In this document: one piece after another, positions 1 through 64,000 of the stretch
How positions within the stretch are numbered: position 1 is the first letter of the stretch
How the letters are laid out: each line of letters opens with the position of its first letter
Assembly: GCF_003236175.1 (NCBI RefSeq)
Contig: NZ_QKTW01000022.1
Coordinates: 402,579 to 466,578 of the forward strand
DNA: 64,000 bases
Direction of reading: 5' to 3'
Source: Taibaiella soli
GTDB taxonomy: Bacteria > Bacteroidota > Bacteroidia > Chitinophagales > Chitinophagaceae
Program-made: the position numbers and the translations under genes
Notes under the pieces: model-generated
The model's database searches: none
What the model was told of the DNA's origin: nothing
The model's input: the letters and a program-made list of their open reading frames with translations, nothing else

Positions 1-2
1 CT

Positions 3-1172
3 AACAGTTTTATGCCCTTCCTCACAAAGGATCAGATGAAGGGTTTTCTGACGCAATATAAGGATTCGTTGGTGGGCAAACCGATGGATACATCCAACAG
101 TGATTATATGTACTGGTTAGGCTCGCATTACAAATACCAGGAAAATGTAGCTGCCGGTTTTATCATGGCCGATATGAAACTAGGTGATAAATTATCGCTG
201 GTTGGCGGGTTGCGTATGGAGCACACGGATTTGACGGAATCATCAGATTCTTTAGCCGTTGATCCGAACGGAACTATTGGGGTGAAGGCCGTGGATGTGA
301 CTATCCACCGTCAATACATTGCTATTCTTCCTGCGCTGAATGCTGTGTACAACGTAGATAACAACAACAATATCCGGGCTGCCGTTTCCCGCACCTTCCA
401 TCGTCCGAATTTCGAAGAAACCAAACCCGGTGCGCCACTTTGGAAGCGGGAGGATTTTAACATCATTCAAGGTAATCCCGATTTGAAGCCGACTTATTCG
501 CTCAATCTCGATCTGATGTATGAACACTATTGGGGCAAAAAAGGAATGTTTACCGTCGGTGGTTATTACAAGTATGTTACCGATCACATCTTTGAAACCA
601 CGCAGGCCAATGAAAATCAGTTTTTGGGTGGGTGGGCGAACAAATCTTTCATGAATGCCGGCATTTCCTTTGTAGTGGGCTTTGAGGCCCAGATCGACCG
701 TAAGTTTACTTTTCTTCCGGGTTTCTTAAGCGGATTCGGAATCAATGCGAATGTCACTTGCTCTTACTCGGAGATGCAGGTGCCGGGCCGTCCGAAAAAA
801 CAAGCAATGACCGAGCAGGCGCCGTTGCTCTATAACATCGCATTGTACTACGAACGTAACAAACTGAACGCGCGTATCGGGCTAAACTATCGCGGAGCGT
901 ATACCACAGATGTGAACATGGCTACTAATACTGATCCTGCTGCAAACAATGCGCCATTGCATCTCGATACTGACTACGACTGGTTTATGGGCGCTGCTTA
1001 TTCACTCGATTTCCAGTTGTCTTACAAGATCAACAAACATCTCAGTACTTATATAGAACTGAACAATCTCACCGATGCGCCCTACCGTACTTATATCGGC
1101 GTGCCGGAGCGTCCGTTGCGGACAGAATACTATCGCCAGAAGGGCATGATCGGATTCAAATTTGAGCTTTAA
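3..1172 (+). CDS. TonB-dependent outer-membrane receptor, C-terminal part (5' end outside window)
   Basis: The reading frame is open to the left edge, so this is the 3' part of a larger gene; 390 codons are visible and an internal Met at 12 is probably not the start. The sequence is the C-terminal half of a TonB-dependent beta-barrel: alternating polar/aromatic strands, the receptor-typical stretch with RTFHRPNFEE and GNPDLKPTYSLNLDL, a late LNNLTDAPYRTY segment and a terminal strand ending in Phe-Glu-Leu. The N-terminal plug and any carboxypeptidase-like domain lie outside. Such receptors import scarce ligands across the outer membrane using TonB/ExbBD energy. It ends 49 bases before the exported phosphodiesterase gene on the same strand, so I infer that it imports a phosphorus-containing product released outside the cell. 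The substrate cannot be read from the sequence. Confidence 0.9.
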   Translation, partial: NSFMPFLTKDQMKGFLTQYKDSLVGKPMDTSNSDYMYWLGSHYKYQENVAAGFIMADMKLGDKLSLVGGLRMEHTDLTESSDSLAVDPNGTIGVKAVDVTIHRQYIAILPALNAVYNVDNNNNIRAAVSRTFHRPNFEETKPGAPLWKREDFNIIQGNPDLKPTYSLNLDLMYEHYWGKKGMFTVGGYYKYVTDHIFETTQANENQFLGGWANKSFMNAGISFVVGFEAQIDRKFTFLPGFLSGFGINANVTCSYSEMQVPGRPKKQAMTEQAPLLYNIALYYERNKLNARIGLNYRGAYTTDVNMATNTDPAANNAPLHLDTDYDWFMGAAYSLDFQLSYKINKHLSTYIELNNLTDAPYRTYIGVPERPLRTEYYRQKGMIGFKFEL

Positions 1173-1221
1173 TCATCACAAATACTTTTCTGTTTTCAAC
1201 TAAATCAGTAAACAACCAAAC

Positions 1222-2499
1222 ATGAAAAAATCTACACTTTTCGCAGCATTGCTTGCAATGCTGACCTGCACAGCTTTTGCCTCGCAAAAACGCAAAGTGC
1301 TTATTCTCGGTCTCGACGGCGTACGCTCTGATGCGCTGCAGCAGGCTACAACACCGCATATCGACTCATTGATCGCGGGTGGATTTTATACCTACGATTC
1401 CTGGTGTCTGGGCATCACGGTTTCTGGCCCGTCATGGTCTACTATTTTTACTGGCGTATGGTATCCGAAACATGGTGTGACCGATAACAGTTTTGCAGGT
1501 AGTAACTATAATCAGTATCCTTATTTTCCGAAAAGGGCAAAAGAATTATTGCCCAATATTAATGCCGTGCAAATTGTAGACTGGTCGCCAATGAGTGATC
1601 AGGTGTACAATGAAGGATATGATCAGAAAATCGTTCGTACTACTAATGATCTGGCTGCAATGCTGGCTGCAACACAAGTACAGCTGCAAAATCCAAACCT
1701 CGATGTGCTGAATCTGCACGTAGACAATATTGATGCTGCGGGGCACGCTTCCGGTTTTAGTCCTTCAAATGCCGCTTATATGTCTGCAATTCAAAGCGTG
1801 GATACATGGGTAGGTCAGGTAATGGCTGCACTGAGAGCACGTCCCAATTATGCGAATGAAGACTGGTTGGTATTCGTTATTACCGATCACGGTGGTCTGG
1901 GTACGTCGCACGGTGGTAATTCAAACGAAGAGCGTCATATCTGGTGGATTGCCACTGGTGAAAATGTACAGCACAAACAAATTACAGCCGTAGATCCGGG
2001 CAGTTATAATATGGCTACCAACCCGGTAGATACCAATCTGCTGAAAAAAGCACCGACACAATCAGACATCGCAGTGACTGCTTTGCACCACCTTATCTAT
2101 TCAACAGGTATCCGTCCGGATGATAAATCCACGACACAAGGCGCTGCCTGGAATCTCGACGGTAAATCATGGTTGGATTCAATTATGGTACCGACTGTAG
2201 ATACGACAACCACACCGCCGCCAACACCATCTGCAGTGCCAAACGTCAATGCGAATTTCGATGTGAAAATTTATCCGAATCCTGCTACCAATCTGATCAC
2301 ACTTTGGTTTGATCCGATGGGCAAACCGGTAAGTTATGCGGTGACCAACGCAGTAGGTCAGGTAGTGAAAGAAATGACGCAGGTTAGCATGCAGGAAAAG
2401 CTCAACATCGATCTGGGCAGCCAGCCGGCAGGTAATTATTTCATCACGGTAATAGCCGGCGATCGTAAAACCGTTAAACAAGTTGTACTCACCAAATAA
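1222..2499 (+). CDS. Secreted alkaline-phosphatase-superfamily phosphodiesterase/phosphatase with T9SS sorting domain
   Basis: 425 residues. Residues 1-20 form a signal peptide ending at TAFA. The catalytic domain, about 25-320, is of the alkaline phosphatase / nucleotide pyrophosphatase superfamily. Metal ligands are visible as D32 in ILGLDG, D168/D171/H175 in HVDNIDAAGH, and D222/H223 in ITDHGG with H230 following. The nucleophile position is probably S68 in TVSGPSWS, where relatives have Thr or Ser before a conserved Pro. After a Thr/Pro-rich linker (about 325-345), residues 346-425 are a Por/T9SS type A sorting domain (YPNPATN, then GNYFITV). The enzyme should therefore be exported and bound to the cell surface or released. 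It sits between a TonB receptor and a second T9SS protein, and phosphonate-catabolism genes follow. I infer hydrolysis of an extracellular phosphate or phosphonate ester; whether it is a monoesterase, diesterase or phosphonoacetate-hydrolase-like enzyme is open. Confidence 0.88.
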   Translation: MKKSTLFAALLAMLTCTAFASQKRKVLILGLDGVRSDALQQATTPHIDSLIAGGFYTYDSWCLGITVSGPSWSTIFTGVWYPKHGVTDNSFAGSNYNQYPYFPKRAKELLPNINAVQIVDWSPMSDQVYNEGYDQKIVRTTNDLAAMLAATQVQLQNPNLDVLNLHVDNIDAAGHASGFSPSNAAYMSAIQSVDTWVGQVMAALRARPNYANEDWLVFVITDHGGLGTSHGGNSNEERHIWWIATGENVQHKQITAVDPGSYNMATNPVDTNLLKKAPTQSDIAVTALHHLIYSTGIRPDDKSTTQGAAWNLDGKSWLDSIMVPTVDTTTTPPPTPSAVPNVNANFDVKIYPNPATNLITLWFDPMGKPVSYAVTNAVGQVVKEMTQVSMQEKLNIDLGSQPAGNYFITVIAGDRKTVKQVVLTK

Positions 2500-2526
2500 A
2501 ATCAACCGTAGACAATCATCTTTTTT

Positions 2527-5500
2527 ATGAAACCGAAACATAAATTCAGGTTACTTGCTGGTTTATTTCTGGCGATGGTGGCATCGGGCGAAAGCTTTGC
2601 CCAGGGTCCATTACGCGGTATGTATTTTCCCGGCACCGGTGTATTGACGCCAACGCCAACGGCTACCACCAACAGTTTTGTTGATCTGGGTACTAGTCTG
2701 CGCGATACGCTGGCGAATTCCAATTTCACCATTGAACTTTGGGTGAAAATGGGCGCGACCAACAGTGTCAATCCGGTGATCATCGGTGATAAAGACTGGG
2801 GCAGCGGCGCCAATACGGGTTTTGTTCTTTCGTACTATGCATCAACCGATGCGAGCAGCGGTACGGCAGCAGCCAATACTATCCGTTTCAATTTCAAACC
2901 TGCGAGTGGGACCCGTGTAGATTATGATATCGTATTTCCGGCTGCGATTGCACAGCAATGGAATCATATTGCCGTTACTGTAAATCGTACGGGCTCTATC
3001 ATTGGTTATCTCAATGGCGTTGCTACAGGGCATGCTTATGTGGCGGGCGGTGAATTGATCGCTGCAGATTCTGCTAAGTCTATTGCCAGTACTTTACCGG
3101 TGCGTCTCGGTACCGATGGTAAAACCTTTGGTTACAGAGCGCCTTTTAATGGTACAATGGATGAAGTGCGTATCTGGAATACCGTGCGTACGCCGCAGCA
3201 GCTGCGTGATGCAATGTGTCATAAGCTCACCGGGTCCGAATCAAATCTGATGGCTTACTATCAGATGAATGAACTTTCTGGTACAACAGTGACCAATAGT
3301 GCTACTGCAACCAGCGGTCTTTATGATGGTACTATTGTCAACAGTACTTACAGAGTGCCAAGTGGTGCGCCAGTAGGTGATACTTCTGTGAATCTGTACT
3401 CAGCTGCATGGGCCGGTCAGAGCCTTTCTTTGCCAACCACCAACCGCGGTATCTTTACGGTAGATAGTTTTGGTACTACAGGTTCTTATCTGCACCTGTA
3501 TCAGATCAATGCCACACCAGATTCAACACAGGGCGTTACTGCTTATGGCAACAACAATGTTTACTTCGGAACTTTTGCTTCCGGCGATACATTCAGCTAT
3601 TATCCGAAATACAATTACAGCAACTATCCGGATGCGGTTACTTATCATAACACGATCAATTTCTTTACGCGCAGATTTAATGATATTTCTTCCTGGACTT
3701 CCAAAACAAATTTGTATAACAATACTGCGGGAAACACGTTACGCACGGATTCTGTAAAAGGAACGCGCCAGTTTTTCCTGGCGAATTTTATTAATTCCTG
3801 CGGTGGCGCTACTGCACTCGGCGCAACTAATATCCAGGCAACTGGTGCCAGTCTTAGCTGGACGACCGGCGGTTCTGCTTTGTGGAATATTGAGTATGGC
3901 GTGAATGGTTTTACGCAAGGCACGGGTACAAGAATCAATGCGGTAAATACAAATCCTTATAGCCTGACCGGCTTGCTGGGAAATACAGCTTATCAGTTTT
4001 ATGTACAGGATTCTTGTGCTGGTATTGGCACTGGCACCTGGGCTGGTCCGTACAGCTTTACCACTTTGCCGAATTATGGCAATAACGCCAGCGGTTATGC
4101 GGTGCATTTCGACGGTACAGGCGTTCAGAATAGCACGGTTCAAGCCGTAAACCTCGGTAACGTGCTGCGCGATTCATTAGCAACCACAGATTTTACCATT
4201 GAAATGTGGGTGAAAGTAGGTGCTACCAACACAGGTAATCCGCCGCTGATTGCAGACAAAGATTATGTAAGCGGCGCCAATACTGGTATCTGCTGGACGT
4301 ATACCGCTTCGGTACTTTGGGGTGATGCAGCGAAACATGTATTCCGGTTCAATTTCAAACCAACTGGTGGCGCACGTCATGACTATGACATGATTGCTGC
4401 GAATGAATTTACCTGGAACCATGTGGCGATTACAGTAGACCGTCATGGTTTTATTAAAGGGTATATCAACGGGGTATATCATCCAAGTTTGTATGCTACC
4501 GGCGCTACTTCCGTACTTGCAGATACGGGTAAAACCCTGGCGGGTACTATGCCTTTGTACCTCGGTACCGATGGAACGGGTAATTACCGCGTGCCTTTCA
4601 ACGGTGATATGGACGAAGTACGCGTTTGGAATCATGTGCGTACAGAAACTGAAATCCGCGAAGCAATGTGTCATAAGCTGAACGGTGGTGAACAAGGTCT
4701 GCTCGCTTATTATCGTATGAACGAACCAGCTGGTCCGACGACACTGAATGCGGCTACGGCAACGGGTCCGGTGATGAACGGTACTGCTGTAAACAATCCG
4801 GCGCATATAGTAAGTGGCGCACCGGTAGGTGATACCAGTGTGAGTGTATATCCTGCTGCGGGCTGGAATGGTGTTTCCTTAAATCTTAATAGTAACAACA
4901 GAGGTGTTGTAACGGTAGATAGCGTAATGGGTGCTACTGTGCCCGGTGTACATATCTATATGGTCAACGGTACGCCAAACTATCAGACGGGTGTTGCGAA
5001 TATGGGTACTACTGATAAATATTTTGGCGTATTTACTGCCGATAGCACTACTGCTCCGTACCGCGTAGCATACGATTATAACAACTACAGCAACGCATCT
5101 GCGAATGCTGCTTCATTGCACCTGTACAACAGACCTGACAACGCTGCGACTATCTGGGCGCAATTGCCTTCGGTGAATAATACCACGAGCAAAAACATTA
5201 CACGCATCGACGCGCCGGGTACCAGACAATATCTGCTGGCCGATTTCGTAGCCGCTTCTTGTCCTGCACCTTCGGCTATTACGCTGGTGAATGCAACGGC
5301 CAACACGGCTACATTCACCTGGACTTCTTCAGCAGCTGCACATAAAACAAAAGCTGGTTTTAGTGGTTTTGATTTTGCTACAGCTACTCCAGATACTGCA
5401 ACAACTAATACTAAAATACTCACGGGTCTCACTGCAGCGTCTACGTACGATTTTTATGTGCAGGATTCATGTGGCGCGGGTAGCACCAGCGCATGGGTAG

Positions 5501-6114
5501 GCCCGTACACCTTCCAGACGGTAAATCCTTGTCCGCAGCCGGTAAATATTTTTGCTGACAGCATCACCAGTAGTTCTCTGGTTTTGAAATGGACAGACAA
5601 TGGTATGGCTACAACGGGTTATGTAATTGCATGGGGTATCGCAGGTACATTTACAGATCCTACGATCGCCATCAATCAGAACGCAACTACATCGCGTTAT
5701 GAATTTACCAGTCTGCAACCGCTTACGTCTTACAGTTTCTATGTAAAAACAAATTGTAACGCTACGCCATCAACCAGTGGCTGGGTTGGTCCGTTGACTT
5801 TCACAACAGACAGTGTGACCACCATTGATACAACGACGACACCTACCGGAATTGCATCGCACAACATCGGACGTTTAGTTGTGTATCCAAACCCTGCTTC
5901 CGATAAAGTTTTGGTGAATCTGAACAACGATCCATCTGGCAAAGCGGTCATCTCTGTTTACAATAGTCTCGGCGTACAGGTAGCAACGCAGCAAGTAACA
6001 GGACGTCATATTGAAATCAACACAGCAATGCTTCCTGACGGTGTGTATCATATCGCATACATTTCATCTGCCGGACGTCTGCACAGCAGTATCGTTATTC
6101 AACACAATCGGTAA
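2527..6114 (+). CDS. Large secreted LamG/fibronectin-type-III protein with T9SS sorting domain
   Basis: 1195 residues with a signal peptide (about 1-26, ending ESFAQ). There are two LamG/concanavalin-A-like domains at roughly 31-250 and 523-730. Each has the family landmarks FTIE.WVK early, then MDEVR.WN and YY.MNE late, and each is followed by a similar region containing APVGDTSV. Fibronectin type III-like modules lie at about 430-515, 911-997 and 1002-1095, the last two beginning with a Cys-Pro. The C-terminus (about 1109-1195) is a T9SS type A sorting domain (VVYPNPASDK, LPDGVYHI). The two LamG copies share a 17-base identity at DNA level in the AMCHKL coding stretch, which points to internal duplication. 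LamG and FN3 modules bind glycans or proteins, so I infer a surface protein that binds substrate or matrix for the neighbouring phosphodiesterase. No catalytic motif was seen. The gene lies 27 bases after the previous one and ends at a terminator. Confidence 0.87.
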   Translation: MKPKHKFRLLAGLFLAMVASGESFAQGPLRGMYFPGTGVLTPTPTATTNSFVDLGTSLRDTLANSNFTIELWVKMGATNSVNPVIIGDKDWGSGANTGFVLSYYASTDASSGTAAANTIRFNFKPASGTRVDYDIVFPAAIAQQWNHIAVTVNRTGSIIGYLNGVATGHAYVAGGELIAADSAKSIASTLPVRLGTDGKTFGYRAPFNGTMDEVRIWNTVRTPQQLRDAMCHKLTGSESNLMAYYQMNELSGTTVTNSATATSGLYDGTIVNSTYRVPSGAPVGDTSVNLYSAAWAGQSLSLPTTNRGIFTVDSFGTTGSYLHLYQINATPDSTQGVTAYGNNNVYFGTFASGDTFSYYPKYNYSNYPDAVTYHNTINFFTRRFNDISSWTSKTNLYNNTAGNTLRTDSVKGTRQFFLANFINSCGGATALGATNIQATGASLSWTTGGSALWNIEYGVNGFTQGTGTRINAVNTNPYSLTGLLGNTAYQFYVQDSCAGIGTGTWAGPYSFTTLPNYGNNASGYAVHFDGTGVQNSTVQAVNLGNVLRDSLATTDFTIEMWVKVGATNTGNPPLIADKDYVSGANTGICWTYTASVLWGDAAKHVFRFNFKPTGGARHDYDMIAANEFTWNHVAITVDRHGFIKGYINGVYHPSLYATGATSVLADTGKTLAGTMPLYLGTDGTGNYRVPFNGDMDEVRVWNHVRTETEIREAMCHKLNGGEQGLLAYYRMNEPAGPTTLNAATATGPVMNGTAVNNPAHIVSGAPVGDTSVSVYPAAGWNGVSLNLNSNNRGVVTVDSVMGATVPGVHIYMVNGTPNYQTGVANMGTTDKYFGVFTADSTTAPYRVAYDYNNYSNASANAASLHLYNRPDNAATIWAQLPSVNNTTSKNITRIDAPGTRQYLLADFVAASCPAPSAITLVNATANTATFTWTSSAAAHKTKAGFSGFDFATATPDTATTNTKILTGLTAASTYDFYVQDSCGAGSTSAWVGPYTFQTVNPCPQPVNIFADSITSSSLVLKWTDNGMATTGYVIAWGIAGTFTDPTIAINQNATTSRYEFTSLQPLTSYSFYVKTNCNATPSTSGWVGPLTFTTDSVTTIDTTTTPTGIASHNIGRLVVYPNPASDKVLVNLNNDPSGKAVISVYNSLGVQVATQQVTGRHIEINTAMLPDGVYHIAYISSAGRLHSSIVIQHNR

Positions 6115-6128
6115 CAGACAATTTTCAG

Positions 6129-6159
6129 GCCATCCGTGCCGGGGCGGGTGGCTTTTTTT
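6129..6159 (+). terminator. Rho-independent terminator after the LamG/T9SS gene
   Basis: A stem GCCATCC / GGGTGGC (one G-U pair) with a GC-rich loop is followed by seven T residues. It lies 15 bases after the stop of the LamG protein and before the PhnX-like gene. It probably separates the exported part of the locus from the cytoplasmic catabolic part, at least partially. Confidence 0.75.
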
Positions 6160-6199
6160 AAATGAGATTTTAAACAGCTAATAAAAAAGAGAGAAAACT

Positions 6200-6904
6200 A
6201 TGGCAATCAAATTGGTCGTATTCGACATGGCCGGAACAACGGTAGAAGATCATCAAAATGTAGCGAAAGGCTTGCAGGGAGCATTGTCCGCCTTCGGGTA
6301 TGAAGTGAGTCTGGAAGATGCCAATCTGGTAATGGGGTATCCAAAACCTGTAGCTATCCGCGGTTTGCTGCAACAGTATGCAGGAGATGCAATAGCGGCA
6401 GACAATGAACTTGTAGCGAAAATACATGAGCGTTTTGTGTCAGAAATTATCAGACATTACGAAGAAGGAGAAGGTATCAGCGAAAAACAAGGTGCCGGCG
6501 AAGTATTTCTGCACTTGCGCAATATGGGTATCAAAGTAGCGCTGGATACAGGTTTTTCCCGTGATATAGCAGATGCAATTCTGCGTAGACTCAATTGGGA
6601 GAAAGGCGTGCATTACGATAGCAGCATCACCAGCGATGAAGTGGCGAATGGCCGTCCGTTTCCGGATATGATTCTAAGAGCGATGGACCTGCTGCAAATA
6701 GACAGTGCTGATGAAGTAGCTAAAGTAGGCGATACACATTCTGATCTCCAGGAAGGCAACGCAGCTGGCTGTCGTTATGTAATTGGTATCACTACGGGCG
6801 CTTATTCCGAATCAGAACTCAATAAAGAAAAACACACGCATCTGGTAAAAACACTGGACGAGATCATTGATATAGTTTCAGAAGAAGAAATGGCTGTGTA
6901 TTAA
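6200..6904 (+). CDS. PhnX-like phosphonatase-family HAD hydrolase
   Basis: 234 residues, cytoplasmic, no signal peptide. HAD motif I is VVFDMAGTT with the nucleophile D9; the D-x-A-G-T-T form is characteristic of phosphonoacetaldehyde hydrolase (PhnX) and PhnX-like enzymes, as opposed to the usual DxDxT. Motif III/IV is visible as KVGDTHSDLQEG around residues 175-187. A helical cap lies between about 20 and 95, and K49 is near the place where PhnX carries its Schiff-base lysine; I cannot confirm equivalence without an alignment. The family cleaves or dephosphorylates small phosphonates or phosphate esters. The next gene starts 3 bases after this stop and belongs to a dehydrogenase family repeatedly linked to phosphonate catabolism, so the two are very likely one transcript. 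The natural substrate is unknown. Confidence 0.85.
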   Translation: MAIKLVVFDMAGTTVEDHQNVAKGLQGALSAFGYEVSLEDANLVMGYPKPVAIRGLLQQYAGDAIAADNELVAKIHERFVSEIIRHYEEGEGISEKQGAGEVFLHLRNMGIKVALDTGFSRDIADAILRRLNWEKGVHYDSSITSDEVANGRPFPDMILRAMDLLQIDSADEVAKVGDTHSDLQEGNAAGCRYVIGITTGAYSESELNKEKHTHLVKTLDEIIDIVSEEEMAVY

Positions 6905-6906
6905 TT

Positions 6907-7974
6907 ATGAGCAAAACTGGAAACATAGTTGTGTTCGAAGGCCCGGGAATGCCACTTCAGTTGCAATCCCGGGAACTTCGTGCCATACAGCCTGACGAAG
7001 TACTGGTGAAAAATGTGTACACCACTATTTGTGGGAGCGATTTGCATACTTATAGCGGTGTGCGAAAAGAAGCTTGTCCTACAGTACTGGGGCATGAAAT
7101 TGCCGGTCGCGTTGAAGAAATCGGCAGCGGCCATTCTGGTATGGATGATGCGGGCAATACACTTCAGGTGGGCGATATCGTTACCTGGTCTGTATTTGCC
7201 AGCGATCCGGAGTCTTTGTATTCCCTGCAGGGTATGCCACAAAAAGGAGCGCAGCTTTTTAAATACGGACATGCACAGATTACAGAGACAGAAGCGTTTC
7301 ACGGTGGTCTTGCGGAATACTGCATCCTCAAGAAAGGAACAGCTATTCTGAAAGTGCCCGAAACAATGCCTCTTCCTGTAGTGGCCACAATCAATTGTGC
7401 GATTGCTACTGTTGCAGGTGCGTTGCGTCTGGCAGGTGATCTGAATGGCAAAACTGTGCTCATTACTGGTATGGGATTACTGGGCATTACTTGCGCGGCA
7501 ATGTGTCGTGAAGCGGGTGCTGTAAAAGTGATTGCTGCTGATGTCGATGATCAGCGACTTGAAACAGCCAAAGCTTTCGGGGCAAATGAATGCGTCAATC
7601 TGCGTACGGCAAATACAATTCGAGCATCAGATGTCAACGTGTCGTTTGATATGAGCGGTGCGCCGGATGCAATTGAGTACGGCCTGAATGCACTGACAAC
7701 GGGTGGGACAGCCGTTTGGGTTGGCTCTGTATTTAATACCCGCGCTATACAAGTGAATCCTGAAAAGATGATCCGCGGTTTGCTGACAATAAAAGGTTTG
7801 CACAACTATAATTATGAGGACTTCCGTTATGCAGTAGATTTTATGTCGGCGCATTGGGAAGATTATCCATTTGGAAAAGTAGTGGCAGAAGAATTTGCGC
7901 TTCCACAGGCGCAGCAAGCTTTTGAATATGCGTTGGCACATAAGCCACTGAGAGTTGGCGTACGGATTGATTAA
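6907..7974 (+). CDS. Zinc-binding alcohol dehydrogenase, phosphonate-catabolism-associated type
   Basis: 355 residues of the medium-chain dehydrogenase fold. The catalytic zinc site is visible: C42 in TICGSDLHTYSG and H63/E64 in LGHEIAG. The structural-zinc four-Cys lobe of classical alcohol dehydrogenases is absent; that region reads WSVFASDPESLYSLQG, followed by a long lobe. The nucleotide-binding turn is ITGMGLLG near 185, followed by an acidic VIAADVDD that favours NAD over NADP. Overall length and the KPLRVGVRI end fit the family noted for its association with phosphonate genes (TIGR03366, from memory). It is almost certainly co-transcribed with the PhnX-like gene (stop and start are 2 bases apart). 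Inferred role: oxidation of an alcohol or aldehyde arising from an organophosphonate. The substrate is not established. Confidence 0.87.
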   Translation: MSKTGNIVVFEGPGMPLQLQSRELRAIQPDEVLVKNVYTTICGSDLHTYSGVRKEACPTVLGHEIAGRVEEIGSGHSGMDDAGNTLQVGDIVTWSVFASDPESLYSLQGMPQKGAQLFKYGHAQITETEAFHGGLAEYCILKKGTAILKVPETMPLPVVATINCAIATVAGALRLAGDLNGKTVLITGMGLLGITCAAMCREAGAVKVIAADVDDQRLETAKAFGANECVNLRTANTIRASDVNVSFDMSGAPDAIEYGLNALTTGGTAVWVGSVFNTRAIQVNPEKMIRGLLTIKGLHNYNYEDFRYAVDFMSAHWEDYPFGKVVAEEFALPQAQQAFEYALAHKPLRVGVRID

Positions 7975-8023
7975 AGGGCGTTTGACGCTAAAGCCTAGTT
8001 CATGCTATAAAATAATTTTCCCA

Positions 8024-8190
8024 GCGCGAAATCAAGTTGTCACATCCTCCTTCGTCGTCTTCGCAATGACCATGTTTTTATATAGCTCGTGTTGTAAGCC
8101 GGCGCAATATGGGTTATTTATAATGTCAGTCATTGCGAGGAGGCCCCTCACAGCATAGCTGTGGGGACGACGTGGCAACCTGATTTCGCG
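8024..8190. repeat. MITE/REP-like palindromic element in the 313-bp gap before the transporter
   Basis: The gap 7975-8287 has no gene. It holds an imperfect inverted repeat whose outer ends are CGCGAAATCA (8025-8034) and TGATTTCGCG (8181-8190). The arms continue with related sequence: GTTGTCACATCC...TTCGCAATGAC on the left, and on the right, read in reverse, GGTTGCCACGTCG...CTCGCAATGAC. The right arm contains an extra hairpin, CCCCACAGCTATGCTGTGAGGGG-like, around 8136-8165. I see no ORF and no clear target-site duplication. Sequences with GTCATTGCGAGGAGG recur as short dispersed repeats in many Bacteroidota genomes (general knowledge, not tested here). It lies between the dehydrogenase and the transporter. 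Confidence 0.7.
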
Positions 8191-8287
8191 TTTAATACTC
8201 GCGACGCTTAATTAAGGTCAGGGCCATCGGTTTAAACAACAACAATCAGACAATTCAAAGTCATCCTACTGACTAATAAAAAGCAAA

Positions 8288-9547
8288 ATGAAAAAAACAG
8301 CTTTTCGCAAACAACAGTGGCGCATGTTGCTCGTCACTATGTTTTGTTACATGTTCTTCTACACAGGCCGTCACAACTTTGGCTGGGCAGCGAAAGCAAT
8401 GGCAGGAGAATTGCACGTATCTTATGAACTCATTGGCTGGGTTAGTTTTGCAATGCTTATCGGGTATGCGATTGGACAGTTGGTGAATGGGAATCTCGCA
8501 GATCACTTCAACCCACGATATATGATACCGTTGGGCGGGCTACTGTCCATCAGTTGCAATTTTGCTATCAGCTTTGCGCATTCGTTCCAGCTCATCCTTT
8601 TTCTGTGGGCGTTAAACGGATTTTGTCAGTCGATGGCTTTTGCGCCCGGCAGCAGACTTATTTCTAACTGGTGGGGGAAAGAAGAGAAAAGCAAGGCCTT
8701 TGGATTTTATACGATGGCGGCCGGGGCTTCTTCTGTAATCACCTTTTTATTGTCCGTGATTCTGCTTCAAAAAGGCTTGGAATGGCGTTGGTTGTTCCGG
8801 ATACCGGTTTTATTTCTGCTGGTAGGTATTACCGTGTTTTTACTTTTTGCGCGTGGTAAACCGTCTGATATTGGTTATGCAAACCTTTCTGCAGATACGG
8901 ACTCGCTTGAGAAAACAAACTGGAAGGAGCGTTACAAGGCGGTGTTTAGTAATAAAGCATTTCTGATTACCTGCGTGGCCATGGGTTTTGAAAGTATGGC
9001 GCGCTACGGACTGGTGTTTTGGGTGCCCATTCATTATCTGGGTAAAGACTGGAGCAAGAATCCGCATTATCTCTGGATCACCGTGTTGATGCCGGTAGGT
9101 ATGGCTGTTGGCGCATTTAGTTTTGGTAACCTCTCCGATACTATTTTCCGGTCGGATCGACCAGCCTCTATTCGCTTTGGTATTTTGGTGAGTGCAGTTA
9201 TTTCATTGTTGATATATTTTGTGCCTGTCGGTAATGTTGTGATCGGAGCAATATTGTTGTTGCTCGCAGGCTTTTTTGTATACGGTCCGCAGGCCAATTT
9301 CTGGACAATGAGTCCCGAATTGCTCGGGGAGAAATACGTGGGTACGGGTATTGGCATCATGAATATGGCAGCCTATCTTTTTGCGGCGATGGGAGAGCCA
9401 TTGCTGGGCAAGGTGATAGACATGACTCATGATACTTCCGTTATTTTCCTTGTCATTACAGTGCTTTGTCTGGCCTGTGCGGTTACTATCTCTTTTGTAA
9501 ATACCAAAAAAATAAAGCAAACCGGAATGACGGCAGTGCTTTCCTGA
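8288..9547 (+). CDS. MFS transporter, organophosphate:phosphate antiporter (OPA/GlpT-like) type
   Basis: 419 residues with about 12 hydrophobic membrane segments and a short polar loop in the middle (about 190-215, ARGKPSDIG..). The N-terminus FFYTGRHNFGWAAKAM resembles the OPA family signature (GlpT, UhpT, PgtP), where the corresponding R-x-N-F/hydrophobic stretch lies in helix 1; a second Arg is at SRLISNWWGKEEKSKAFG. OPA carriers exchange organic phosphates for inorganic phosphate across the inner membrane. Placement behind phosphonate-associated enzymes suggests uptake of a phosphonate or phosphate ester. It is separated from the dehydrogenase by a palindromic element (8024-8190), so it may have its own promoter. 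The substrate is inferred only from family and context. Confidence 0.85.
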   Translation: MKKTAFRKQQWRMLLVTMFCYMFFYTGRHNFGWAAKAMAGELHVSYELIGWVSFAMLIGYAIGQLVNGNLADHFNPRYMIPLGGLLSISCNFAISFAHSFQLILFLWALNGFCQSMAFAPGSRLISNWWGKEEKSKAFGFYTMAAGASSVITFLLSVILLQKGLEWRWLFRIPVLFLLVGITVFLLFARGKPSDIGYANLSADTDSLEKTNWKERYKAVFSNKAFLITCVAMGFESMARYGLVFWVPIHYLGKDWSKNPHYLWITVLMPVGMAVGAFSFGNLSDTIFRSDRPASIRFGILVSAVISLLIYFVPVGNVVIGAILLLLAGFFVYGPQANFWTMSPELLGEKYVGTGIGIMNMAAYLFAAMGEPLLGKVIDMTHDTSVIFLVITVLCLACAVTISFVNTKKIKQTGMTAVLS

Positions 9548-9693
9548 TTTTTTTCGGTTGGGTAGAATCGGATAGGTTTTGTCTCAGAGCTGGTCCAGGT
9601 TTTACTCAGGCAAAATGTGTCTGGCCAATCATTGGGAAAAATTCAGGTGGAACCGCCAGCTCAGCCAGCTGACGGTCACCTATAACCACAAAA

Positions 9694-12555
9694 CTATTTC
9701 TGAATTTTTACTACTTGTTTATCTCCTTTATCGGTGGTGATATTCAGGAAATAAATGCCATTAGCTAAAATGCCAAGCCCTGATACGCGAATGCTGTTTG
9801 CTCCTTGTTTTATAACAGACTGCTGCGTTTTTACGGTACGACTATTCACGTCGGAGATCTGTATTAACGCGTTATCATTTTGCGCCGCTGTATATATCAG
9901 ATCAAATGATTCGACGAATGGTATCGGAGATACTGTAACAGTAGCGGTCGCCCCGCCATTTTCATTATGAAGCACAATCACTTTACTGTATGATTCTTTG
10001 CCATTGTTTTCAGTCATCAGCAATTTATAATAGGCTTTGTCAATAATCTGCAGATTGTGAGTAAATGAAAAATCTTTACGAGATCCATCCTGGTATATTT
10101 TACCCGCACTACTAAAATGCGTACCGTCTGTACTGTACAATACTTCAAACTCAGCACCAGCTTCCGGCTTTGCTACTTCCCAATTGAGTACCGCCTTGAT
10201 TTGTGCGTTAAGACTACCTGAAAAATTGATAAGGTCGATCTCCAGCGGAATTGGTAGACCGCAATTCTTCGGATTTAACTGAGAAGCGGTAGAAAGAAGG
10301 ATACAGTTATTCGCATTGATTGCTACTGTGTACGCGCCGGAATCTGCCATTGTCATTGGTTTGATACTGTACGAGGTATCTGTTGCGCCCGCTATGTTTA
10401 TGTTGTTTTTAGTCCATTGGTAAGACAGTCCCGGATTTTTTGTCACCCAAAGCTTAATAGAATCACCAATACATGGCACATAAGGAGAGGAAGCTGCAAG
10501 AACCGGTTGCACATTGGCGAATACATTTGTGTAAGAAGCACCGGCGCCACATTGGTCTGTCGCAGTAATGATATATTGTGTGTTTACATCCAGGTTGCTG
10601 AATACATTACCGCTCTGTGGACCTGCGGCAATGTTTGCAGGCGTTACGCTACTCTTGTACAAAGTGTAAGCATAAGGCGGAATCCCTCCTTGAGGTAAAG
10701 CAATGACAGTACCCGTAGTAAGATCGTTAGTACATTTTGCAAAAGTTGTTTGACTTAAAGTTAACGGGCCAGGTAAAGTTGCGTTTACCGTTATTATGGT
10801 GGCGCAAACTGTATCCAATGTCAAACGGTTATCTGTCCTATTGTCTGTCTCAAACGCACTAACTGTATAAATATCGGGAGGAAGATTGTCGACCGTTTCA
10901 GAAAATACACCGGCTGAGTTATGTAACCAGGGATTACTTGCAACGAGCGTGCCTGCACTATTGTAGATTTTATAGGCTACGGAACCGTCAACTTTATAAA
11001 AAGAGGTTGTGGCTGTTATTTTGATGGATATGGTATTGGAACCGCAAGCGAACACTGGTTGCGCGGCATAAGTTACAGGAATAAATGGATTGAGTGTAAT
11101 GGTCTGGATGGAAGTAGCGCCACATTGATCAGTCATCCGGATCGTATAAGTGCCTGGTAGAATATTCATGAGCCTGATGTTTGTATTTACAAAACCTCCG
11201 GTGTAATAGAAATCAGGGATCGCCGGCTGACCTGATGGCGTTGATAATACCTGTACAAGGATAGCACTTAGCGGACCATTATAAGAACTGACGCTATAGT
11301 TTATGGTCACTTTATCATTACAGTGAAGCAATCCAGTACCCAAGCTAAAAATTAAAGGGTTTTGCCCTGCAGCCATGTTTAATGTAACCGTATCTGTCAG
11401 GTTTGCACAAGTATTTTGGTACATGATTGTTCTGGAACCACCTTTAGTGACCAGCAAAGTATCGGTGCTTTTATAAGGCAGCCATGTAATGCCGCCATCT
11501 ACACTATACTGATTCCAGATATTACTTGCACCAGACATTCCCTGTCCGGATCCTGTATTGGCTTGGTCTGTTATTGTAACACTGCTGTTCGTAAACGTAC
11601 CAGAGTTGCAGTCATATTGACTGGCGCTATAGCTTTGGTTCAGTGTGTAATTTGGTTGGTTGAAAGTATAGGGCTTCGTCCAGACATTACCACACGGGTC
11701 TTTATAGCCAATGGTGCAAGTAGCAGGATAAACGCTGATTTTGCTTTGTGGTACTGTGTAATCGGCGCCGCTTTGTCCCATGGTTACACTGTCTGTGGTG
11801 CCGTCGGGGAAAACAATCCAGGTGTTTTTGATGGCACTTGATGGTGCCGTATAAGCCATGTTGAAATGAAGTGAAAAATTAGGACATCCGAACTTGTAAG
11901 TGGAGGCTACGAGTGGATTGCCGGGCGTGACAATGGCAGCGGGAATTGTCACTTTACGAGTCACAAAGCCGTTACAGCCATCGTACACACGTAAATAATA
12001 ATCGCCGCTGGCAAGTCCAGTAAATGACCCCGAACCTTGAATGGGCATTACATAGTGAGTTGGTGATGATGGGGCATTCAAAGAGTCTACCAGACAGTAT
12101 TGATAACCGCCATAGCCTTGCGCAGCGGTAGCATTTATGACACCATCATTGCCACAGATTGGTTGTACTGTAGTCGGTGTATTTAATATTGGTGGATTGT
12201 AGGCGCCGGTAATTTGCACAGTTTGTGTGTAATCTGTGCTTATACCCGAAGGCTGGCATACCTGTTGAATATGTAGTATATAGCTGCCGGCATTCAGGCC
12301 CGAAAGTAAAGGACTGCTTTGTATTGGTTTTACAATCATTGTATTTGTGGCGTCGTAGAGTGCAAAACGACAATCCGTTAACGCAATACTGCCGGCTGAT
12401 CCGGTTACGGAATTAACCGACACCGCGCCTGAACCTGCGCAAGTAATGTTTGTGGCTGATACTGTTGCACTGGTTGGCGCAGTGCATTGCGCGTTTGTCT
12501 TGGTAAATATTGCCGCCAACGGAAGCAGCAATAAAAGGTTTTTTTTCATTTTCAC
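9694..12555 (-). CDS. Large secreted T9SS sorting-domain protein with Ig-like module
   Basis: 953 residues. The signal peptide is MKMKKNLLLLLPLAAIF..TNA followed by Gln-Cys; an alternative start is the Met three codons in. The body (about 25-680) consists of repeating beta-rich segments with conserved Cys and phrases such as ..TYTIRMTDQCG.., ..SGDYYLRVYDGCNG.. and ..YIITATDQCGAG, like the SprB/gliding-motility repeat proteins of Bacteroidota. An Ig-like module lies at about 685-760 (SYQWTKNN, DSGAYTV), an FN3-like module at about 770-860 (LNWEVAKPEAGAEFEVLYSTDG) and a T9SS type A sorting domain at the end (SPIPFVESFDLIY, GIYFLNI). It is a surface-exposed structural or adhesive protein by inference; I see no enzymatic motif. 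It converges on the transporter gene, with 146 bases between. Confidence 0.85.
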   Translation of the reverse strand: MKMKKNLLLLLPLAAIFTKTNAQCTAPTSATVSATNITCAGSGAVSVNSVTGSAGSIALTDCRFALYDATNTMIVKPIQSSPLLSGLNAGSYILHIQQVCQPSGISTDYTQTVQITGAYNPPILNTPTTVQPICGNDGVINATAAQGYGGYQYCLVDSLNAPSSPTHYVMPIQGSGSFTGLASGDYYLRVYDGCNGFVTRKVTIPAAIVTPGNPLVASTYKFGCPNFSLHFNMAYTAPSSAIKNTWIVFPDGTTDSVTMGQSGADYTVPQSKISVYPATCTIGYKDPCGNVWTKPYTFNQPNYTLNQSYSASQYDCNSGTFTNSSVTITDQANTGSGQGMSGASNIWNQYSVDGGITWLPYKSTDTLLVTKGGSRTIMYQNTCANLTDTVTLNMAAGQNPLIFSLGTGLLHCNDKVTINYSVSSYNGPLSAILVQVLSTPSGQPAIPDFYYTGGFVNTNIRLMNILPGTYTIRMTDQCGATSIQTITLNPFIPVTYAAQPVFACGSNTISIKITATTSFYKVDGSVAYKIYNSAGTLVASNPWLHNSAGVFSETVDNLPPDIYTVSAFETDNRTDNRLTLDTVCATIITVNATLPGPLTLSQTTFAKCTNDLTTGTVIALPQGGIPPYAYTLYKSSVTPANIAAGPQSGNVFSNLDVNTQYIITATDQCGAGASYTNVFANVQPVLAASSPYVPCIGDSIKLWVTKNPGLSYQWTKNNINIAGATDTSYSIKPMTMADSGAYTVAINANNCILLSTASQLNPKNCGLPIPLEIDLINFSGSLNAQIKAVLNWEVAKPEAGAEFEVLYSTDGTHFSSAGKIYQDGSRKDFSFTHNLQIIDKAYYKLLMTENNGKESYSKVIVLHNENGGATATVTVSPIPFVESFDLIYTAAQNDNALIQISDVNSRTVKTQQSVIKQGANSIRVSGLGILANGIYFLNITTDKGDKQVVKIQK

Positions 12556-12707
12556 TTTTATTAATTGGTTACTTTGAACATAACGATCGGGAAGGAAGGC
12601 ACAATATGAAATATTGGAAGATGTTGAGGTTGACTTGATGCAAGGGGATTCCTGTTTCTAAAGCCCAGTCTTCATTTATCATTCTATTTGCTTCCGATCT
12701 TAGTTGA

Positions 12708-12899
12708 CAAGTACAAAATTATCTGGATACGTGGCGACTGCAGGACATTAAAACATCTCTGAAAGGTCGTAACCAGACACGCTTATTTAGTGAATTGAAA
12801 ACGTAACCGCTTATTCGGGTAGAGCTGGTTCAGCGCTTGTATTGTCTGGATTTAGATTATGTTGAACAGTAGGACAATATTGCTGGGAAACGATATGTT
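12708..12899 (+). pseudogene. Possible remnant of a coding gene (two in-frame stops)
   Basis: One frame reads as convincing protein over 64 codons: QNYLDTWRLQDIKTSLKGR then NQTRLFSELKT, a TAA at 12804-12806, PLIRVELVQRLYCLDLDYVEQ, a TAG at 12870-12872, then DNIAGKRYVII. The amphipathic, protein-like composition on both sides of both stops, in one unbroken frame, suggests a decayed gene. I do not recognise the family. No start or end of the original gene is clear, and chance similarity to protein cannot be excluded. Confidence 0.3.
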
Positions 12900-13366
12900 A
12901 TAATATGCTTCTTGCGAAAACGGAGGACAAAAAAACATCCCTCAAAAAATGAAATTCCAATTGTCGGATGGTTATCATTAGGTAGGTTTCTAATGAATAG
13001 TTTTAATGTCGGAATTTCATTCGGCCTTTTTTATACTTGAAATTGAACAACAGTATTTTTATAGATGTTACAGTGAATGCCCAAACCGCGTTACGAAAAA
13101 CAAGCTAGCTGACGGCCAATCACTCATGTCATCATTTGTGATGTTAAAGAAATAATAAAGAGCTGTGATAGTCCGGATCCACCACAGCAATTGATTCAAT
13201 CGATGGTAGAGTGTCTGTGTTACGTCGGTCAAATCCATATTTAAGAGGAAGCATCAAGGTTATGCGATGATAAATTATCCGTTGCAAATAATCCCTTGAG
13301 CCCACTAAAGCCTTTGCTTATTTCTGTTTGGGGCAGTTCTATATCGTGCGTGTGGTTTGTGAAATG
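12900..13366. other. Gene-free stretch with a nested inverted repeat at 12948-13021
   Basis: No credible ORF. AATGAAATTCC (12948-12958) and GGAATTTCATT (13011-13021) are perfect 11-base complements. Inside them, CATTAG (12976-12981) and CTAATG (12990-12995) form a second stem with an 8-base loop. The right arm is followed on the + strand by CGGCC and a run of six T, as in an intrinsic terminator or the 3' end of a small RNA. From 13030 to 13366 I see nothing I can name. Confidence 0.4.
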
Positions 13367-13594
13367 TCAGATCGTTAACTCAATCATTACATCGCGCACG
13401 CTATGACGATGAAGCCAATTGATAAACGCTTTTACATTCGTGGTTTTGTAGCGCACAAGACGGTTGGTAAACTTTATGGCTATTACAAACTCGCCGGTGG
13501 TCTCGGAGAATAGAAAAGCAGAAAGATCAGAAGGGGAATGGGGAAAGTCTTCAAAATAATCTGGTTCGTGTATGCTGATGTGCTGTCGTTTCAT
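13367..13594 (-). CDS. Small hypothetical protein (75 aa)
   Basis: A 75-residue ORF beginning MKRQHISIHEPDYFEDF and ending HRHSVRDVMIELTI. It is not recognised. No signal peptide or membrane segment; the central part is beta-rich (EFVIAIKFTNRLVRYKT), then an amphipathic helix (VKAFINWLHRH), giving an alpha/beta mini-domain profile. It stands alone on the minus strand in a gene-poor gap. Natural-looking composition and a compact fold pattern make me favour a real gene, but there is no homology evidence. An A-rich leader without a Shine-Dalgarno sequence precedes it, as is usual in this phylum. Confidence 0.5.
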   Translation of the reverse strand: MKRQHISIHEPDYFEDFPHSPSDLSAFLFSETTGEFVIAIKFTNRLVRYKTTNVKAFINWLHRHSVRDVMIELTI

Positions 13595-13717
13595 TTTGTG
13601 TTTTTATAAGAAGTTTATAAAATATTGAGGTATGCCCTATAAATGGGCTTAGCGCTCAACTTGTCGCATAAAAGGTGCAGGATGCCTGTTAAAAGCTGAT
13701 GTTTTTCGGTTAGGGAT

Positions 13718-13765
13718 AAAGAATAGACAAACGTCGGCTATGGTTGTCTATTCTTTGTTTTGTTT
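13718..13765 (+). terminator. Strong orphan rho-independent terminator
   Basis: AAAGAATAGACAA (13718-13730) and TTGTCTATTCTTT (13744-13756) are a perfect 13-bp stem, extendable by a T-G and an A-T pair, with a 13-base loop, followed by GTTTTGTTT. The T-rich tail is on the + side only. No + strand gene lies upstream for more than a kilobase, apart from the remnant at 12708, so it should end a non-coding or antisense transcript. Confidence 0.65.
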
Positions 13766-14072
13766 GAACATGTGTTTTGGTAGAAACGAGCAAGAGGGAT
13801 TTTTAAAAAATATCAAGCTGGTTAGCAATACCCAAACATAGCATCAGTTACCTGGAAAGAAGTTCATAATAATGTCCCATGAAACATCAGACAAAAAAAT
13901 AAGAAGTGGCTATGCTTGATTCGATTTTTTTTGTATAAACGGCTTTCTTTGCCTGGATGACAGTCTGGTAGGACGTTTTGGGAAATGCATGTGTCTTTTC
14001 GGTGTTAAGATTTTGGTCGGGAAAGGAGGGCATTGTTTTGTCCCTTAAAGATTTTCATTAAAGAACATTGGA

Positions 14073-14087
14073 AAACATCAGATGTTT
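14073..14087. promoter_or_regulatory. Near-palindrome AAACATCAGATGTTT (intergenic copy 1)
   Basis: Perfect inverted repeat around a single central base. The same 15-mer core recurs in the window (see 24259-24275 and 40329-40343; exact ACATCWGATGT also at 38524-38534 and 44216-44226). It has the shape of an operator for a dimeric regulator, but no cognate regulator is assigned. Confidence 0.4.
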
Positions 14088-14138
14088 ATGCTGTCACTGG
14101 GAGCAAGCTTTATATGATTAGCAATAATGTAAAAAGTG

Positions 14139-14173
14139 CGAGCTGTTGTCAGCGTGACACTCGACGGTTTTTT
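14139..14173 (+). terminator. Terminator-like hairpin
   Basis: CGAG (14139-14142) pairs with CTCG (14160-14163), and TGTCA (14147-14151) pairs with TGACA (14155-14159) over a GCG loop, with a 4-base bulge on the 5' side. CGACGG and six T residues follow. Weaker than the neighbouring 13718 structure. Confidence 0.4.
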
Positions 14174-14189
14174 GGGGATATTTTAATGT

Positions 14190-14220
14190 TTGCTTGTTGT
14201 GATATGTCTAGATAATTTCG
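14190..14220 (+). promoter_or_regulatory. Possible Bacteroidota-type promoter upstream of the candidate RNA
   Basis: TTG at 14190-14192, 20 bases, then TAATTTCG at 14213-14220, which matches TAnnTTTG at all but one specified position. A start site about 7 bases on would fall at roughly 14227, just before the closing stem of the RNA candidate. Pattern match only. Confidence 0.35.
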
Positions 14221-14227
14221 TTTCACT

Positions 14228-14347
14228 TATTATACTGAGGTAATAACGATTAACCGAGAAGTACACTATTAAATTAGTCACTCCCTGCTTTTATGATTGA
14301 ATCGTGAAAATCTGGGGCATCCAGAGATTACCTCAGTTTTTCGTTTT
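14228..14347 (+). ncRNA. Candidate structured small RNA or 5' leader
   Basis: ACTGAGGTAAT (14234-14244) and ATTACCTCAGT (14327-14337) are perfect complements 82 bases apart and would close a multi-branched structure. Inside are three hairpins: ACTA/TAGT (about 14265-14278), TATGAT/ATCGTG (about 14292-14306, with G-U pairs) and TCTGG/CCAGA (14311-14325). TTTTCGTTTT follows the closing stem, as in an intrinsic terminator. A promoter-like sequence sits directly upstream and a lipoprotein-like reading frame starts 15-33 bases downstream. It could therefore be a free sRNA or an attenuating leader. It matches no RNA family I can recall. Confidence 0.45.
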
Positions 14348-14361
14348 AAAAAACAGAAACC

Positions 14362-14621
14362 TTGAAGTTAAAACGTCTGATGACGTGTTCCTGTCTCGTG
14401 GCCATTTCGCTCATCGGCTGTAAGAAAGCTCCTGATTCCCAAGTGAAGCCTAAAGTTCGCTTTTAAGTAATATCCCTGATATTGGTTTGTCGACGAATTC
14501 TTACGTTTTCGCTGATATGAGTGTTTTTTTGGATTCTTTCCTATGCTGCATAACCAGCGGTAGCTCCTTGTTTTGCGTCGATGGCCACAGGCAAATCCGG
14601 GGCGACTTAACATTAAATTAA
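14362..14621 (+). pseudogene. Possible frameshifted small lipoprotein gene
   Basis: From TTG at 14362 (or ATG at 14380) the frame reads KLKRLMTCSCLVAISLIGCKK, a textbook lipoprotein signal peptide with lipobox LIGC, and stops at 14464-14466 after 34 codons. The -1 frame is then open to a stop at 14619-14621 and reads SNIPDIGLSTNSYVFADM..SSLFCVDGHRQIRGDLTLN. A single-base change near 14445-14463 would join them into a protein of about 85 residues. Either a decayed gene, a tiny lipoprotein or coincidence; the opposite strand is also open here, which lowers confidence. Confidence 0.3.
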
Positions 14622-14683
14622 TACAGGCGTAACATCGTAGTAACCTTGAGTTAATTCTTTTGCAATCGAATCAGCTATAAGAA

Positions 14684-15916
14684 ATGAAAAGAATTTTAAA
14701 AGGCGTTTGCAAAGCAACTATTGCCATGCTTTGCATCAGCGCGGGGGCTATGACTGCCCGTGCACAAAGCTCCCCAGACACAGCCAGCAAAAAAGCATTC
14801 CTTCCTAAAGGGCAACTCTGGGGTTACGCATTTGGTGACTACGCGTTTAAGGCGCACGCAGATACTGTAGGCGGCGGTCGAGGCGGCAGTAACCAATACT
14901 CTAAGGTTCCAAAAGATAATGGCGAGTTCCAATTCCGTCGTATCTACCTGGGTTACAACTATGACATTAGCCAGAAATTCTCTACAGAATTCCTCCTGGC
15001 ATACGAAGATAACAATAGTGCACCAAACTTACCTGCTGCAGGCGATCTGCTGTCTGACGGCAAGGGTAGTCTCTATATCAAATTGGCTAACTTACGTTGG
15101 AAAGGCATCTTTAAAGGAACCGACCTCGTAATCGGTCAGGCTGCCACTCCGGCGTTCCCAATGAGTACGGAAGCAGTATGGGGTTACCGTTCTATTGAAA
15201 GAACAATTACCGATATCCGTCGTACACCTTCATTTGATCTTGGTGTAAGTCTGCAGGGTAGATATCCGGTAGGTAAAAATGAATATGGTTACAACCTCAT
15301 GATTGGTGATGGTAATGGTGCCAAACCTGAAAATGATGGCTTCAAATCTTTCTACGGTGATGTGTTCGGTAAATTCCTCGACAAGAAGTTGATGGTTGAT
15401 TTTTACGCAGACTATACCCGCATGAACTGGTCTCCGGGATTTCACCACGATCGTAATATGCTGAAAGCTGCGGTAACTTATTCAGTTCCTAGGTTTACTG
15501 TTGGTGTGGAAGCATTCTACAATCGTCTGATGGGTGATAACGTTGCTGCCCATATCGCTGATGCCGGAAAAGACACGCTTACAACCAAAGCATCTGGTCT
15601 CTCTGTTTTTGTACGCGGTAAGATCTATAAGGATATGTTCAGCTTCTTCGCTCGTTTCGATGCTTACAATCCGGCAGGCAATATTGACAACAGTAAGTAC
15701 AAATCATATACTCCGTTAACGGCTCAGTACGATCCGAATACCAAAGAGCAGTTCGTTACAGCTGGTATTGATTTTACGCCGCACAAGAATGTGCACATCA
15801 TGCCGAATATCTGGTATAACGCCTATAAAAACGCAGGCCCTAAAGATTACGGTGCTGCAAACAACGATTACGACCTGGTATACCGCGTCACTTTCTATTA
15901 CATCTTCGGCAAATAA
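14684..15916 (+). CDS. Outer-membrane porin, phosphate-selective (OprO/OprP-like) type
   Basis: 410 residues. The signal peptide is about 1-27 (TARAQ). The mature protein alternates amphipathic beta-strands ending in aromatic residues, with motifs such as FQFRRIYLGYNYDISQKFSTEFLLAYED, typical of 16-18-stranded Bacteroidota porins in the phosphate-selective porin / carbohydrate-selective group; the last strand ends VYRVTFYYIFGK. It lies 45 bases upstream of pstS on the same strand, so it probably delivers phosphate to the periplasmic binding protein and shares regulation with the Pst system. Selectivity is inferred from context. No clear Pho box was found upstream. Confidence 0.82.
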   Translation: MKRILKGVCKATIAMLCISAGAMTARAQSSPDTASKKAFLPKGQLWGYAFGDYAFKAHADTVGGGRGGSNQYSKVPKDNGEFQFRRIYLGYNYDISQKFSTEFLLAYEDNNSAPNLPAAGDLLSDGKGSLYIKLANLRWKGIFKGTDLVIGQAATPAFPMSTEAVWGYRSIERTITDIRRTPSFDLGVSLQGRYPVGKNEYGYNLMIGDGNGAKPENDGFKSFYGDVFGKFLDKKLMVDFYADYTRMNWSPGFHHDRNMLKAAVTYSVPRFTVGVEAFYNRLMGDNVAAHIADAGKDTLTTKASGLSVFVRGKIYKDMFSFFARFDAYNPAGNIDNSKYKSYTPLTAQYDPNTKEQFVTAGIDFTPHKNVHIMPNIWYNAYKNAGPKDYGAANNDYDLVYRVTFYYIFGK

Positions 15917-15961
15917 AAGCGCCCAACTATCTCATAATAACTAAAACATAAAAAAACAGTA

Positions 15962-17068
15962 ATGAAATCCTTTAAGCGTTTAACTATTGCAAGCCTGGCA
16001 CTGGCAATCTCCACGTCTCTGATGTTCAGCAGCTGCGGTAACTCAGGTAGCGATGCTACAGGTGATGATTCCAAAACTGCAGATAATTCAATTATTGGTG
16101 CAGGTAGTACTTTCGACAATCCGCTGTTTACAAAACAGTTTGCCGAATATGAAAAAACCAACGGTTTAAAAGTAAACTACCAGTCTATTGGTTCAGGTGG
16201 CGGCATTCAGCAATTGACTAACAAAACAGTTGATTTTGGTGCATCTGACGCTCCGTTGAATGACGAACAAACACAGAAAATGGGCGTTGCTGCATTGCAC
16301 ATTCCGGTTACAGCCGGCGCAGTAGTAGTGAGCTACAACCTGCCTGAAGTAAAAGATACTTTGAAATTCAATCCTGAAGTACTGGCAAACATCTTCATGG
16401 GCAATATCAAAAAATGGAACGATGCAAAAATTGCTGCGTTGAACCCAGGTGTAACATTGCCTGCAACTGACATCGTTATTGCGCACCGTTCAGATGGTAG
16501 TGGTACAACTAATATCTTCACTACTTATCTGTCAAAAGTTAGTCCTGAATGGGAAAGCAAAGTAGGTAAAGGTTCTTCTATCAACTGGCCTGTAGGTCTG
16601 GGCGGAAAAGGTAACGAAGGTGTTGCCGGTCTGATCAAGCAAACGCCTGGTACTATTGGTTACATTGAGCTGTCTTACGCTTTGCAGAACAATATGTCAT
16701 TCGCTAAAATGCAAAACAAAGCGGGCAACTTCATCACACCAAGCATTGCATCTGTAACAGCTGCTGCTAATATCACACTGCCTGCTGATGCAAAAGTTTC
16801 TCTGACTAATACTGAAGCTGCTGATGGTTATCCAATCTCTGGTTTGTCTTGGGTGCTGATCTACAAAGAGCAGAAATATGACAACCGTACGAAAGAAAAA
16901 GCAACTGCGATGGTAAAACTGATCTGGTGGCAGGTTCACGAAGGTCAGCAATACAGCGAAGCACTGCATTATGCACCACTTTCTCAGAATGCTGTTGCTA
17001 CTGCAGAAGCTATCCTGAAAACAGCAACTTACGACGGTCAACCAATCCTGCAATCGCAAGCGCAGTAA
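15962..17068 (+). CDS. pstS: Phosphate ABC transporter substrate-binding lipoprotein PstS
   Basis: 368 residues. Lipoprotein signal with the lipobox ending at C25 (MFSSCGNSG), so it is anchored to the inner membrane facing the periplasm. The phosphate-binding fold shows its signature loops: IIGAGSTFDNPLF (phosphate-binding Ser/Thr near 50), YQSIGSGGGIQQL, VDFGASDAPL, IAHRSDGSGTTNIF and VGKGNEGVAG. These match PstS of the high-affinity Pi transporter. It is the first Pst gene, 12 bases ahead of pstC. The order porin-pstS-pstC-pstA-pstB-phoU is canonical for phosphate-starvation operons; expression is usually controlled by PhoBR, which is not encoded in this window. Confidence 0.97.
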   Translation: MKSFKRLTIASLALAISTSLMFSSCGNSGSDATGDDSKTADNSIIGAGSTFDNPLFTKQFAEYEKTNGLKVNYQSIGSGGGIQQLTNKTVDFGASDAPLNDEQTQKMGVAALHIPVTAGAVVVSYNLPEVKDTLKFNPEVLANIFMGNIKKWNDAKIAALNPGVTLPATDIVIAHRSDGSGTTNIFTTYLSKVSPEWESKVGKGSSINWPVGLGGKGNEGVAGLIKQTPGTIGYIELSYALQNNMSFAKMQNKAGNFITPSIASVTAAANITLPADAKVSLTNTEAADGYPISGLSWVLIYKEQKYDNRTKEKATAMVKLIWWQVHEGQQYSEALHYAPLSQNAVATAEAILKTATYDGQPILQSQAQ

Positions 17069-17080
17069 TCAACAACAATC

Positions 17081-18064
17081 ATGATTCAAGCAACTAATAA
17101 TAACAGTACCATTACCCGCACGGAATCTGTGCGGGTAATCCCTGCAAATGATGCACCTGTCAATATTGACAGCAAGCGTGCCAAAAGAACTTTCAGCCAC
17201 ATCAGGGGAGAGAATACTTTTAAACGCACGCTGGTAATAACGGCGATAGCCATGGTGGTATTGGTGGTGGGAATCATGCTTACGTTGGTCGTTCAGTCGG
17301 TGCCATCTATCAAGGCTTTGGGACTTAGTTATCTCTGGGGCAAAACCTGGGATCCCGTTTCTAACACATACGGTGCGTTTCCTTTCTTGTTAGGCACACT
17401 GCTTACTTCTTTTCTGGCGTTGATCATCTCCGTTCCTTTTTCTTTTGCCATTGCAATCTTTTTGGGAGAATATTATCCTAAAGGCTGGTTTTCTAATTTA
17501 TTAAAGAACACTGTAGAACTCATTGCCGCGATTCCTTCCGTTATCTATGGTTTTTGGGGTTTGTTTGTCTTTGTGCCACTGGTTCGCAGCTTCGAAACAA
17601 AATTAGGAATCACACCATACGGTGTTGGTATTTTCAGCGCGTCGGTAATTCTAGCCATAATGATCATTCCTTATGCTGCCTCTATGGGCCGCGAAATGAT
17701 GCGCATGGTTCCTTCACATCTCAAAGAAGGCGCTTACGCTCTTGGAGCCACCCGTTCTGAAGTGATCCGGAACGTAATGATCCCTTACACCCGTTCGGGA
17801 TTGTTTGCTGGTGTATTGCTGTCGCTGGGTCGTGCACTGGGCGAAACAATGGCGGTTACCATGGTGATCGGTAATACCAGTCTGATTCCTAAAAGCATCT
17901 TCGCTCCGGGCAACACAATGGCGAGTGTTATTGCCAACGAGTTTACCGAAGCCGACAGAACCGTTTATGTTTCTGCCCTCATTGAATTAGGACTTGTGTT
18001 GTTTTTGGTTACCGTGGTGATCAATGTTATCGGCAAAAGAATCATTAAACGCTTTAGTAATTAG
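17081..18064 (+). CDS. pstC: Phosphate ABC transporter permease PstC
   Basis: 327 residues, with a hydrophilic N-terminal extension (about 1-45) followed by six predicted membrane helices. The binding-protein-dependent permease EAA loop is visible as LKEGAYALGATRSEVIRNVMIP around 220-240, followed by LGRALGETMAVTMVIGN, which is PstC-specific. It forms the membrane channel with PstA. It begins 12 bases after pstS and is followed 76 bases later by pstA. Confidence 0.97.
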   Translation: MIQATNNNSTITRTESVRVIPANDAPVNIDSKRAKRTFSHIRGENTFKRTLVITAIAMVVLVVGIMLTLVVQSVPSIKALGLSYLWGKTWDPVSNTYGAFPFLLGTLLTSFLALIISVPFSFAIAIFLGEYYPKGWFSNLLKNTVELIAAIPSVIYGFWGLFVFVPLVRSFETKLGITPYGVGIFSASVILAIMIIPYAASMGREMMRMVPSHLKEGAYALGATRSEVIRNVMIPYTRSGLFAGVLLSLGRALGETMAVTMVIGNTSLIPKSIFAPGNTMASVIANEFTEADRTVYVSALIELGLVLFLVTVVINVIGKRIIKRFSN

Positions 18065-18140
18065 AAAAAAGCTTTGAAACGAAACCCTCCGGTTATCAAA
18101 ACTCATTCTTCGCAACATTTAATTATCAATTTCAACAAAA

Positions 18141-18986
18141 ATGCAGGCTGCAGTTAAGTATAGAATCGGTAAAAGCACCACTTTCAAAACATTGGTCGTT
18201 TTGCTGTGTTGCCTTTGTGTACTGCCTTTGATTGCGATCCTCGGTTATATCATCAAAGAGGGAATTACCAAAATCAACTGGCAGTTTCTGGTCAACACGC
18301 CGAAACCGGTAGGAGAAACCGGCGGCGGTATTGCCAATGCACTTGTCGGCAGTGTGATGATGGTGAGTGTCGCAGCAATTATGGCCATTCCTGTTGGTAT
18401 TCTTTGCGGAATTTATCTCAGCGAGAACCAAAACAAAAAACTTGCTTACTGGAGCCGTCTTTCCATCGATATTCTTCAGGGCGTTCCCTCCATCGTTATC
18501 GGTATCGTTGCCTACTTCTGGCTGGTAAAGCCATTCGGCGGATTTTCCGGTTTGTCGGGTAGCATTGCGCTGGCCATTATGATGCTGCCAATCGTAGTAC
18601 GCTCTACAGAGGAAACTTTAAAAATGCTGCCACCTTCGCTTAAAGAAGCGGCGCTTGCATTGGGCATGCCTTATCATCGGGTAGTACTCAAAGTTATTTT
18701 GCCATGTGCCATAGGCGGTATCCTTTCCGGCGTTATCCTTTCAGTAGCTCGGGTTGTGGGCGAAACCGCTCCGCTGCTGTTTACTGCATTTGGTAATCCG
18801 CACATGAGCACCAACATGCTGAAGCCAATGCAAAGCATGCCGCTGCTCATCTTCAACTACGCCACCAGTCCGTTCGACGACTGGCATAATCTTGCATGGG
18901 GCGCGTCACTTATCCTGCTCGCATGGGTACTGTTATTAAACATCATTACAAAGTTGACAACAAGAAAATGGAACATACAATTGTAA
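18141..18986 (+). CDS. pstA: Phosphate ABC transporter permease PstA
   Basis: 281 residues with six hydrophobic segments. PstA landmarks: [31 protein letters not shown], the EAA loop [23 protein letters not shown], and [18 protein letters not shown]. It partners PstC in the inner membrane. Its last 19 bases overlap the proposed start of pstB, so the two are translationally coupled. Confidence 0.97.
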
Positions 18987-19726
18987 GTGCAAGTGGTTTT
19001 AACGCTTATTTCGGCAAGAACCACGTAGTGAAAAATGTGAACATCGAGATTCCACGCAATAACGTAATTGCGGTGATGGGACCTTCTGGTTGTGGCAAAA
19101 CCACCTTCCTGCGGTGTATTAATCGCATGCATGAGCTTACTCCTGACGCTACCTGCGATGGTAAGTTTCTGCTCGACCAAAAAGATATTTACGAGATGCA
19201 TCCCATCTTCGTACGTCTTAAAGTTGGTATGGTGTTTCAGCGGCCTAATCCGTTTCCTAACCTGAGTATTTACGAAAACGTAATTGCCGGTTACAAACTC
19301 AACGGTATCAAATTGCCTAAAGCAGATCGCGATAATGTGGTGGAGCAATCGCTTACACGTGCTGCACTCTGGAATGAAGTAAAAGATTCGTTGCATAAAA
19401 AAGGAACCTTCCTTTCTGGTGGGCAGCAACAAAGGTTGTGCATCGCGCGTGCTATTGCCATGGAACCTGAAGTGTTGTTACTGGACGAGCCTACTTCTGC
19501 GCTTGATCCAATCTCGACTTCTGGTATTGAAGAACTACTGCACGAACTGAAGGCAAGCTATACGCTCATCATCGTAACCCACAATATGCAGCAGGCAGCC
19601 CGTGTCAGTGATCGCACTGCGTTCTTTTATATGGGCGAATTGGTGGAGTATGATAACACAAAAAAAATGTTCACTAATCCGGCGGATGTCCGTACGCAGA
19701 ATTATATCACCGGTCGATTCAGTTAG
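18968..19726 (+). CDS. pstB: Phosphate ABC transporter ATPase PstB
   Basis: 252 residues from ATG 18968 ([10 protein letters not shown]). The open frame extends upstream to 18896, but that would bury it inside pstA and give an atypical N-terminus, while the chosen start gives the usual PstB length. Walker [10 protein letters not shown], signature LSGGQQQR, Walker [13 protein letters not shown], and the switch His in [16 protein letters not shown] are all intact. [16 protein letters not shown] is the typical PstB Q-loop region. It hydrolyses ATP to drive phosphate import with PstCA. Ninety-two bases and a hairpin separate it from phoU. Confidence 0.97.
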
Positions 19727-19737
19727 TGGGTCAAAAG

Positions 19738-19778
19738 GGTAAAGAGTTAAATATCAGGTTACCGATTAACTCTTTGCC
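19738..19778 (+). other. Intercistronic hairpin between pstB and phoU
   Basis: GGTAAAGAGTTAA (19738-19750) pairs with TTAACTCTTTGCC (19766-19778): 13 bp with one T-G pair and a 15-base loop. Only three T residues follow the core stem, so it looks more like an mRNA-stabilising or attenuating hairpin than a full terminator. Confidence 0.5.
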
Positions 19779-19818
19779 GGATTGCTTATTTAAGTATTTA
19801 CCGAAATAACTAAATGTA

Positions 19819-20484
19819 ATGACACATCAAGAAATAGAAATAAAAGCAGTAAAACAGGAACTGATAAACATGTGGACGCTGGTTCAGTCGCAAATGAGCA
19901 AGACGAGGGACGCCATGCTCCATGCTGATAAAGACCTGGCCCGCGAAGTCATTCAACGGGAAAAACGCGTAAATGCCCTGGAGCTGAAGATTGACCGCGA
20001 TTGCGAGAATGTCTTTGCGCTTTACTGTCCTGTCGCTGTGGATCTTCGTTTCCTGCTGGCTGTTTTAAAAATAAATACTAACCTGGAACGTGTTGGTGAT
20101 ATTGCAAAAACAATTTGCAAATACCTGATTGATGCGCCCTCCTGTTTTGACAAGCAACTGCTTGAAGAGACTAAGGTGCTCCAGATGATCAATATCGTAA
20201 ACGATATTCTGCATGATACTCGTGTGGCCTTTGAACATGAAAATACCACATTGGCACGCAGCATTTTCCAGAAGGATGAAATTCTCGACCAAATTAACCG
20301 GCAATCAGGTATAATCATCAGCGAGTACATCCACAAAAATCTTGACAACATCGACGAAGCGCTTTATGCACACTCGATAATAAAAAAACTGGAGCGCATA
20401 GGCGACCATTCCGAAAATATGGCAGAAGAAATCATCTTCTATGTTGAAGCAAAGGTTCTAAAACATCTGGAACCTAAAAATTAG
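19819..20484 (+). CDS. phoU: Phosphate-signalling regulator PhoU
   Basis: 221 residues, all-helical, two PhoU repeats (about 8-100 and 115-205). Family motifs: REVIQREKRVNALELKIDRDCENVFALYCPVAVDLRFLLAVLKINTNLERVGD in the first half, and IIKKLERIGDHSENMAEEIIFYVEA in the second. The E-R-[VI]-GD pairs are the metal-binding helices. PhoU restrains Pst uptake and PhoR signalling when phosphate is plentiful. It is the last gene of the Pst operon, followed by a strong bidirectional terminator. Confidence 0.96.
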   Translation: MTHQEIEIKAVKQELINMWTLVQSQMSKTRDAMLHADKDLAREVIQREKRVNALELKIDRDCENVFALYCPVAVDLRFLLAVLKINTNLERVGDIAKTICKYLIDAPSCFDKQLLEETKVLQMINIVNDILHDTRVAFEHENTTLARSIFQKDEILDQINRQSGIIISEYIHKNLDNIDEALYAHSIIKKLERIGDHSENMAEEIIFYVEAKVLKHLEPKN

Positions 20485-20503
20485 GAGCAATACCGCATTA
20501 CAG

Positions 20504-20545
20504 AAGAACGCCGTCTCGAAAGCTGAGACGGCGTTCTTTTTATAT
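20504..20545. terminator. Bidirectional rho-independent terminator between phoU and the MocR gene
   Basis: AAGAACGCCGTCTC (20504-20517) and GAGACGGCGTTCTT (20525-20538) form a perfect 14-bp stem with a 7-base loop, followed by T residues on the + strand. The convergent MocR gene ends at 20562, so it probably serves both transcripts. Confidence 0.85.
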
Positions 20546-20561
20546 TTGGGCTCCTTTTATT

Positions 20562-22088
20562 TCATCTCCTGTTTTCATTGGAAAGTGCCTGCTTCCATAC
20601 GTCTATCGCTCCCGCCATTTCTTTTTCGTCCAATGAAGAATAGCCGATGCGTATAAAGTCATTTGGCCTGACAGCATTTGGCTGAAAAAAATAATTGCTG
20701 CCATCACTGATCTTTAATCCCAGCTTTCCCGCGTTTCGTGCAACTTTGCTGGCGCTGATATGCTTTCGGTACGCAGCCCAGATAGCCAATCCGCCGTTTG
20801 GTTTATCAAAGGTTAAATACGGGCTTAAATGTTCGCGGAGTAACCGGCACGCATTGTCTAGGCGTTCTTGATAAATCTTGTGCGACTTTTTGATATGTCT
20901 TGAAATTTCTCCGTTACTGAGTAGCTCTGCGGTGGCTTCCTCCAACAGCTGCTCACCTTGACGGTCAATTAATTTGCGAATCGCTGCTGCTTCGTTTATT
21001 ACAACTTCCGGCGCCACCATAAATCCAATTCGGATACCCGGCGCGATGCTTTTGCAAAAAGATCCGACGTAAATAATATGCCCCCCTGTGTCCATGCTCG
21101 CCAATGGCAGCAGTGGGCTGCTCGTAAAATGGTAATCGAAATCATAATCATCTTCTAACAGTGCAAATCCGTATTTGACAGCGAGGTTCATGAGTCGCAT
21201 GCGTCGTTCGGCACTCAGCATGACTGTCGTAGGGCGGTGGTGATGTGGAATGATATAAATCAATCTCGGCACCTTTTTGCTTTTACATAATTGCTCAATC
21301 ATGTCTACGTTCATTCCTTCTTTATCTACTGGAATAAATGCCAGTGAAGCTCCAGCCAGCTCAAAGCTTTGATTCGCATCTCTATATCCGGGCTCCGGTA
21401 CACAAACGATATCACCGGGCTGGATGAGTAGCTGAGCGGTCAGATAGATCGCCATCTGTGTTCCCTTTGTGATTAATATCTCCTTATCTGTAACCTGCAT
21501 GCCCCTTGTGCGATTTAAAAACTTAGCCAGTTCAGCTCTCAGGCGATAGGAGCCTTGTTCGGGGCCGTACATCAGTAATTTGTTGGTGAAACGGTTTTTT
21601 CCAAATCTTCTGTATTCCCGCACCAGTTCCTCGATAGGCGCAATTCGGGGATCAGGGAAACCATCATCTATTTTGTATAAAGATGTTGGTTCGCCCGTGC
21701 CGACAATTTCAATATTTGGATCTGCGTTGCTTGGTCCGTTTGATGCTTGTTTTGTTATCAGCACATAACCGGGTTGCAGGCTTCGTACCGGTGGTCTGGT
21801 ATTTGGGGTGGTACGACGTGTAGTATCCGGTAGATTGCCCGAAACATAAACGCCGCTTCTTTCTCTGGTTTCAACCCAGCCTTGTGCATTTAATTCCTCA
21901 TAAGTCGCGACCACTGTTTTTCGATTGAGTTGCAAGCCCTGCGCCAATTCACGCGAAGACGGCAAAGTCTGACCGGGTTTTAGAAATCCCTGACAGATTA
22001 ACTGAATGATTTCTGATTCTAACTGGCGGTATAGAGGACTATGCTGACTGTCTTTTACTAATGAAATCTCTAGAAGTTTCTGAATCAT
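20562..22088 (-). CDS. MocR/PdxR-type transcriptional regulator (GntR wHTH + aminotransferase-like domain)
   Basis: 508 residues. The N-terminal GntR winged helix is at about 14-80 (LYRQLESEIIQLICQGFLKPG, PSSRELAQGLQLNRKTVVATYEEL). After a linker, a class I aminotransferase fold (about 140-500) carries the PLP-lysine K346 in GSFCKSIAPGIRIGF and an acidic LLEDDYDFDY, which contacts the cofactor in this fold. MocR regulators sense PLP, amino acids or amines and bind direct repeats near divergent promoters. It is divergent from a quinone-oxidoreductase-like gene, and two 14-base direct repeats lie immediately upstream of its own start, so autoregulation and control of the divergent pair are likely. 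The effector is unknown; it is not next to pyridoxine genes. Confidence 0.9.
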   Translation of the reverse strand: MIQKLLEISLVKDSQHSPLYRQLESEIIQLICQGFLKPGQTLPSSRELAQGLQLNRKTVVATYEELNAQGWVETRERSGVYVSGNLPDTTRRTTPNTRPPVRSLQPGYVLITKQASNGPSNADPNIEIVGTGEPTSLYKIDDGFPDPRIAPIEELVREYRRFGKNRFTNKLLMYGPEQGSYRLRAELAKFLNRTRGMQVTDKEILITKGTQMAIYLTAQLLIQPGDIVCVPEPGYRDANQSFELAGASLAFIPVDKEGMNVDMIEQLCKSKKVPRLIYIIPHHHRPTTVMLSAERRMRLMNLAVKYGFALLEDDYDFDYHFTSSPLLPLASMDTGGHIIYVGSFCKSIAPGIRIGFMVAPEVVINEAAAIRKLIDRQGEQLLEEATAELLSNGEISRHIKKSHKIYQERLDNACRLLREHLSPYLTFDKPNGGLAIWAAYRKHISASKVARNAGKLGLKISDGSNYFFQPNAVRPNDFIRIGYSSLDEKEMAGAIDVWKQALSNENRR

Positions 22089-22089
22089 A

Positions 22090-22126
22090 ACTGGACCCCT
22101 AAGTATTTTGAAATTGGACCATTAAG
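22090..22126. promoter_or_regulatory. Direct-repeat operator candidate for the MocR regulator
   Basis: ACTGGACCCCTAAG (22090-22103) and ATTGGACCATTAAG (22113-22126) agree at 11 of 14 bases with a 23-bp period, about two helical turns, on the doorstep of the MocR start codon. Direct repeats at about this spacing are how known MocR dimers bind. A separate 10-base palindrome ATGGTACCAT is at 22167-22176. Confidence 0.5.
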
Positions 22127-22214
22127 GTAGCCAAAATAGGATTTAATTTTAGGTTGAGTTATGGTCATGGTACCATTTTAAATACTAAAATCTGAAAACA
22201 AACGGAGGGATAAA

Positions 22215-23132
22215 ATGAAAGCAATTATTGTAACAGACGAGGCAGCCGGAACTTCAGGAATGAAGCTGGTGGAACGCCCGGAGCCACAGCCAGCGATAAA
22301 CGATGTGATCGTTGAAATTCATGCATCGGGATTTGTGCAAACGGAACTTTCGTGGCCTTCTACCTGGACAGATCGCTTTGTTCACGACAGGACGCCGACG
22401 ATACCCGGTCATGAACTCGCCGGAGTAATTACGAAACTTGGGTACGGTACAACTGGTCTATCGGTAGGGCAACGAGTGTTTGGTCTCGGCGATTGGTACC
22501 GTGATGGAAGTCTGGCAGAATATATAGCCATCGAAGCACGAAACCTTGCACCGCTGCCTGGTGATATTGATTTCACTGTAGGCGCGAGTTTGCCCATTTC
22601 CGGACTTACTGCCTGGCAGGGATTATTTATACACGGCCGTCTGCAGGCAGGGCAGCGTGTTATCGCGCACGGTGCGGCCGGTGCGGTTGGGTCTATGGTA
22701 ACGCAGCTTGCTACTGAAGCAGGGGCGTATGTAATCGGCACCGGACGTGCTGCAGACCGACAGAAGGCGCTTGGTTTCGGTGCAAAGGAGTTTGTTGATT
22801 TAGATAATGAATCACTGGAAGACGTCGGCAATGTTGATCTGGTATTCGACCTTATCGGTGGTGAAATCGGGAAACGGTCAGCACGCCTGATTCGGCCAGG
22901 AGGAACAATAGTATCCATTGTCGGCCCGGTAGAGGAGTGGCCTAAAGAAGGACTTGCCATTGATTTTGTTGTTGAGTCAGATCGAGCTCAATTGACGGAG
23001 ATCGTACAAAGGATTCGGGATGGACGCTTGAAAACAAATATTGGAACCGTTGCGTCTCTTGATGATGCAGTGGCCGCGTTCAATCCAACTACCCGTGTAA
23101 GCGGGAAAACAATTATCCGTGTTCGACCTTAA
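22215..23132 (+). CDS. NADPH-dependent quinone oxidoreductase-like dehydrogenase (zinc-independent MDR)
   Basis: 305 residues, medium-chain dehydrogenase fold: GroES-like part about 1-130 (TIPGHELAGVI) and Rossmann part from about 150 (AHGAAGAVGSMVTQLATEAGAYVIGTGRA). The catalytic-zinc Cys is replaced (ASGFVQTELSWP), so it belongs to the zinc-free quinone-oxidoreductase/NADP-dependent group. GRA after the second strand favours NADPH. GGAGGG at 22204-22209, five bases before the ATG, is a rare good Shine-Dalgarno sequence for this window. It is divergent from the MocR gene and 26 bases ahead of an OsmC gene, suggesting a small detoxification unit for electrophiles or quinones controlled by the MocR protein (inference). 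Confidence 0.88.
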   Translation: MKAIIVTDEAAGTSGMKLVERPEPQPAINDVIVEIHASGFVQTELSWPSTWTDRFVHDRTPTIPGHELAGVITKLGYGTTGLSVGQRVFGLGDWYRDGSLAEYIAIEARNLAPLPGDIDFTVGASLPISGLTAWQGLFIHGRLQAGQRVIAHGAAGAVGSMVTQLATEAGAYVIGTGRAADRQKALGFGAKEFVDLDNESLEDVGNVDLVFDLIGGEIGKRSARLIRPGGTIVSIVGPVEEWPKEGLAIDFVVESDRAQLTEIVQRIRDGRLKTNIGTVASLDDAVAAFNPTTRVSGKTIIRVRP

Positions 23133-23158
23133 AAGAACAATTTCAAAATTCAGGCGCA

Positions 23159-23659
23159 ATGATACGTAAGAAACAAACTGTACATCTTTTCGCAAAAGAT
23201 ATTACCGGCGATATTATAAAAGACCGTCAGGAAGTGGTCATCAACTGGAGATCCGGTCAGTTGGTGTTAGACGAGCCACCCTTTAATGGCGGTCAGGATA
23301 TAGGGCCGGATCCCTTTACAGCGATTCTTTCGGGATTGGTCGGATGCACGCTGACGACATTACGTATGTACATCAAAAGAAAAGAATGGGATATTACGGA
23401 TATACATTGCTCCGTAAATATGTCACAGGAGGAAGATCCGTTTAAAACCTCGATCGTCAGAACAATCACGTTCGGTCAGCCAGTGACAGATGAGCAAAAA
23501 GAGAAGCTACTTTGGATTGCCAAAAATTGTCCGGCTGCGCGATTATTACAAGGCGAGATCGTAATAGACACTCATCTTTCCGATGACGCTTCGGTGCCTG
23601 CGGGGACTGGTAATTATCCATTGCCAAATGCGGATTCTATGTTACGAAGTGAAAATTAA
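23159..23659 (+). CDS. OsmC-family thiol peroxidase-like protein
   Basis: 166 residues, cytoplasmic. The two OsmC/Ohr cysteines are present: C63 in LSGLVGCTLTTLRMYIKRK and C124 in AKNCPAARLLQGE. The spacing and the GPDPFTAILSGLVGC stretch match the OsmC family (YhfA-like branch), which reduces organic hydroperoxides or acts on sulfur/thiol substrates. It is probably co-transcribed with the preceding oxidoreductase. The distinction between Ohr, OsmC and YhfA subgroups needs an alignment. Confidence 0.87.
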   Translation: MIRKKQTVHLFAKDITGDIIKDRQEVVINWRSGQLVLDEPPFNGGQDIGPDPFTAILSGLVGCTLTTLRMYIKRKEWDITDIHCSVNMSQEEDPFKTSIVRTITFGQPVTDEQKEKLLWIAKNCPAARLLQGEIVIDTHLSDDASVPAGTGNYPLPNADSMLRSEN

Positions 23660-23738
23660 CCTTCCGAATAGGTGTTGCTTGTTTTTGCACAAGCGATAAG
23701 CTGATGAAACTACTGAATTTTATAAAGGCATCATTGTG

Positions 23739-24083
23739 TTATCTTAAATCTTTCCCATCGCAGAATGGGTAAAAAGACAAAATGGTGTCTTTCTTAAATA
23801 ATTTATACTCGAGTTGCCCCGAAGCCTTTGAAACGCTGTCGCCAACTTCGGCAGCGTTATATAAGTCATCGATGTCAAACAAGCCCAAAAGCCGTTTTTT
23901 CCCGTTCTGTGTATAAACAATTGTCGGAACTGTGTGATTCTTCGGATCGCGAAATAGGCTATCAATCGTAAAATTATATTCCCTTGATCGAACGATATTG
24001 TTATTGTATGATTCGCATGAATTATTGCAACTGGTTGTAAAAATCGTGCCTCCGACTACAGAAATAAGTATCCAAAATTTCAT
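23739..24083 (-). CDS. Small hypothetical lipoprotein
   Basis: 114 residues. The N-terminus MKFWILISVVGGTIFTTSC is a lipoprotein signal with Cys at position 19. The mature part has an internal Cys pair (NNSCESYNNN and YPFCDGKDLR) and a KKRLLGLFDIDDLYNAAEVGDSV segment. No family recognised. It faces the OsmC gene tail to tail. Base composition is somewhat AT-rich compared with the Pst operon. Confidence 0.6.
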   Translation of the reverse strand: MKFWILISVVGGTIFTTSCNNSCESYNNNIVRSREYNFTIDSLFRDPKNHTVPTIVYTQNGKKRLLGLFDIDDLYNAAEVGDSVSKASGQLEYKLFKKDTILSFYPFCDGKDLR

Positions 24084-24258
24084 GGCTTTTAATTTATTGT
24101 TTGTCTCCTCGACTTATTTTTTCGGATCGATTGCGGTTCAGGAGTATCGAGACATCGTAAGAATTAAGGTTGTCCGGTTGTATTTCGCGGGCCGTTTTTA
24201 TAAAGCGTTCTTCAGATTGTTCGAACGAAGACGGAGTTTATTACAGGTAGCCTTTTTT

Positions 24259-24275
24259 GAAACATCTGATGTTTC
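24259..24275. promoter_or_regulatory. Near-palindrome GAAACATCTGATGTTTC (intergenic copy 2)
   Basis: Perfect 8+8 inverted repeat around one base, three bases beyond the SDR stop. On the + strand a run of six T precedes it. Same core as 14073-14087 and 40329-40343. Confidence 0.45.
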
Positions 24276-24278
24276 TAA

Positions 24279-24998
24279 TCACCACGCCATTTCACCTTCT
24301 TTGTTAAAATATTTGCCCGTTGCTCCCGCATCGTCTATCGTCGCGTATTTGACGATGACCTCTGCTGCTTGTGCAGGTGTTTGCAATCCTTTGAATCCGT
24401 TTAAGTCTGTTGCCGTATAACCGGGTTCAACGCTGTTGATTTTAAAGTTTGTGTCCGCATATTCTTTCGCCAACATTACTGTAAACGCGTTGAGTGCAGT
24501 CTTAGAGCAACTGTAAGCATCATATATCCGATGGTTTGGATTTTGCGAATTTGTATGAAAACTGAGTGAAGCCAATTGACTGGAAACATTGACAATCCTC
24601 GGTTCCGGAGATTGTCTCAGCAGATCAATGAATGCCGTGGTCGTTTGTACTGCGCCGAAAAAGTTGGTTTCAAAAACATTCCTCAAATTATCAATGCTGC
24701 CTGTTGAAATATGCTGAGGTTGATCTCCCGCGATACCCGCATTGTTGATTAAGATATCCAATCGTCCCGATTTACTGTCCAATATGCGTCTTGCAGCTTG
24801 TACCGATGAAATATCGGTGGTATCAATCTGGATGCAGTCAATATTTGCCAATCCGGTTGCGTTTAGCTGTCGTACGGCTTCCAACCCCTTTGATAGGTCG
24901 CGGCATCCGATATAAACAAAATAGCCGAGTGCAGCCATTTGTCTCGCCGTTTCAAAACCAATGCCTTTATTGGCACCTGTTATCAATACTGTTTTCAT
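24279..24998 (-). CDS. Short-chain dehydrogenase/reductase (carbonyl-reductase-like)
   Basis: 239 residues from the Met at 24998 (MKTVLITGANKGIG). An upstream Met at 25019 adds seven residues that would displace the cofactor-binding start, so I prefer the inner one. Classical SDR motifs: TGANKGIG, NNAG (ILINNAGIAGD), catalytic Ser in NVSSQLAS, and YDAYSCSKTALN with Tyr-x3-Lys. Arg at GCRDLSKG suggests NADPH. The SVEPGYTATDLNGFKG tail is typical of the eukaryote-like carbonyl reductase branch. Substrate unknown; no operon partner is evident. Confidence 0.85.
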   Translation of the reverse strand: MKTVLITGANKGIGFETARQMAALGYFVYIGCRDLSKGLEAVRQLNATGLANIDCIQIDTTDISSVQAARRILDSKSGRLDILINNAGIAGDQPQHISTGSIDNLRNVFETNFFGAVQTTTAFIDLLRQSPEPRIVNVSSQLASLSFHTNSQNPNHRIYDAYSCSKTALNAFTVMLAKEYADTNFKINSVEPGYTATDLNGFKGLQTPAQAAEVIVKYATIDDAGATGKYFNKEGEMAW

Positions 24999-25101
24999 GA
25001 AATATTGTTTCGGTTTCAAAAGTACGAAACCGGGAATCGAAAATTCATTTCAACTAATTTCCAGCTCCTTAATCATCATTGACCTTTTATCTTTGCTATC
25101 T

Positions 25102-25479
25102 GTGAAACGTGTGCTCACTATAACAATGTTATTGTTTTCATTCTGTGCCTATGCTATGCCGTCGTACGACGAGAGTGCAGCGCTGGGAGAATGGATGCAA
25201 TGGCATATGCTGGTGCTTATTTCGCTACTGGTTAGCCTTCCGTCGATCCTGATCCTGCTGAGATATTCACGGAAGCCATTAGTGCGCATTTTATTATTGC
25301 TCATTTCCGTTTGGACATTCATATCAGCTATCTATGGCTGGCGCAGCATGAGTAATTCATATCTCTATCAAGGCTCAGAGAGTCGATTTATGTTTTTGAT
25401 AGGCTTGTGCCGGGTGCTGGATATTGCACTTTTAAGTCTTGGCATTTTTACGCTTGCCCGGCTGGCAACTAAAAAATAA
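25102..25479 (+). CDS. Small hypothetical membrane protein
   Basis: 125 residues if started at GTG 25102 (VKRVLTITMLLFSFCAYAMPS, signal-like); ATG 25126 is an alternative giving 117 residues. The open frame reaches back to 24961 but would overlap the divergent SDR gene. Hydrophobic segments: the N-terminal one, then MLVLISLLVSLPSILILL, VRILLLLISVWTFISAIYGW and FLIGLCRVLDIALLSLGIFTLARL, so an N-terminal signal or helix plus three membrane helices. No recognised family. Start assignment uncertain. Confidence 0.5.
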   Translation: MKRVLTITMLLFSFCAYAMPSYDESAALGEWMQWHMLVLISLLVSLPSILILLRYSRKPLVRILLLLISVWTFISAIYGWRSMSNSYLYQGSESRFMFLIGLCRVLDIALLSLGIFTLARLATKK

Positions 25480-25554
25480 AATATTTAAACTTCCCGAAGG
25501 TGGACTGCTGTTTCAAACGTAAAATCACAGCTGGAACATTAGTCGGAATTTATA

Positions 25555-25737
25555 ATGCTCATGTGGGATGAACGCGCCAGAGTGGTAAAGGACATATATG
25601 TAGCGGAACGGAAGATGCATCGCAGCATGATAACTGCGAAACTGATTAACGAAGTGGATAGTGGCATCTTTCTTGCAGCGGGAAGCAGCCACTTATTTAC
25701 CTTTTTTAAGAAATTGCTTAAAAGCTTCCAGTTCTAA
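25555..25737 (+). pseudogene. Possible 3' gene fragment overlapping the kinase gene end
   Basis: A 60-residue frame reads MLMWDERARVVKDIYVAERK..NEVDSGIFLAAGSSHLFTFFKKL. The pattern of an E-R-rich helix, then hydrophobic-AxGxxHL, resembles the C-terminal end of TraB/GumN or DUF5694-type proteins, but only the end is present and it overlaps the convergent kinase gene by 45 bases. Could be a relic or chance. Confidence 0.2.
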
Positions 25738-27633
25738 TTCCGCTTGTTGTATCTGCGGGAGTAAAGATTGATATTGTTGTTCGAAAGTACTAGCACTTGA
25801 TAGAACGTTAGCTTTAGTGGCCAGTAGAATATTGTATTCGGTTTTTATCTGGGCTTCTAATTTTTGACGCTTATTTTTTAAAGCGTCTGATGCAATATTG
25901 ATTTCTGAATTAAGTAAATTAAGATCTGGGGTATACACGAAACCTGCACCAACATGACGTTGCCAGTCAAACAGAATTTGAATGTTTTTAGGTCCAATCC
26001 CTGCGATTTTGATACTACGTAATTTATTAATGTCGGCTGCGTTACAGATGCCACTGTTATATATGGTTAGCTTTTTAGCAGCTCCAAATGATGGAATTGT
26101 GTGATTTCGAATATCGAATTGCTGGAGGTATTGGTTATACTTTTGTTGATAGTGTTTCTCTTCAGTTTTCTTTTTAGTCCAGGCGAATTCATTGGGTAAA
26201 TCTTTGAAATTTTCAATTAGCCCAGCAATTTTATTACTTATTTGTGCATAATTTTTTTGCTGAGATAAGGAGTTGTGCTGGCTGATGACAGATTGCTTCG
26301 AATGATTTAATGAGTCATAGGCAAATTGACGACGATTTAATTCTTCTTTCAGTTTTTTTTGTGAGAGCTTGTTTGCAACTAAGATGGCAAATACTCCGAC
26401 AAACAAAAATCCTAAACTGATTAACGTCATAAGAGTAAATACGACGATTAGAATGCTTATGATAAACTTTTTTGTGCGCTTTAATTTTTTAAATTTTTCA
26501 TCAATTGAATTTGCGTGTAAGTGTGTGTTGACAGGACTTTCTTGCAATTTTTTTATTACCAACGGTTCTAGTCTGAATCCTTGTATAAAAAGATCAATAT
26601 TGTCTAATTGAGGAGCCGCTTTTAGGTATGAATCATCAAGGAAGTACATAATGTTCGACTCGCTTTTAAAGCGACACCATGGACAAATTCCCGCCTTTTT
26701 TGGGAAAAAGTGAATTTTTGATTTTCCGCACTGAACAAGTTCTTTGCTCAATGTTTGCAACTCATTTATCCACTGTGATGCAACAGGTCTAATTGGGTAG
26801 TCTTCAAATGACTTATGGAATAGACCAATGAGTTCTGCTGGAAGGCTGGTAAATTCTAGACTATTTTTAGCAGGGAACAATTTCTTATTAGTACGTTGCA
26901 ACGAGTATGCAAATTCTCGAGTTTTTATGGCTGTTTCTTCATCAATTTCCTGCTTGTTTGGATTAATGCCTGTAAAAGGGGCACGCCCTAAAAATAAAAG
27001 CTGAAAGATTAGGGTAGATAAAGAAAAGTTGTCTGTATTTGTTGTTCGAATAACATTTGTAAATGAGCCCCTTTCTAATAACTCCGGTGGCGTATATCTT
27101 GGAATCCCTACCTCGCAAAAATAATATCTGTTGCCATTTTTTATTTGGAAAGAATCGCAATCGATTAGTGAAACCATTCCAGTTGAATTCACAAGGATGT
27201 TTGCTTCATTTACGTCCCCAACAACAATACCCATCTCATGAATTTTAAAAAATGCGGTAGCGAGATTGCGAGCGACGTGCACTAAGAAATTGTAACCTTT
27301 ATCCGGGAAAAGCTTCTTTCTGTCCATTGGACTGAAAAGGTTGTGTAACGGCACATACCCTTCTAGCTTTTTCATCACTAAGCCGCAAACATTGCCTTTA
27401 TTATCCTTTACAACATCTAAGGGCCAAGCCGCAAATTTTTGCAGCTCGTCCGTTAATAGGGATGTCATGAAGATTAGCTTTTCTATTTTTTCATCAACTA
27501 ACGGGTCAGAATATATTTTCAATACCAGATTTGCAGAGCCCATAACTTCAAATACTGTTCCCTCGCCCCCCTGTCCAATTTTTGAACTCGGGGAATAATT
27601 GGTATTTTTTAATCCAATGTAGGTTTCTGGCAT
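25693..27633 (-). CDS. Membrane-anchored Ser/Thr protein kinase-like protein with zinc finger and helix-hairpin-helix (TerY-P triad kinase)
   Basis: 646 residues. Kinase domain about 12-290: glycine loop IGQGGEGTVFEV (19-30), ATP-binding K39, catalytic loop VVGDVNEANILV with D140 and N145, and the metal Asp in LIDCDSF (D158 or D160, replacing DFG); PPE at 182-184 stands for APE. A CHCC zinc finger follows (C302, H308, C317, C320, ending CPWC). Residues about 390-421 are strongly hydrophobic (membrane anchor), then a coiled-coil-rich region and a helix-hairpin-helix-like segment near 545-565 (LRSIKIAGIGPKNIQILFDW). Kinase + zinc finger + HhH, with PP2C and vWA genes upstream, is the TerY-P triad described for Ter-type stress systems. 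Its start shares base 27633 with the end of the phosphatase gene. Confidence 0.85.
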   Translation of the reverse strand: MPETYIGLKNTNYSPSSKIGQGGEGTVFEVMGSANLVLKIYSDPLVDEKIEKLIFMTSLLTDELQKFAAWPLDVVKDNKGNVCGLVMKKLEGYVPLHNLFSPMDRKKLFPDKGYNFLVHVARNLATAFFKIHEMGIVVGDVNEANILVNSTGMVSLIDCDSFQIKNGNRYYFCEVGIPRYTPPELLERGSFTNVIRTTNTDNFSLSTLIFQLLFLGRAPFTGINPNKQEIDEETAIKTREFAYSLQRTNKKLFPAKNSLEFTSLPAELIGLFHKSFEDYPIRPVASQWINELQTLSKELVQCGKSKIHFFPKKAGICPWCRFKSESNIMYFLDDSYLKAAPQLDNIDLFIQGFRLEPLVIKKLQESPVNTHLHANSIDEKFKKLKRTKKFIISILIVVFTLMTLISLGFLFVGVFAILVANKLSQKKLKEELNRRQFAYDSLNHSKQSVISQHNSLSQQKNYAQISNKIAGLIENFKDLPNEFAWTKKKTEEKHYQQKYNQYLQQFDIRNHTIPSFGAAKKLTIYNSGICNAADINKLRSIKIAGIGPKNIQILFDWQRHVGAGFVYTPDLNLLNSEINIASDALKNKRQKLEAQIKTEYNILLATKANVLSSASTFEQQYQSLLPQIQQAELELEAFKQFLKKGK

Positions 27634-28397
27634 TACTTAAGTTTCGTTGCTAAAAATAAGGTCTTGTCATCATCGGTTCTACTCGTAATTCCATGCCCAG
27701 ATAGATAGTCACTCAGTTTTTTATTTAAGATTGAAATGTGGGATTCTTCTGTAACCTTTCTTAGGGAAGGAAATAGATGATTAAAGAACGGCTGATGAAC
27801 GGTTTCTGTTTCATTAATTAATGTCAACATTTGCAAGCCATCAGTAAAGAGGGCTACCTCTTCGATCGTTTCATCGATGATTTTTGTTTTTAAACTTGGA
27901 AAGAGAGGGTTGTCGATTAAAAATGAGGTTGTATTTTGGTATTCACCATTATGAGGCCAAAAAATATGAGTGAAATGGTTACTGCCATCATTTCGTACTA
28001 TAGCACCGTCCCCAATTTGCATGAAACCTGCTTGATTAGGAAGTAAAATGCAACCCAACAATGTGCATGAAAATTCGTTTTTGGGTTCTCGATTTTCTTT
28101 CGAAAGTTGATACAGATGGTCGTAAGTACTTTCCGCTATTTGTAAGAGTATGCTATCATTAAGGGCCATGTTATTGCGTACCGACTCGATTGCAAGTTCG
28201 ACAGCTAATTGAACCGTGACTGCTGAGGCTTTCGCGGCGTATTTCGCACTGCCAGCGCCATCGCTAACAAAACAAATTAGTGCTTGGTCACCGTTGTTAA
28301 GTTCGACTATACTGTGATACAGGGCATCCTCACAATTTTTGCCCGATGCTATATGGGATGATCCGATGACGCTTTGTCCAATTGCTTTCCACCTCAT
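27633..28397 (-). CDS. PP2C-family Ser/Thr protein phosphatase (TerY-P triad)
   Basis: 254 residues, the whole protein being one PP2C domain. Metal-binding acidic residues are visible in CEDALYHS (near 24), ICFVSDGAGSA (Asp near 45), ALFTDGLQML (near 189) and RTDDDKTLFLAT at the C-terminus. The sequence begins MRWKAIGQSVIGSSHIASGKNCEDA, typical of stand-alone bacterial PP2Cs in such triads. It should reverse phosphorylation by the adjacent kinase. It overlaps the vWA gene by four bases (ATGA) and abuts the kinase gene, so all three are translationally coupled. Confidence 0.9.
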   Translation of the reverse strand: MRWKAIGQSVIGSSHIASGKNCEDALYHSIVELNNGDQALICFVSDGAGSAKYAAKASAVTVQLAVELAIESVRNNMALNDSILLQIAESTYDHLYQLSKENREPKNEFSCTLLGCILLPNQAGFMQIGDGAIVRNDGSNHFTHIFWPHNGEYQNTTSFLIDNPLFPSLKTKIIDETIEEVALFTDGLQMLTLINETETVHQPFFNHLFPSLRKVTEESHISILNKKLSDYLSGHGITSRTDDDKTLFLATKLK

Positions 28398-29065
28398 ATT
28401 TCGTTCCAGCCAGATAGAGGTAATAAACTTGTGTTTTCGCCAGGATTCTTATTAGATACGCCTTTCATTGATCCCGACAACCAAAGGAAGAATTCTCGAA
28501 ACATTAAGCCTTTTAGTTTTATGGGTGTACGAACAGACAGCTTACTGAGTGTATCCATATTCGCGCCTTCTACCCCAATAGCAAAAAATGCAAATCGATT
28601 GTTAGCCTCGCCTTCTTTTATTAATTGTGCGGCATGCGACCAATTGTCGGTTGGAGCGCCATCTGTAATCAATATTATCCACGGTTTGTAGTACCCTATG
28701 CCGTTTTCTTTATAGACTTGTTTCCGCTTGTTTATCAGTTCTACACCCATTGTGACAGCAGCTCCAATAGGTGTATCTCCTGTAGTAGTAAGGCGTTTGG
28801 GATAGAAATTGTCAACAGTTTGAAAGTCGGATTCTAATGTTGTAGGGCCGAAAGTTATCATAGCAATTTCTACACGCTTTGACGCCAGTGAATCTTGAAT
28901 CAGTTCTTCTTTTAATGTTTGAATTCCGTTATTTAACTCTTGGATAGGTAGACCCGACATTGAGCCGGATGTATCAAGAAGGAGCATGCAAGGACATCTC
29001 GACTCTGGGTTATTCGCAAAATCGTCAGCGCCAAAAGGGATTTGTTCAAAAGGTATGTAGTCCAT
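28394..29065 (-). CDS. TerY-like von Willebrand factor A domain protein
   Basis: 223 residues from the Met at 29065 (MDYIPFEQIPFG). A further 17 codons are open upstream but look like leader. vWA domain with a complete MIDAS: LLLDTSGSMSG (DxSxS), the Thr in TTGDTPIGAAV, and the Asp in LITDGAPTDNW. TerY-type vWA proteins act as metal-dependent scaffolds or switches, phosphorylated or dephosphorylated by the co-encoded kinase and phosphatase. First gene of the three-gene minus-strand unit. No terB, terC or terD genes are in the window, so this is the triad alone. Confidence 0.88.
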   Translation of the reverse strand: MDYIPFEQIPFGADDFANNPESRCPCMLLLDTSGSMSGLPIQELNNGIQTLKEELIQDSLASKRVEIAMITFGPTTLESDFQTVDNFYPKRLTTTGDTPIGAAVTMGVELINKRKQVYKENGIGYYKPWIILITDGAPTDNWSHAAQLIKEGEANNRFAFFAIGVEGANMDTLSKLSVRTPIKLKGLMFREFFLWLSGSMKGVSNKNPGENTSLLPLSGWNEI

Positions 29066-29546
29066 AATGTGTGTGTTTTTATTTAACTGATTAAATGTGT
29101 GGTATTCTAAATGCATATATTTTTCTTGTTTTCCGTCATTTACTTACCCTTAAAAAAGTAAGCGAGTATTCCGGAGGCTTTATTCTCATACTACGAAATG
29201 AAGGTGAGTACATTGAATCCGTTCGCGAGTTTTTTAATATATAAAATTTCAAATTGCGGCAGTAAAGATTTGGTGAGATTTGATAGCGCCAAAGGATGCT
29301 TTTAAAAATCGTAATGTTATAAGTTATCAACGAGTTTTGGAAGCACAATAATAGTAATTTAATTAGACTTCTAAATTCTATTTTATGCAGGGATTTATTT
29401 ATTGAGAGATTCACCTTATTAGTCACAATGGCATTATTCTGTTTGGTACAGTCTAAACCTTCAACAAAAAAACCTCCAACCAAAATAACATATACCGTAC
29501 CCAACTTTCTCGCGAAAACACCCAGTGGCTTTTTTACGCCGTTATG
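29066..29546. other. 481-bp AT-rich gap upstream of the vWA gene
   Basis: No convincing gene. A 122-codon minus-strand frame (29136-29504) has poor protein character and no start context. The stretch should contain the promoter of the vWA-PP2C-kinase unit, but I cannot point to a good match. The AT richness here and in the kinase gene is higher than in the flanking Pst and Dyp regions, which fits horizontal acquisition of the triad. Confidence 0.5.
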
Positions 29547-31070
29547 CTACACACCCGCCATCCTCCCCAACGTTTCCATGCTCGGCAACAAACAATACGC
29601 TGTACCCCTCGTCACCAGAAAATTTGGTAGGGTAGGGATCGTGATTTTGTTGTTTGCATCCACAGGAATAATAAAGCTCGTGACCGTTCCGGGGAACGCA
29701 TCGGAGTTGGCTGCAGTTTTATCTCCAAGCAGTGCATCTTGTGGTGGTTTCCGGACACTGAAAATTTCCTTGCCGCTAAAATTATTGTTGTTCATCCAGC
29801 CATAGATTTTTTCAAACTGTCCTGCAAGGTCGCCACAAAGGAACAGACCGATGAGTCCTCGGTCCTGGCCGTCATCTACTACAACCTGATCATCCATTGT
29901 TGGCCCATACGGTACGCCTCTTCTGACGATGCGCGGAACAAACGTTCCCTCTGCTGCAACCATTTGCTGGTCTCTCGGATTGGCCACACGTGTATGCGCA
30001 GAGAAAGGGCAACGAAGCGAGCTGGTAATATCATCTTTATGACCGGAAGCGTCGGTAACAGAATAGTTGAAGTTCTCTTCGTGTGAGGTTTCATGTGCTG
30101 GTTTATCGGGACTAAGCATTAAAGGAGAACCATTGCGCCAGCGACCGCACATTTTTGCTGCAAGCCATTCCTCTAAAGAGGTCTCCAGCTTTAGTTGCTG
30201 CAATTGCTGCATCACCGCGGGATCGGTCGTCGGGTTTTTAAGAAAACGATTGAAAGCAGCGACATCCTGATGAATCACACGGAAGCCGTTATAACAGCCG
30301 TCTTTTGCAAAAATGCTTGCAGTGTCTTCACCTGTTGGTCCAGGTACGGTGAGGGCATCTTGTGGATAGCCAATAACGAAATTGTTGTTGGATTCAGCAC
30401 TTGGTGTTCCTTCTGATGGCTTAAGCGACGGTTCAGAAATACCATCGGTATAGCCAAAGTGTATTTTCGCCGGGTCTTTATCTACAATAGACTGATACAA
30501 CCGACCATTTTTTATTGCGGGTAATAATGGAATAAATTCCGTCAGACCGTTGGTTTTTGCTGCATCTAACACATATGCAATAAGTATCTCCAGATCTTCT
30601 TCCGTCAGGCTATAGATATGAACAATGCAATCAAGATTATTGGTTACCGCATCACCCTGACCATTCCACCAGTTTTGCGGATTGCTTTTATTGTTTTTGC
30701 CAGCGTTGTCTCCAAGTGATTGCTGCGAACCACCGGAAGCAGGGCCCTCCCGAAAAGTTACCGGAAATCGTTGCAGGTCTTGTTGCCTGATAATTGCAGG
30801 ATCGAGCTTTGAAATACCGTTGAAGGTTAGGCCAATGTTGAGCATGGATACCGGTTTGTATACACCCCAATCTTCTGCAGACTGTACATGACTGTACAAT
30901 GCTTTAAAAAAGGTCTGTTGTTGGCTAAGCTCAGTTGGTGTACTGCCAGGCGATTGCGTGCTGCCGGGCAGTTGAAAAAGCAGGTGGCAGGAATAAGGAT
31001 GTGTATAGCCTTTTAAGATGAGCCCTTGCACATTCTTTCTCTCGGGGGCATTGCGTGTGGTTGTTTCCAT
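29547..31070 (-). CDS. Dyp-type heme peroxidase (large form)
   Basis: 507 residues, longer than the usual 300-400 of compact Dyp peroxidases. Family residues are present: GYTDG (206-210, the GxxDG motif with the distal Asp D209), the proximal heme His H359 in CPFSAHTRVANPR, and the distal Arg in IVRRGVPYGP (383/384). The late NNFSGKEIFS and GLIGLFLCGDLAGQFEKIYGW stretches also fit. No signal peptide, so cytoplasmic or exported by an unrecognised route. Dyp peroxidases oxidise dyes, phenolics or porphyrins with H2O2. No encapsulin gene is adjacent. It lies 72 bases downstream of a small conserved-looking gene on the same strand and may be expressed with it. Confidence 0.9.
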   Translation of the reverse strand: METTTRNAPERKNVQGLILKGYTHPYSCHLLFQLPGSTQSPGSTPTELSQQQTFFKALYSHVQSAEDWGVYKPVSMLNIGLTFNGISKLDPAIIRQQDLQRFPVTFREGPASGGSQQSLGDNAGKNNKSNPQNWWNGQGDAVTNNLDCIVHIYSLTEEDLEILIAYVLDAAKTNGLTEFIPLLPAIKNGRLYQSIVDKDPAKIHFGYTDGISEPSLKPSEGTPSAESNNNFVIGYPQDALTVPGPTGEDTASIFAKDGCYNGFRVIHQDVAAFNRFLKNPTTDPAVMQQLQQLKLETSLEEWLAAKMCGRWRNGSPLMLSPDKPAHETSHEENFNYSVTDASGHKDDITSSLRCPFSAHTRVANPRDQQMVAAEGTFVPRIVRRGVPYGPTMDDQVVVDDGQDRGLIGLFLCGDLAGQFEKIYGWMNNNNFSGKEIFSVRKPPQDALLGDKTAANSDAFPGTVTSFIIPVDANNKITIPTLPNFLVTRGTAYCLLPSMETLGRMAGV

Positions 31071-31083
31071 AAATATAAAGTAA

Positions 31084-31107
31084 AGCGTAGGTACAGGTAC
31101 CTACGCT
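31084..31107 (-). other. Hairpin between the small gene and the Dyp peroxidase gene
   Basis: GCGTAGGTAC (31085-31094) and GTACCTACGC (31097-31106) are perfect complements separated by two bases, with a further A-T pair outside. On the minus strand CTTTACTTTATATTT follows. Candidate intercistronic stability or attenuating element. Confidence 0.45.
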
Positions 31108-31142
31108 ACGATAAAGATGAAGAGTTGGATTACGGATACGGA

Positions 31143-31595
31143 TTAATCAGCGTTGATTTGCTTCACCGTTAAATTATAGGCCTGATAAAAATTTGTCCAG
31201 TTCCCGGAAGTAGGAGCTGGTGTGAGATTCACGCTGTTAATGAAGTTTTGAAAATCCGTCAAAGTGTTGATCGGTGGCACCGGGTTGTAAGCAATTAGCG
31301 CAATGCCTTGTATTGCAGTTTTAATTCCTCCACCGGCATTCCAGAATGTTTCAAGGTACGGATTCATTGCAAGGTCGAAATCTGTCATCAGTAAAAGGCC
31401 CATATATCCGCTGGCTGGTGTGCCCGGTGTGGTGGCTGGATTAGGCACTAATGCGAGCGTTGCATAATGCACAATTTCTGCTGCATCCAGGCCTGCCTGT
31501 ACACCTTGTGTAAAATTTGCGACAGCTTTTTCAGCTAGTTCTTGTGATACAGCATCTTGTTTGATCTGTACGTACATCGTTAACGGACTTGCCAT
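31143..31595 (-). CDS. Hypothetical protein upstream of the Dyp peroxidase
   Basis: 150 residues from the Met at 31595 (MASPLTMYVQIKQDAV). The longer open frame to 31781 has a basic, cysteine-bearing N-terminus with no protein-like pattern, so I prefer the inner start. Contents: an N-terminal beta strand followed by helix (SQELAEKAVANFTQGVQAGLDAAEIVHYATLALV), a Gly/Pro-rich loop, a hydrophobic middle (GYMGLLLMTDFDLAMNPYLETFW) and GGIKTAIQGIALIAYNP. No family recognised. Same strand as, and 72 bases ahead of, the Dyp gene. I infer a partner or a second domain-like subunit of the peroxidase, unproven. Confidence 0.6.
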   Translation of the reverse strand: MASPLTMYVQIKQDAVSQELAEKAVANFTQGVQAGLDAAEIVHYATLALVPNPATTPGTPASGYMGLLLMTDFDLAMNPYLETFWNAGGGIKTAIQGIALIAYNPVPPINTLTDFQNFINSVNLTPAPTSGNWTNFYQAYNLTVKQINAD

Positions 31596-31860
31596 TTTCT
31601 GTATTATGTTTTGATGGTGAGGTATCGAAGATAATATATCTGTTTTGACCCTGCAACGTGAAAAAAACATTCTTTCATTGGTTAAGAGACAGTAGACGAT
31701 CTCATTAACTCTATGTATAACACGCCTGATGGGACTTGTGCCAATGGCATTTTTTCGCATCAAAATAATTTTTGTTAGCAAGAAATAAGGAGCCGACTAC
31801 CTGTTAAAAAACGGAACAAGCACGTATAATTACCTAGCTTAAAAAACGGGAATTTTACCG

Positions 31861-31891
31861 TTGATAATTATTTATCACATATGTAGTTTAG
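31861..31891 (+). promoter_or_regulatory. Possible promoter for the 31914 gene
   Basis: TTG (31861-31863), 20 bases, TAGTTTAG (31884-31891), one base off TAnnTTTG. It would give a leader of only about 15 bases. The rest of the 318-bp divergent gap 31596-31913 shows nothing else I can name. Confidence 0.35.
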
Positions 31892-31913
31892 CAGAAACCA
31901 ACGACCAGCAATT

Positions 31914-34127
31914 ATGAACAAGAAAATCGCTTTTAGATTGTTTTTTTTGTTTCTATGCACATCATTCATCACGCGCACAGATGCACAGGCATACAAGCAC
32001 CCCGTTCCAATAAATTTTAACGCCGATGGTACGCTGGATACGCCGTTGCCAGACAGATTGACGAACGAAGATCTTTTGACGTTTTCCGTTCAAGGAACAC
32101 AGGAAAATATCAATAAATATCAAAAAGAGGTTTCGGAACGAATTAAGAAAGCGCAGCAATATCTGGAGCTTTTACGTCATGATACCGCTAAAATGAAAAT
32201 CCTGACGACGGTCTACGGAATAACAGAACTTGATACATCGAAAATGTTTCGCCCAACTCCATTTGACCAGGAAATGAAGTATTACTCCATAAAGTCAAAT
32301 ATGACTCAAGGCAAATACGATAGTAGTTTAAAACCTGGTGTTCCATTACCCGCTGCTAAAATTGATTTAGCTGAAGGGGTACAAAAAGTGACTATTACGC
32401 TTTCAAAAAGAGACCCTTTTAAGAAACTGGTGATAGATCGAATTAAGGCAACAAGAAATGATTTTAAGGGAATGCCCTCTAAGGATGACATTGATTTAAT
32501 TGGGAACAAAATGGCTGCGTTTTCGACGGCAGCAAATACTTATACACAGACGATTTTGACGCAAATGAAAGAAAAAAAAGGATCAAAAAGTCTCAAACAA
32601 AGCCAATTTGGTACGTGGACGAATTTCGTCGATTCATTAAATGGGGTTGCTACAAACTTAATTGATAATGTTCGAAAAATAGTTGACCTAAGCGCTAATC
32701 AAAAGTGGCTTATGGAGTGGTTATGGTTCGCTTCTCAGGATAAAACAGGATTGCCATTACTGAATCCGCTCAACTTTACAGACCCTTCCTTAATTAAGGA
32801 ACCGGACACATCGCTGCTGCTGACATTACGGGCTAAACTAGCCACACGCGACAATTTCATAAAAAATGCAGCACCGGGTAAACCTTCCGAGTTTGACGCA
32901 GCTGATAAAATAATTGATGATGCGGATTTGATGCGGAGCACTATTGCTTCCAAAGAAGCGGAATATAAGTCATGGGAAAAATCATCTGCGTATAATGATT
33001 CGTTAGTCCTTGCGTACGAACATGTCAATGTCATCCTAAATAAGGCGATTTTAATGATATCCGGAAAGGATACAATAAGATGGATGCGTCATCATGATAT
33101 GTCTAATGAGGCAAATACGATGAACATTGTAGATCGTGACGAATACCTGGAGGATAGTTATGTGTCCATACTGGGACATAATCTGAAGGAAAATCAAAAA
33201 ATGTCGGTCAACATTAGTTATGCACCCATTACATCTGATCAATCTCCACTCGCCGATCAATTTACCGGGAACAGCGCTATTGATGACCTTATTGCTCTTT
33301 TAACAAAAGGCATTGGTACCCAGGGGGGCGTTCGTAGTCAGAGGGCTGAAAAAAAGGCGACCTCCGATGACAAAGACAGTTTAAGAAAATATTTGGTTAA
33401 GTTGGGAGCTAATCTGGACACACTGCAGGATTTACAAGTTTGTCTAGCGTATGTTGGCCGACAGACAGTGCCTTACAAAGATATTGAAGAGCAAGCCGGT
33501 GAGCATTCAGCATATCACTCGGAAATAAAAATGACCAAAAAGGTAAAAGGGCCTAAGCAGGCAAGTTATGAAGTTGACGTTGTAGACACACAAAGTGGAG
33601 ATGCAGCCGCTAAAGACAAAACGTCCTCTTCATCGTCAGATACTTTTACTTATCGGGTAAATAAAAAATATTGGTTGTTCCCTATGGCGGGCTTGGCATA
33701 TAATGTTACCCATTTTGCGCACATAGATCCTAATTCGTCAGGCAACGGTCCTGGAACTGTTTCTACAGAAGATCCCGTCCATTTTGTTGCCGGTTTAAAA
33801 TTCTATATCAATAAGACCGATATCCGGGACAATCGATTTATAACTGGCAAAGATGACAACGGTAAATGCCTTTTCTGGTCAAGGACAAGTATCGATGTCG
33901 CGGTTGATGTGAGCAAACCACTCAATAATATCTATACGGGAATTGGTTTTGACTTGATACCTGGATGCTGCATTAACGCAGGTGCTGTATGGAATAAGTA
34001 TACATTTTACAGCTATGATAATGGTCAAAATACAGGAAGTCAGCAATTGTATCGATGCGGATTTTATGTAGGCGTATCAACTGACGTGACGTTGGTTGAC
34101 CAAATTCTTAAACTGTTAAACCTTTAA
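31914..34127 (+). CDS. Secreted/outer-membrane hypothetical protein
   Basis: 737 residues. Signal peptide about 1-25 (FITRTDAQA). The N-terminal half (about 60-420) is mostly helical and lysine-rich with coiled-coil character (NINKYQKEVSERIKKAQQYLELL, and a KMKEKKGSKSLKQ stretch). After about 570 the sequence turns beta-rich with alternating aromatic residues (KKYWLFPMAGLAYNVTHFAHI, FVAGLKFYINKTDIRDNRF, IYTGIGFDLIPGCCINAGAVW, FYVGVSTDVTLVDQIL), suggesting a small C-terminal outer-membrane barrel. No family recognised. A lipoprotein gene follows 11 bases later, so they are probably an envelope complex of unknown function. The pair is AT-rich relative to its neighbours. Confidence 0.65.
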   Translation: MNKKIAFRLFFLFLCTSFITRTDAQAYKHPVPINFNADGTLDTPLPDRLTNEDLLTFSVQGTQENINKYQKEVSERIKKAQQYLELLRHDTAKMKILTTVYGITELDTSKMFRPTPFDQEMKYYSIKSNMTQGKYDSSLKPGVPLPAAKIDLAEGVQKVTITLSKRDPFKKLVIDRIKATRNDFKGMPSKDDIDLIGNKMAAFSTAANTYTQTILTQMKEKKGSKSLKQSQFGTWTNFVDSLNGVATNLIDNVRKIVDLSANQKWLMEWLWFASQDKTGLPLLNPLNFTDPSLIKEPDTSLLLTLRAKLATRDNFIKNAAPGKPSEFDAADKIIDDADLMRSTIASKEAEYKSWEKSSAYNDSLVLAYEHVNVILNKAILMISGKDTIRWMRHHDMSNEANTMNIVDRDEYLEDSYVSILGHNLKENQKMSVNISYAPITSDQSPLADQFTGNSAIDDLIALLTKGIGTQGGVRSQRAEKKATSDDKDSLRKYLVKLGANLDTLQDLQVCLAYVGRQTVPYKDIEEQAGEHSAYHSEIKMTKKVKGPKQASYEVDVVDTQSGDAAAKDKTSSSSSDTFTYRVNKKYWLFPMAGLAYNVTHFAHIDPNSSGNGPGTVSTEDPVHFVAGLKFYINKTDIRDNRFITGKDDNGKCLFWSRTSIDVAVDVSKPLNNIYTGIGFDLIPGCCINAGAVWNKYTFYSYDNGQNTGSQQLYRCGFYVGVSTDVTLVDQILKLLNL

Positions 34128-34138
34128 AACTACTCGTC

Positions 34139-34804
34139 ATGAAAATAAGAATATTGCGGTTGGCTATGTTACTAATATGTGTGATAGCATTCTTTTCTTG
34201 CAATAAGTATGCGGCGTACAGTGGGACAGGAAAAATAACAGGCTATATAAAAATGATCGATGAAACAACGTCATCGATACCTTCACCTTTAGGAGCAGTC
34301 ACGGTATTTTTGCACAACAATAAAAGCAATGTAACCTCATCTTATGAATACGAGACGGTAACTGACGATGCGGGATACTTTTCCGTATCCAATTTAGATT
34401 CAAAAGCAAGTATGCGCGTGTTTGTCAGATTTACAAAAGATGGTGTGGAATACGCAAGTGACACAACAGTTACGGTGGAAAATGCAGGCCTGATTACAAT
34501 GTATGTCCGGCCAAAGTATACGAATGGGTTAGTCCTTCATTTTTCAGATAGCACCGGCGGTTCATTTTCAAACGTTGCTTTTCGAATCTATACAAGCGGT
34601 ATAGCGGCATCAATGGATTCATCTGCCTATGCGTTTATTAATACAAGATCCGATAGTGATGGTAACTACCGAGTGTTCAATCTGCAGCCGCAAATTTACT
34701 ATATCGTAGCTAAAGACTCATTTGGAGCAAACCTGATCGGTGTAAACGACACAGTATTGATTACTTCAGATCAAGTAAGATTTAAAAATGTCCCACTCAA
34801 ATAA
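34139..34804 (+). CDS. Lipoprotein with carboxypeptidase-regulatory-like repeats
   Basis: 221 residues. Lipoprotein signal ending at Cys 21 (CVIAFFSCNKY). Two beta-sandwich segments of the carboxypeptidase D regulatory/transthyretin-like kind: about 30-120 (GKITGYIKMIDE.., TVTDDAGYFSVSNLDSKASMRVFVRF) and about 125-221 (GLVLHFSDSTGG.., TRSDSDGNYRVFNLQPQIYYIVAKD). Such domains are non-catalytic scaffolds on the Bacteroidota surface or in the periplasm. Directly follows the putative outer-membrane protein (11-base gap), hence very likely the same operon. Confidence 0.7.
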   Translation: MKIRILRLAMLLICVIAFFSCNKYAAYSGTGKITGYIKMIDETTSSIPSPLGAVTVFLHNNKSNVTSSYEYETVTDDAGYFSVSNLDSKASMRVFVRFTKDGVEYASDTTVTVENAGLITMYVRPKYTNGLVLHFSDSTGGSFSNVAFRIYTSGIAASMDSSAYAFINTRSDSDGNYRVFNLQPQIYYIVAKDSFGANLIGVNDTVLITSDQVRFKNVPLK

Positions 34805-34895
34805 CCGGTGTATCAGTAGAACACACCAAAAACACGTTTGATATCGGTTGGAATGTTTAGGCTTTTAAGGCTCCGTTTTCGCCCAAATCACTAGC

Positions 34896-34942
34896 TTTAC
34901 CGTTAACTTCGGTAAATACTTCCGGTGAATTTCCGGAAGTAT
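34896..34942 (+). promoter_or_regulatory. Two adjacent perfect inverted repeats upstream of the LLM gene
   Basis: TTTACCG (34896-34902) pairs with CGGTAAA (34910-34916), and ATACTTCCGG (34916-34925) pairs with CCGGAAGTAT (34933-34942). Both have 7-base loops and they abut at 34916. They end 16 bases before the start codon. This could be a tandem operator or a pair of leader hairpins. Confidence 0.5.
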
Positions 34943-34958
34943 AGAAAAGAAAAATGCG

Positions 34959-35981
34959 ATGAAGAAAATAGGATTTTTATCGTTTGGGCATTGGGCCAAT
35001 CATCCAGCGTATAAAACGCGTACGGCAAGTGATACGCTGCTCCAATCGATCGATTTGGCAGTGGCTGCTGAAGCAATAGGTTTGGACGGAGCTTATTTCC
35101 GTGTGCACCATTTTGCGGCGCAACTGGCTTCGCCGTTTCCTTTGTTGGCTGCAATAGGAGCGAAGACAAGCAAGATTGAAATAGGAACGGGTGTGATTGA
35201 TATGCGCTATGAAAATCCGCTGTACATGGTGGAAGATGCAAGTGCTGCTGATCTGATTTCCCGCGGTCGATTGCAGTTGGGCATCAGCAGAGGTTCGCCA
35301 GAACAAGTGATTGACGGCTGGCGTTACTTCGGTTATGAACCTGAAGCTGGCGAGACGGATGCGGATATGGGTCGACGTAAAGCTCTTGAATTTTTGGACA
35401 AGTTGAATGGCATTGGATTTGCTGAACCCAATCCGAATCCTATGTTTCCGAATCCGCCGGGTTTGCTGCGTTTGGAACCGCATTCCGATGGATTAAGGGA
35501 TCGTATTTGGTGGGGTGCTGCTTCTAATGCAACAGCAGTATGGGCTGCGGAACAAGGTATGTATCTGCAAAGTTCCACGCTGAAGTATGACGAAGGCGGC
35601 AAACCGTTTCATGTACAGCAGGCCGAGCAGATCAGGTTGTATAAAGAAGCCTGGAAAAAAGCGGGACATAAGCGCGAGCCGAGGGTCTCTGTAAGTCGGT
35701 CGATTTTTGCGTTGGTCAATGATCAGGATCGTCTTTACTTCGGTGGCGAGGCTGATCGTGTTGATCAGATTGGTTCGATTGAAAAGGGCAAGCGTGCTAT
35801 TTTCGGAAGAAGTTATGCTGCGGAACCAGATCAATTAATTAAGGAGTTGGCGCAGGACGAAGCCATTCAAGAGGCGGATACACTTTTGCTGACAATCCCC
35901 AATACGCTGGGCGTCGATTATAATGTGCATGTATTGTCTTCTATTTTGGAGCATGTGGCTCCGGGATTAGGCTGGCGTTGA
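34959..35981 (+). CDS. LLM-class flavin-dependent oxidoreductase (bacterial-luciferase-like)
   Basis: 340 residues, TIM-barrel luciferase-like monooxygenase family. Typical stretches: IGFLSFGHW at the N-terminus, AEAIGLDGAYFRVHHFA, IEIGTGVIDMRYENPLYMVEDASAADLISRGRLQLGISRGSPEQ (flavin/phosphate-binding region) and IWWGAASNATAVWAAEQGMYL. The protein should use FMNH2 or F420 supplied by another reductase; in this phylum FMN is likelier. Monocistronic: terminator directly downstream and tandem inverted repeats directly upstream. Substrate unknown. Confidence 0.87.
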   Translation: MKKIGFLSFGHWANHPAYKTRTASDTLLQSIDLAVAAEAIGLDGAYFRVHHFAAQLASPFPLLAAIGAKTSKIEIGTGVIDMRYENPLYMVEDASAADLISRGRLQLGISRGSPEQVIDGWRYFGYEPEAGETDADMGRRKALEFLDKLNGIGFAEPNPNPMFPNPPGLLRLEPHSDGLRDRIWWGAASNATAVWAAEQGMYLQSSTLKYDEGGKPFHVQQAEQIRLYKEAWKKAGHKREPRVSVSRSIFALVNDQDRLYFGGEADRVDQIGSIEKGKRAIFGRSYAAEPDQLIKELAQDEAIQEADTLLLTIPNTLGVDYNVHVLSSILEHVAPGLGWR

Positions 35982-35999
35982 TATAATTAGTACTATTAG

Positions 36000-36038
36000 A
36001 AAATGCGTTGAGTCGATCGGTTTCGCTCAACGCATTTT
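36000..36038 (+). terminator. Rho-independent terminator after the LLM gene
   Basis: AAAATGCGTTGAG (36000-36012) pairs with CTCAACGCATTTT (36026-36038), 13 bp, followed by GTATTTTG. Eighteen bases after the stop codon. Confidence 0.75.
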
Positions 36039-36090
36039 GTATTTTGAAAAACGAAAGAGAGCGGTGATAAATCGTTCCATTCCTATAACT

Positions 36091-36332
36091 ACTTCAAAAG
36101 TCCTTCCCAACCATTAGAAAAGTACTTAACAACCACTTTCGAAGTGGTTACGATGCATTTCTTGAATACTTGCGAGGTATTTAAAAAGAGGTTGCTAACT
36201 ATTAAACAGGTACCTGCGATGTACTTTTTGAGTGGTTGTGATGTACTTCAGAAATACCTGCAAACCCCTTAAAAGATAGTTGTGATGTATTTCATAAATA
36301 CTTGCGAAGTACTAAAAATATACTTAACAGGC
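36091..36332. repeat. Minisatellite array A: 11 diverged copies of a 22-bp unit
   Basis: Cutting the sequence every 22 bases from 36091 gives eleven units that all start with A-(C/T)-T or C-C-T, carry an A-rich centre, then a (G/A)T-pur/pyr-CTT/GTT core, and mostly end in GATGT, GAGGT, AACC or similar. No insertions or deletions break the register. The unit length is not a multiple of three and there is no ORF. A further degenerate unit may precede at 36069. A 9-bp hairpin (36332-36355) follows the array. Confidence 0.8.
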
Positions 36333-36418
36333 AGGCGTTTGTACGTAAATGCCTGATTCATAAAACACACCGTATCTAAGTCAGTTAGGGTTATCTGTTA
36401 TTTATTTCTCCTGCACCC

Positions 36419-36660
36419 CCTTCAAAAGTCCCCGAGACGTACCAATTTAGTCCTTGTCGGGTACTAAAAAAGTAGTCATGGGGTATTAAAAAAGTCATCG
36501 TTGGGTATTAAAATAGTCCTCGTTGGGTACTAAAAAAGTAGTCGTCGGGTATTAAAAAAGTCATCGCTGGGTATTAAAAGGGTCCTTATCGGGTACTAAA
36601 GAAGTAGTCGTTGGGTACTAAATTAGTGATCGCAAGGTATTTCGGAAGTAGTCGCGGCCT
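36419..36660. repeat. Minisatellite array B: 11 well-conserved copies of the same 22-bp unit
   Basis: Eleven 22-base units in unbroken register; the consensus starts A(C/T)TAAAAAAGT, continues with AGTCGT- or CATCGT-like bases and ends GGGT. Units 3-5 (36463-36528) and 6-8 (36529-36594) repeat as blocks of three sub-types (..AAGTAGTC.., ..AAGTCATC.., ..AGTCCT..), a 66-bp higher-order repeat. Unit 1 and the last two units are diverged. The remaining part of the 36039-36799 gap (36333-36418 and 36661-36799) shows no gene. Confidence 0.88.
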
Positions 36661-36799
36661 TTTCGGCTCCGCTTGATGAGGCTTTTTATCCTGTCAAACG
36701 TCCAACTCGCTGTCAAATTCGTCCGTTTCAAGCATATAAGCCTTTAGCCACATTCAGGATCGAAATACCTTCGTATCTCAAACCACTAAATTTAGAGAT

Positions 36800-37204
36800 A
36801 TGAAAAGCAATACAATCAAACAAGCAATCTTTGGTGCTGTCGCATTGAGCGCATTTTTGTTTTCATCTTTTGCGATAGCACAAACGGGCACGAGCAGACA
36901 GCAATTGCAAGAACATGATCTTAGCGTACCGGGACGTGAAGTGGTGCAGTCTATTGTAACAATAGCAGAGGGCGGCAGTTTTCCGCGTCATAAACATCCG
37001 GGTGAAGAGATTATTTATGTGCTTCAGGGTGTACTCGAGTATCAGGTGGAAGGTCAACCAGCCACAACGCTCAAAGCTGGTGATGTTTTGTTTGTTCCTG
37101 CGGAAACAGTTCATTCGGTTAAGAATGTTGGCAAGGGTGATGCAAAGGAGCTCGCGACTTATGTAGTGAAGAAAGGTGTGCCGATGCTTACTTTGGATAA
37201 GTAA
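36800..37204 (+). CDS. Secreted cupin-domain protein
   Basis: 134 residues. Signal peptide about 1-28 (LFSSFAIAQ). A single conserved-barrel cupin domain with the metal-binding set GSFPRHKHPGEEIIYVLQGVLEYQVEG (two His, one Glu) and the second motif GDVLFVPAETVHSVKNVG (third His). Small periplasmic cupins of this kind are of uncertain function; some are isomerases or dioxygenase-like. A hairpin lies 20 bases downstream. Preceded by the 22-bp arrays. Confidence 0.85.
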   Translation: MKSNTIKQAIFGAVALSAFLFSSFAIAQTGTSRQQLQEHDLSVPGREVVQSIVTIAEGGSFPRHKHPGEEIIYVLQGVLEYQVEGQPATTLKAGDVLFVPAETVHSVKNVGKGDAKELATYVVKKGVPMLTLDK

Positions 37205-37213
37205 TATTGGATA

Positions 37214-37247
37214 CACAAAAAACGCTCCGTTCTGATTGGAACGGAGC
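37214..37247 (-). terminator. Terminator of the DUF4382 gene
   Basis: GCTCCGTTC (37224-37232) and GAACGGAGC (37239-37247) form a 9-bp stem with a 6-base loop. Read on the minus strand the stem is followed by GTTTTTTGTG. It also lies 20 bases after the convergent cupin gene, for which the T-tract is lacking. Confidence 0.7.
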
Positions 37248-37270
37248 GCTATCCATCTATATCAAATCCT

Positions 37271-38149
37271 TTATTGATGCAATGTCACGGTCCTCAACTC
37301 TGTTTCATGTCCTCTGCTTACGGATACATTCATGATCGTAGTATCGATGTAACCATTGGTGGAGTGGAAGAGTACATTGTACGTGCCTGTATTTAACCCG
37401 CGGATTTTAAAATAGCCATCGGCATTAGGGAAGGCCATAGCCGTATCTGTAGCATTGTAAGCTTGTATAACTGCCGCGGCATTCATCGGTAATACTTTAC
37501 CTTCTATTTGCGCAGATTTGCGGTCGCAGAATGGTTTCAATACTGGCAGCAAGTAGTAATGACCGTTTTTCTCAATAATAGAACGGCCTAAGTCAAAATC
37601 AAGCCAGATGCCAATATGTGCCGGGTTGTCATCGTCGCGGTCTTCATCATGCAGGTTGGTATACACGTAGTTTTTGTTGTTGTCCCAATTGATTAGTGTG
37701 AGCGGGTATTGTGTTCCGTTTTTAATTATATAGCTGCCATCACCAATCTTAATTCTGATTTTTCTAACTGTACCTGTTGTAGAAGCTGTTGCAATTAATG
37801 TGTCCACGCCATTTCTCAGGTCCAGTAAATTGTAGACACCGGGGGTAAAATTCAGATTAATCCAGGTACCGAAACGATCGTGATCGCCATCATGCTGGTT
37901 ATCATCGTCGCCGTCGTGGTCGTCATCGCCAAAATGATCATCGTTTTTATGTGAACTGGTATCTATTTTCGCGTCAATAGACACAATGTTGATATACACT
38001 GCATCAAACATGGCAGGTCCATCAGTCATATACACTGATAAATTGTTTGAACCAGCAGGCATGCTGTCGGAGGAGGAATCTTTTTTGCAGGAAGCTGCAA
38101 TCATGCTACCGAATAAAAGGACAGCGGCCCAATAAATGATCCTTTTCAT
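37271..38149 (-). CDS. DUF4382 lipoprotein with an Asp/His-rich insert
   Basis: 292 residues. Lipoprotein signal ending at Cys 21 (SMIAASCKKDSS). The DUF4382 domain begins NNLSVYMTDGPAMFDAVYINIVSIDAKI, interrupted at about 66-93 by a low-complexity run made almost only of Asp, His, Gly and Asn (e.g. DDHFGDDDHDGDDD), then resumes FGTWINLNFTPGVYNLLDL. The C-terminal 70 residues form a carboxypeptidase-regulatory-like segment (AQIEGKVLPMNAAAVIQAYN, NADGYFKIRGLNTGTYNVLF). Acidic/His runs bind divalent metals; I infer possible Ca or transition-metal binding at the surface. An 11-base perfect palindrome brackets the likely -7 element upstream, and a terminator follows, so it is monocistronic. Confidence 0.8.
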   Translation of the reverse strand: MKRIIYWAAVLLFGSMIAASCKKDSSSDSMPAGSNNLSVYMTDGPAMFDAVYINIVSIDAKIDTSSHKNDDHFGDDDHDGDDDNQHDGDHDRFGTWINLNFTPGVYNLLDLRNGVDTLIATASTTGTVRKIRIKIGDGSYIIKNGTQYPLTLINWDNNKNYVYTNLHDEDRDDDNPAHIGIWLDFDLGRSIIEKNGHYYLLPVLKPFCDRKSAQIEGKVLPMNAAAVIQAYNATDTAMAFPNADGYFKIRGLNTGTYNVLFHSTNGYIDTTIMNVSVSRGHETELRTVTLHQ

Positions 38150-38156
38150 ATGTTGC

Positions 38157-38185
38157 AGATTTTAAATCAAAGTTATTTAAAATCT
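38157..38185 (-). promoter_or_regulatory. Palindrome enclosing a TAnnTTTG promoter element upstream of the DUF4382 gene
   Basis: AGATTTTAAAT (38157-38167) and ATTTAAAATCT (38175-38185) are perfect 11-base complements. The minus-strand sequence between and overlapping them is TAACTTTG (38168-38175), an exact match to the Bacteroidota -7 consensus; no good TTG lies 19-21 bases upstream. The start codon is 8 bases away. The remainder of the gap, 38186-38471, shows nothing I can name. Confidence 0.45.
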
Positions 38186-38471
38186 ATGCCTCGAAATGGC
38201 GGTCTGCCGTGCGTTTTAACACTGAGCGTCAGCCGTTTTTGACCTGACTATATAGTTATAAAACATATCAATATTTAAACTGGGTTTCTTGCTGAAATTG
38301 AATGAAAAATGGAGCCTTTGTTGCGGGATAAACAATTTGTCTGGATGGCGCTTCGCTTGTGGCGGTCGTCCGGAATTAACTAATGCATTGTGGATCTGCG
38401 GCCGCTAATCGATATTTATGAGGCGAGATTGTGTAGTCGCATTTCTACAGTTTTTCTTTCCTCAGGTTTTA

Positions 38472-39149
38472 CTATAAAATTGCCCGCAACTGTGATAGCT
38501 CATGAATGATCATTGTCGATGAAACATCTGATGTATTTTCTTTTCGGTTGGGATTGTACCAGCATGTGTCGATATCGGCGCCGGAAGCACCTTTAATATC
38601 TGCTTCTAAACTATCGCCTATAAAAAGGGTTTGATGTTTTTCGAAACTGCTGCGTTTTAGAATTTCTCCGAAGAATCGGCGGTCTGGTTTTTCAAAACCG
38701 ATATCATCAGAAACATACAGGTCTGAGAATAAATGAAATAAGTTAGCGAGTTTTAATCGCGCGGTCTGCATCGTCAAAAATCCATTGGAGGCCACATACA
38801 GCTTATACTTTGCGTTTAAGTATACAATTGTCTCTACCACTTCCGATTCAAGATGGCATTCATGGTGCAATTTATTTCTGTACAGATGTTCCATGTCTGC
38901 AGCATCGGCATCTATTTTCAGCAGATGAAAAAGTTGCTTGAATCTGTTGTCCACAACCTCCTGAATCGTTATCTCATTTGTTCTTTGCTTTGCCCAAAGT
39001 ATATTGTCGATTCCAACAAATTCCGAAAAGATATGATCGTTGTATTCAAGATTGAAATCTGCGAATGATTTCTGAAATGCAGACTGGCTGCTTAATTTGA
39101 AGTTTAATAGTGTGTCGTCGACATCAAAGAAAATTGCCTGGTACATCAT
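38472..39149 (-). CDS. yjjG: YjjG-like HAD-IA pyrimidine 5'-nucleotidase
   Basis: 225 residues (the second Met at 39146 is an equally good start). HAD motif I AIFFDVDDTLLNF with D9/D11, motif II YVASNGF (Ser/Asn), motif III Lys in GFEKPDRRFF, motif IV LFIGDSLEADIKGA. The order and spacing match the YjjG/noncanonical pyrimidine nucleotidase branch, which dephosphorylates dUMP/UMP-like and damaged pyrimidine nucleotides. Cytoplasmic, monocistronic. The region contains an exact ACATCTGATGT at 38524-38534 inside the coding sequence. The substrate assignment is by similarity of motifs only. Confidence 0.82.
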   Translation of the reverse strand: MMYQAIFFDVDDTLLNFKLSSQSAFQKSFADFNLEYNDHIFSEFVGIDNILWAKQRTNEITIQEVVDNRFKQLFHLLKIDADAADMEHLYRNKLHHECHLESEVVETIVYLNAKYKLYVASNGFLTMQTARLKLANLFHLFSDLYVSDDIGFEKPDRRFFGEILKRSSFEKHQTLFIGDSLEADIKGASGADIDTCWYNPNRKENTSDVSSTMIIHELSQLRAIL

Positions 39150-39427
39150 ATGCTATGCTTATGTTTTGTTTGAGCTAGGTAAAAGGAACCGTAAGACACG
39201 TTGAACGTGCACTCTAAAATAGACCGTTTAAAGTTCAGGATTGAATGATAGTTCTGCTGGAAATGTATTGCAGTAATTTGCAGGCGCTTCAGTGAAATGC
39301 CGGCTGAATGGACGACATCGTAAAGTAGTAGCTGTAAAGAAGCGAGTGATTTTCCCAAATGCAAAACTACGGAAATAATAGGGAAGTGGTTTAAGGCTAA
39401 TACAAACGCTCTTTTTTGTGAGCGGGA

Positions 39428-40213
39428 TTAGTTTTTAAAATTTAAGGACTGAGGAAGCATCAGCAAGAATGGAATAGACTTTTCATAATCTAGCGCTTCG
39501 TAGTATAAGCCCAGTCTTGCAAGGTTTTTATAGTATTCGTTTACGTGAGTGTAATAGTATTGTTCCGACTGGATGTACCAAGCAGTTTCACCCAGCTTTT
39601 CTGCTAGAAACCATTTCTCAAGAAGGCGTGCAATACGTCCGTTACCATCGCTGAAAGGATGGATATTTACAAACTCCAGGTGAATGAATGCAGCATAATA
39701 GAAAGTTTCTTCGATTGATAATTCCTGTTTCAGGAGCTTCTCTATTTCTTTCCATAAAGCGACATAACACTCGTTCACTATGCTTAGTGGCGTTGCCTCG
39801 TACTGTATTCTCCCTGTTTTGTGTTCCATCACCAGCATTTCTGTTTTCCGGATAGCGCCTCGTTGGTTTTGGGTCAGCAAATGTGCAGAGATGAACTTAT
39901 GAGCCTGCAGAAAGTTGTTTTGATTTAGTTGATTATCCTGGGCAAATAGATATGCGTTGTAAAGATCGTTTGGTTTTTCCGTTAGTTCGGGCAAGTACGC
40001 AACATTTAATATTTTGTGCTTTACGTAACTGTCTACTTCTAATTGCTCTCCTTCAATTTTTGATGATGACATAACCGAAACCGATGTATAGAAGGTGATG
40101 CTATGTGGCTCCAGTTTTATTTGCTCCAGAACAGAGAATTCCTTCTGAACATCTATGTCCAGCATAGATGTCCAGGTCTTGAAATAGTGCAGCGTTGTCG
40201 GTTGTTTCATCAT
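39428..40213 (-). CDS. Fic-domain AMPylase-type protein (class II, self-inhibited)
   Basis: 261 residues. Fic core motif FVNIHPFSDGNGRIAR with catalytic H185 and the acidic D189 (HPF.DGNGR complete). The N-terminal inhibitory helix carries SSKIEG (50-55), the [ST]xxxE[GN] motif whose Glu (E54) blocks ATP binding; its position before the core places it in class II. The C-terminal helices (ESEQYYYTHVNEYYKNLARLG-like) match stand-alone Fic proteins of bacteria. Transfers AMP from ATP to a target protein; the target is unknown. No antitoxin gene is adjacent, consistent with built-in inhibition. Single gene on the minus strand. Confidence 0.9.
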   Translation of the reverse strand: MMKQPTTLHYFKTWTSMLDIDVQKEFSVLEQIKLEPHSITFYTSVSVMSSSKIEGEQLEVDSYVKHKILNVAYLPELTEKPNDLYNAYLFAQDNQLNQNNFLQAHKFISAHLLTQNQRGAIRKTEMLVMEHKTGRIQYEATPLSIVNECYVALWKEIEKLLKQELSIEETFYYAAFIHLEFVNIHPFSDGNGRIARLLEKWFLAEKLGETAWYIQSEQYYYTHVNEYYKNLARLGLYYEALDYEKSIPFLLMLPQSLNFKN

Positions 40214-40328
40214 TTTGAATATCGTTATAAAATACGGCTATATTCTGAGGTGCTCAATTAATATAGGAAATCGCATCCCTGGCTTAGTTTTTGACAGCTG
40301 ACAATTTTATGCAAATCCGGAATAAATA

Positions 40329-40343
40329 AAACATCTGATGTTT
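40329..40343. promoter_or_regulatory. Near-palindrome AAACATCTGATGTTT (intergenic copy 3)
   Basis: Same operator-like sequence as at 24260-24274, between the divergent Fic and SDR genes. Confidence 0.45.
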
Positions 40344-40384
40344 CATTTCTTTTCTAATTGTATTCGGTACAACTGAATAGGTGT

Positions 40385-40416
40385 ACTGTCAACTGTTCAT
40401 TGTCAACTGTCAACTG
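40385..40416. repeat. Short tandem repeat of GTCAACTGT
   Basis: Three near-copies of the 9-base unit GTCAACTGT (the first two separated by TCATT) upstream of the SDR gene. Simple low-complexity tract within the 306-bp divergent gap 40214-40519; no gene there. Confidence 0.5.
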
Positions 40417-40519
40417 ATGTGTGGCTGCATTTCTACAATTTCCCAATTTCCGTTTTTCTATGTTTGTTATGTGTCGAGAAAAAGACATAGAATTTCTTTT
40501 TTATTTAACCCACATCTTT

Positions 40520-41272
40520 ATGAACATTTTAAACGGAAAAGTAGCGCTGGTTACCGGCGCCACATCGGGTATTGGCAAATCAATCGCATTGCTGTATGCC
40601 GCAAACGGAGCCAAGGTCATGGTCTCTGGCAGAAATGAAAAAAGCGGACAGGAAGTAGTTCGCGAAATCCAAAGTAAAGGCGGTGACGCTGCTTTCTTTA
40701 AAGCAGATGTTTCGGATCCGGAACAATGTCGTGCGCTGATTCAAAGCGTTGTGTCTACGTTCGGTCGCATCGATATTGCTTGCAACAATGCCGGCGTATC
40801 TGGCGGACTCAGTCTGGTTGTTGACTATGAAGTGGCGTCCTGGAAAGATGTTTTAGACACCAATCTGAACAGCGTCTTCTATTGCATGAAGTATGAGCTG
40901 GATGCGATGGGTAAACAGAACGCGCCAGGCGTAATCATCAACATGTCTTCCGTACTTGGCCTTACCGGCGAAATGGGATTGTCTGCTTACGTAGCATCCA
41001 AACATGCCATTATCGGCCTCACAAAAAGTGCCGCGTTGGAAAACGCAACCAAAGGCATCCGTATCAATACGGTTTGTCCCGCCTATATTGAAACTCCCAT
41101 CTTAGACGTCCTCTCTAGCGAACAACGCAAAGCAATTGAAAGCTTACAGCCGGTGATGCGCATCGGCAAACCAGAAGAAGTGGCAGAACTCGTTTTATGG
41201 TTATCTTCTGATAAAGCTTCATTCGTTACTGGCTCCCATTATTCCGTAGACGGCGGATACCTGGCCAGATAA
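40520..41272 (+). CDS. Short-chain dehydrogenase/reductase (FabG-like)
   Basis: 250 residues from ATG 40520 (MNILNGKVALVTGATSGIG). The frame is open upstream to 40421 but without protein character. Classical SDR motifs: TGATSGIG, NNAG in DIACNNAGVSGG, catalytic Ser in NMSSVLGL, Tyr-x3-Lys in AYVASKHAIIG, and VTGSHYSVDGGYLAR at the end. SGRNEKSG after strand 2 favours NADPH. It lies 188 bases upstream of the polyketide synthase on the same strand and might be a tailoring ketoreductase of that cluster, but it could equally be an independent gene; two short hairpins lie in the gap between them. Confidence 0.87.
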   Translation: MNILNGKVALVTGATSGIGKSIALLYAANGAKVMVSGRNEKSGQEVVREIQSKGGDAAFFKADVSDPEQCRALIQSVVSTFGRIDIACNNAGVSGGLSLVVDYEVASWKDVLDTNLNSVFYCMKYELDAMGKQNAPGVIINMSSVLGLTGEMGLSAYVASKHAIIGLTKSAALENATKGIRINTVCPAYIETPILDVLSSEQRKAIESLQPVMRIGKPEEVAELVLWLSSDKASFVTGSHYSVDGGYLAR

Positions 41273-41460
41273 ACGCTGTTTTTATTGTGCTGCATTTTAG
41301 CAGCAGAAGTACACTGCCGCGTTTCTGCGCGGACGGTTGGTATTTGTTATGAGCGTTACTTGTTGTTGCACGTGCGAAGCAAATGATTTTTGCCGTGCAG
41401 CAGCGAGAACGACGCTCCATACATATGCCGTTTCAATTCATCTTCCCAAAACACAATTTT

Positions 41461-44400
41461 ATGAACACCCACAAAGTGCCTTCTGCACAACAACCGGTTG
41501 CTATTATCGGTATGGCTTGTCGCTTTCCGGGAGCGAACAATTACGAAGAGTTTTGGCAAAATTTAATGGAAGGGCGATCTGGTATTTCTGAAATCCCGAA
41601 GGAGAGATGGGACTGGAAGCAATATCAGCACGACTTTCCGAAGAACGGTGCCACAGGAAAATGGGGAGGTTTTATTAAAGATGCAGATTGTTTTGACGCT
41701 TCGTTTTTTCAGCTTTCGGGTAAAGAAGCGGAGCTGATGGATCCGCAGCAGCGAATTATGCTGGAACTAGCCTGGTCTTGTATGGAGGATGCGGGGATAC
41801 CTCCTTCCAGATTATCAGGTACGAATACCGGTGTTTTTACTGGCGTTTTCAATTTTGATTATAAAGAACTCGCAGAGCGGGGAAGCGCAATTGCTGCGCA
41901 TTACGGCACGGGCACATCGACCGCTGTTGTCGCCAACCGACTGTCGTATTATTTCAATTTAAAAGGTCCCAGTGTCCCGATCGATACAGCATGTTCTAGT
42001 TCACTACAGGCAATACATATGGCTGCGCAATCCATACAGCTGGGCGAATGCGATCTGGCACTCGCGGGCGGAGTCAGTTTGTTGTTGACACCGGCCAAAC
42101 ATATTGCTTTCGCGAAAGCGGGGATGTTATCACCGACGGGAAGCTGCAAAAGTTTTGACGAAAGTGCGGATGGGTATATACGCGGTGAAGGTGCAGGATT
42201 GCTTTTATTAAAATCATTGGAGCAGGCAAAGGCTGATGGCGATATTATTTATGGTGTATTGCGCGGAAGTGCTGCTAACCACTGTGGCAGAACATATACG
42301 ATCACCTATCCAAGCCCCACAGCACAAGCTGAGGTGATTGCAACGGCTGTAAAGCGCGCTGGTATTGAGCCACAATCGATCAGTTATATAGAAGCACATG
42401 GGACCGGCACGCCCAAAGGCGATCCAATTGAGTTTGAGGGATTGACGCAAGCAATGCAAAATCTAAATGTTGCCGTAGCAAATAGTTATTGCGGTGTTGG
42501 GTCGGTAAAAGCAAACATTGGACATCTGGAATCCGCTGCCGGTGTGGCTGGAATGATAAAGGTGCTGCTGGCAATGAAACATCGGCAACTGCCCGGTCTG
42601 TTACATTTTAGACAGCTTAATCATCGCATTACACTGAACGATACACCTTTTTATATCGTAGACAAACATCGTGATTGGACATCCATTCTGGATGAAAACG
42701 GTAAAGCTTATCCGCGAAGAGCTGGTGTGAGTTCATTTGGTTTCGGAGGGACAAATGCGCACGTTGTGCTGGAAGAGGCGCCAGTTAAGGATCGTAGGGT
42801 ATCTGCAGAACAGCCGAGATATTTGATTTGTTTATCAGCAAAAAATAAAGAGGCACTTCAGGAAAACATCTCGGAATTAGTCGACTGGTTAGAAACTAGC
42901 GGACAGGGTGTCGATCTTGCGGATATTAGTTACACTTTGCTTTTTGGGCGCGATCATTTTCAGGTGCGCAAAGCTTTTGTAGTAAAGGATTTGAGTGATT
43001 TGCGGGCTGCATTGCGTGACGCTTCGACTCCGTTCAGCGTGGCAGGTCGATTATTGCAATTGGCAGAGCGATATATGGCTGGCCACAATGATGACTGGAA
43101 TTCCTTATTTCCAGATGGCGCAAATCGTATATCGATGCCGACGTATTCTTTTCAGCGGACAAGATATTGGTTGCAGGAAGATAAAATGCCTAGTTATTTA
43201 ACACGCCTTCCGGAAGAGGAGCATGATCGTTCGGACAAGCCACCTGTATGGGTTTTTGATGGCAACGAATGTTTTCTGAAAGATCATGTATTTAACGGGC
43301 AGAAGATATTGCCAGCTGTTGTTTATATGGAATTCGTACGTAGTCATGTTCAATATTTGTTACAGCAACAATTAAAGGAAGACGATATTATCTGCTTGAA
43401 GAATCAGGTTTGGATGGCCCCATTTATTGCCGACCGGGATGGTATCGCACTTCAAATTAGTTTGGAGCACAAAGAAAATGGTCATCTGTCTTACGAAGTT
43501 TTCTCAGAAGACGCGGTGCAGCGTAAAACAGTGCACAGTTGCGGAACTGCTTGTGTGATGAAGGTTGATGAAATGCCAGCCCATAAGGTCGGTCTGATTG
43601 CTGATGGCACACAGACATCGTTCGATGGTAAACAATTCTATGGCTTATTGCGTGACGCAGGATTTAATTATGGCCCCTCACACCAGATGATTAATCAATT
43701 GTTTGTAGACAAAGACAAGATTGTTGCCAGATTAAAAACTTCGGGTAGCGAAACAGAGACGGCTGCTTTTGTGTTGCATCCCGGTTATATGGATGCCGCG
43801 CTGCAGGCGACAATGGGATGGCTTGCGGAGGAAGCCGCAGAAGGCGCTGCAATTAAGATTCCCTTGCCGTTTACACTACAGGAATTAAAAGTCTTTTCTT
43901 CCTGTAAGAATGCAGCATGGATTATCGTGACGAAAAATAGCAAAGATCAGAGTGGTCAGACCGTAAACATTGACCTCTGCGACGCCTCAGGTAAAGTATG
44001 TGTACAACTGCTGGGATACTGTGGAAGAACTGTTGTCAATAAGGTTGCCGAGACTATCGGTATATCTGTCACTGAAGATGTACATCAGCTCGAGTCGTTC
44101 TGGATGGAAAAACAATCGCTGGATGATGAGGATTCCATTCAGTTTGAAAATCATGTCGCAATTCTATGCGGTGTATCAATGTCGTCTGGTGTTGACATTG
44201 ATCATCGCTGGCAAAACATCAGATGTCACCTGTTTGAAACCGACGCAATTGATGTTGCCGGAATGTTTACAGATTATTGCTGGAAGATTTTAGAGTTTGT
44301 GCAGGAACTGTCCGCCACGACACGCGGAAAACTCCTGTTGCAGGTGGTAGTGGCTAATGATGGCGACGGCAGACTGCTGGCCGGTTTGACCGGCTTATTG

Positions 44401-47400
44401 CGGACCGTTTCAGCGGAATATACAAAATTTCATACGCAGATTGTTGAATGGTCTAAGGCGGAAACATCAGATCTTTTTGAAACGTTAATGGGTAATAAAG
44501 CACAGGCAGCAGATCGTCATGTTCGGTATGAGGACGGAAAGCGGTTGGTGAAAAGTTGGCAGTATGCGGAGGAAAAGACGATGGTACCGAATCCCTGGCG
44601 AACCAACGGTGTGTACCTCATTACAGGTGGTATCGGCGGTCTGGGGTTAGTTTTTACAGAAGAGATTTTCCGCAGAACGTCCCGGGCAACGATTATACTT
44701 GTCGGTCGTAGTCCATTGTCTCCGGAGCATGAAACTCAGCTGCGTGCGTTACAGACAAAAGGTAACATTGTCGTATACCGGCAGCTTGATGTTACCAGTG
44801 CGACTAAAGTACAAGAGACAATTGGCTGGATCAAAAGCAGTTTTGGTAATCTGCATGGTATATTACATGCGGCGGGTATTATCAATGATAATTACATCAT
44901 CCGCAAAACACGGGATGAACTGGAGAAAGTACTGGCGCCTAAAGTGTCCGGTCTTATCAATCTGGATAATGCCAGCGCCGGCATGAATCTGGATCTTTTT
45001 GTCCTTTTCTCTTCTACAAGCGGCGCTTTAGGCAATATCGGCCAGTCAGATTACAGTGCGGCTAACTGTTTTATGGACGAATATGCCCGGTATCGAAATG
45101 GGCTTAGGGCGCAAGGTTTGCGTAGCGGAAAAGCGATTTCCATCAGTTGGCCCTTCTGGAAAGAAGGCGGTATGCGAATTTCAGATGCGGGGGTTGCAGC
45201 CTTGTATCGTTATTCCGGTATGGTGCCGCTCGAAACACAAAAAGGGATCCAAGCATTTTACAATCTGCTTCAGTCGTCGCAGGATCATGTTCTGGTCATG
45301 CAAGGCGATATAACCTTACTATCAAATAGACTTCAGTGTAACCTGGTGAAACGAACAGCGATTGCGTTAAATACTCATGAATCTTTAAACGAATCGAAAA
45401 TGAACCACCAAGAAAATAAACAGGCACAAGAGTTAATACAGCAGCTGATATGCATGGCTGCCGATATTCTTAAATCGTCAGCCGCAGATATCGATCCCAA
45501 AGCGCCATTGGAAGAATATGGTTTTGACTCGATTCTGTATACAGAGTTTGCCGTTAATCTGAATGAAACATTCAAAACAGATATCGGCCCAACGTTGTTT
45601 TTTCAACAAAGTACCATCGCCGCTTTAGCCGATTATCTGAGAGCGGAATCTACAACTATTCCTGCGGCAGTTTCTTCCGTTTCTGTCAATCAATCTAGTG
45701 ACGATAAGGACAAATTGCGGCAGTTGACAGCGGTGTTATGTGGTTATGCGGCCGAAATTCTGGAAGTTCCGGTTGCAGATATTGATCCCGCTGTTGGCAT
45801 GGATGAATATAGTTTTGACTCTATCGGCTATACCAGTTTTACCATTAAAATGAATGATGCGTTCGGGCTACAATTGGCGCCGACACTGTTTTTCGAATAC
45901 GCGACGCTGAAAGCTTTAGCGGAACATTTACTGGATCGCTGGCCCGCTTGCTTTGAGGGTGAATTATCAACGTACGACGGTCAAAGAGAATCAACGCAAG
46001 GGCCATTAAAGATGGGCGCGCCTTCAATTGTGGAAGCGCAAGGACCCGCGATGGCTGCAGATAAGGATTCCGCTGAAGCAGCGATTGCGATCATCGGGGT
46101 CAGTGGTAGTTTTGCGATGTCCGAAGACATTGAAGAATTGTGGAAGAATCTGATTGGCGAAAAAGATTGCATTACGGAGATTCCGGCTGATCGTTGGGAT
46201 TGGGAAAGCCATTATGGTAATGCGGTATCGGAAAAAGGAAAAACCAACGTGAAATGGGGCGGATTCCTGAAAGATCTGAATGCATTTGACGCGTCGTTCT
46301 TCAATATTTCTCCGGGCGAAGCGGCTTATATAGATCCGCAGCAACGTTTGCTCTTAATGCACGTCTGGAAAGCTTTGGAGGATGCAGGTTATGCGCCACA
46401 GGATTTTTACGGCAGTAATACCGCGTTGTTTACGGGAATAACAAGTCATGAATATAGCGCCCGTGTATCGAGGATAAATGTAAAAACCGAAGGATATCAT
46501 CAGGCGAGCATCATATCCTGTATTGGTCCGAATCGCGTAAGCTATTTTTTGAATCTCCACGGTACGAGTGAGCCGGTTGATACGGCTTGTTCCAGTGCTC
46601 TGGTTGCTATCCACCGGGCAGTACGGGAAATCAGATCGGGTGATAGTGAGCTGGCAATTGCAGGTGGTGTGACGGTATTGTCTTCGCTTCCGTCTTACAT
46701 CAGTTTTGATAAAGCGGGCATGTTGTCAAAAACAGGCCGTAGCAGAACATTTTCCGATCAGGCAGACGGTTATGCACGTGGCGAAGGCATTGGGATTATT
46801 TTGTTGAAACGACTAGACGCTGCTGAACGGGACGGTGATCATATATATGGCGTGATCAAAGGTACGGGCGTGAATCATGGCGGCCGTGCCAATTCATTGC
46901 AGGCACCCAATATGCGCGCTCAGGCGGCTTTGCTAAAGACCGTCTACTCAAAAGCTGGTATTGATCCACGCACAGTGGGTTATGTAGAGGCGCATGGTAC
47001 GGGTACTAAAATTGGTGATCCAATAGAGATCGATGCACTAAAGGCGGCTTTCAAAGAGTTGTACAGCGAGACAGGAAGCGAAGAGGTGAAATCGGTGCAT
47101 TGCGGGATTGGTTCATTGAAAACAAATATTGGCCATTCGGAATATGCGGCTGGAATAGCGGGTGTGATTAAAGTATTGCTGCAAATAAAACATCAGACCT
47201 TAGTAAAAACCCTGCATTGTGAAACGATGAATCCATATATCGATATTAAAAACAGTCCATTCTATATCGTACGGGAAACACAAGCCTGGCAGTCTTTACG
47301 GGATGCTCATGGAAAGGCCTTGCCGCGAAGAGCAGGTGTGAGCTCGTTTGGATTCGGTGGTGTTAATGCACATGTGATTCTCGAAGAGTATGTAGATAAA

Positions 47401-50400
47401 AGGCCTGTTATGGAAACATCTGATGATTGTTTAAAACTATTTGTGCTGTCTGCAAAGAAACCAGAACAACTGAAAGTACAGGTGCAGCAGTTATTAAAAG
47501 CGATCCGTTTAAATGTATTTACCAATAGTGATTTTGCCAGCATTGCCTATACTTTACAGGTAGGCCGGAATGCTATGGAGGAACGTTTATGCATTTTAGC
47601 GAAAGATTTTAAAGAGCTTGAAAACAGATTGGAACGATTCCTGATCAATGGTAAACAAGAAGATTGGACTTATATAGGGCAAGTCAAAAAGATAAAGCCA
47701 GGCAGTAATACCGCAAATACTACAGCAATCGGCGAGCAGATAGCCGAATGCATACGGACCGGCGATTATAAAAGTCTTGCGCAACTCTGGATTGAGGGGT
47801 ATACTATAACCTGGAGCCAGTTGTATAAGAATGAAAACCCGCGCAGGTTGAGCCTGCCGACTTATCCATTTGCTAAAGAGGTTTTCAAATTGGATGCGGA
47901 ATATACATTGACCGAAAAAGTGGCTGCACCTTTTTTACCACTAATGCGGGTGGCGGAGCCAGTGGTGGAAATGCCGCCGAATAGCGAAATTCAGCACATA
48001 CTCGTTGCGAACATAGCACGTTTGCTGAACATGAAAGCAACACACATTTCGTTTGATGAAAGTCTGGAAGAATATGGTTTTGATTCGGTTTTGTACACGC
48101 AGTTTTCCATCGAGTTAAATGAACAATTTGGATTGGACCTGACACCAGCAGTGTTTTTCAGGTATCCAAACATTGGGCAGTTATCGGTTTATCTCGCAGA
48201 TGAATATCCACTGGCATTTAACAGATCAAGGCAAGATTCTGCAACACAAGAGGTCGTGGAGAAGTCTGTTGTGAATATTGTGGAATCCGCCACATATCTG
48301 AATAGATTGATCGGCATATTAACAGGTAAAGTAGCGCAGATATTGAAGTTTAGCGAAGACTTGATTGATCCGGCAGCAGATCTGAATGAATATGGTCTGG
48401 ATTCAATTATTGTTACACAACTTACCAGTGAATTGAATGAAGAATTTGGTTTTGAACTTACACCCAATATCATTTTCGGATGTCAGAATTTACAATCATT
48501 AGGTAGTTATATTCAGGAAAATTACCGCGATTTTTTTTCGCATGCGCCGTGTGATATGCCAATAGAGATTTCTAAAAATGAAGTTGCAGAAGAGTCTCAG
48601 CATCATCCGGCGCCGGCTGTCTTAGAGGAAAAGAAAAATAGCGAAGGCGTTGCCGTTATTGGACTCAGCATTCAGTTTCCCATGGCTAAGGACGCGAATC
48701 AATTTTGGGATAACCTGGTGAATGAAAAACACTGCATCTCAGAGATCCCTGCTGACCGTTGGGATTGGCGGGATTATCCGGAGCTCAAAGTGAAATGGGG
48801 TGGTTTTATGGATGATATGGCCTCTTTTGATCCACTTTTCTTCAAAATATCGCCTGCAGAAGCTTTGCAAATGGAGCCCCAGCAGCGTTTGTTGATGCAA
48901 CATGCCTGGAAGGCGATTGAAGATGCCGGTTATAATCCGCACAGTTTATCAGGCACTAATACCGGAGTTTTTGCAGGTATTCTTTGTTATGAATACAGTA
49001 AATTATTGGCGAAGGCAAATGTTCCCATTGCCAGTCATTCGCTGATGGGGATGGTAGGGTCAATGGGACCGAATCGCATTAGTTACTTTCTGGATATTCA
49101 CGGTCCGAGCGAAGCTATTGAAACAGCTTGTTCCAGCTCATTGGTTGCGATACACAGGGCGGCAGAAGCGATCGTATCCGGAACCTGTGATATGGCACTG
49201 GCTGGCGGTGTAAATACATTGCTGTCGCCGGATGTGTTTATGAGTTTACACGAAGCTGGCACATTAAGTCCGGATGGCGTTTGCAGACCATTCTCCGATC
49301 AGGCAAAAGGTTATGTACGCGGGGAAGGTGTCGGTGTTGTTTTCTTAAAACGTCTGGAGGATGCGGAACGCGATGGCGATCATATCTATGGCGTGATTCG
49401 CGGTACAGCCGAAAACCATGGCGGACGCGCCAATACACTTACTTCGCCAAATCCTAAAGCACAGGCTGCCTTATTAGAGACAGCTTATGTCAACGCTGGG
49501 GTCGACCCACGAAGGGTCGGCTATATCGAAACGCATGGTACCGGTACTGAATTGGGTGATCCAATAGAAGTGAATGCTTTGAAAAAGGCTTTTGGAAAAT
49601 TGTACGACGATAAAGGTCTGATGTTTGCTGGTGAAAAGCATTGTGGCATCGGTTCTGTAAAATCAAATATCGGGCATCTGGAAGTGGCGGCTGGTATAGC
49701 TGGTGTTGCTAAAGTGCTATTGCAAATGAAACACAAAAAGCTGATTAAAAGTTTACATACAGAACGCTTAAATCCATATATCGACTTTAACGATGGGCCT
49801 TTCTTCGTCGTGAAAGAAACTGCCGAATGGAAAGCGATTCGCGATGAAGCTGGTAAGGAGTTACCTCGATGTGCTGGCGTTAGTTCGTTTGGATTTGGCG
49901 GGGTTAGTGCACACATCGTACTGGAAGAGTATGTTCCGAAAGTGAGCAAAGGAGCCAGCGAAGCGCCACGAAGCATTGTGGTTCTATCCGCAAAAAACAA
50001 AGAACTTTTACATGAATATGCTCAAAGTTTGCGTAGTGCCATAGAGAATAAACAAGTTGAAAATGAAGATCTGGCGAGCCTCGCGTATACCTTGCAAATA
50101 GGTAGAGAAGCAATGGAAGAACGATTTGCCGTGGTTGTTGATTCTTTACCACAATTATGGGCTGCACTGAATGAATTTATTTGCGGCGGCTCATTTAACA
50201 GAATTTGGTTTCAGGGAAATATTAAACAGAAAGCAGAAACAACAACAGTTAATGTTTCAGATCCTTTGGCAAAGATGGCTATGGAATGGATTACAGGCGG
50301 ACGTGTAGATTGGATGGGCCTGTATGGAAAACAGAAGCCAGTGCGTATGAGTTTACCTACATATCCGTTTGAACGGAAAAAATACTGGCCGGCAGATGTT

Positions 50401-51660
50401 AAGCGAAGTGGTACCTCAGACACTGCACCGGATGTTGCGTTTGTTCCTGCGAATGAAGGAGATCTGAACACGCGTGCTATCGCGTTTTTCAAGAACACGA
50501 TTTCACAATTGGTAAACATACCGGCACGGGAAATTCAAGAAACGGAGCTGCTGATTCATTATGGTGTCGATTCAATTGCGATCAGCAGACTGTTGGTGAA
50601 AATGAGAAGTGTGATGCCTAAGTTAACGAACAGTGTTGTGTTTGAACATCCTACTATCGCTGAACTTGTCGACTACCTGGTAAGAAATGAAAACACAGGC
50701 TTACAACAATTGTTGGGCGTTCAAACGGAGCGAAAAACAGATCATTATTTTTCTGGAAATAGTTTGCTCTTGTTGAATGATGCGTCCCAAGGGCGGCCAG
50801 TATTCTGGTTTCATCCAGGTGGCGGCAGTATAGATGGCTACCAATATTTTGCAGCAGTCAGTGAACGTCCGTTTTATGGTGTCGTGGCCGATCAATGGAT
50901 CAGAGAAGGGAGAAATATTCAGGGCATTCCTGAAATGGCGGCAACGTATCTCCGCATGATTCAGTCGGTGCAGCCAGAAGGACCTTATGACCTTGGTGGA
51001 TTTTCTCTGGGTGGTGCGCTGGCTTATGAAATAGCCCGTCAGCTGCAAGTACAGGGACAACGTGTTGCTACGATTACAATGATTGATTCGGTCTATGTGC
51101 CTGAAATGATGGGTAAGTTTTTACTGGATTACAAAACGATGCTCTTGCAAACAGTCAACCTGTTATTAATGACACAGACACCAGCAAGTAGCATCGGGCA
51201 GACTTCAGGACTCATTCACCGGAGTGAGTTAGACGTAAATCTTTCCGATAAAGCCTTCCTTGATCTGATTATGCAACAGGCGCGTCAACGCGGATTTACT
51301 TATCCAACTGCTTATGTGGAGGCAATCGTTGCAAAGGGTTTAAAAGTAAGGGATGCGTCAGGCTTTACCGATTATAAGGTATTGCCATTGATCGATCCGG
51401 CCGGTATTCACTGCACCTATTTTGTTAATGAGACACAGTCTTTTTATGGAGACCTGTCATCGTATTTCATCTTGAATGAAAAAGATAATGTGCTGATTGA
51501 ACAAATAGTTTATTGGGATGCCTGGCGGAAACAGCTTGCTCATTTTGAAAAAATAGCAATCCCCGCAACAGACCATGTCACACTGATGAATGACCATAGT
51601 ACGTTGAAGCTCGTTATTGATCATTGCAAAACGCAGTATGCCTTCAGTTTCCAGGTTTGA
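41461..51660 (+). CDS. Trans-AT polyketide synthase: KS-DH-KR-ACP-ACP-KS-ACP-ACP-KS-ACP-TE
   Basis: 3399 residues from ATG 41461; the frame opens at 41383, but KS similarity starts right after the chosen Met. Domains, with active residues read from the sequence: KS1 about 13-440 (C178, H313, H355); DH about 597-860 (H609 in HVFNGQKILP, D778); KR about 1049-1287 (GGIGGLG, S1185, Y1198; an Asp at the B-type position, GIINDNY); ACP1 S1357; ACP2 S1454; KS2 about 1541-1977 (C1710, H1845, H1892); ACP3 S2209; ACP4 S2315; KS3 about 2397-2823 (C2557, H2692, H2739); ACP5 S3038; TE from about 3080 (S3182 in GFSLGG, D3209, H3372). All three KS have the full Cys-His-His set and each is followed by a post-KS linker (LPTYPF-like). 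No AT domain is present; malonyl units must come from the trans AT gene downstream. No methyltransferase, integral ER or HMGS cassette. Confidence 0.95.
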   Translation: MNTHKVPSAQQPVAIIGMACRFPGANNYEEFWQNLMEGRSGISEIPKERWDWKQYQHDFPKNGATGKWGGFIKDADCFDASFFQLSGKEAELMDPQQRIMLELAWSCMEDAGIPPSRLSGTNTGVFTGVFNFDYKELAERGSAIAAHYGTGTSTAVVANRLSYYFNLKGPSVPIDTACSSSLQAIHMAAQSIQLGECDLALAGGVSLLLTPAKHIAFAKAGMLSPTGSCKSFDESADGYIRGEGAGLLLLKSLEQAKADGDIIYGVLRGSAANHCGRTYTITYPSPTAQAEVIATAVKRAGIEPQSISYIEAHGTGTPKGDPIEFEGLTQAMQNLNVAVANSYCGVGSVKANIGHLESAAGVAGMIKVLLAMKHRQLPGLLHFRQLNHRITLNDTPFYIVDKHRDWTSILDENGKAYPRRAGVSSFGFGGTNAHVVLEEAPVKDRRVSAEQPRYLICLSAKNKEALQENISELVDWLETSGQGVDLADISYTLLFGRDHFQVRKAFVVKDLSDLRAALRDASTPFSVAGRLLQLAERYMAGHNDDWNSLFPDGANRISMPTYSFQRTRYWLQEDKMPSYLTRLPEEEHDRSDKPPVWVFDGNECFLKDHVFNGQKILPAVVYMEFVRSHVQYLLQQQLKEDDIICLKNQVWMAPFIADRDGIALQISLEHKENGHLSYEVFSEDAVQRKTVHSCGTACVMKVDEMPAHKVGLIADGTQTSFDGKQFYGLLRDAGFNYGPSHQMINQLFVDKDKIVARLKTSGSETETAAFVLHPGYMDAALQATMGWLAEEAAEGAAIKIPLPFTLQELKVFSSCKNAAWIIVTKNSKDQSGQTVNIDLCDASGKVCVQLLGYCGRTVVNKVAETIGISVTEDVHQLESFWMEKQSLDDEDSIQFENHVAILCGVSMSSGVDIDHRWQNIRCHLFETDAIDVAGMFTDYCWKILEFVQELSATTRGKLLLQVVVANDGDGRLLAGLTGLLRTVSAEYTKFHTQIVEWSKAETSDLFETLMGNKAQAADRHVRYEDGKRLVKSWQYAEEKTMVPNPWRTNGVYLITGGIGGLGLVFTEEIFRRTSRATIILVGRSPLSPEHETQLRALQTKGNIVVYRQLDVTSATKVQETIGWIKSSFGNLHGILHAAGIINDNYIIRKTRDELEKVLAPKVSGLINLDNASAGMNLDLFVLFSSTSGALGNIGQSDYSAANCFMDEYARYRNGLRAQGLRSGKAISISWPFWKEGGMRISDAGVAALYRYSGMVPLETQKGIQAFYNLLQSSQDHVLVMQGDITLLSNRLQCNLVKRTAIALNTHESLNESKMNHQENKQAQELIQQLICMAADILKSSAADIDPKAPLEEYGFDSILYTEFAVNLNETFKTDIGPTLFFQQSTIAALADYLRAESTTIPAAVSSVSVNQSSDDKDKLRQLTAVLCGYAAEILEVPVADIDPAVGMDEYSFDSIGYTSFTIKMNDAFGLQLAPTLFFEYATLKALAEHLLDRWPACFEGELSTYDGQRESTQGPLKMGAPSIVEAQGPAMAADKDSAEAAIAIIGVSGSFAMSEDIEELWKNLIGEKDCITEIPADRWDWESHYGNAVSEKGKTNVKWGGFLKDLNAFDASFFNISPGEAAYIDPQQRLLLMHVWKALEDAGYAPQDFYGSNTALFTGITSHEYSARVSRINVKTEGYHQASIISCIGPNRVSYFLNLHGTSEPVDTACSSALVAIHRAVREIRSGDSELAIAGGVTVLSSLPSYISFDKAGMLSKTGRSRTFSDQADGYARGEGIGIILLKRLDAAERDGDHIYGVIKGTGVNHGGRANSLQAPNMRAQAALLKTVYSKAGIDPRTVGYVEAHGTGTKIGDPIEIDALKAAFKELYSETGSEEVKSVHCGIGSLKTNIGHSEYAAGIAGVIKVLLQIKHQTLVKTLHCETMNPYIDIKNSPFYIVRETQAWQSLRDAHGKALPRRAGVSSFGFGGVNAHVILEEYVDKRPVMETSDDCLKLFVLSAKKPEQLKVQVQQLLKAIRLNVFTNSDFASIAYTLQVGRNAMEERLCILAKDFKELENRLERFLINGKQEDWTYIGQVKKIKPGSNTANTTAIGEQIAECIRTGDYKSLAQLWIEGYTITWSQLYKNENPRRLSLPTYPFAKEVFKLDAEYTLTEKVAAPFLPLMRVAEPVVEMPPNSEIQHILVANIARLLNMKATHISFDESLEEYGFDSVLYTQFSIELNEQFGLDLTPAVFFRYPNIGQLSVYLADEYPLAFNRSRQDSATQEVVEKSVVNIVESATYLNRLIGILTGKVAQILKFSEDLIDPAADLNEYGLDSIIVTQLTSELNEEFGFELTPNIIFGCQNLQSLGSYIQENYRDFFSHAPCDMPIEISKNEVAEESQHHPAPAVLEEKKNSEGVAVIGLSIQFPMAKDANQFWDNLVNEKHCISEIPADRWDWRDYPELKVKWGGFMDDMASFDPLFFKISPAEALQMEPQQRLLMQHAWKAIEDAGYNPHSLSGTNTGVFAGILCYEYSKLLAKANVPIASHSLMGMVGSMGPNRISYFLDIHGPSEAIETACSSSLVAIHRAAEAIVSGTCDMALAGGVNTLLSPDVFMSLHEAGTLSPDGVCRPFSDQAKGYVRGEGVGVVFLKRLEDAERDGDHIYGVIRGTAENHGGRANTLTSPNPKAQAALLETAYVNAGVDPRRVGYIETHGTGTELGDPIEVNALKKAFGKLYDDKGLMFAGEKHCGIGSVKSNIGHLEVAAGIAGVAKVLLQMKHKKLIKSLHTERLNPYIDFNDGPFFVVKETAEWKAIRDEAGKELPRCAGVSSFGFGGVSAHIVLEEYVPKVSKGASEAPRSIVVLSAKNKELLHEYAQSLRSAIENKQVENEDLASLAYTLQIGREAMEERFAVVVDSLPQLWAALNEFICGGSFNRIWFQGNIKQKAETTTVNVSDPLAKMAMEWITGGRVDWMGLYGKQKPVRMSLPTYPFERKKYWPADVKRSGTSDTAPDVAFVPANEGDLNTRAIAFFKNTISQLVNIPAREIQETELLIHYGVDSIAISRLLVKMRSVMPKLTNSVVFEHPTIAELVDYLVRNENTGLQQLLGVQTERKTDHYFSGNSLLLLNDASQGRPVFWFHPGGGSIDGYQYFAAVSERPFYGVVADQWIREGRNIQGIPEMAATYLRMIQSVQPEGPYDLGGFSLGGALAYEIARQLQVQGQRVATITMIDSVYVPEMMGKFLLDYKTMLLQTVNLLLMTQTPASSIGQTSGLIHRSELDVNLSDKAFLDLIMQQARQRGFTYPTAYVEAIVAKGLKVRDASGFTDYKVLPLIDPAGIHCTYFVNETQSFYGDLSSYFILNEKDNVLIEQIVYWDAWRKQLAHFEKIAIPATDHVTLMNDHSTLKLVIDHCKTQYAFSFQV

Positions 51661-51700
51661 ATACGCACACAAATAATTTCTTAAAATCAATCTTTTATCA

Positions 51701-52297
51701 ATGAAAACACCCATCGCAAATTTACCTGCAACGTATCATGAGTTGCAGTGTTTCAGAGCCAACGATATATACCTTCCGGAAATGAACTGGGAGGAACTGG
51801 TTACAGATTTTTTTCCGGGTACGGTTCCGCAATTGGCACAAGGGCTTTCCAATACCACTTCCGCATTTTATGGTTTAATGCTTAAAGAAATCGGTGGCCG
51901 TTATGGTAATGAGATTATGGAAAGCATTTCCAAATCGACTGTATATGCTTTGGGAAGAAGAACAACCCGCAGACTTTTACTCCGTAAGCCAGAGCTGGAG
52001 CGTAATGCACATGGCCTCGCAAAAGTGGCTATGTCTGCAATCTTCAATGCTAGCCCGGAGTATAGTTTTGAAATTGCGCGGTATGACGAAGACCATGTAG
52101 CTATGCTCATGCGCGGTGTTGATCGTTACAATAAAATTGCCAGAGAACTCGGTATTCATGAATGGTTGTCTTCACCAATCGATGCTTTTGCGCAAGGGAT
52201 CAACGATGAATTAGGCCTTTCATATAAGGTGACAATGGACGTATACGATCTTGATGAAGAAAGTAATTGCTTTTACAAACTCAGTTTTGGTCTATGA
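51701..52297 (+). CDS. Unknown protein in the PKS operon
   Basis: 198 residues, soluble, starting MKTPIANLPATYHELQCF. A helical middle (GLMLKEIGGRYGNEIMESISKSTVYALGRRTTRRLL), then a mixed alpha/beta end with AFAQGINDELGLSYKVTMDVYDLDEESNCFYKLSF. The combination of an IGG-YGxE helix and a late C-x-Y/F-x-L strand recalls the L-2-amino-thiazoline-4-carboxylate hydrolase-like family, but I cannot confirm this and the catalytic pattern is not evident. It lies 40 bases after the PKS gene, and its stop overlaps the next start (ATGA at 52294), so it is translationally coupled to the trans AT-ER. A role in the polyketide pathway is inferred from that coupling alone. Confidence 0.6.
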   Translation: MKTPIANLPATYHELQCFRANDIYLPEMNWEELVTDFFPGTVPQLAQGLSNTTSAFYGLMLKEIGGRYGNEIMESISKSTVYALGRRTTRRLLLRKPELERNAHGLAKVAMSAIFNASPEYSFEIARYDEDHVAMLMRGVDRYNKIARELGIHEWLSSPIDAFAQGINDELGLSYKVTMDVYDLDEESNCFYKLSFGL

Positions 52298-54546
52298 AAA
52301 TATTTTTATTTCCCGGACAGGGGTCACAGATAAGAGGAATGGGCGGGGAGCTCTTTCCGAAATACCCGGAATTAGTAGCAGCAGCAAACGAGATCTTAGG
52401 CTATGACGTGGTAAGCTTATGTCTGCGTGATCCGGACAGGTGTCTGAATAAAACGCAATTTACACAGCCAGCTTTGTATGTGGTAAGCGCATTGTCGTAT
52501 CTCGATAGAACGGCAACAGAATCGAAGCCTGATTATTTGCTAGGACACAGTTTTGGAGAGTATGTAGCATTGTTCGCAGCCGGTGCATTCTCCTTTGAAA
52601 CTGGATTGAAGCTGGTCAGAAAGAGAGCGGAGCTAATGAGCAACAACAGCGGTGGTGGTAGTATGGCCGCGCTGTTGGGTATGAATATTGATCAGGTTAG
52701 TGCATTGCTGAAGGAGCATCGTTACGACAGTATTGATATTGCCAATCACAATTCCTACGAGCAGATTGTAATTACAGGTCCAACTGAAGACATCATTTCG
52801 GCCCAGCAGGTGTTTGAGGATAACGACATCAAGCTATACTTTCCGTTGAATGTTAGTGGCGCTTTTCATTCGAGGTATATGAAAGATGCTGCTGCAGAAT
52901 TCGGAAGGTTTGCTGCGGGCTTTAAATTCAATCCACTGCAGATTCCGGTTATCGCTAACGTTACCGCCCGGCCTTACAAAAATCGGGAGATTCCCGAATT
53001 GCTCCAGCAACAGGTTATGGGGCAGGTAAGGTGGTATGAAAGTGTCAGTTATCTACTGAAAAAAGGCGTGACTGAATTTTATGAAATCGGTCCGGGTGAC
53101 GTGCTGAAAAAAATGCAGGCCTATATTGAGAAACATCCGATGTTTATTGCCGAGGACGCAAAAGAAATACAACCTGCAGCGTCAAATACTTCCGTAAAGG
53201 ATATAGCGGTCACCCCGGAATCACTTGGTTCGTCCGCTTTCAAAAAAGATTATGGTGTCCGGTATGCTTATGTAACCGGCGCAATGGTACATGGCATTGC
53301 CTCGCGGGAGTTGGTCGTAAAAATGGGTAAAGCTCGTCTGCTGGGTTATTTCGGAACCGGAGGTTTAAGGTTGCACGATATAGAAGCTGCGATTCTCGAT
53401 ATTAAAGAAAAGCTCGATCAAGGAGAACCATTTGGCATGAATTTGCTAAATGGTCCACGGCAGGTAGAAACCGTAGCGTTGTTTATGAAGCATGATATCC
53501 GGAATATTGAGGCCTCCGCTTATATGAATGTGACACCCGAATTAGTACTGCTGCGGATAAAAGGTATTCAAAAAAATGCCGACGGAAGTATTGTAACGCG
53601 AACACGTATCATGGCGAAACTATCTCGTCCTGAAGTCGCAACAGCGTTTTTAAGTCCTGCGCAGTCAGCGGTATTGAATCAGCTGTTGATGGCCGGGAAA
53701 TTAACGGCGGAAGAAGTGGCATTGGCCGCATTTGTTCCTATGGCCGATGATATCTGCGTTGAATCAGATTCTGGTGGCCACACCGATGGTGGCGTGGCAT
53801 TTACTTTGCTACCAAGTATCATGCGGCTTCGCGATGAACTGAAACAGCGTTATGGATACAAGAAAGACGTGAGAATCGGTGCAGCTGGTGGTATCGGCAC
53901 GCCTGAGGCCGCTGCTGCAGCCTTTATTATGGGTGCCGATTTTATACTGACGGGTTCCATTAATCAATGTACTGCAGAATCCGGCATGAGTTCAATCGCA
54001 AAAGATATGCTACAGGAAATAGAAGTGCAGGACACGCAATACGCGCCAGCCGGGGACATGTTTGAGATCGGTGCGAGAGTACAGGTGGTGCGCAAAGGGA
54101 CGTTCTTTCCGGGACGGGCGAATAAATTATACGAACTGTACCGTAATCATAATTCGCTGGAAGAAATTGATGCAGACACAAGGGCTCAAATACAGCAACG
54201 TTATTTTAAACGCTCTTTTGACGAGGTGTACGAGGATGTAAAAGCATATTATTCATCTGACGAAATTGCAGTAGCGGAAAAGAATCCAAAGCAAAAGATG
54301 GCCTATATATTCCGATGGTACTTCGGTTATTCAAATGCGCTTGCATTGAAAGGAAATGAAACAGGCAAACCCGATTTTCAGATTCATTGCGGACCTGCAT
54401 TGGGTGCCTTTAATCGTTGGGTGAAAAATACGCCGCTCGAAAACTGGCAGAACAGGCACGTGGATGAGATCGCGGAAATCATGATGACAGAAACAGCGAA
54501 GTTGTTGACAGACAGATTTCGCTATTGGCAAACCAAAATACAATAA
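52294..54546 (+). CDS. Trans-acting malonyltransferase / PfaD-type enoyl reductase fusion (AT-ER)
   Basis: 750 residues from ATG 52294 (MKIFLFPGQGSQ), chosen over 52267 because the acyltransferase fold starts there and it forms the ATGA overlap. AT domain about 1-300: FPGQGSQIRGMG, GHSFGEYVALF with nucleophile S86, and GAFHSRYM with H192, typical of malonyl-specific trans ATs. PfaD/2-nitropropane-dioxygenase-like ER domain about 320-750: VRYAYVTGAMVHGIASRELV, FGMNLLNGP, ESDSGGHTDGG, RIGAAGGIGTPEAAAAAFIMGADFILTGSINQ (FMN phosphate site). It loads malonyl groups onto the AT-less PKS and can reduce enoyl intermediates. This fusion is known from other trans-AT clusters. Confidence 0.95.
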   Translation: MKIFLFPGQGSQIRGMGGELFPKYPELVAAANEILGYDVVSLCLRDPDRCLNKTQFTQPALYVVSALSYLDRTATESKPDYLLGHSFGEYVALFAAGAFSFETGLKLVRKRAELMSNNSGGGSMAALLGMNIDQVSALLKEHRYDSIDIANHNSYEQIVITGPTEDIISAQQVFEDNDIKLYFPLNVSGAFHSRYMKDAAAEFGRFAAGFKFNPLQIPVIANVTARPYKNREIPELLQQQVMGQVRWYESVSYLLKKGVTEFYEIGPGDVLKKMQAYIEKHPMFIAEDAKEIQPAASNTSVKDIAVTPESLGSSAFKKDYGVRYAYVTGAMVHGIASRELVVKMGKARLLGYFGTGGLRLHDIEAAILDIKEKLDQGEPFGMNLLNGPRQVETVALFMKHDIRNIEASAYMNVTPELVLLRIKGIQKNADGSIVTRTRIMAKLSRPEVATAFLSPAQSAVLNQLLMAGKLTAEEVALAAFVPMADDICVESDSGGHTDGGVAFTLLPSIMRLRDELKQRYGYKKDVRIGAAGGIGTPEAAAAAFIMGADFILTGSINQCTAESGMSSIAKDMLQEIEVQDTQYAPAGDMFEIGARVQVVRKGTFFPGRANKLYELYRNHNSLEEIDADTRAQIQQRYFKRSFDEVYEDVKAYYSSDEIAVAEKNPKQKMAYIFRWYFGYSNALALKGNETGKPDFQIHCGPALGAFNRWVKNTPLENWQNRHVDEIAEIMMTETAKLLTDRFRYWQTKIQ

Positions 54547-54549
54547 CGG

Positions 54550-56070
54550 ATGGCTATGTATCAAAATGAAATGCTGACTGCATCAAATACCGATCTGGAT
54601 ACATTGCTTGCAGATGTTACCGCCACGTTGCGGCATTGGATGAATGATCAGGCTGCAAGAACTAAAACACCGGCTGAACAACGCATGCCTGCAGGTTTGC
54701 TGGATCGTATCATGAAAATACAGCCGCTTTCGGTCGCCATACCTGAAGCGTATGGCGGCCGGGGTGGTCTGATTAAAGAATCAATGAGGTTGCTGGCTGC
54801 TACTTCGTACGAGTCTTTGGAGATGTCCATGATTTTTGGCATCAATATGTTTCTTTTTATGCAGCCGGTGGTAAAATATGCGGACGCAACTGTGAAAGCC
54901 GATATCTTCCGTCATTTTTTAAGGAGGAATCAAATGGGTGGTTTTATGCTCACAGAGCCTGATTTCGGAAGTGATGTGCTGAACCTTGCCACTTCATACA
55001 CAGACGACGGGAACCGTTATCGGATTTCCGGCAGGAAACATTGGCAGGGACTTACGGGACATGCAACTTATTGGCTCGTCGCTGCGCGGAAAAAACATGC
55101 GTCCGGTGAACTGGTCCGCGATATTGATTTTTTTATAGCAGATGGAAATCAAAAGGAACAGCAGATTGAAGTGCTGAAATATTATGACAGCCTTGGCTTG
55201 TACATGTTGCCTTATGGTTTGAATAAGATTGAAGTATCGATTCCTAAAGAACAAAAATTACGGGGGACCTCAACAGGTATCACCATGATGTTGGATATTC
55301 TGCATAACAGTCGTCTGCAGTTTCCAGGGATGGCTATGGGCTTTATTGAACGGGTGCTGGATGAAGCGATTGCCTATTGTAGTAAACGTCAGATGGGTGG
55401 TGCGAGTTTGTTGGCGTACGATCAGGTACAATATCAGATTAGTCGCATTCAGGCTGCTTATACCATTTGCGCTGCCATGTGCGCCAAGACCTGTACGTTC
55501 GACAGTGCTGTCGGCGATGCCTCTGGATTGGGATTAGATGCCAACAGTATGAAAACAGTAGTGACGGATTTAATGCATGAATCTGCACAAACACTACTGC
55601 AATTGTCTGGCGCGAAAGGGTACAGGCTGAGCGAATATGCAGGCCGTGCGGTCATTGATAGTCGGCCGTTTCAGATCTTTGAAGGGCCAAACGATATGCT
55701 TTACAATCAAATTGCGGAAACAGTTTTACGAGGTATGAAAATAACGCGACAGAATAATCTGTTTAACTATTTGTCACAAACCTTGCAGTTTGCCGAGGCA
55801 GTAGATTTATTCCGGAATGAATTAAATCTGACAATAGACTTTACCATCGCACAACGTAAGAAGATAACGCTGGGCAGGATAATTGCCCGTGTGGTAACTG
55901 CGGTATATGTTTTGGAGCTCATGAATAAAGGTTACAATAGACGATTGATTGATGGTGCTATTGCTTTATTGCGCCAGGACGTGATTCAATTGCTTGGTAG
56001 TTTTCAATCGATGCACCAGACAAAAGTTGTAACCGAATATCGGGAGCAGGGTAGTTGGTTTGAATTCTAA
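54550..56070 (+). CDS. Acyl-CoA dehydrogenase-like flavoprotein of the PKS cluster
   Basis: 506 residues, about 120 longer than a typical acyl-CoA dehydrogenase. N-terminal helical part with IPEAYGGRGGL (about 62-72), middle beta part FMLTEPDFGSDVLNLATS and ISGRKHWQGLTGHATYW, and the C-terminal helical part with FQIFEGPNDMLYNQIAE; the Glu there (near 376) is at the catalytic-base position, with the FAD-binding region around it. The last 110 residues are an additional helical extension. It starts 3 bases after the AT-ER stop, so it is in the operon and likely oxidises or reduces an ACP- or CoA-bound acyl intermediate or starter unit. Followed by a terminator. Confidence 0.88.
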   Translation: MAMYQNEMLTASNTDLDTLLADVTATLRHWMNDQAARTKTPAEQRMPAGLLDRIMKIQPLSVAIPEAYGGRGGLIKESMRLLAATSYESLEMSMIFGINMFLFMQPVVKYADATVKADIFRHFLRRNQMGGFMLTEPDFGSDVLNLATSYTDDGNRYRISGRKHWQGLTGHATYWLVAARKKHASGELVRDIDFFIADGNQKEQQIEVLKYYDSLGLYMLPYGLNKIEVSIPKEQKLRGTSTGITMMLDILHNSRLQFPGMAMGFIERVLDEAIAYCSKRQMGGASLLAYDQVQYQISRIQAAYTICAAMCAKTCTFDSAVGDASGLGLDANSMKTVVTDLMHESAQTLLQLSGAKGYRLSEYAGRAVIDSRPFQIFEGPNDMLYNQIAETVLRGMKITRQNNLFNYLSQTLQFAEAVDLFRNELNLTIDFTIAQRKKITLGRIIARVVTAVYVLELMNKGYNRRLIDGAIALLRQDVIQLLGSFQSMHQTKVVTEYREQGSWFEF

Positions 56071-56085
56071 GTTACGGATGAAATG

Positions 56086-56114
56086 AAAAAGCCGTCCAGT
56101 CGACGGCTTTTTTT
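56086..56114. terminator. Terminator at the end of the PKS operon
   Basis: AAAAAGCCGTC / GACGGCTTTTTTT with a 5-base loop, 16 bases after the acyl-CoA dehydrogenase stop. Its A-tract makes it usable by the convergent DUF202 transcript as well. Confidence 0.85.
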
Positions 56115-56145
56115 ATAAAAAGGTCCGGCGTTAAACGTCGCCGGG

Positions 56146-56529
56146 CTATGTTTTCAGCAGGTATACAATGAGCGCAAGGCTTATCAGGAAGATAAGTGCC
56201 GTAACAATTTTTATGAATAAGGTAGAGTGGTAGTAATTGTTTTGATCCAGCTGCTTTTTGGTAGTCATATATCTGATGTAGGAAAACAGGATCGTGAGTC
56301 CGCCCAATGCCACCAATAGTATTCCGATGGTATGTGAGTACCCCGTTTGTGGAACCGTTGCTCTAAGTCCCATGACCGTGGCGATCTGCCGGATAAATAA
56401 AGTGAACTTTACAACGATAAAGCCAAATCCCATAATGCCGATACTGGTGCGGATCCATGCCAGAAAAGTTCGTTCATTAGCCAGATGATCGCTGGCATTC
56501 GATTTGGGCTTTGCAATTTCTGTTTCCAT
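56146..56529 (-). CDS. DUF202/YidH-family small membrane protein
   Basis: 127 residues from the Met at 56529 (METEIAKPKSNASDH); the frame extends to 56580, but the extra residues lack the family start. Signature HLANERTFLAWIRTSIGIMGFGFIVVKF (first helix, conserved Ala-Asn-Glu-Arg-T-x-Leu-Ala-Trp-x-Arg-T), followed by two more helices (TIGILLVALGGLTILFSYIRYM and STLFIKIVTALIFLISLALIVYLL). Inner membrane; function unknown in this family. Downstream of the phosphopantetheinyl transferase on the same strand, 54 bases apart, so possibly co-expressed. No obvious link to polyketide synthesis. Confidence 0.85.
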   Translation of the reverse strand: METEIAKPKSNASDHLANERTFLAWIRTSIGIMGFGFIVVKFTLFIRQIATVMGLRATVPQTGYSHTIGILLVALGGLTILFSYIRYMTTKKQLDQNNYYHSTLFIKIVTALIFLISLALIVYLLKT

Positions 56530-56583
56530 AAAATACAGGTCGTTTATTAATGAAGGGTTACTCAAACATCGCGCCAGCAATCT

Positions 56584-57234
56584 TTAGACAAACTCATTTT
56601 CGGGCAATAAAACCCATTCTGTCGGGACATCCGCAGCTGTTTTTTTGTTTGTTGCCAGATGCGCGATATAGTCGGGTGCAATATTCAGCTCTTGAATAAA
56701 CCATGTATTTTCTTCAATAGTAATCTCTTCTGCCACAGATATCGTTTTCAGTGGAATGCTTAATCCTTTCCCATCTGCTTTGATTACCGCTTCTTTGATC
56801 GTCCAGTGCCGGAAGAACTCGCGATAAACATCAGATGATTTTCTGATTGTGGCTAATTCATGATGGTCGAAGTAGTCTGTAAAATCATCGATGGCTATCG
56901 GTCTTACGAATTCAATATCGATGCCTGTTTTCTGCGAACTGATAACACAAAGAATATATTCGCCGGAATGAGAAATGTTGAAATCAAAAGGAATCGGCAA
57001 CCAAGGTCTGTTGTAGGCTGAGTATTGTATCTGATGCAGCAGTTCTATGTTTAGTCCAAGATCCAGCAAACCTTTTGCCAGAAGAGCTTTGCCCCATAAA
57101 TAGGCCTGCGCATCCTGCCAATGTTTATATCGGGAAGCCTTAGCAATCATATACTCAGGCAATCCGCGAGAGAGTCGTTCCAGTTGTGCCGGATGGAGTT
57201 GCATATGGTTGCGGGCGGCGAGGATTTTGAGCAT
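56584..57234 (-). CDS. 4'-phosphopantetheinyl transferase (Sfp-like)
   Basis: 216 residues. The two signature motifs of the Sfp/HetI family are present: TGIDIEFV (Mg-binding Asp/Glu) and HWTIKEAVIKADGKGL (W/F-x-x-KEA-x-x-K-x-x-G). FNISHSGEYILCVIS is the usual substrate-contact stretch. Size (about 220) fits the Sfp class rather than the short AcpS class. It attaches the phosphopantetheine arm to carrier proteins and is expected to activate the five ACPs of the adjacent PKS. Divergent from the MarR gene, convergent with the PKS operon. Confidence 0.93.
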   Translation of the reverse strand: MLKILAARNHMQLHPAQLERLSRGLPEYMIAKASRYKHWQDAQAYLWGKALLAKGLLDLGLNIELLHQIQYSAYNRPWLPIPFDFNISHSGEYILCVISSQKTGIDIEFVRPIAIDDFTDYFDHHELATIRKSSDVYREFFRHWTIKEAVIKADGKGLSIPLKTISVAEEITIEENTWFIQELNIAPDYIAHLATNKKTAADVPTEWVLLPENEFV

Positions 57235-57351
57235 GGGGTAAAGATAGTAAGAATGATCTAAGTCTCTGTTGAAGAGTATAGGCTACGCTATGCCAGGAAC
57301 ACAGGGATGATCGCAATGATGGTATATACGTCAATAGTTGAAAAAGTTTTA

Positions 57352-57383
57352 TCTTAGCTGCTAAGACATTTATTTGCTAAGAG
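57352..57383. promoter_or_regulatory. MarR/SlyA-like operator ahead of the MarR gene
   Basis: TCTTAGCTGCTAAGA (57352-57366) is a perfect 6+6 palindrome around CTG, and its inner TTAGC-T-GCTAA is one base shorter than the SlyA consensus. A third half-site GCTAAGA lies at 57376-57382, touching the start codon at 57384. It fits autoregulation by the MarR protein and control of the coupled enzyme gene. Confidence 0.6.
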
Positions 57384-57869
57384 ATGAATCAAGAGTTAAT
57401 TACACAAGTGAGAAGGCTGAGTCAGCAATATGCTTATGCTTCTATTCAGATGCATGAAGCTGTGGCAAAGAGAGTTGGATTGCCGGGAACGGATCATAAA
57501 TACCTGGGCTTTTTATTGCAAAATGGTCAGATGACTGCGGGTGAGCTCGCTACAATCAGCGGACTGACGACGGGTGCTGTTACCGGTCTGATAGACAGAC
57601 TGGAACAGCGGAAGCTAGTAAAACGGCAGCCTGCTGCCGACGACCGGAGAAAGATTATGATTGTGCCGGACACGAAAAAAATCATGGCCATTCTGGAACC
57701 GTTGTACAAAGATTTCAGGAAAGAGTCGGAGGAATTATTGGCATCATTTTCTGAAAAGGAAATCAATGTCATTGAAACTTATTTCCAGAAAGCAGTGGCT
57801 ATCATGAATAAGTCTGCTGAGCAGATTAAGAAAAAGCCGTCATCCAAAAAGAAAAGCAATGAAAAATAA
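57384..57869 (+). CDS. MarR-family transcriptional regulator
   Basis: 161 residues. Winged helix with the MarR recognition region AGELATISGLTTGAVTGLIDRLEQRKLVKRQPAADDRRKIMIV (about 52-95), flanked by dimerisation helices at both ends and a lysine-rich tail (KKKPSSKKKSNEK). A SlyA-like palindrome overlaps its leader. Its last 11 bases overlap the start of the following phosphotransferase gene, so the regulator and enzyme are one unit. MarR proteins are usually derepressed by aromatic or antibiotic ligands. Confidence 0.92.
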   Translation: MNQELITQVRRLSQQYAYASIQMHEAVAKRVGLPGTDHKYLGFLLQNGQMTAGELATISGLTTGAVTGLIDRLEQRKLVKRQPAADDRRKIMIVPDTKKIMAILEPLYKDFRKESEELLASFSEKEINVIETYFQKAVAIMNKSAEQIKKKPSSKKKSNEK

Positions 57870-60477
57870 GCAGCCCTATGTACTCAGTTTTAATGTGGTT
57901 GATCAACAGGCTTTGCCTTTAGTGGGCGGTAAGGGGGCTAATCTTGCAGCTTTGGCGCGCATGGAAGGTATTCGTGTGCCGGAAGGTTTTTGTGTGACGA
58001 CTGCAGCTTATCAGGAAATAGTAGCGGGGCATCGGGCGTTGCCTTCCTTGCTGGAGCAGTTGGCGGAATTAAAAGCGGATGATACAAAAAATATCAACAA
58101 AATCAGTGCTGAGATTCGCTATGCGATTGAGCATATTTTGATTCCTGACGCAATAGCAACAACTATTGTTTCAGCGTTGAAAGAACATGGTGTGCAAAAA
58201 GCTTATGCTGTTCGGTCGAGCGCCACGGCAGAAGACTTGTCTACGGCCTCATTCGCGGGTCAGCAAGATAGTTATCTAAACATCATTGGCGCAGATGCAA
58301 TTCTAAAACATATCAGCAAATGCTGGGCTTCATTATTTACGGAAAGAGCGGTAATCTATCGCATTCAAAATGGGTTTGATCATCGAAACGTATATCTCTC
58401 GGTGGTGGTGCAGCAAATGATTTTTTCGAGAGTATCTGGCATTTTATTTACTGCCGATCCGGTTACTGCTAATAGAAAGATCTCGTCTATTGATGCGGGG
58501 TTCGGGTTGGGTGAGGCATTGGTCGGTGGGTTGGTGAACGCTGATATTTATAAAGTGCGGGAAGGAATAATCACAGACAAAAGGATCTCGGAAAAGAAGA
58601 TTGCAGTTTTTGGTTTGAAGGAAGGGGGGACCGGCGAAACCGTGATCGCTGATGAAATGCAGCGACAACAGGCATTAACTAATGAACAGATTTTAGAACT
58701 GGATAAAATTGGTAGAAAGATAGAAGTATATTTTGGTGCTCCGCAGGATATGGAATGGTGCCTGGCGGACGGTAATTTTTATATCGTGCAGAGTCGTCCT
58801 ATTACTACTTTATTCCCGGTTCCGGATGTAGCAGATATGGAAAAGCATGTGTACGTTTCCGTGGGGCATCAGCAAATGATGACCGATGCCATGAAGCCTT
58901 TAGGTCTGTCGTTTTACGATTTAAATGCGGGCCGGGCAATGTTTACCGCGGGCGGACGTTTGTTTGTAGACGTTGCGAAAGAATTGTCCTCGGCTGCGGG
59001 CAGGAACATGATGGTGAATGTGCTTGGCAAATCCGATCCGTTAATAAAAGGCGCTTTCGAAACGATCATTGAACGTGATTTTATTCCATTGTTGCCTGAT
59101 GAAAAAGAATCTGCAACACCGGGAGGAAACGCGACACCATCTTTGAAAGATTTCCAGGCGTTAAGCGATTATGATGCTTCTGTGGTAACCGAATTGATTG
59201 AGCGGGCGGAAGCTTCGCTGGCAAAATTGAAGGTGAACATTAAGACCGTGTCGGGAGGTGAGTTATTTGATTTTATTAAACAGGACATTCAGCAGTCGCG
59301 TGCTCAATTGCATGATCCCCGCAGCTTTGGTGTGATCATGACAGGCATGAATGCATCGCATTGGCTGAATGAAAAAATAGAAGAGTGGCTTGGAGAAAAG
59401 AATGTCGCTGACACGATTTCGCAATCGGTAGATCATAACCTTACTTCTGAAATGGGGCTTGCATTGATGGACGTTGCTGATGTTATTCGTCCTTATCCTG
59501 AAATAATCAACTATTTGCAACAGTCCAAAGATGATGGGTTTCTATTGCAACTAAAGCAGTTTAACGGAGGGGAAAATGTGTATGAAGCCTTTCAGGCATT
59601 CCTCGACAAGTATGGCATGCGTTGTGCCGGTGAGATCGATATAACGCGACCCCGGTGGTCGGAACAGCCGATCGCATTGGTTCCTGCAATACGCAATAAT
59701 GTGAGGATGTTTGAAGCTGGTGCAGGAGTACGGAGATTTGAACAGGGGCGAACGGACGCAAAAAAAAGGGAGCAGGAAATACTCGCACGGTTAAGGCAAT
59801 TACCCGACGGTGAGCAGAAAGCAACGGAAACAAAACGCATGATCGATCTGGTTCGCAATTTGAGCGGCTATCGTGAATATCCGAAATATGCGATTGTCAG
59901 TCGTTATGCTGTTTATAAACAGGCTTTACTGAACGAAGCCCTTAAGTTGACTCAGGCTGGAATTATCCGCGAACCGGAGGATATATTTTATCTCCGTTTC
60001 GATGAAGTGGCGGAAACTGTTCGCGCACAGCAACTGGATTACCAGATCATAGATCTGCGCAAGGATGAATACGAAGCCTTTACAAAGTTGAAGCCACCAC
60101 GTGTCATGACGTCTGAAGGAGAAGTGATCAGCAGTGCCTATAAACGGGAAAATCTGCCGGAAAAGGCGTTAGTGGGTCTGGCTGTTTCTGCCGGATTGGT
60201 AGAAGGCCGGGCGCGGGTGATTTTGAAAATGGAAGATGCAGTGCTGGAAGAAGGGGATATTCTGGTTACATCATTCACAGACCCAAGCTGGACGCCGGTT
60301 TTTGTTTCTATTAAAGGTCTCGTGACAGAAGTAGGTGGATTGATGACACACGGTGCGGTTATTGCCCGGGAATATGGACTGCCGGCAGTGGTCGGTGTAG
60401 AAAATGCAACAAAGCTGATTAGGGACGGCCAACGGATTCGGGTACATGGAACAGATGGTTGGATTGAGCTACTCTAG
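57859..60477 (+). CDS. Rifampin-phosphotransferase-like / PEP-synthase-like enzyme
   Basis: 872 residues in the order ATP-grasp-like domain (about 1-315; VGGKGANLAAL with Lys 25, AVRSSATAEDLSTASFAGQQDSYLN, MEWCLADGNFYIVQSRPI), a variable middle domain (about 325-760), and a swivelling His domain (about 765-872) with the phospho-accepting H831 in GGLMTHGAVIAREYGLPAVVG. Length and arrangement match rifampin phosphotransferase (RPH, about 867 residues with the catalytic His near 825) better than PEP synthase, which has a C-terminal PEP-binding barrel absent here. RPH inactivates rifamycins using ATP. The natural substrate is uncertain; many soil bacteria carry such genes. Coupled to a MarR gene and adjacent to a PKS cluster, so a self-resistance role is possible. 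Confidence 0.85.
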   Translation: MKNKQPYVLSFNVVDQQALPLVGGKGANLAALARMEGIRVPEGFCVTTAAYQEIVAGHRALPSLLEQLAELKADDTKNINKISAEIRYAIEHILIPDAIATTIVSALKEHGVQKAYAVRSSATAEDLSTASFAGQQDSYLNIIGADAILKHISKCWASLFTERAVIYRIQNGFDHRNVYLSVVVQQMIFSRVSGILFTADPVTANRKISSIDAGFGLGEALVGGLVNADIYKVREGIITDKRISEKKIAVFGLKEGGTGETVIADEMQRQQALTNEQILELDKIGRKIEVYFGAPQDMEWCLADGNFYIVQSRPITTLFPVPDVADMEKHVYVSVGHQQMMTDAMKPLGLSFYDLNAGRAMFTAGGRLFVDVAKELSSAAGRNMMVNVLGKSDPLIKGAFETIIERDFIPLLPDEKESATPGGNATPSLKDFQALSDYDASVVTELIERAEASLAKLKVNIKTVSGGELFDFIKQDIQQSRAQLHDPRSFGVIMTGMNASHWLNEKIEEWLGEKNVADTISQSVDHNLTSEMGLALMDVADVIRPYPEIINYLQQSKDDGFLLQLKQFNGGENVYEAFQAFLDKYGMRCAGEIDITRPRWSEQPIALVPAIRNNVRMFEAGAGVRRFEQGRTDAKKREQEILARLRQLPDGEQKATETKRMIDLVRNLSGYREYPKYAIVSRYAVYKQALLNEALKLTQAGIIREPEDIFYLRFDEVAETVRAQQLDYQIIDLRKDEYEAFTKLKPPRVMTSEGEVISSAYKRENLPEKALVGLAVSAGLVEGRARVILKMEDAVLEEGDILVTSFTDPSWTPVFVSIKGLVTEVGGLMTHGAVIAREYGLPAVVGVENATKLIRDGQRIRVHGTDGWIELL

Positions 60478-60508
60478 AAACAATAGGTTTTTATAAAAGT
60501 ATTGTCAT

Positions 60509-60539
60509 AAAAAAACACCGGAAGTACCGGTGTTTTTTT
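60509..60539. terminator. Bidirectional terminator between the phosphotransferase and NHL genes
   Basis: AAAAAAACACCGG and CCGGTGTTTTTTT flank a 5-base loop (AAGTA). Perfectly symmetrical, suitable for both converging transcripts. Confidence 0.85.
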
Positions 60540-60575
60540 CGCTATAATTCAGTCTGTCCGACTAGTTCTTTGCGG

Positions 60576-63500
60576 TTAATTTCCAGAAATTGTAAAGCGG
60601 ATCATGCTGCTGTTGTCGTCATTCAATTTCAGGAAGTAATTACCTGAAGGGAGATTTTTAGACAGTTCAACCTGATGATTTAATGTGCCATTTGCAACAG
60701 AAACGGATTCCTGGTGAATAAGCTGTCCGATTGCGTTGTACACGGTCAGATTGATGGCGTGTGTCGCTTTGTTGGTCAGACTTCCTTTCAGGGTAAAGCC
60801 GCCGTTGTTTGGATTTGGGTACAAGCTAAGGGCATAGCGGTTATTACCAATAGTGCCTATTCCTGTAGTTACCGTTACAATAGTTGCGCTGCTGCTTGCA
60901 GTGTCGCCACATGCATCGGTGTTTTTTATCCAAACACTGATTTGATCATTGTTTAAGACGTCCGTTCCTGCAATTGCTGTATAAGTTGCCTGTGTTGCAC
61001 CTGCAATATTTAGGCCATTTTTCAGCCATTGATATTGAGGGTTGGTACCGCCATTGGTCGGTGTTGCAGTGAATGTGATTTGCTGTCCGTCAGGGATGCT
61101 GGTGCCCGGATTTGCAGTAAAAGTTACTGTTGGTGCCACAACCGGATTTACTACCATAGTAATTGTATCGCTGGTTGCGCTGGCCGGACTTGCACAAGTT
61201 GCATTGCTGGTGAGTACGCAGCTTATAGTAAGACCGTTTGTCGGTGTATACTGATAAGAAGTGTCGGTAGCGCCGGAAACTGGTGTTCCATTCATCATCC
61301 ATTGGTAGTTTGGCGTACTGCCGCCGTTGGTTGGTGTTACTGTATAAGTTACCTGTGTACCGAAACAAATATTATTCTGTGAAGCCACAATGCTCGCCGC
61401 CGGTGTCAGGATCGGATTTACGGTCATGATCTTAGTATTGCTCGTAGCATGCGGCGTGCTGACACAGCCGTAGTTGCTGGTGAGTATACATCTTACGGTG
61501 TCATTGTTTGCCGGTGTATAATTGTAGGTCGCATTGGTTGCGCCAGACATGGTGGTGCCGTTTACCGTCCATTGATAAGTTGGTGCTGTTCCTCCGAAAG
61601 TTGGCGTAGTGGTAAAAGCAACCTGTGTGCCGGCACACATCGTATCTCGTGATGAAACAATATTTAGCAATGGAGTGACAGAGGTGTTGACAACCATGGA
61701 AACGCTGTCGCTCGTGATTGTTGCAGGAGCTGCGTTTACAGCACTGCTGGTGAGTACGCAACGCACCACATCTCCATTTACCGGAGTGTAACTGTAAGTT
61801 GCGCTGGTTGCACCTGTGATATTAGCGCCGTTCACAGTCCATTGATAACCCGGTGTGGTACCGCCGAAGCTGGTGTTAGCAGTATATGTTACGGTATTGC
61901 CCGAGCAAAGGTTGTTTTGAGATGCGGCGATGCTAATGGCCGGGGACAACGGAACCAGAAATGTGCGGACTCTGTTGTTGTTCTGGTCGGCAACGTAGAA
62001 ATTGCCCGCTGCATCCACCGCTACGCCATAAGGTGCATTTAAGGAAGCTGCTTTAGGAAGACCGCCATCGCCGCTAAATCCTGCTGTGCCATTTCCTGCA
62101 ATCGTGTATATTTTTCCAGTGATTGCATCGATTTTACGAACGCGGTTATTGTCGACATCCGCAATGTAAAGATTGTTGTTGATGTCTACAGCAAGACCTC
62201 TTGGGTGTTTTATTTGTGCTGCCGTCGCGAGCGAGCTATCACCGCTGAAGCCACCGGTGCCTGTACCTGCAATTGTAGTAATGATGCCGCTTGCACGGGA
62301 GACTTTACGGATTTTGTGATTGCCGTAATCCGCGATGTAGATATTCCCTGCGGTGTCTACTGCTACACCTGAAGGCGTGTTCAGTTTTGCGCTGGTAGCT
62401 GGCCCGCCGTCTCCTGTCAGTCCGCCGATACCGCCGGTTCCTGCTACGGTGCCGATGATGCCGGTGCTGAGGTCAACCTGGCGGATCACCTGGTTGCTGC
62501 CATCTGCGATATAGAGAAAATTGCCGAGTATGGCCACGCTGTTCGGATTGTACAAATTGGCCGCTGTTGCCTGTCCGCCATCGCCGGTAAAACCAGTGCC
62601 TCCGGTTCCTGCGATGGTAGAGATATTGCCGGTTACAGCGTCTACTTTGCGTATTTTATGATTGTTCCAATCAGCTATGTAAGTGTTGCCGTTTGCATCG
62701 ACGGCTGTTCCGCCCATAAGGTTGAGTTGTGCAGCTACAGCCAGCCCGCCGTCGCCACTGGCACCTTGTACGCCAGTACCCGCAAAGCCGTCGATGATGT
62801 TTGTGCTGTGCGTTGCTTTTCTCACTTTTTTATTTCCCTGGTCGCTGATGTAGACATTTCCGGCTCCGTCAGTAGACACACCTACCGGACCGCTCAATTG
62901 AGAATTTACCGGGAGCCCGCCGTCGCCGCCATAGGAATAATTGCCATTTCCTGCAAGTGTGGTAATAATGCCGGAACTGCCATCAATGACACGCACTCTG
63001 TTGCCGCCATATTCTGCTATATACATACTGCCTGAAGCTGTGCGCGTCAGACCGCGCGGAGAATTTACCTGCGCAAGCGAAGCGAGACCGCCGTCGCCGG
63101 TACTCAGTGCGGTGCCGGTACCGGATATGGTAGTAATAATGCCTGTTGTACCGTCTATTTTCCGGATTTTATGATTGTTGTTATCAGCGATATATACGTT
63201 GTTATTGGCATCCACCACTACGCCCATAGGGTTGACCTGCGCCAATGTTGCAGCTGCGCCGTCACCCGCTGAACCATTAGTGCCAATACCCGCTATTGTA
63301 CTTATATTGCCCGTAACTACATCTACTCTGCGGATTTTATAATTGCCGTTGTCAGCGATGTATACGTTGCCTGCAATATCTACTGAGATAGATCTTGGTG
63401 TATTTAATTTTGCAAGTGTTGCAGCAGCACCGTCGCCGGTATTACCGCTGGTGCCGACGCCTGCAATAGTTGTAATAATGCCGGTGCTGACCGTAATTTT

Positions 63501-64000
63501 ACGTATTCTGTAGCCGCTTGCTTCTGCAATGTAAATATTGCCTGCTGTATCCAGCGCCACACCGGCAGGGCTTTTTAGCTGTGCCGTATTTGCGGGAATG
63601 TTGTCGTTGTTGTAGCCACTTGTTCCGGTACCTGCAACAGAAGTAATAATACCAGTCACGGCGTCAATTCTACGGACGCGGTAATTGTAATAATCGGCGA
63701 CATATATATTGCCTGCAGGATCGATGGTGATACCATTGGGGCCGTTTAACTGCGCGTTTTGGGCGAGTCCGCCATCACCGTTATAGCCAGGAGTGCCGGT
63801 TCCCGCGATGACAGTTGCAATACCAGCCGGTGTTATTTTTCGGATTATACTATTACCGCCGTCAGTAACGTAGGCGTTACCTGCTGCATCAACAGCGACC
63901 GCATTTGGGCTGGTCACAGAGATGTTGGCTGCATTACCGGCACCGAGACCACCGGCAAAAGTAGAAATGTTTTGTGCGGACACCAGCAGAGGGGTAAATA
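60576..64000 (-). CDS. Secreted NHL-repeat/Ig-like protein with T9SS sorting domain (5' end outside window)
   Basis: About 1140 codons are visible and the frame is open to the right edge (..FTPLLVSAQNIST), which looks like the end of a signal peptide, so only the first few residues are missing; the GTG at 63983 is not a likely start. Twelve NHL repeats (each about 57 residues, typified by GVAVDTAGNIYIADYGNHKIRKV) fill about 1-690, enough for two six-bladed propellers. Four Ig-like repeats of about 90 residues follow (each with YQW..NG and TYSYTP-like strands). The end is a T9SS type A sorting domain (LSLYPNPNNGGFTL, LPSGNYFLKL). A surface-displayed binding or scaffold protein by inference. 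Terminator downstream. Confidence 0.87.
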   Translation of the reverse strand, partial: FTPLLVSAQNISTFAGGLGAGNAANISVTSPNAVAVDAAGNAYVTDGGNSIIRKITPAGIATVIAGTGTPGYNGDGGLAQNAQLNGPNGITIDPAGNIYVADYYNYRVRRIDAVTGIITSVAGTGTSGYNNDNIPANTAQLKSPAGVALDTAGNIYIAEASGYRIRKITVSTGIITTIAGVGTSGNTGDGAAATLAKLNTPRSISVDIAGNVYIADNGNYKIRRVDVVTGNISTIAGIGTNGSAGDGAAATLAQVNPMGVVVDANNNVYIADNNNHKIRKIDGTTGIITTISGTGTALSTGDGGLASLAQVNSPRGLTRTASGSMYIAEYGGNRVRVIDGSSGIITTLAGNGNYSYGGDGGLPVNSQLSGPVGVSTDGAGNVYISDQGNKKVRKATHSTNIIDGFAGTGVQGASGDGGLAVAAQLNLMGGTAVDANGNTYIADWNNHKIRKVDAVTGNISTIAGTGGTGFTGDGGQATAANLYNPNSVAILGNFLYIADGSNQVIRQVDLSTGIIGTVAGTGGIGGLTGDGGPATSAKLNTPSGVAVDTAGNIYIADYGNHKIRKVSRASGIITTIAGTGTGGFSGDSSLATAAQIKHPRGLAVDINNNLYIADVDNNRVRKIDAITGKIYTIAGNGTAGFSGDGGLPKAASLNAPYGVAVDAAGNFYVADQNNNRVRTFLVPLSPAISIAASQNNLCSGNTVTYTANTSFGGTTPGYQWTVNGANITGATSATYSYTPVNGDVVRCVLTSSAVNAAPATITSDSVSMVVNTSVTPLLNIVSSRDTMCAGTQVAFTTTPTFGGTAPTYQWTVNGTTMSGATNATYNYTPANNDTVRCILTSNYGCVSTPHATSNTKIMTVNPILTPAASIVASQNNICFGTQVTYTVTPTNGGSTPNYQWMMNGTPVSGATDTSYQYTPTNGLTISCVLTSNATCASPASATSDTITMVVNPVVAPTVTFTANPGTSIPDGQQITFTATPTNGGTNPQYQWLKNGLNIAGATQATYTAIAGTDVLNNDQISVWIKNTDACGDTASSSATIVTVTTGIGTIGNNRYALSLYPNPNNGGFTLKGSLTNKATHAINLTVYNAIGQLIHQESVSVANGTLNHQVELSKNLPSGNYFLKLNDDNSSMIRFTISGN

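Follow-up and report, generated by a model that had tools for sequence, protein, structure and literature searches.

Helix-phased tandem arrays in Taibaiella soli, probably one half of a protein-DNA system

The genome of Taibaiella soli, a member of the Chitinophagaceae in the phylum Bacteroidota, contains non-coding tandem arrays whose units measure about two turns of the DNA helix. Two of these, called here array A and array B, lie between two genes in a stretch of 64,000 nucleotides (the window; contig NZ_QKTW01000022.1, positions 402,579 to 466,578). Arrays of this kind are probably not stray minisatellites but one component of an undescribed protein-DNA system, and the other component may be a family of proteins of about 160 amino acids, called here H, most of whose genes in this genome are followed by such an array. 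No description of such arrays was found in the open-access literature.

Array B (36437-36656, forward strand) consists of ten 22-bp units with the core RRGTAYT...RGTVVTY and is an unlinked member of what is termed the GTAC array class. The GGGTAYT form of the core recurs from 36459 to 36613 with every spacing equal to 22, the units themselves starting from 36437. Tandem Repeats Finder (TRF) reports a period of 22 with 0% indels and a period of 66 with 85% match over 36448-36641, and the periodicity of the array is 0.684, whereas 300 dinucleotide shuffles reach at most 0.328. A sequence-only reading of this DNA had counted eleven 22-base units without an indel; the exact spacing and the absence of indels stand, but only ten units are clean, and the supposed first one (36415-36436) agrees with the consensus at just 10 positions. 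The 66-bp super-repeat that it proposed is evident in the self-match of the array (0.74 at lag 66 versus 0.66 at lag 22) and in columns 16-18 of the units, which read CCT AGT CAT, CCT AGT CAT and CCT AGT GAT. The order CCT-AGT-CAT extends over almost three rounds (36437-36634, forward strand), the last being CCT-AGT-GAT, rather than the two of that reading. Array B is a genuine tandem array and is non-coding, as had been claimed: no open reading frame of at least 60 amino acids lies over it, and its diverged units are contiguous. A coding array is ruled out for both window arrays, which no open reading frame covers, and a CRISPR array is ruled out by units that touch one another, are diverged and lack unique spacers. 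An Rfam search of 35900-37300 gave no match at E values up to 1.

Array A (about 36080-36340, forward strand) has about eleven 22-bp units that are more diverged, possess dyad symmetry and are out of register with array B, which begins 100 bp further downstream. Its periodicity is 0.546 against a shuffle maximum of 0.329. The array is placed between array B and an inverted repeat at 35997-36041 (forward strand; 16-nt arms, 94% complementary, with a T-rich tail), a probable terminator that is missing from the list of a stricter terminator scan; both arrays lie beyond it. The upstream gene (34959-35981, forward strand) encodes a luciferase-like monooxygenase (Pfam Bac_luciferase, 1.6e-24) and the downstream gene (36800-37204, forward strand) a cupin protein (Pfam Cupin_2, 5.6e-21). 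Neither flanking gene shows any connection to the arrays, and no H gene stands beside them. T9SS sorting domains were also identified, which points to the Bacteroidota. An open reading frame of 3425 amino acids resembling a modular polyketide synthase occupies 41383-51660 of the window, 5 kb downstream of the arrays. The sequence-only reading did not include array A as a 22-bp array, dyad symmetry, 21-bp sister arrays or the link to a protein family.

Additional 22-bp arrays between other genes, which that reading had named as support to look for, are present in the genome: BLAST, pattern searches and a sequence profile (R1) located six more loci of the array A/B class (C13, C32, C8, C19, C30 and C18). 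Array A itself gives weak R1 matches, and the C18 array, which was outside the training set of the profile, contains a 66-bp repeat at 91% match. Among 396 genomes of the family, searched with stricter filters, the class was found at the array level in this genome only. Across seven arrays (about 75 units), conservation is seen in the GTA and RGT columns, changes in columns 1, 6 and 19 are transitions only, and T never appears in columns 16-17; such uneven conservation within the same units argues for selection, as the earlier suggestion of a selected property would have it. On the basis of k-mer similarity to the C32-linked array, together with phase and profile matches, arrays A and B are regarded as unlinked representatives of the class that has its gene-linked copy at C32. 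The similarity is 0.32-0.51 for B, C13, C8, C19 and C18 (null maximum 0.20), the C32-linked array being the one closest to B at 0.51, whereas the assignment of A (0.22) and C30 (0.20) by k-mers is weak and is supported by their phase and profile matches. The H gene linked to this class encodes a 165-aa protein (C32:170793-171284). A dispersed GC-rich repeat (CGGGTCGTGCTATCCGCTGCAAGTCCTCGC..., at L003 ~1734-1830, L007 ~1690-1790 and L038 ~8421-8500) adjoins three of the arrays.

Other non-coding arrays in the genome have unrelated sequences and share the same design of some 10-16 imperfect units. A period scan that covered 944 kb of the genome's own DNA gave periods of 21, 22 or 64 (21+21+22); a period of 65 (21+22+22) also occurs. 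TRF finds 0-1% indels in all such arrays at only 54-84% match at the unit period, so that the constant phase with changing bases first remarked in array B characterizes all of its sibling arrays as well. In the two arrays with periods of 64 and 65, the spacing of the core alternates as 21,21,22 and 21,22,22, which indicates that the units keep two helical turns and not an exact length. Of the 19 arrays tested, 14 have dyad symmetry that exceeds column permutation (p < 0.05), array B not being among them (p 0.38), and higher-order repeats of 66, 84 and 88 bp are present. In some 21-bp arrays elsewhere one reading frame is free of stop codons, but the variation among codon positions follows no consistent coding pattern.

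Several other repeats were encountered in the course of these searches. Simple heptamer arrays, e.g., (AAGTCAA)n and (TTTTGAC)n, are frequent in the intergenic DNA of this genome (L039 16856-16960; L251 5171-5478; L085 11166-11451; L087 496-671). Two 21-bp arrays of the same genome (L248 5290-5600 and L086 640-880) match no gene-linked class, and the first adjoins a contractile injection system tape measure gene and the gene of a 245-aa protein of unassigned family. The matches listed by a global scan for 11-mers with RGTAYT are mostly other 11-bp repeats, including coding ones, and the scan does not serve as evidence. Among the matches listed are near-perfect 11-bp repeats of the AAGTACCGACC type inside related coding sequences (L093, L119, L122, L153, L157 and others), which are consequently translated in all three frames in turn and are a different phenomenon from the arrays. 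Also among the matches listed are rumen Bacteroidales and Prevotellaceae metagenome-assembled genomes with several pairs each of short inverted 11-bp arrays, of the form (AATACCATAAT)n ... (ATGGTATTTTA)n (L101, L115, L136, L151, L156 and L158).

The link to H came from three sampled arrays that sat behind homologous members of this family. A search with an alignment of the three proteins identified 12 H paralogues scattered over the genome, and 11 of them have an array downstream that starts within about 110 bp of the stop codon, compared with a background of 12 in 721 genes; the printed p of 3e-19 for this linkage overstates its significance, since paralogues are not independent. Five H subfamilies, whose mutual identity is at most about 34%, nevertheless each carry arrays. 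Arrays follow about 4 of 13 H genes in other genera of the family (L336, L337, L345 and L346) and 17-19 of 25 in the phylum's other families; of the 48 H genes checked in total, 32 have an array within 300 bp. The best periods of these 32 arrays are 7 (two arrays), 11 (one), 21 (18), 22 (four), 42 (two), 43 (three) and 64 (two). An intrinsic terminator is found at most 160 bp from the stop codon in 32 of the 48 H genes, versus 1 in shuffled controls, and usually stands ahead of the array, which places the array outside the H transcript. The class of the array tracks the H subfamily (k-mer similarity, Mantel r 0.74, p 5e-5), and k-mer similarity places most unlinked arrays in one linked class each. 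No gene other than H was found in common among the H loci.

Searches of Pfam, NCBIfam, PHROGs, PADLOC and PDB sequences gave no credible match to the H protein, which is judged from its sequence to be helical, and recognized no DNA-binding domain in it. Of 296 genomes sampled from the phylum, 26 encode H. The family extends beyond this phylum, as a homologue with 30% identity is encoded on plasmid pTs417 of Candidatus Thiodictyon syntrophicum (L348 3995-4462, annotated "hypothetical protein"); no array lies behind it, which adds one to the 16 of 48 H genes that lack an array. Phages, plasmids and viral contigs yielded no arrays and no H other than this array-less homologue.

Arrays of the same design also occur without H. 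In genus g62 (L284-L295; G330, G263 and G215), a 21- or 22-bp array is located 100-560 bp upstream of the start codon in 11 of 12 members of another small-protein family, whose proteins of about 200 amino acids have an fn3-like C-terminal part. The unit sequences are unrelated to one another, the one exception being an orthologous pair (56% identity) whose two arrays share period 22. There is no sign that H is homologous to this fn3-tailed family (hhalign E 0.13), and an fn3-type profile match in L129 is merely the fn3 domain of a 2312-aa protein. In genus g17, in which no H gene was found, the orthologous site after the homoserine dehydrogenase gene (L296, L297 and L298) is occupied in G131 by a 22-bp array and in G202 by a 21-bp array of unrelated sequence, and has no array in G016. 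The array is therefore the constant element, and its protein partners may differ.

The quantization of the units in two helical turns, the dyads on one face and the position behind terminators favor a role at the level of DNA. Half-sites, usually with dyad symmetry, return to one side of the helix at intervals of 10.5-11 bp and make up units of 21 or 22 bp, and in the gene-linked form the H gene is followed by a terminator and then by the array, which would act as DNA. The H protein encoded beside it, or a partner of H, would bind the array cooperatively along one helix face; cooperative binding by the neighboring small protein or its partner is the most economical mechanism. For the class in the window, the candidate binder would be the 165-aa protein encoded at C32, or its partner. 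Unlinked arrays, including A and B, would be further sites of the same protein, which could thereby form an anchor, bridge or roadblock spanning many loci of the chromosome. That A and B are unlinked arrays of this general kind, bound by H or its partner as a multi-site DNA platform, is put forward tentatively, as quite possible. The broader proposal, also tentative and somewhat doubtful, is that the phylum harbors undescribed paired elements, each an H protein with its own helix-phased dyad array of a sequence private to the subfamily, together with extra unlinked arrays. Counted against the platform explanation are the H genes without arrays and the arrays of g62 and g17 without H; the correspondence of H and array classes, which could also arise if the gene and its array were duplicated together; and the absence of significant dyad symmetry in array B, of connected neighbors beside A and B, and of a recognizable DNA-binding domain in H.

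Joint duplication is central to the best-surviving alternative, an unlikely one, in which H gene and array form a mobile or recombining cassette that moves and duplicates as a whole, A and B being copied or leftover arrays that lack the gene. The array would then serve exchange or spread, e.g., as the target of an unknown recombinase. The scattering of the twelve H paralogues, the existence of unlinked arrays of the same classes, and the g17 site at which the array is present, absent or replaced are all consistent with such a cassette, but the H loci share neither a recombinase nor any other gene, and searches found neither array nor H gene in phages and viral contigs and no array in plasmids.

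Rather improbable is an RNA gene, in which the array transcript would be a chain of short hairpins that binds or regulates H. Most arrays do have dyad symmetry, the RNA folding energies of many are below those of shuffles, and the g62 arrays precede the gene of a small protein, an arrangement also seen in type III toxin-antitoxin loci. The GTAC arrays, however, show no covariation at the level of the unit (the covariation test run with folding mixes two dyad types at period 22 and is not relied on there), neither an Rfam match nor a promoter above chance was found at the arrays, the arrays lie behind the H terminator, and an RNA would have no need of an indel-free period of 21-22.

A neutral minisatellite, generated by slippage and unequal exchange and then decaying, with its neighbors there by chance or hitch-hiking, is less probable again. 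It would accommodate the 66-, 84- and 88-bp higher-order repeats, the unrelated sequences at orthologous sites and the intergenic position of array B without a connected gene, but it is disfavored by the association of arrays with H genes, and the restriction of the period to two-turn multiples, the near absence of indels at 30-45% divergence and the unequal conservation of the unit columns also oppose it. Least probable is that the DNA is bent by A-runs phased at two-turn intervals and that this bend is the function. The wedge model does predict a curved array B, at the 99.5th percentile of the window and beyond each of 100 shuffles, and most of B has the one A-run per unit described earlier, but array A lacks this pattern and its predicted curvature does not exceed that of shuffles, and A-runs are absent from other array classes built on this design. 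Curvature may apply to B but not to A, and it is not supported as a general cause.

The H loci resemble the centromeres of plasmid partition systems (ParR-parC, omega-parS and TubR-tubC) in having a small protein gene beside short phased repeats, and parS-type sites can occur at several places (PMC5016525). In those systems, however, the array is upstream or within the promoter and an NTPase partner gene is found at the locus, whereas H arrays lie downstream of the stop codon and terminator and H loci have no common NTPase gene. H also matches no known centromere-binding family of partition systems, and its arrays are chromosomal, with many paralogous pairs per genome. Because of the missing NTPase, the downstream position and the multiple chromosomal copies, the pair is not filed as plasmid partition. 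The iterons of plasmid origins likewise consist of indel-free direct repeats that measure about two helical turns, but they adjoin a replication initiator gene; the arrays described here have no replication protein, are next to unrelated genes, and are numerous, dispersed on the chromosome and different in sequence. Type III toxin-antitoxin loci (ToxIN) also combine a repeat array with one small protein gene and a terminator between them; the ToxIN array is upstream of the ToxN-type gene, in contrast to the H array, whose units are far more diverged, and H has no PADLOC or Pfam match. Bacterial minisatellites (VNTRs) are similarly non-coding tandem repeats with higher-order repeats, yet they do not share the phase kept without indels at high divergence, the two-turn period or the link to a protein family. 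A genome-wide periodicity of 10-11 bp, near the helical repeat and concentrated between genes, is known in bacteria (PMC516772, PMC4132750, PMC7537859), but it is a weak dinucleotide signal spread over whole genomes, unlike the present arrays, which are discrete, 200-400 bp long and tied to a gene family.

What appeared to be a local curiosity becomes a candidate two-part system, composed of an uncharacterized protein family and the array behind most of its genes, in which the array keeps its helical phase while its sequence changes completely between H subfamilies. If H does not bind the array, the two-turn period of unrelated sequences beside one gene family needs explaining. If it does, the pair would be a new way to mark, and perhaps join, chromosomal sites, with many separate pairs per genome. 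Should the reading as paired elements be true, parallel and mutually distinct protein-array systems would coexist in one cell, and arrays A and B would be remote sites of one of them.
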